Source: an uncultured Thermomicrobiales bacterium (GTDB lineage Bacteria > Chloroflexota > Chloroflexia > Thermomicrobiales > UBA6265). From it: a stretch of DNA of 20,920 nucleotides. The notes beneath the pieces are model-generated. The model worked only from the letters and a program-made list of their open reading frames with translations. It was not told the origin of the DNA and searched no databases. Positions 1 to 20,920 of the stretch are shown piece by piece; position 1 is the first letter of the stretch, and each line of letters begins with the position of its first letter. A program made the translations under genes and the position numbers. The stretch is taken from assembly GCA_902806355.1 (NCBI GenBank), contig CADCWI010000093.1, forward strand, positions 1 through 20,920, written 5' to 3'.

Positions 1-1
1 C

Positions 2-922
2 AATGGCATTGTTGTTGACGCCAAGAGTGGCGTGTTCGTCACTCCTGGCGGCAAGTTCGCGCTCTACCTTGCGGCGCAAGCCTTTGTCGAACCGGGCGTC
101 GACGTGATGGTGCTGGAGCCGGCCTGGGTCTCCTACGTCCCGATCGTGGAGCTCGCGGGAGGACGGGCCATCCACGTGCCTCTCAGCCCGGACAACAACT
201 TCGCGATCACGCGGCAAACACTTGAGGCGCATGTGACCTCGGCAACCAGAATCCTGCTCATCAACACACCGAACAATCCCACCGGCCGGGTCCTCACCCA
301 AAGCGAAGCCGACGCAATTTCCGCATTCGCCCACGATCATGACCTCATGGTCTGGACCGACGAGATGTACGAGAAGATCGTCTACGACGGGGCCGCGCAC
401 ATCAGCGTCGCGACGCTGCCGGGGATGGCTGACCGAACCCTAACCTTCAACGGTCTCTCCAAGGCGTACGCCATGACTGGTTGGCGACTTGGTTATGTCG
501 CCGGCCATCCCGCCTTCATTCATGAGATGTCCAAGATCAGCAGCCATACGGTGACCTGTGCGACATCCTTCGCCCAGGCCGGAGGAACAGCGGCGCTCAC
601 TGGACCGCAAGACTTCATCGGCGAGATGGTCACTGCATGGGACCGCCGTCGTCATCTCGTCCACACTGGCATCAACCGTATCAAGGGTTTGCGTACGGAA
701 CTGGTCGAAGGGGCATTCTACGCGTTCGTCGATGGTCGCGAGATCGAGAGTGACTCACTGGCGCTCGCCGACCGGATCCTCAGGGAAGCGCACGTCGGCG
801 TCGTCCCGGGGATCGCCTTTGGTGACGCCGGCGAAGGGCATTTTCGCCTCTCCTTTGCGACGAGCGATCATGAGCTGACACGCACCATTGACCGGCTGAC
901 AGAAGTGTTCGGTACGGAGTGA
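2..922 (+). CDS. Pyridoxal-phosphate aminotransferase, class I fold type (aspartate aminotransferase-like), 5' truncated by window edge
   Basis: A PLP-dependent aminotransferase that would move an amino group between an amino acid and a 2-oxo acid in the cytoplasm. The frame is open from base 2, and the residues before the first possible start (GTG at 32) already fit the family (NGI..., then VFVTPGGK), so the true start lies left of the window and about 90-100 residues are missing. Counting from GTG 32, visible landmarks are the NNPTG turn (residues 81-85), the Asp-Glu-Met-Tyr segment near 110 that contacts the PLP ring nitrogen, and SKAYAMTGWRLGY from 143, where Lys144 (codon 461-463) is the expected Schiff-base lysine. 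The C-terminal FRLSFA segment near 272 carries the expected substrate-carboxylate Arg. Substrate cannot be read from the sequence. The RidA-family gene follows 50 bases later on the same strand, probably co-transcribed. Confidence 0.93.
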   Translation, partial: NGIVVDAKSGVFVTPGGKFALYLAAQAFVEPGVDVMVLEPAWVSYVPIVELAGGRAIHVPLSPDNNFAITRQTLEAHVTSATRILLINTPNNPTGRVLTQSEADAISAFAHDHDLMVWTDEMYEKIVYDGAAHISVATLPGMADRTLTFNGLSKAYAMTGWRLGYVAGHPAFIHEMSKISSHTVTCATSFAQAGGTAALTGPQDFIGEMVTAWDRRRHLVHTGINRIKGLRTELVEGAFYAFVDGREIESDSLALADRILREAHVGVVPGIAFGDAGEGHFRLSFATSDHELTRTIDRLTEVFGTE

Positions 923-972
923 TCCGGAACACTCAACGGGGTTAGCGATCGACGTCTGGGGGGAATTGACGG

Positions 973-1422
973 GTGAGCATCGAAGACCAGCTGGAGCGGA
1001 ACGGGATTGAGTTGCCAGAACCGGTCGGGCCAGCGGCGAACTACGTGCGGTATCAGTTCACCGGGAATCTGTTGTACATCAGCGGCACCGGCCCATCCGC
1101 CGGCTCGAAGACGGGAAAGGTTGACTCCGAAGTCAGTGTCGAGGACGCCTACGCCGCCGCCCGATCGGTCGGCTTGCAGATCCTGGCCACGGCCCAGCAG
1201 GCCCTGGGCACTCTTGACCGCATCGCAAAGACGGTCAAAGTACTTGGCATGGTCAACAGTGACCCGAGCTTCGGCGGGCACCCACAGGTCATCAACGGAT
1301 GCTCCGATCTTCTCGTGGAAGTGTTGGGCGATGCCGGTCGCCATACCCGTTCGGCTGTTGGCTTCGTCTCGTTACCCAACAGCATCTGCGTCGAGATTGA
1401 AGCAACGTTCGAGGTGAAGTAA
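973..1422 (+). CDS. RidA/YjgF/YER057c/UK114 family protein (chorismate-mutase-like subgroup)
   Basis: Likely an enamine/imine deaminase-type protein of 149 residues that forms trimers. RidA members hydrolyse reactive imines released by PLP enzymes, which fits its place right after an aminotransferase. The N-terminal pattern (GIELPEP, then P.ANYV and LLYISGTGP at residues 33-41) matches the longer subgroup I recall as 'YjgF-like 1' rather than canonical 130-residue RidA. The core ends with TRSAVGFVSLPNSICVEIEA. Arg126 aligns with the substrate-carboxylate-binding Arg of RidA, and the VEIEA strand is conserved. The GTG start at 973 follows a G-rich stretch (958-963) as a plausible ribosome binding site. 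The exact substrate is unknown and the canonical deaminase activity is inferred, since several members of this subgroup are uncharacterised. Confidence 0.9.
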   Translation: MSIEDQLERNGIELPEPVGPAANYVRYQFTGNLLYISGTGPSAGSKTGKVDSEVSVEDAYAAARSVGLQILATAQQALGTLDRIAKTVKVLGMVNSDPSFGGHPQVINGCSDLLVEVLGDAGRHTRSAVGFVSLPNSICVEIEATFEVK

Positions 1423-1506
1423 GCTTCGCCATTCCACCGGCTGGAGTCTGCCGTAACCAGTCTATCGCCCGGCGCATCAGATCCGGTGCGTCCCGATACG
1501 TTCGTC

Positions 1507-1539
1507 ATTGTGCGGAGAGCGCGAAAGCCTCTTCGCAAT
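1507..1539 (+). promoter_or_regulatory. Hairpin in the greA 5' leader, directly before the Shine-Dalgarno
   Basis: ATTGTGCGGAG (1507-1517) can pair with CTCTTCGCAAT (1529-1539): 10 of 11 positions pair, counting two G-T wobbles, with one mismatch. The 11-base loop is AGCGCGAAAGC. The stem ends two bases before the AGGAAG ribosome binding site (1541-1546), so it could affect access to it. No T-run follows, so it is not an intrinsic terminator. A function is inferred only from position. Confidence 0.4.
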
Positions 1540-1552
1540 CAGGAAGTTGTCT

Positions 1553-2026
1553 ATGGAACAGAAGTCGATCCCGGTGACACGGGATGGTTTTGAGCGCCTC
1601 AAACTGGAACTGGCGGATCTCACGGATATCAAGCGCCCGCAGATCATCGCCGCGGTCGCGGAAGCTCGATCCCACGGTGACTTGCGGGAGAACGCGGCGT
1701 ACGACGCCGCCCGCCAGGATCAGGCGATGACCGAGAAGCGCATCGGTGACCTTGAGAACCTGCTTCGCAACGCGGTCGTGATCGAGGATCACGACAATGG
1801 CCAGAGCAATGGCACGGTTGGGCTGGGCAGCAAGGTGACGGTCGATTTCGACGGCGAGGACGAACAGTACACGATTGTTGGTGCAATCGAGGCCAAACCG
1901 TCCGGAGGCCTGATCTCGAACGAGTCTCCGATCGGCCGTGCTCTGCTGGGAAAGCGAGCTGGGGACAAGGCCGTTGTCGAGACGCCGGGTGGCGCGATGA
2001 CCGTTACGATCAAGGCTGTTGACTAA
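1553..2026 (+). CDS. greA: Transcription elongation factor GreA
   Basis: GreA enters the RNA polymerase secondary channel and stimulates cleavage of backtracked RNA. The 157-residue product matches the usual length of about 158. The N-terminal coiled-coil spans roughly residues 10-75. Its tip carries SHGDLRENAAY (40-50), with the two acidic residues Asp43 and Glu46 that coordinate the catalytic magnesium in Gre factors. The C-terminal FKBP-like domain follows (about 85-157), with ISNESPIGRALLGKRAGD. An upstream in-frame start exists at 1508, but ATG 1553 is preferred: AGGAAG lies six bases before it and the protein then begins like known GreA. The next gene overlaps its stop codon, suggesting translational coupling. 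Confidence 0.97.
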   Translation: MEQKSIPVTRDGFERLKLELADLTDIKRPQIIAAVAEARSHGDLRENAAYDAARQDQAMTEKRIGDLENLLRNAVVIEDHDNGQSNGTVGLGSKVTVDFDGEDEQYTIVGAIEAKPSGGLISNESPIGRALLGKRAGDKAVVETPGGAMTVTIKAVD

Positions 2027-2837
2027 GCTGTCGCTTCGCTCTTCCGTCGTTCGCCGCCCGGGTCGTGCCGATGTCCGCCGCTGGGGTCAGCGTGCTCGTC
2101 ATCCCTTGTGGTGGCTTCCTGACTCCGTAGCCGAGCAGGAGGAAGGGTATCGCCGAGTCTGGCAGAATCTCCGCCAGGTCACGGAGGTGGAGGACGGCCG
2201 CCATGACACCGTGCATTGGCGAAGCCATGCCGGCAAGTTCGCCATCTGCTGCGTGCGCGTCCCCGTGTCGGCGGTAGCGCCGGAAATCGCCGACGTCAGA
2301 AGAGCCCTGCGCTCGTTACCGTTCGTCCGCCTGCATCCCGATCGCTTTCTCCACGTCGCGATTCAGGAACTGGGATTCCTGAGCGATGCACCCGAGCACC
2401 GCGATGAGTTCGCGCTCGACCGTCTTGAGGAATTCATCGCGATGGCAGAGCGTCCGGTCTGCGATTTCGCCCCGTTCGAGATGATGTTTGGCGGCGTCAA
2501 TTCCTTCACTGACGCCGCCTTTCTCGATGTCCACGACGACGGGTGGCTTTCCCGCATTCATCGCCGTCTCCGGGACTTTGCGATTGTTCCCGTCGACGCA
2601 CACTATCCCTATCTTCCTACGCTGACAGTCGCTCATTATGTCGACACTTCACCGATAGGGCGCTTACCCGCGATACTGTCGGAGTGGCGAGATACGACGT
2701 TCGGGGCATGTACCGTGGGGCACGTCGATATCGTATTGCTCAGGCCGAACGAAGCCTATCCTCCCCTTGAGATTGCCCACAGCTTTGAACTGGGTCTTGG
2801 GCGCAATCCCGCCGAGATCGCTCTGCGCCCCGCATAA
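2019..2837 (+). CDS. 2'-5' RNA ligase / 2H phosphoesterase-like protein with altered catalytic motifs
   Basis: A 272-residue protein whose layout resembles the 2H phosphoesterase (LigT/2'-5' RNA ligase-like) superfamily, whose active members process 2',3'-cyclic or 2'-5' phosphodiesters through two H-x-T/S motifs. The first motif region reads RFLHVAIQELGF (109-120): His112 is kept but the Thr/Ser position is Ala114. The second reads LPTLTVAHY (199-207): Thr203 is kept but the expected His is Thr201. The paired, half-degenerate motifs may mean the protein binds rather than cleaves RNA, or does something else. The proposed start is TTG 2019, overlapping the greA stop by eight bases; residues 1-29 are basic and not typical, so a start at TTG 2106 (LWWLPDS) is possible. 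It converges with leuB, ten bases apart. Confidence 0.6.
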   Translation: MTKLSLRSSVVRRPGRADVRRWGQRARHPLWWLPDSVAEQEEGYRRVWQNLRQVTEVEDGRHDTVHWRSHAGKFAICCVRVPVSAVAPEIADVRRALRSLPFVRLHPDRFLHVAIQELGFLSDAPEHRDEFALDRLEEFIAMAERPVCDFAPFEMMFGGVNSFTDAAFLDVHDDGWLSRIHRRLRDFAIVPVDAHYPYLPTLTVAHYVDTSPIGRLPAILSEWRDTTFGACTVGHVDIVLLRPNEAYPPLEIAHSFELGLGRNPAEIALRPA

Positions 2838-2847
2838 CGGACGGTAT

Positions 2848-3963
2848 TCAGGTCGAGAGTCGCTCGCGCACGGCGTCCCCAAACTCCGACGTGGATGCAA
2901 CGCCGCCAAGGTCGCTCGTGAGGACTCCTTCTGCCAGCGTCTGTGCCACTGCCCGTTCCACGCTCGCAGCTTCCGGCTCCAGGCCAAATGATTCCCGCAG
3001 CAGCATCGCCCCCGAGAGGATCGCTCCGGCGGGATTCGCCTTGCCCTGCCCGGCGATGTCCGGCGCGCTGCCGTGAATGGGCTCGTACAGACCGGGACGT
3101 CTGCCGTTGGACCGCGCGGCGCCAAGGCTTGCGGAGGGCAAGAGGCCGATCGAGCCGACCAAAACCGATGCTTCATCGGTCAGGATGTCCCCGAACATGT
3201 TCTCGGTGACGATCACGTCGTATGCGGTGGGGTTTTGGATCAACTTCATTGTCATCGCGTCGACGAGCATGTGTTCCACCGCCACGTCGGGATACTCCCG
3301 CGCGATCTCCGTCACCACGTTGCGCCAGAGCCGGGAGGATTCCAGCACATTCGCCTTGTCGACACTGGTCACCCGCTGCCGGCGGATACGGGCCTGTTCG
3401 AAGGCGAGTCGCACAACCCGTTCGATCTCGTACTCGCGGTAGATGAGCGTGTCCACGGCGACACGACCCCGCCGTTCTCGCCACTGACGGGAGGGTCTCC
3501 CGAAGTAGAGACCGCCCGTCAACTCGCGAACGACGAGAATGTCCGTTCCGCTGATGATCTCGGGTTTGATCGGTGATCCATGGGAGAGTGCTGGATGCAC
3601 CACCACAGGCCGCATATTGGCATACAACCCGAGCGCCTTGCGCATCCTGAGCAGGCCTTGTTCGGGCCGCACCGCGGCGGAGGGATCATCCCACTTCGGC
3701 CCGCCCACGGCCCCAAGCAGGACGGCGTCCGCAGCCCGCGCCTGCTCAATATCCTCATCCCGCAGTGCCGTTCCGAAGGCGTCGATTGCGCAACCGCCCA
3801 TCAGGATATCGACGTAGTCGATCCGATAACCGGCTCCAAGCGCGACGTCGTCGATGACCTTTCGTGCCTCCGCGATCACTTCCGGGCCGACACCGTCACC
3901 CGCACAGACGGCGATCCGGCCCTGGATCGGGCCACTTGGGTCATCGTGTCGAGGCGAGGTCAT
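2848..3963 (-). CDS. leuB: 3-isopropylmalate dehydrogenase
   Basis: Catalyses NAD-dependent oxidation and decarboxylation of 3-isopropylmalate to 2-oxoisocaproate in leucine synthesis. The 371-residue length is slightly above the common 350-365 because of a 14-residue N-terminal tail. The GDGVGPEV motif (22-29) is near the N-terminus. Substrate arginines lie in [16 protein letters not shown] (104-119) and in [12 protein letters not shown] (144-155). Tyr175, Lys203 (SVDKANVL) and the metal aspartates Asp235, Asp259 and Asp263 are present. The NAD-binding loop [19 protein letters not shown] ends the core (293-311). ATG 3963 is chosen over a longer frame (to 4068) that would overlap leuD and carries unrelated residues; GGAG sequences precede it. 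It is the last gene of the ilv-leu operon, 56 bases after leuD. No intrinsic terminator is visible in the ten bases before the convergent neighbour. Confidence 0.97.
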
Positions 3964-4019
3964 CAAGCTCCATTCTCCAAACAGATGCCGCGATACGCGC
4001 ACGCGAAACAAACGGTGCG

Positions 4020-4643
4020 TCAGTTCGGGTTGGCAACCGGGGCGGGGTGATTCACCCGCGGCTTCCACGATGGACGCCGCCGCTCGAAATCGCTGATCGT
4101 TTCCTCGTTCCTCATGGTAAGACCGATGTCATCAAGGCCCTCCAGAAGCCGGTGACGCGTAAAGTCATCCATCGGGAAGGTGGTCTCGAGTCCCACGGCC
4201 GGCGCCGAAACCGTCCGTCGCTCGACATCAACGATGACCTCGAGATACGGATGCTCGGCTGCGGCCTCCAAGAGCTCCGCTCCGAAATCCTCCGGAACCG
4301 TCACCGGGACTAGGCCTGACTTCGTCGCGTTGTTCTTGAAGATGTCCCCGAACTTTGTGGACACCACCGCCCTGAAGCCGTAGTCCATCAGCGCCCACAC
4401 CGCATGCTCGCGTGACGACCCGGTGCCGAAGTTCGGTCCGGCGATAAGCACCGATCCGCCTTCGAACTCGGGCCGGTTGAGAACAAATGTCGGGTCCGAC
4501 TCGCGCCATGCAGCAAAAAGGCCCTCACCGAATCCGGTCCGCTCCACCCGCTTGAGATACACAGCCGGGATGATCTGATCGGTATCGACGTTGCTGCGCT
4601 CGAGCGGTACGGCGCGTCCCGAAATTCTTGAGACTGGTTCCAT
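4020..4643 (-). CDS. leuD: 3-isopropylmalate dehydratase, small subunit
   Basis: Swivelling-domain subunit of isopropylmalate isomerase. With LeuC it converts 2-isopropylmalate to 3-isopropylmalate through isopropylmaleate. The length of 207 residues is typical. Visible motifs are [13 protein letters not shown] (18-30) and [17 protein letters not shown] (69-85), where the GSSREHA loop contacts substrate. [15 protein letters not shown] follows at 97-111. The ATG at 4643 comes ten bases after the leuC stop, and its ribosome binding site AAGGAG overlaps that stop codon (TAAGGAG), so translation of the two subunits is probably coupled, as expected for a heterodimer. The C-terminal tail after residue 185 is basic and Pro-rich and looks unconserved. 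Confidence 0.97.
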
Positions 4644-4652
4644 TTGTGCTCC

Positions 4653-6065
<1,413 letters not shown>

Positions 6066-6120
6066 GAACGTCTTCCTCCGATTCTGATTGTTGAGTGCCC
6101 GGTGATACACGACCAGCAGG

Positions 6121-6855
6121 TCAGGGTTTGCGACCAGCGAAGACGGCAAGCTCAAGCACCTTGAACAGGCAGTCGACATCCTTGAAGCCGATCGCTCGCA
6201 GCCAGGCGCACTGGTCGTCGACCGGCGCCAGGATGTTTGCGTCGACATCGTCACGGGATCGGAACTCTTCTGCGACTTCTTCAAGCGAGAGACCCGGGCT
6301 GACGGACGCGATCGATTCCACGGTCAGGGTGTCGAACGCGGTCGTGTATTGCTCGTTGACCGAGGCCACATGCTCGATATTGACGAACCATCCCCCGGCA
6401 CGGAGCACCGCAAACACCTCGGCATAGAGCGCCCGCTTTCGGTCATCTTCGACGTGGTGGATGGCGTACCGTGAGATCACGAGGTCGAACGGTTCCCGCC
6501 CTCGGACACCATCGATCCAGCGCGGGTCAGCAAGGTCGCCTTCGACCACCATGACATCGATGTCCCAGCCTGCGGCCCTCGCTCGAGCGTCATCAAGCAT
6601 CGGTGGCGAAAAGTCGACGAGGGTAGCTTCGCGGACATCGAATGCATCCGCGATCGTTGCCGTGGCGATACCATCACCGGATCCAAGGTCCAACACACGG
6701 ATCACGTTTGCGCCGTGTGCCCGCAACACGCTTTTGACAACATCGAATTGGGCATCGGCGAAGGGGATACCTGATCGAACGTCCTGATACCACCTCGTCG
6801 TCTGTGCTTGCTGCCACACCGATGTAGCTGGTCCAGGTCGATCAACAGGCATCAC
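6121..6855 (-). CDS. Class I SAM-dependent methyltransferase embedded in the leu operon
   Basis: A 244-residue Rossmann-fold methyltransferase. The SAM-binding motif I is [16 protein letters not shown] (54-69). The acidic end of strand 2 is [13 protein letters not shown] (79-91), EGDLADP (105-111) marks the next SAM contact, and [11 protein letters not shown] (125-135) the motif IV region. From memory, relatives sharing the C-terminal [20 protein letters not shown] block are annotated only as generic methyltransferases. Start is GTG 6855 or ATG 6852, both behind GGAG (6865-6862); the leuA stop is one base upstream, so the gene is translationally coupled to leuA. Its position between leuA and leuC suggests a link to isopropylmalate chemistry: the Tam/Tmt1 enzymes methylate trans-aconitate, and yeast Tmt1 also methylates 3-isopropylmalate. 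That substrate is inference only. Confidence 0.88.
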
Positions 6856-6856
6856 A

Positions 6857-8440
6857 TCAGCTCCAGCGAGACGTTGAGGAGCCCATCAGGACCGTGTCCG
6901 GCCGATGCTCGACGTACTGGCTGAGGGCCCCCAGATAGGCCCGTGCGCTCGCCTCGACGATATCCGTTGCCAGTCCATGGCCGGTGAAGATCTCGCCGTC
7001 GACCTTGATCCGCACGTGCACCTGACCCTGCGCGTCTTCACCTGGCGTGACCGCTTCGACGTGGTAGTAATGCAATTCGTTGTCAACCTGAACGGCCGCA
7101 TCGATCGCCTGGAACAAAGCGTTCACCGGTCCGTTGCCCTCGGCGTCTCCGGGAAACTCCTGGCCGTCGCGCTCGATCACGACACTCGCTGTCGCCGATC
7201 CACCGCTGCCGATACTTGCGTTCCAGCGCGCAAGGTGGAGGGTTGTGCCAGCGGTCTGAAGTTCGTCCGAGACGAGCGCGGAGATATCGGCACCCGTCAC
7301 GTTCTTCTTGCGATCTGCCAGCTCCAGAAAGCGCTGATACACCCCCTGAACCTGCTCATCGGGCACCTTGATGCCAAGTTCCGTCAGGGCATTGCGGAAT
7401 CCTGCCCGGCCCGAATGCTTGCCGAGCACGAGCTTCGTCCCCTCCCACCCTACATCGGTCGGGTCCATAATCTCGTACGTCGTCCGTTCCTTCAGCATGC
7501 CGTCCTGATGGATACCTGCTTCATGCGCGAACGCGTTGGCACCCACGATCGCCTTGTTGACCTGCACCGCGACTCCTGTCAGGCTGGCGACAAGGCGGCT
7601 GGTCGGGACCAGGCGACTCTTCTCGATCCGTGTAGTCACCCCTCCGAATTGTTCCGATCGGGTTGAGAGTGCCATCACGACTTCTTCGAGCGACGTGTTG
7701 CCTGCCCGCTCGCCGATCCCGTTCATCGTCACTTCGACTTGCCGCGCACCGGCCCCGACTGCGGCCAGGGTGTTCGCGGTAGCCATCCCGAGGTCGTCGT
7801 GACAGTGGACGGAGAGGATGCAATCGTCGATGTTGCGGACGTTCGCGCGCAGGTGACCGATGAGATCGACGAACTCGCCCGGTGTCGTGTAGCCGACGGT
7901 GTCCGGCACGTTGAGCGTGGTCGCCCCGGCGTCGATCGCCGCCTGGAAGACCTCAACCAGGAAGGACCACTCGGTGCGCGTCGCATCCTCGCAGGAGAAC
8001 TCCACATCACCTGTCAGGCTCCGGGCCAACGCGACCATCTCCGAGACCCGAGACAGGACGTCCGACCGGGACATACGGAGCTTGTGCTTGAGATGGATAT
8101 CCGACGTCGCGATGAAGGTGTGGATCCGCGCCTGGTCAGCAGTCCGAACGGCACTGGCTGCTCGTTCGATGTCGCCGGCGTTGGCCCGGGCCAGCCCGGC
8201 GACGGTAACGCCCTTTGCTCGCGAGGCGATCGCCCGGACCGCCTCGAAATCCCCGGGCGATGCAGCCGGAAACCCGGCTTCGATCACATCCACGTTGAGC
8301 GCCACGAGCGCATCCGCCACCTCGAGCTTCTCGTCCGCCGTCAGGGTCGCCCCGGGCGACTGCTCGCCATCCCGAAGCGTCGTGTCGAAAACGATGACGC
8401 GCGATGTCCCAGGTGGTACGTTGCTTTCCCGATCGCTCAT
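6857..8440 (-). CDS. leuA: 2-isopropylmalate synthase
   Basis: Condenses acetyl-CoA with 2-oxoisovalerate, the first committed step of leucine synthesis. The TIM-barrel catalytic domain begins with VFDTTLRDGEQSPGA (17-31), giving the metal Asp. VHCHDDLGMATANTLAAV (211-228) supplies the metal histidines 212 and 214, and NGIGERAGNTSLEEV (240-254) the conserved Asn and glycine-rich segment. The C-terminal region from about 390 is the LeuA dimer/regulatory domain where leucine binds in family members, so feedback inhibition is expected. The 527-residue length fits the long form of bacterial LeuA. The start ATG 8440 lies 31 bases after the ilvC stop, with only a weak ribosome binding site visible. 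Homocitrate or citramalate synthase are alternatives, but the operon context strongly favours LeuA. Confidence 0.96.
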   Translation of the reverse strand: MSDRESNVPPGTSRVIVFDTTLRDGEQSPGATLTADEKLEVADALVALNVDVIEAGFPAASPGDFEAVRAIASRAKGVTVAGLARANAGDIERAASAVRTADQARIHTFIATSDIHLKHKLRMSRSDVLSRVSEMVALARSLTGDVEFSCEDATRTEWSFLVEVFQAAIDAGATTLNVPDTVGYTTPGEFVDLIGHLRANVRNIDDCILSVHCHDDLGMATANTLAAVGAGARQVEVTMNGIGERAGNTSLEEVVMALSTRSEQFGGVTTRIEKSRLVPTSRLVASLTGVAVQVNKAIVGANAFAHEAGIHQDGMLKERTTYEIMDPTDVGWEGTKLVLGKHSGRAGFRNALTELGIKVPDEQVQGVYQRFLELADRKKNVTGADISALVSDELQTAGTTLHLARWNASIGSGGSATASVVIERDGQEFPGDAEGNGPVNALFQAIDAAVQVDNELHYYHVEAVTPGEDAQGQVHVRIKVDGEIFTGHGLATDIVEASARAYLGALSQYVEHRPDTVLMGSSTSRWS

Positions 8441-8471
8441 GGTGCGTTCTCGACTTTCGTGATTGACGATC

Positions 8472-9506
<1,035 letters not shown>

Positions 9507-9553
9507 TGTGCTCTCCTGATTCGACTTTCGCCGCGTGTGTTCCCTCGAAGAAG

Positions 9554-9582
9554 AAACCGGAAGCGATTCGTGCTTCCGGTTT
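9554..9582 (-). promoter_or_regulatory. Perfect 11-bp hairpin between ilvN and ilvC
   Basis: On the transcribed (minus) strand AAACCGGAAGC pairs perfectly with GCTTCCGGTTT around a seven-base loop (ACGAATC). It is followed by CTTCTTCG, pyrimidine-rich but not a clean T-run. It lies 17 bases after the ilvN stop and 48 bases before ilvC. Possible roles are a leaky terminator that sets lower expression of ilvC-leuABCD than ilvBN, or a 3'-end stabiliser after RNA processing. Sequence alone cannot separate these. Confidence 0.6.
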
Positions 9583-9598
9583 GTACGGTTTTATCGAT

Positions 9599-10138
9599 TC
9601 AATCCGCGACCGCGTACGAGCCGCCGTCGATCCGGTCGATCCGTCCCTGCTTGCCGCCCGCTCCCCGAGACATCGCGACCTTGCCACTTCGCACCAGCTC
9701 CCGGATGCCGAAGACGCGCATCATCGCCAGGAACGAGTCGATATGCTCCTCGTTCCCGGTCGCTTCGATCATCAGCGAATTCGGAGTGGCGTCAAGCACC
9801 CGCGCATCGTAGATGCCGGCAACCTGCAACACCTCGGCGCGACTCGGTCCCTTTGCGGCGACCTTGATTACGACCAACTCGCGGGTAATCGCCTCGTGCG
9901 CCGGGAGGTCCGTCACCTTGACGACTTCGAGCAGCTTGTACAGCTGCTTGCTGGCCTGCTCGACCTCACTGTCCTCACCGCGAACCAGCAAGGTCATGCG
10001 GGACAGCCCGGGCTGCTCCGAATGCCCGACCGTGATCGAATCGATGTTGAACGATCGCCGTCGCATGAGCGACACGACTCGATTGAGCACACCGGGCTGG
10101 TCTTCGACAAGGACGACGAGGGTATGTGTCGTTTCCAT
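9599..10138 (-). CDS. ilvN: Acetolactate synthase, small (regulatory) subunit
   Basis: Regulatory partner of IlvB that raises its activity and confers valine feedback inhibition. The product has 179 residues, of the longer IlvH type. The N-terminal ACT domain (about 4-78) shows LVVLVEDQPGVLNRVVSLMRRRSFNIDSITVG, where Gly16 and Asn31 fall near the valine-binding turn of known ACT small subunits. The C-terminal domain (about 85-160) includes ELVVIKVA and an FGIRELVRSGKVAMSRG ending. ATG 10138 is chosen over an in-frame start at 10168 that overlaps ilvB: the protein then opens METTHTLVVLVED, as in the family, with GGAGG ten bases upstream. Only two bases separate it from the ilvB stop, so the two subunits are probably translationally coupled. 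Confidence 0.96.
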   Translation of the reverse strand: METTHTLVVLVEDQPGVLNRVVSLMRRRSFNIDSITVGHSEQPGLSRMTLLVRGEDSEVEQASKQLYKLLEVVKVTDLPAHEAITRELVVIKVAAKGPSRAEVLQVAGIYDARVLDATPNSLMIEATGNEEHIDSFLAMMRVFGIRELVRSGKVAMSRGAGGKQGRIDRIDGGSYAVAD

Positions 10139-10140
10139 GG

Positions 10141-11928
10141 CTACACATCCTCCGGGGATGGAGCCCACTGCGGATCATGCATCATGTCGGAATTGCTCTT
10201 GCCCGGCGGGACGATCGGATAGACGTTCGCCTCCGGCTCGACCACGAAATCGATCAGCACCGGTCCCCTGATCGAGCGCGCTCGCGCGATCGCGGTTTCG
10301 ATCTCCTCGGTTCGGGTCACGCGGATGCCGGTCGCGCCGTAGGCCTCTGCGAGCTTGACGAAGTCAGGACCGCTGATCTCTACCTCGGAGTAGTTTCCGT
10401 TATGGAACAGGTCCTGCCACTGTCGCACCATCCCGAGATAGCCGTTGTTGATGATCGCGATGTTGATATCGAGCTTCTGCTGGACGGCGGTGGCCAGCTC
10501 GTTCGACGACATCTGGAACCCGCCGTCGCCGATCACCGCCCAGACCTCCAGATCGGGCCGTCCCATCTTCGCGCCGATCGCCGAGGGCAATCCGTATCCC
10601 ATCGTGCCGAGGCCACCGGACGTGATCCAGCGTGTGCCGTACTTCACCCCAAGTTGCTGGGCCGACCACATTTGATGCTGACCGACGTCCGTGGTCACGA
10701 TCGCGTTACGGTCCGTCGCGGCAGAGATCGCCTTGATGATCGCGTAGGGCTCCGGCGTCTCCGGGATGTCCTCGAGCGCTGCCTCCAGCACCCGGTCCCG
10801 CTGACCATCGATCCACTTCATCCAGCCATGATGATCCCGCGGCTCGACCTCGTTGAGCAGGAGCCTGAGCGCCTCCCCGGCATCGCCGACGACGGGGATG
10901 TCAGTTCGAATGTTCTTGCCGATCTCGGCCGGGTCGATGTCGACGTGGATGATCCTGGCGTTGGGCGCGAAGCCCGCGACCTGGCCCGTGGCGCGATCAT
11001 CGAAGCGGGCACCGATGTTGATGAGCAGATCACATTCTTCGAGCGCCCGGTTGGCGTGCCGGTGCCCGTGCATGCCCATCATCCCAAGCGATTGGGGATG
11101 CCGCTCGTCCATCGCGCCAAGCCCGAGCAGCGTATAGATCACCGGGATGTTCGACCGCTCGGCGAAGCGTCTGAAGATGTCCTCAGCCCCGCTCAGGATG
11201 ATTCCATGCCCTGCCATGATGAGCGGTTTCTGGGCCGCATTGATCGCATCCGCGGCAAGCCGGACCTGTCGCATGTTGGGAACGAGGTTTGGCTGATAGC
11301 TCTTGCGACCGGTCTTCTTCGGATAGGAAAAGGCCGCCTCGGCGATGAACACGTCCTTGGGAATGTCGACCAGCACTGGTCCCGGCCGGCCGGAACGAGC
11401 CAGATAGAAGGCTTCCTTGATCGTCGGGGCGATGTCCTCGGCCCTGCGCACGAGATAGTTGTGCTTGGTGACGGGAAGTGTAATGCCGGTGATGTCGACC
11501 TCCTGGAATCCGTCCCGCCCGATCAGTGACTGGGCCACCTGGCCAGTGATCGCGACGAGTGGCACGGAATCGAGGTATGCATCCGCAAGCGCAGTCACCA
11601 GGTTCGTCGCACCGGGACCGGATGTGGCGATGCAAACCCCCACATCACCGGTGGCGCGGGCATAGCCTACAGCGGCCAGAGCTGCCCACTGTTCGAACCG
11701 GGTAAGCACATGCTCGAACCCGGATTCGGGCAGCGCATCATAGAGCGGGATGACCGCTCCACCGGGATATCCGAAAACGGTCGTGACACCCTCCGCCTCC
11801 AGGCTGCGGCAGGTGATCCGGGCGCCGCTCAGAATCTCCGGCGACACAGCGAGAGCAGTGCCGTCCGCGTTCGGGAGAGGTGTTGTTTGGGCTTCCGCCG
11901 CGCTGGCTCGCGATTCCGCAACGATCAT
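10141..11928 (-). CDS. ilvB: Acetolactate synthase, large (catalytic) subunit
   Basis: Thiamin-diphosphate enzyme making acetolactate from pyruvate or acetohydroxybutyrate from pyruvate plus 2-oxobutyrate. The 595 residues show FGYPGGAVIPLYDAL (52-66), the catalytic Glu79, ATSGPGATNLVT (101-112), and the ThDP/Mg motif GDGGFQM (467 on) with NNGYLGMVRQWQ (494-505). The segment around the catalytic Glu is unusual: TRFEQWAALAAVGYARATG, where most family members have RHEQ-x-AAH-x-A-x-GYARATG. The key Glu is kept but the neighbouring His residues and an Asp are replaced. ATG 11928 is preferred over TTG 11958: GGAG lies eight bases upstream and the extra ten residues look unconserved. It is the first structural gene of the operon, behind the attenuator. 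Residues 1-30 form a low-complexity tail before the family-like start. Confidence 0.96.
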   Translation of the reverse strand: MIVAESRASAAEAQTTPLPNADGTALAVSPEILSGARITCRSLEAEGVTTVFGYPGGAVIPLYDALPESGFEHVLTRFEQWAALAAVGYARATGDVGVCIATSGPGATNLVTALADAYLDSVPLVAITGQVAQSLIGRDGFQEVDITGITLPVTKHNYLVRRAEDIAPTIKEAFYLARSGRPGPVLVDIPKDVFIAEAAFSYPKKTGRKSYQPNLVPNMRQVRLAADAINAAQKPLIMAGHGIILSGAEDIFRRFAERSNIPVIYTLLGLGAMDERHPQSLGMMGMHGHRHANRALEECDLLINIGARFDDRATGQVAGFAPNARIIHVDIDPAEIGKNIRTDIPVVGDAGEALRLLLNEVEPRDHHGWMKWIDGQRDRVLEAALEDIPETPEPYAIIKAISAATDRNAIVTTDVGQHQMWSAQQLGVKYGTRWITSGGLGTMGYGLPSAIGAKMGRPDLEVWAVIGDGGFQMSSNELATAVQQKLDINIAIINNGYLGMVRQWQDLFHNGNYSEVEISGPDFVKLAEAYGATGIRVTRTEEIETAIARARSIRGPVLIDFVVEPEANVYPIVPPGKSNSDMMHDPQWAPSPEDV

Positions 11929-12139
11929 TCCGGGTGCTCCGTTTCCATCCTCGGCCAACCCAGTGTTTCGGATCAGCCCATGTCGTCGACGTCCGACTCA
12001 CCCACCGGAAGGGGACTTCCGAAACCGATCGCCACGTTACAGGCAGATCGGAGGGGGTAAGGCCTCGTGTTTCCGGCGCTGGAAACGGGTAAGGCATCGG
12101 ATGCATCCCGGGCGACATTGGACAGGAGCATCTGGCAAC
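11929..12139 (-). other. Untranslated leader between the attenuator terminator and ilvB
   Basis: About 210 bases without a gene on either strand that I can support. On the transcript strand it holds two small perfect hairpins: GTTTCC/GGAAAC (12086-12069, six-base loop) and CGGAAG/CTTCCG (12021-12006, four-base loop). It also holds the palindrome GGATGCATCC (12108-12099). None is followed by a T-run. The ilvB ribosome binding site GGAG lies at its end. No function can be assigned beyond being the read-through leader. Confidence 0.45.
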
Positions 12140-12167
12140 AAAAAAGCCTCCCCGGATTGTGGGAGGC
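12140..12167 (-). terminator. Intrinsic terminator of the ilv leader (attenuator, segments 3:4)
   Basis: On the minus strand GCCTCCC (12167-12161) pairs perfectly with GGGAGGC (12152-12146) around an eight-base loop, and six T follow directly (12145-12140). It lies after the leader peptide stop and about 210 bases before ilvB, on the same strand as the operon. It would end transcription before the structural genes unless the 5' arm is captured by the antiterminator. It is the only clear hairpin-plus-T-run terminator I found in the window. Confidence 0.88.
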
Positions 12168-12257
12168 CAGCTTCTTCAGTCGTCTTTGGTATTCGATTCG
12201 TCTATCTGGCTCCCCGCCGTTCCGCACACCAACCGCTCCCTACTGGGAGCGAGATAA
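12140..12257 (-). promoter_or_regulatory. Ribosome-mediated transcription attenuator with alternative stems 1:2, 2:3 and 3:4
   Basis: Three mutually exclusive pairings can be drawn by hand on the minus-strand RNA. Segment 1, TTATCTCGCTCCC (12257-12245), lies inside the leader peptide gene and pairs with segment 2, GGGAGCCAGATAG (12214-12202), which ends with the leader stop codon: 12 of 13 positions pair, one being a wobble. Segment 2 shifted by a base, GGGGAGCCAG (12215-12206), can instead pair with segment 3, CTGGCCTCCC (12170-12161): 9 of 10 pair, including one wobble. Segment 3 also forms the terminator with segment 4. A small local hairpin, CGCTCCC/GGGAGCG (12251-12234), competes with 1:2. 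A ribosome stalled on Leu/Ile/Val codons 11-14 would cover segment 1, free segment 2 to hold segment 3, and permit read-through. A ribosome reaching the stop would cover segment 2 and allow termination. Confidence 0.85.
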
Positions 12258-12294
12258 GTACGAGGCTAATAATGGAGAGGGATGTCAGAACCAT
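12202..12294 (-). CDS. ilv operon leader peptide, Leu/Ile/Val-rich, 30 residues
   Basis: A 30-codon reading frame whose first 18 residues are MVLTSLSIISLVLISLPV: five Leu, three Ile and three Val, 11 branched-chain residues in all. The tail GSGWCAERRGAR contains none. Several of these codons (ATT twice, GTA twice, CTT once) are uncommon in the surrounding genes, which favour ATC, GTC and CTC/CTG; this would sharpen stalling. The TAG stop at 12204-12202 sits inside attenuator segment 2. AGGAA (12312-12308) lies 13 bases before ATG 12294, longer than ideal; an in-frame ATG at 12324 would give a 40-residue version without a visible ribosome binding site. Its role is expected to be translation itself, sensing charged tRNA for all three amino acids, not the peptide product. 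Confidence 0.86.
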   Translation of the reverse strand: MVLTSLSIISLVLISLPVGSGWCAERRGAR

Positions 12295-12354
12295 GATGCA
12301 GTCGACGTTCCTGTGCGGAATCATGACGAAATACGGACTCGTTCCGTCTGGATC

Positions 12355-12384
12355 AGCATACGGGGTCCGCAATCTCCTTGTCAA
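12355..12384 (-). promoter_or_regulatory. Promoter of the ilv-leu operon (sigma-70 type)
   Basis: On the minus strand a perfect -35 hexamer TTGACA (12384-12379) is followed after 18 bases by TATGCT (12360-12355), four of six matches to the -10 consensus. Transcription would start near 12348, placing the leader peptide ATG about 54 bases into the RNA. A small hairpin, ACGGA/TCCGT (12347-12333), would form at the 5' end. It lies downstream of the DUF3090 stop codon, so the operon has its own promoter. Confidence 0.72.
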
Positions 12385-12512
12385 CAGAACGGACATTGTG
12401 CCGTTCCTTCCGGCAGCAACGAGGCAACGACGGAATGACAGGATACGCATGAGGATATGGTCGATACCCTCGCCGGGATCGACCAGCGTCATCATCCGCG
12501 CCGCCAGACCGA

Positions 12513-13055
12513 TCAGACGGTCTCGTTCTCATCGAACGACAACGGCAGATGCCCGTTCTGCTCCGGACACACGTGACCTTCCCGATCCATCGGAGATCCG
12601 CACATCGGACAACGGGGACGTCCCGCGGAGGCAACCGTTGCGGCGTCAACACTCAATGACTTGGCTTGCGCCTGGGACAGCCGGATATTCAGCGAGGGCG
12701 TCACCGCCTCGTCGTCCTGCTGCAGGTCGAATGCGCTGATCACGATTCGGCCGACCGGCTCCTCGAACCCGAGTTCGATTCGCCCCAGGCGAAATTGATG
12801 GTCCGTCTGTTCATCGAGCTCGATCGGGGCGTCACTATTGTCGAGTACTGGAAGATCGGACGCTACTTGTTCGAGGATCTGTTCGACGGCCAGTCCCAAG
12901 GCCTGGAGCTGCTGCTTTTCCATCCAGATGATGTGTGTTTCGCCCCGGACGGCGACCAGCATGCGGAATCGTCGTTGCCCCGGCTCCCCCAGCGCCTCGA
13001 CGCGCAGGCGTTGGGCATCGTCAGCGGAAGAAGAATGCAGGAAGTCGTCGGTCAT
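12513..13055 (-). CDS. DUF3090 family protein with C-terminal zinc-ribbon-like motif
   Basis: A 180-residue soluble protein resembling the DUF3090 family, which I know mainly from Actinobacteria and Chloroflexota; its function is not established. The family-like core has EALGEPGQRRFRMLVA (20-35) and the helix MEKQQLQALGLAVEQIL (45-61), then strands FRLGRIELGFEE and VGRIVISAFDL. LRLSQAQAKSLS-type sequence precedes the tail. The end reads GRPRCPMCGSPMDREGHVCPEQNGH, with Cys149, Cys152, Cys163 and possibly His169 as metal ligands. ATG 13055 is chosen because upstream residues look unconserved; the ribosome binding site is weak. It lies upstream of the ilv operon on the same strand, but the ilv promoter sits between them and no functional link is evident. 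Confidence 0.8.
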   Translation of the reverse strand: MTDDFLHSSSADDAQRLRVEALGEPGQRRFRMLVAVRGETHIIWMEKQQLQALGLAVEQILEQVASDLPVLDNSDAPIELDEQTDHQFRLGRIELGFEEPVGRIVISAFDLQQDDEAVTPSLNIRLSQAQAKSLSVDAATVASAGRPRCPMCGSPMDREGHVCPEQNGHLPLSFDENETV

Positions 13056-13534
13056 GGAAGAGTGGGCCTTGTCTGAGGGAAGCGTACGGTCATTGTATCG
13101 TCTGTCGGGTGACTCACCATTATGAAGGCAAAGTTCATCGTCAGTAAAGAATAGCAACATTCAGGGCCTGGCGCACGGATACCGGACGGAGGAGCCCCCT
13201 GCCCGGCGATGTTCGCATTGAATACGTTCCATGGGCCAGGCCGTCAGATGATTGCGCTTATCGCTCCGCCGTCGATGCCGGGCGTTCAGCGCGGGTTTTC
13301 CTGGCTTGTGGAGTCCTTTCCAAGCAACTCGCGAGATGGTAACCATCGCACCCTCAGAACTCGTCCGCCAGGACATGCAGCGCCGTGTTCCGTCCTGCGT
13401 TGGTCAATGTATATGGAGAGGTTTGCGAGAAACCCATACCGTATGATCCCGTATGCACAGGTCCTCGCGACCGCCTGTCGCGGACAACGAATTACCTCAA
13501 ACGGAATCATTTCCGCAAAGGATCGGAGCACTCC
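13056..13534 (+). other. Divergent intergenic region between the DUF3090 and HD-domain genes
   Basis: About 480 bases with no gene I can support on either strand; the short open frames lack ribosome binding sites and family features. It holds the palindrome CATAC-C-GTATG (13435-13445), overlapping a direct repeat of CCGTATG (13439-13445 and 13449-13455). It also holds a hairpin CGCGAC/GTCGCG with a five-base loop (13466-13482), about 50 bases before the HD gene. TATGAT (13442-13447) resembles a -10 box, but no good -35 is correctly spaced. Promoters for both flanking genes must lie here. Confidence 0.4.
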
Positions 13535-14299
13535 GTGGATCTCATCAGTGACGCCCAGCAGTCGGCGCCGAAATACGGCAGCACCGAAGTCAATGCGGAG
13601 GACGGATCCGCCGAATCGCGAGCGACCTCCAGCCTCGCCTTCAACGTGGTAAAAGCCGATCCTGAAGTACGAACCTTGATCGAAGCGGCGAACCACAATC
13701 TCGGGGTCCTCGGATTCACCGAACATGGGTTCCGGCACGTCGGCCTGGTTGCCAACATCGCGCGCAACGTCATGCGGCGGCTGGGATACGACGAGCGCCA
13801 CGGCGAGCTCGCCAGTATCGCAGGGTATCTTCACGACATTGGGAACGTCATCTCCCGACATGGGCATGCCACGACCGGGGCGCTGCTGGCGAACACCATC
13901 CTTTCGCGGCTCGACATGGCGCCGGAAGACACCATCGTGGTGATGGGTGCGATCGGTTCGCACGGCGACGATCACGGAAGGCTCGGGGAACCGGTGCATC
14001 CGGTCTCCGCGGCGTTGATCCTGGCCGACAAGTCCGATGTTCACCGGAGCCGAGTCCGGACGACGGACCCGGCAGCGTTCGACGATCATGACCGCGTCGG
14101 ATATGCAACGACCTCATCGTTCCTGCGGATCGATCCTGATTCACGCATGATCGCGCTCGAGCTGGAGATCGATACTGACATCGCGCCGGTGATGCAGTAT
14201 TTCGAGCTATTCCTGCCTCGAATGCTGATGTGCCGGAGAGCCGCCGAGCTGCTGGATTGCACCTTCAGAATCATCATCAACGATGTCGTCGTTCTCTGA
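13535..14299 (+). CDS. HD-domain phosphohydrolase family protein
   Basis: A 254-residue protein with an HD metal-dependent phosphohydrolase domain, a class that acts on nucleotides, cyclic dinucleotides or other phosphoesters. The domain runs from about 40 to 175: HGFRHVGLVANIA (first metal His68), AGYLHDIGNVISRHGH (His100-Asp101, with His109 and His111), the HGDDHG segment near 143, and ILADKSDVHRSRVR (161-174) carrying the final Asp. It is not a GGDEF- or RelA-linked architecture. The C-terminal 75 residues form a separate strand-rich region. GTG 13535 is preferred because GGAG lies six bases upstream, and the longer frame from 13385 adds residues unlike the family. The first 35 residues after this start are polar and probably disordered. 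It precedes rodA by 121 bases; the substrate is unknown. Confidence 0.85.
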   Translation: MDLISDAQQSAPKYGSTEVNAEDGSAESRATSSLAFNVVKADPEVRTLIEAANHNLGVLGFTEHGFRHVGLVANIARNVMRRLGYDERHGELASIAGYLHDIGNVISRHGHATTGALLANTILSRLDMAPEDTIVVMGAIGSHGDDHGRLGEPVHPVSAALILADKSDVHRSRVRTTDPAAFDDHDRVGYATTSSFLRIDPDSRMIALELEIDTDIAPVMQYFELFLPRMLMCRRAAELLDCTFRIIINDVVVL

Positions 14300-14420
14300 A
14301 CGGCGGTATCATGGTCAGCGACCCAATACCCGGGCAACCCCGCGACCGGTACGCCAACGCTCGCAGCGGTCAGGGGCTACGGATACTCCATCCTGACATT
14401 GAACTCCATCGAGGTTCTCC

Positions 14421-15584
14421 ATGATTGCCGCTCGCCATCACCGGACGTCCATCCACTACCAGCGCACTTCATCGAACCGCTGGCGGGACTTCGATCCGAT
14501 GCTGTTCATCACGATGCTGGTATTGATGGCCTTCGGCGCGGTGACAGTCTGGAGCGCCGTCGGCCTTCCCAGCATCCTGACCCGGAACCTCGGAACCGAT
14601 CAGTTCATCTTCGGCGGGATCGGGATCCTGCTCATGCTCGCGGTTTCCCTGCTCGATTACCGCTATCTGGAGTCGATGGCCTGGGTTCTCTACGGAGCGG
14701 GCATTCTCGGACTCCTCGCCGTGCTCAGCCCTCTCGGCGTCCAGATCGAGAACACGGGCGCGCAAAACTGGATCGATCTGGGCGTGACGACGATCCAGCC
14801 GTCCGAATTCGCCAAGGTCACGACCATCATCGCGCTCTGTGCGTTCATCTCGTCACGCGGCGAGGCGATGAAGGAGCTTGGCAACTTCATCGTTGCGGGG
14901 CTGATCGTGGCTATCCCGATGTTTATCGTGCTCATCGGCCCTGATCTCGGGCAGGCGATGGTCTACATGTCTTTCTGGGCGGCGTCACTGCTCGTCTCCC
15001 GCACCCGTCGATTCTTCATCGTTGCCCTCGTGTTGCTCTTGCCCGCTCTGGTCTGGTTCGCCTGGAACTTCATCTTGACCGGATATCAGCAGTTGAGGTT
15101 CGTCTGTTCACTCAATCCGATGCTCGAGCCGATGGGCTGTGGATACCAGCCAATCCAGGCTAGGATCAGCATCGGCGCCGGAGGGCTGCTTGGTTCAGGT
15201 ATCGGCGGCGGCACCCAGAGCCAGATGGACCTGCTCGGGGTCCGCGAATCCGACTTCATCTTCGCGCACGCCAGCGGCATGTTCGGTTTCTTCGGGATGA
15301 TCGCCCTCTTCGTCGCCCTGATGATCTTTCTCTGGCGCGGATTGCAGGTCGCCGAGGTCGCGCGCGATCATTTCGGCCAGTGCCTGGTCATCGCCATAAC
15401 GGGCGTCTTCTTCTTCCAGGCTTTTCTCAATATCGGCATGAACCTCGGAATCATGCCGGTCGCGGGGATCACCCTTCCATTCGTCAGCGCCGGAGTCTCG
15501 TCACTCTGGAGCTGCCTGATCCTGACCGGCATCCTGCAGAGCGTCCGGATGCACCACAGGCGACTCACCTTCCTCACCGGCTAA
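14421..15584 (+). CDS. rodA: SEDS-family peptidoglycan glycosyltransferase, RodA-like
   Basis: A 387-residue polytopic membrane protein of the SEDS (RodA/FtsW/SpoVE) family, which polymerises lipid II with a partner class B PBP. About ten hydrophobic segments can be read, beginning at 28-48. Family motifs in order: GAQNWIDLGVTTIQPSEFAK, PDLGQAMVY, QARISIGAGGLLGSGIGGGTQSQ, ESDFIFAHASGMFGFFG, and the C-terminal NIGMNLGIMPVAGITLPFVSAG. The Asp in SDFIF is, in my alignment by eye, the catalytic loop Asp. Two acidic residues usual just after it (IGEE) are replaced by Ser-Gly here. ATG 14421 has GAGG six bases upstream. The motif set and lack of division neighbours favour RodA over FtsW. Its stop overlaps the rsmI stop on the other strand. 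Confidence 0.88.
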   Translation: MIAARHHRTSIHYQRTSSNRWRDFDPMLFITMLVLMAFGAVTVWSAVGLPSILTRNLGTDQFIFGGIGILLMLAVSLLDYRYLESMAWVLYGAGILGLLAVLSPLGVQIENTGAQNWIDLGVTTIQPSEFAKVTTIIALCAFISSRGEAMKELGNFIVAGLIVAIPMFIVLIGPDLGQAMVYMSFWAASLLVSRTRRFFIVALVLLLPALVWFAWNFILTGYQQLRFVCSLNPMLEPMGCGYQPIQARISIGAGGLLGSGIGGGTQSQMDLLGVRESDFIFAHASGMFGFFGMIALFVALMIFLWRGLQVAEVARDHFGQCLVIAITGVFFFQAFLNIGMNLGIMPVAGITLPFVSAGVSSLWSCLILTGILQSVRMHHRRLTFLTG

Positions 15585-16426
15585 CGTGTCGGGGACGTGT
15601 CCTTTGGGGAGCCGGCGACCTGGCGGACGAGCTCGTACGCGTCTGACCCGGAGATACCGGCGATGCTCGCCACCTCGCGGGCGGCTCGGCTCGGCTTGTG
15701 CCCTTCGTCGAGCAACCGTCGGATCAACTCCGGCAGATCACTCTCAGGTCCCCGTGCATCTTCCTGCCGGCTCACGACGAGGACGACCTCGCCTTTCGGT
15801 TCGGTCTTGGCATAGGCCGCCGCAAGTTCGCCGAGCGTGCCGACTCTCAACTCCTCATGCAGCTTGGTGAGCTCTCTGGCCATCATCGCGATCCTGTCGC
15901 CCCCTGCCCTGAAAAGATCAGCGAGGGTCTGGCCGGTGCGTACGGGTGACTCGAACACGACGAACGGGAAACCGGACGAGACCGCTCTCGCGATGGCGAC
16001 ATCTCGCTCCTCTCCGGTACGAGGAAGGAATCCGAGGAACAGGAATGGTCCCGGCACAAGCCCGGATGCACTGACCGCGGCGATCAAGGACGATGCACCG
16101 GGGATCGGCACAACGCGATGACCCGCCTTGAGCGCGGCGGCGACGATCTCATGCCCGGGATCCGCGATGCCGGGTGTTCCGGCGTCGGTGATAAGCGCCA
16201 CGTCCCCCGCTTCCAGCTCGGACAGGAGCCGGGCTTCACGAGCACGCCGATTGTGATGGTGATAGCTGATCATCGGGGTTAAGATGTCGAACGCCTTGAG
16301 CAATGGTCCACTGTGCCGTGTGTCCTCGGCGGCGATCAGATCCACGGTTTGCAGCGTCTGGATCGCGCGCGGAGTCATGTCCTGGAGGTTGCCGATGGGA
16401 GTGGCGACGACGTACAACGTGCCCAC
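15581..16426 (-). CDS. rsmI: 16S rRNA (cytidine-1402-2'-O)-methyltransferase
   Basis: SAM-dependent enzyme of the tetrapyrrole-methylase fold that 2'-O-methylates C1402 in the ribosomal P site. The product is 281 residues, typical of RsmI. Visible motifs are GTLYVVATPIGNLQDMTPRAI at the N-terminus, AAEDTRHSGPLL, the SAM-binding ALITDAGTPGIADPG, and VPIPGASSLIAAVSASG. FLGFLPRTGEER and FESPVRTGQTL follow, with the C-terminal helical HTH-like tail SRAAREVASIAGISGSDAY. Several in-frame starts exist; GTG 16426 is chosen because the protein then opens like the family and GGAAG lies eight bases upstream. It is divergent from dnaX (224 bases between, no convincing promoter seen) and ends tail-to-tail with rodA. 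Confidence 0.95.
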   Translation of the reverse strand: MGTLYVVATPIGNLQDMTPRAIQTLQTVDLIAAEDTRHSGPLLKAFDILTPMISYHHHNRRAREARLLSELEAGDVALITDAGTPGIADPGHEIVAAALKAGHRVVPIPGASSLIAAVSASGLVPGPFLFLGFLPRTGEERDVAIARAVSSGFPFVVFESPVRTGQTLADLFRAGGDRIAMMARELTKLHEELRVGTLGELAAAYAKTEPKGEVVLVVSRQEDARGPESDLPELIRRLLDEGHKPSRAAREVASIAGISGSDAYELVRQVAGSPKDTSPTR

Positions 16427-16650
16427 GCTCAACACTTCCACGGTTGAGGAACAGATGTTCGCACCCGTATACTGATCATGATTCCAGATTGACACCCGAG
16501 AGACGACGATCGTGGTGCACCAACACCCCAAGTCTCCTGTCTACGAATCGAGCACATCGTTCCCATTCCTGCCATACTGCAATGCCCGCACTCCACCATC
16601 ACGCATGACCGTCATCGACGTACGAGTCCAGGGAACAGGTATTCACCGCC

Positions 16651-18687
16651 ATGACTGAGGGATCGCTCTTCGACGTATCAGCCCTGGCCACGGCACCTCC
16701 GTCGGATGGCACGGCGCCGTCCGCCGCCGCGCACTCGCAGACACAGTCACTCTATCGCAAGTATCGACCGCAATCGTTCGCGGAGGATGACCTCTTCGGA
16801 CAGGACCACATCGTCAACACGTTGCGCAACGCGATCGCTCTCAACCGGATCGCGCACGCTTATCTCTTCTGTGGACCTCGCGGGACCGGCAAGACGACCA
16901 CCGCCCGGCTGCTCGCCAAGGCGGTCAACTGCCTGGATCCGGATCCGCAGGTGCGTCCCTGTAATACCTGCGACGCCTGTGTCGCGATCAACCGCAACGC
17001 AACGACCGATGTGATTGAGATCGATGCCGCCAGCAACCGCGGGATCGACGATATCCGGGATCTGCGCGAGCGAGTGAAGTATGCGCCAACCCAGCTTTCA
17101 ACAAAGTTCTACATCATCGACGAGGCGCACCAGATCACCGGCGCCGCGGCCAACGCGTTCCTGAAAACGCTCGAGGAACCCCCGCCACATACCAAGTTCG
17201 TTCTCGCGACAACGGATCCCGAGGAGTTGCTGCAGACGATCGTCTCCCGCTGCCAACGGTTCGACTTTCGGCGCATCAACCTCGACGCGATGATCGCCTG
17301 CCTCCAGAAGGTCGCCCGGTTGGAAGGGATCGAGATCGAGCCGGACGCGATCCCCGTGATCGCCCGGCACGCCACCGGCAGTCTTCGCGATGCACTGGGA
17401 GTACTCGACCAGGTTGCCGTCTATCGCGAAACATCGGACAGCGTGCAACAGCCGGTCACCGTCGATACGGTCCGTACCGTGCTCGGTGTGAGCCGCAATG
17501 ATCGCGTCGAGTCCCTTGTGCTGGCGCTCGCGAATCAGGACGCCGCGGCTGGATTGCGCTCGATCAACGACGCTGTCGAAGCGGGCGATGACATCCGGCA
17601 ACTCGGACGACAACTGGTTGGCTACCTCAGGATGTTGCTGCTTCATCGTGCTGGAGGCGCGTCCGATGTCGACGAAACGGCGAAAGCGCTCGCCAATCGA
17701 TTCACACTCACCGAGATCGCCGAATCCGCTCGCGTATTCGCCGACATGGACGTCAAGGTCAAACACGCTGCATTTCCGCAACTGCCGCTCGAGATCGCAA
17801 TGGTCAGCTGCGCATCCAGGTCGGAACCGCCCTTCAACTCCGGGACCACGTCGATTGAGCGCTCGTCCGCTTCCGCGCACGATGGTACACAACAATCGTC
17901 TCCGCGCCAGGCATCCGCCGAGCGTGAGAGCCCACCCGAAACGACCACTCACCGGATCTCTCTGAGGGATCGCGTCCGGGGCCAGGCCGCACCTCCGGCT
18001 GCAGCCACGTCGTCCGGGGCCGCGCGGACACCTCCGGAGCGGCAGAACCACGAGCGGCCGAACGGCAACGGACAGGTGACGGGTCCGGCCACGGTCGAGG
18101 AACCGCGGAGGATCGCGGAGGATCGTCCATCGTCGGCGGTCGAACCACCGCGGACGGCGGACGGCGGCGAGATCACGATGGAGATGATCGTCGAGCTTTG
18201 GTCGAAGATCCGGGCCGACGTCAAGGCGGTCAATCGTCGGATCGAGGCGCTTCTTCAGCAGATCGATCCCATCTCCGTCGCCGGCACCAAAATCTTCCTG
18301 GTATCGCCGTACGAATTCCATCGGAACCGGATGAACAGTGACGAAGCGCGGATCGTGGTCGAGGATGTCATCTCCCGCCTCGTCAAGCAGCGGGTGCAGG
18401 TGAGCTGTGTCAGCCGTGAGGAGGGCATGGCAATGACGTCTACACATCAGTCGAGCCAACCGATGCCGCCGGCCGGTGCAAACCCGCCGGATTCAGCCAT
18501 CGCCGCGATAGACCACTCCGATCCGCACGAGTCAACTGCCTCACCGGACCTGGAGCCGAACCACGCACCGCCCGGCGACGCCCTGCTCGAGGATGGTATT
18601 CCGTCGAGGATTAGCTCACCCGAGGTGGATGCACAACGTATCCAGGCCGCCAAGAACATCTTCGATGCCGAGGAAATCGATGACTGA
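16651..18687 (+). CDS. dnaX: DNA polymerase III subunit gamma/tau
   Basis: Clamp-loader ATPase of the replisome, 678 residues. A low-complexity N-terminal extension (1-32) precedes SLYRKYRPQSF, where most DnaX start. The AAA+ domain has Walker A GPRGTGKTTTA (75-85). Zinc-module cysteines are Cys94, Cys104, Cys107 and Cys110, Walker B is YIIDEAH (154-160), and the SRC arginine-finger motif lies at 199-201. Domains II-III run to about 390. A disordered Pro/Ser/Thr linker (about 395-510) follows, then a folded block (512-600) with IVELWSKIRADVKAVNRRIEALLQQ, and a second disordered tail. No A-run typical of programmed frameshifting was seen, so a short gamma form is not predicted. The usual partners ybaB and recR do not follow; a convergent lipoprotein gene does. 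Confidence 0.96.
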   Translation: MTEGSLFDVSALATAPPSDGTAPSAAAHSQTQSLYRKYRPQSFAEDDLFGQDHIVNTLRNAIALNRIAHAYLFCGPRGTGKTTTARLLAKAVNCLDPDPQVRPCNTCDACVAINRNATTDVIEIDAASNRGIDDIRDLRERVKYAPTQLSTKFYIIDEAHQITGAAANAFLKTLEEPPPHTKFVLATTDPEELLQTIVSRCQRFDFRRINLDAMIACLQKVARLEGIEIEPDAIPVIARHATGSLRDALGVLDQVAVYRETSDSVQQPVTVDTVRTVLGVSRNDRVESLVLALANQDAAAGLRSINDAVEAGDDIRQLGRQLVGYLRMLLLHRAGGASDVDETAKALANRFTLTEIAESARVFADMDVKVKHAAFPQLPLEIAMVSCASRSEPPFNSGTTSIERSSASAHDGTQQSSPRQASAERESPPETTTHRISLRDRVRGQAAPPAAATSSGAARTPPERQNHERPNGNGQVTGPATVEEPRRIAEDRPSSAVEPPRTADGGEITMEMIVELWSKIRADVKAVNRRIEALLQQIDPISVAGTKIFLVSPYEFHRNRMNSDEARIVVEDVISRLVKQRVQVSCVSREEGMAMTSTHQSSQPMPPAGANPPDSAIAAIDHSDPHESTASPDLEPNHAPPGDALLEDGIPSRISSPEVDAQRIQAAKNIFDAEEIDD

Positions 18688-18688
18688 C

Positions 18689-18713
18689 CGGGGCAGGACG
18701 GAGACAAGCCCCG
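18689..18713. terminator. Weak hairpin between convergent dnaX and lipoprotein genes
   Basis: CGGGGC (18689-18694) pairs with GCCCCG (18708-18713) around a 13-base loop, in the 47-base gap between the two stop codons. No T-run follows on either strand, so it is at best a weak or factor-assisted terminator. Confidence 0.25.
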
Positions 18714-18734
18714 CTGATCAACAGGTCCAAAGCG

Positions 18735-20129
18735 TCAGGGAATTGGAGTAGCCGGTACCGGAGATGCGGAGGGAGTGCCAACCGATGCGGCGGCCTGTGA
18801 TCCGACCGCGATGGTGAGAACGGCCGTCGGGTCACCGCCGGGCGAAAGATGGATGAACGATTCCATGACGCCATCGCTGGTCGATACGGCCTGACCCCAC
18901 AGCAAGCCCTCGTCCACCCACCAGAGCGCGTTGACCTCGATCACGTTTCCGACCGGCATCTCGAGCGCGCGTTGGTCGCGCAGGGATCGCACCCAGAGGC
19001 TGTTGAAACGCAGGTTCCCGCCATCGGGTAGCACGATCGTATAGGCGACGGCTTTGCCATCGGGTGACACCGAGAAGTCGATGATGGTCGCTGCCGGACC
19101 GCCCCGTCCTGCCGTCGCAACGATCCGTTGCTCCATTGTTTCGAGATCCAGTGAGTAGAGTTGCCCACCGACGGTGTCGGCGTCATCTTCGGTTCCGCTC
19201 AGGTAGACAAACCCGGAGCCATCTGGCAGCCAGGAGAACGAGCGGATCCGCTGCTGCTCTCCGCCGTCATCGATCGGCGCGACGGGCAGAAACCGGGGCG
19301 TGGTCGCGGCCGGATCGATCAGGCCGATCCTCGCCACACTGTCCTGGCCCACGCCAAGCACGGCGATCCGATCCCCACGAGGCGACCATTCCACATCACG
19401 CATCGCCGTGACTCCGGACGGTGTCGCGATCGCCGTCGCGTCACCACCGAGCATGACGCTCGCCATCCGCCCATCGGGGCTCGCGACGATGATGCGATCA
19501 CCCTGCGCTCCCCAGTCCACCATCAGGTCCATGTCAGCCGCCACCGGGCTGCCTGACGCGGGCGTTGACGGTGCTGGATCCGGTGGGATGACCTGGGCCC
19601 AGGTCTCGAGCTCGGCGCCGGCGCTATCGAACACGTGCAGATTGACGACCGGGGGCTGCGCGGTGCTACCGGTTGATGAGGAAACTGCGGCAACCCGGTC
19701 GCCGCTGGGAGAGTTGTCGATTGCGACGAAGCGTTCGCCGGCGGGCGGGCGAATCGTGGCCGATGTCGTTCCCGTGTCGGAGGGCTGGACGCTCTGGATG
19801 GCTCCGTTGAGGATTGCGTAGACAGTGCCGGGTGCCCCCCGGGCCCGAAGCAGCGTCTCAGGCGAGGGCAAGGGTCTCACCGTCGGCGTAGCCAGCGGTA
19901 CAGGTGTTTCCCGCACGGATTCCGACGTCTGATTCCTTTGGGACGGATCGTTCGCGAAGCGGCGATCCTCCTCGTTGGTCGCTGTCTCACCGCATGCGAC
20001 CAGCAACAACGATCCCGCGCATAGCAGCGAGAACACCGTTGCCAGCCGGGACAACAAGGAACGATGCGGAATCTTCGTCACGAATGTAGATCGATTCAGC
20101 ACCCTGAAGACCTGACTCCAGCCAGCCAT
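18735..20129 (-). CDS. Secreted lipoprotein with beta-propeller (WD40/TolB-like) repeats
   Basis: An exported lipid-anchored protein of unknown function. A basic N-terminus, a hydrophobic stretch (LATVFSLLCAGSLLLVA) and the lipobox LVAC put the lipidated Cys at residue 46 from ATG 20129, or 30 from an alternative GTG at 20081. The shorter signal peptide from GTG is more typical, but neither start has a clear ribosome binding site. A Pro/Thr-rich spacer follows. The rest has at least five propeller-like repeats with a P-x-G-D/S/K core: NSPSGDRVAAVSS, WGAQGDRIIVASPDGR, WSPRGDRIAVLG, WLPDGSGFVYLSG and VSPDGKAVAYTI. The C-terminal end is again Pro/Ala/Ser-rich. Such proteins often bind protein or sugar partners outside the cell. 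It is divergent from the MerR-type regulator gene, 85 bases away, which might control it. Confidence 0.8.
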   Translation of the reverse strand: MAGWSQVFRVLNRSTFVTKIPHRSLLSRLATVFSLLCAGSLLLVACGETATNEEDRRFANDPSQRNQTSESVRETPVPLATPTVRPLPSPETLLRARGAPGTVYAILNGAIQSVQPSDTGTTSATIRPPAGERFVAIDNSPSGDRVAAVSSSTGSTAQPPVVNLHVFDSAGAELETWAQVIPPDPAPSTPASGSPVAADMDLMVDWGAQGDRIIVASPDGRMASVMLGGDATAIATPSGVTAMRDVEWSPRGDRIAVLGVGQDSVARIGLIDPAATTPRFLPVAPIDDGGEQQRIRSFSWLPDGSGFVYLSGTEDDADTVGGQLYSLDLETMEQRIVATAGRGGPAATIIDFSVSPDGKAVAYTIVLPDGGNLRFNSLWVRSLRDQRALEMPVGNVIEVNALWWVDEGLLWGQAVSTSDGVMESFIHLSPGGDPTAVLTIAVGSQAAASVGTPSASPVPATPIP

Positions 20130-20135
20130 GTGTGA

Positions 20136-20164
20136 TTGATAGGTACGCGGTTCGACCCTATAGT
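20136..20164 (+). promoter_or_regulatory. Promoter of the MerR-type regulator gene
   Basis: TTGATA (20136-20141, five of six matches to the -35 consensus) is followed after exactly 17 bases by TATAGT (20159-20164, five of six matches to the -10). Transcription would start near 20171. This is the best-matched promoter on the plus strand in the window. Confidence 0.7.
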
Positions 20165-20171
20165 GTGTTCT

Positions 20172-20184
20172 CCGGTTGAACCGG
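20172..20184. promoter_or_regulatory. Palindrome CCGGTTGAACCGG at the predicted transcription start (possible operator)
   Basis: A perfect inverted repeat with six-base arms around one central base, starting about one base after the predicted transcription start and ending two bases before the Shine-Dalgarno region. A protein bound here would block the promoter. It sits between a regulator gene and a divergent lipoprotein gene, so autoregulation or control of both is possible. In RNA the one-base centre would not allow a stable full hairpin, favouring a DNA-binding site. Confidence 0.5.
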
Positions 20185-20197
20185 TAAGGGGAGGGTA

Positions 20198-20212
20198 ATG
20201 ACCTGCATCTGA
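20198..20212 (+). other. Four-codon minicistron (Met-Thr-Cys-Ile-stop) before the regulator
   Basis: ATG-ACC-TGC-ATC-TGA follows a strong Shine-Dalgarno (AGGGGAGG, 20187-20194) by three bases. Its stop ends two bases before the GTG (20215) of the regulator, which has no ribosome binding site of its own. Either it delivers ribosomes to the regulator by reinitiation, or the true start is ATG 20198 and the two frames are separated by a frameshift or sequence error. Confidence 0.4.
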
Positions 20213-20214
20213 CC

Positions 20215-20920
20215 GTGCCTGAATATACCATGCAATCAGTTGTCGACCGCACCGGCGTGCCCGCTGACACCATCCGATCATGGGAGCGCCGTCACGGTTT
20301 CCCGACCCCGGTGCGTGATGCCCAGAATCAGCGGGTGTACTCAGAGCAGGATATCCAGGCGATCCTGCGCCTCAAGGAGCAGACGGCGCAGGGTATCACC
20401 GTCAAGGAGGCACTGCGTCTCCTCCCCGATGTTGCCCGCGGGAAGCCAGAGGATAGCCTGACAACGACGGCGTCTCGTGGCGCGGACCCTCCGCACAGTC
20501 CCGCTCCGCGACCTCACGCAGCCCTGGTCGATGCGCTGCTGGCGTTTGACGGGGCAGCGGCCAGGGCGCTGCTGCACACCGAGATGGTGATGCAGTCCCC
20601 CGAGTCGGTCGCATTCGAATCGATCCTGCCCGCTTTCGAACGGCTGGCGCTCCACAACAACTCTGGCGGCGCGTTCGGAAGGGAATTCCTGAGCCGGATC
20701 ATGGTCTCGCTGTTCAATGCGTCAGACCCGGACAATGGCCGGGACCGGGTTGTCATCGCGAGAGTCGCCGGTGGTACCGGTTCGCGGGACAGCTTGCTGG
20801 CCCTGGCGCACGCCCTCGCAGTGTCGAGAATGGGCTTCGCCACCGTCTGGCTCGGCGGGGATGGCGATGTCTCGGACATCCGGCGGGTGATCACTTCCCT
20901 TCATCCGCTCGCGGTCCTTC
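20215..20920 (+). CDS. MerR-type transcription regulator with degenerate B12-binding-like domain, 3' truncated by window edge
   Basis: The frame stays open to the window end (235 residues visible). Residues 4-70 form a MerR-type winged helix-turn-helix: YTMQSVVDRTGVPADTIRSW, then ERRHGFPTPVR and NQRVYSEQDIQAILRLKEQ. The rest follows the architecture of CarH/LitR/MlrA-type regulators: a helical segment (about 100-170), then a Rossmann-like domain with RVVIARVAGG and GFATVWLGGDGDVSDI. In CarH-type proteins the cobalamin ligand lies in an E/D-x-H-x-x-G motif; here the aligned stretch is GSRDSLL (189-195), with Asp192 at the His position. The W-x9-E-H motif of the helical domain is also missing. 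It may therefore not bind B12. GTG 20215 or ATG 20230 are possible starts. Confidence 0.82.
   Translation, partial: MPEYTMQSVVDRTGVPADTIRSWERRHGFPTPVRDAQNQRVYSEQDIQAILRLKEQTAQGITVKEALRLLPDVARGKPEDSLTTTASRGADPPHSPAPRPHAALVDALLAFDGAAARALLHTEMVMQSPESVAFESILPAFERLALHNNSGGAFGREFLSRIMVSLFNASDPDNGRDRVVIARVAGGTGSRDSLLALAHALAVSRMGFATVWLGGDGDVSDIRRVITSLHPLAVL

Follow-up and report, generated by a model that had tools for sequence, protein, structure and literature searches.

The window, a stretch of 20,920 nucleotides from an uncultured Thermomicrobiales bacterium, carries on its minus strand, as do all features described below, an eight-gene run identified with NCBIfam as ilvB-ilvN-ilvC-leuA-methyltransferase-leuC-leuD-leuB, which lies downstream of a leader peptide gene and an intrinsic terminator. 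The acetolactate synthase large subunit gene ilvB occupies 10141-11928, with its start assigned by us to ATG 11928, and is followed by ilvN (9599-10168), ilvC (8472-9506), leuA, coding for 2-isopropylmalate synthase (6857-8440), leuC (4653-6056), leuD (4020-4643) and leuB (2848-3966), the starts of leuC and leuB being approximate. Between leuA and leuC is a SAM-methyltransferase-like gene (6121-6855) for which no family scored above its cut-off. The eight genes presumably form one transcript. The original prediction had included the methyltransferase among eight genes under a single sensor; the gene does belong to the run, but it was rejected as a fixed member of the operon, as only two of the six other complete clade operons carry it (L177 and L179). 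A promoter-like site, TTGACA-18-TATGCT, is found at 12355-12384 as a consensus match only, with one site found against 0.2 expected. The gene upstream of the leader, at 12513-13160, is on the same strand as the operon.

The leader peptide gene MVLTSLSIISLVLISLPVGSGWCAERRGAR contains 30 codons (12202-12294) and ends with the stop codon TAG at 12204-12202. Its start at ATG 12294 is our choice, another in-frame ATG being located at 12324, and no good Shine-Dalgarno site is obvious 5' of ATG 12294. This short reading frame is rich in codons for the amino acids made by the pathway itself, and its control codons are CTC GTA CTT ATC (Leu-Val-Leu-Ile, 12253-12264). In the 14 genes of the window, GTA accounts for 4.8% of the valine codons and CTT for 15.9% of the leucine codons. 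That attenuator leaders show biased codon use is established, and rarity alone is regarded as an oversimplification for which selective tRNA charging gives a better account, as discussed in part of PMC1183508.

For comparison, ilvB was searched for in 158 genomes representing the class of a Sphaerobacter MAG and was identified in 138 of them at E<=1e-150. The closest by ilvB identity were found among G127-G158, and 27 loci (L085-L111, 68-84%) were taken. In 26 of these loci there is a leader rich in isoleucine, leucine and valine, together with a terminator and, close to the stop codon of the leader, an antiterminator strand; the remaining one, L087, is truncated and has no upstream DNA. The 26 relatives and the window together make up the 27 aligned elements. 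GTA and CTT of the control codons are found in 25 of the 27, the other two (L092 and L095) containing a shifted GTA/CTC/CTT/ATT run instead.

The intrinsic terminator (3:4) with its T tract is located between the leader and the first gene at 12140-12168, one being found in that region against 0.4 expected. Its arms, GGCCTCCC and GGGAGGCT, cover 12168-12145, and the six T predicted to follow segment 4 are present at 12145-12140. Both arms and at least four T are found in 27 of 27 clade elements. That this is a plain terminator of the gene at 12513-13160 standing beside a chance reading frame, as the shared strand of that gene would allow, is extremely improbable, since leader, codons and pairings are conserved in the relatives and since reading frames in which I, L or V fill 7 or more of 10 positions occur in 64 of 92 ilvB-upstream regions, compared with 7 for the reverse strand and 1 for shuffled sequence. 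It is also very unlikely that the leader works with Rho or on ilvB translation, with the hairpin and T tract not serving as the main control point. Such a reading would accommodate the outgroup loci L081, L112 and L113, which retain the leader with no T run of five seen, and L082, which has no T run of five near the leader; it is at odds with the intrinsic terminator of the window and with the constancy of arms and T tract throughout the clade.

The region 3' of the terminator, at 12131-11973, was considered as a second small gene (MLLSNVARDASD...) and rejected as such: in eight of nine close loci a reading frame starts like MLLTNGAKDASD (the window, L085-L088, L090, L092, L095), but tails, lengths and frames diverge. 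The region may represent either a conserved RNA or a small gene in decay.

The antiterminator strand, segment 2 (GGGGAGCCAG, 12206-12215), adjoins the leader stop and is supported by duplex energy, shuffles and a comparison of own with foreign pairing. As first read it was GGGAGCCAGATAG at 12214-12202 and, as claimed, includes the stop codon. Segment 3 (CTGGCCTCCC, 12161-12170) is common to the antiterminator and the 5' arm of the terminator, also as predicted, and the antiterminator strand is placed where a ribosome at the stop codon could mask it. By reading, 12215-12206 pairs with 12170-12161 at 9 of 10 positions, with p=0.048 against dinucleotide shuffles. Many relatives have a stronger 2:3 than the window; the pairing exceeds such shuffles (p<0.05) in 21 of the 27 elements and does not in six. 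In L096 the segments have changed in a coordinated way, segment 3 reading CCCCCC and both segment 2 and segment 4 GGGGGG. Once strand strength is corrected for, segments 2 and 3 pair better with each other than with foreign partners, with z=-10.2 over 115 elements, z=-7.6 for 88 further elements and z=-4.6 for the clade 27, in permutations uncorrected for phylogeny. Taken singly, elements often do not stand out: 21 of the 115 fall below the 5th percentile of foreign 2:3 pairs. Nine of the 97 model-found elements were dropped from this test as doubtful or near-duplicate (L235, L246, L225, L241, L245, L194, L230, L217 and L125), while near-duplicates such as L203/L214 and L121/L123 were retained.

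Segment 1 of the original prediction, TTATCTCGCTCCC (12245-12257), corresponds to leader codons 13-17 when ATG 12294 is taken as codon 1, and was proposed to complete a classic 1:2/2:3/3:4 switch. In such a switch 1:2 would sequester segment 2 in the absence of a ribosome, and an untranslated leader would therefore terminate. The pairing exists in the window at 12 of 13 positions, with p=0.004 against shuffled downstream sequence when this one site is tested post hoc, and its duplex, at -19.1 kcal/mol, is more stable than that of 2:3, at -15.6 kcal/mol. However, the best pairing among the 26 relatives reaches 11 of 13, and p<0.05 is attained in none, which rules out 1:2 as a conserved element and makes it specific to the window; moreover, the minimum-energy folds of the window RNA use the same strand for a local hairpin at 12252-12233 in place of 1:2. 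A four-segment attenuator of the trp/ilv type, defined by a conserved 1:2 stem hiding segment 2, is thus unlikely here, although 2:3, 3:4 and the position of segment 2 at the leader stop all stand.

The local hairpin, TCGCTCCC-AGTA-GGGAGCGG (12233-12252), lies within the leader codons with its 5' arm inside segment 1, and is indicated both by minimum-energy folds and by comparison. Six core pairs are found in 27 of 27 elements, and in 26 of 27 the stability of the hairpin exceeds that of synonymous recodings of its peptide (p<0.05). In L088 an A-U pair replaces the C-G pair of the others, a swap that alters two amino acids, and in six members the loop is longer by one codon. Of the 14 pairs of hairpin and terminator, three have changed in both partners, in a single sequence in each case; this count was reached by 3 of 500 shuffles and the covariation score by none, and the close relationship of the clade means that such changes represent few independent events. 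Covariation, which had been proposed as a check on all three stems, is seen only in part: the changes on both sides in hairpin and terminator are few, 2:3 strands fit their own genome better than others, and 1:2 is unsupported in the relatives. Judged by this comparison of sequences, segment 1 is conserved as an arm of the local hairpin and not as the strand of a 1:2 stem, and segment 2 would be masked more simply by a ribosome at the leader stop. The GGGAG arm of the hairpin may also pair with segment 3, this 1':3 duplex having an energy of -11.2 kcal/mol in the window.

Folding with segment 1 masked, the other check proposed, left the terminator in place: the full-length static fold retains 3:4 even then, so that 2:3 must win by forming first. 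The RNA was also folded as it stands just after segment 3 emerges, with the ribosome at different positions, in all 27 elements. With the ribosome at the control codons, the mean probability of 2:3 is 0.72, being above 0.5 in 20 elements and at or below 0.5 in seven; with no ribosome the mean is 0.51, with 15 of 27 above 0.5; and with the ribosome at the stop codon it is 0.02, with none of the 27 above 0.5, a near-zero value that arises largely because segment 2 falls within the assumed ribosome footprint, which is the anatomical point. The window is not the cleanest member, its own 2:3 probabilities being 0.43 with a stalled ribosome, 0.54 with no ribosome and 0.00 at the stop.

The leader, its codons, the hairpin, the 2:3 and 3:4 pairings and their geometry, as established from the sequence and its comparison among relatives, point very probably to a ribosome-mediated transcription attenuator of the branched-chain amino acid operon, in line with the leader-peptide attenuation, antiterminator 2:3 and terminator 3:4 originally predicted. 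In the proposed mechanism, a ribosome would trail RNA polymerase across the leader and would stall at CTC-GTA-CTT-ATC if tRNA charged with Leu, Val or Ile is scarce. The stalled ribosome would cover the 5' arm of the hairpin and leave segment 2 free, so that 2:3 would form first, no terminator would arise and the genes would be expressed. When charged tRNA is ample, the ribosome would reach the stop codon and cover segment 2, 3:4 would form and transcription would end at about 12140. Behind a ribosome at the stop, the in-leader hairpin probably folds again, thereby holding its GGGAG arm off segment 3, and may in addition or instead pause or time the polymerase.

T-box leaders (RF00230) resemble this system in sensing tRNA charging before amino acid genes. 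No Rfam family was found in the window at gathering score or within 11900-12500 at E up to 1, in agreement with the earlier statement that no T-box was seen. The window thus matches no attenuator family of Rfam 15. In 20 related loci the Rfam matches were T-box, tRNA and RNase P at gathering score together with four weaker ones, none of them to an amino-acid leader family. Replacement of leaders by T-boxes was rejected, since in another scan of 20 loci only L153 matched a T-box, and L153 has a leader too. In three relatives, in contrast to the window, a T-box with its own T-rich terminator directly precedes a branched-chain amino acid leader attenuator upstream of ilvB: L140 (344-553), L152 (349-564) and L153 (372-586), with scores of 106.5, 131 and 137.5 bits, respectively, against a gathering score of 93. 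These loci would carry two tRNA sensors in tandem, and the specifier of the T-boxes is one that we take to be CUC (Leu).

A covariance model, R1, comprising the hairpin and the terminator and containing neither the 2:3 pairing nor a downstream gene, matches 57 of 400 Chloroflexota genomes (E<=0.01, stricter filters); the occurrence of hairpin and terminator in these matches is partly circular, as the model contains both. When R1 was scored on 44 of the 64 non-clade ilvB-upstream loci, 36 matched at E<=0.01, four of them only in part; in the 20 loci left out, a reading frame with at least 7 residues I, L or V in 12 was found in eight and none in 12. R1 matches precede ilvB and also cimA, ilvD, ilvE, leuA, threonine synthase and others. 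Ten of the proteins encoded downstream were checked with NCBIfam, most over their first 300 residues, for which reason only ilvE exceeded a whole-protein cut-off, and two had no family; the rest were assigned by similarity. Eight elements have no assigned gene, and some of these matches (L225, L235, L241, L245 and L246) look spurious.

The I:L:V counts are 96:240:151 in the 58 leaders before ilvB, 15:21:19 in the six before ilvD, 31:2:4 in the seven before cimA, several of which are near-identical, and 0:7:0 in the single leader before leuA. The isoleucine-rich leaders thus precede cimA, for citramalate synthase (L197, L202, L203, L214, L228, L230 and L233), and the leucine-only leader precedes leuA (L238). 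By these counts, leader composition follows the pathway of the downstream gene, which lends indirect weight to a response to tRNA charging through coupled translation. The antiterminator strand is often GGGAGG, which gives the leader a Gly-Gly or Gly-Arg end. A further group of branched-chain-rich leader elements (L207, L211, L215, L224 and L227) precedes a regulator labelled PucR-like by us, of which one protein was checked and had no NCBIfam match; some of these loci also contain a TPP-enzyme-like protein with no NCBIfam match. The R1 matches before threonine synthase (L237, L243 and L244) have leaders poor in branched-chain runs, one being rich in Met and Pro and one containing Ile and Ser.

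It is conceivable, at somewhat less than even chance, that these elements constitute a phylum-wide Chloroflexota regulon of distinct build, with a hairpin within the leader codons and an antiterminator strand masked by the terminating ribosome, so that an untranslated leader would read through. Its leaders would be tuned to the pathway, to isoleucine for cimA, to leucine for leuA and to all three amino acids for both ilvB and ilvD. In some lineages the attenuator would follow a T-box and so give one operon a second tRNA sensor. This wider reading is rated lower because the hairpin is more stable than recodings (p<0.05) in only 36 of 88 non-clade elements and is hence not universal.

Leader-peptide attenuation is a textbook mechanism, and the ilvGMEDA, ilvBN and leu attenuators of E. 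coli are built of a leader, an antiterminator and a terminator. Their existence is noted in part of PMC1183508. The element described here resembles them in its branched-chain-rich leader peptide, in an antiterminator strand common to the intrinsic terminator and in the biosynthetic operon that follows, and differs from them in having a local hairpin within the leader codons and no conserved 1:2, as well as in phylum and sequence. It also resembles the Corynebacterium ilvBNC attenuator and the ilvB-II motif, which, in the parts of PMC10272879 and PMC11857589 that deal with them, have a branched-chain leader before ilvB, a terminator, an antiterminator and a third hairpin. According to the same parts, the third hairpin of Corynebacterium overlaps the antiterminator, acting as an antiantiterminator, and protects the stretch that immediately follows the leader start, whereas the hairpin found here is mid-leader and does not include segment 2. 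The ilvB-OMG and Leptospira ilvB motifs likewise lie before ilvB with predicted branched-chain-rich uORFs, a comparison made by description only from part of PMC10272879, in which the 41 ilvB-OMG members are said to come from various phyla and are not listed individually.

For Actinobacteria, ilvB leaders with terminators had been predicted in 2005 in a paper that also warned that altering codons in Streptomyces was without effect (PMC1262725). A 2010 survey, which describes a Firmicutes case of its own, states that its authors knew of no earlier demonstration of such attenuation beyond Proteobacteria and Actinobacteria (PMC2965389). The amino-acid attenuators then in Rfam are given as His, Leu, Thr and Trp in a section of PMC3766115, a paper that treats Chloroflexi riboswitches, and in the passages of PMC4833913 Chloroflexi figure only as a group represented by few genomes. 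Among the literature matches listed there is no report of such attenuators in Chloroflexota, and the 2010 comparative survey by Lopatovskaya et al. could hold cases. The kind of system is thus already known from E. coli and Corynebacterium, and what appears to be new is the phylum and the in-leader hairpin that replaces a conserved 1:2 stem.

A conserved and pathway-matched set of this kind in Chloroflexota, if true, would widen the range of leader-peptide attenuation. It would also provide annotators with a searchable model, allow predictions of the amino acid to which each operon responds, and offer natural variants, such as the in-leader hairpin and the tandem with a T-box, for testing the coupling of ribosome and polymerase.
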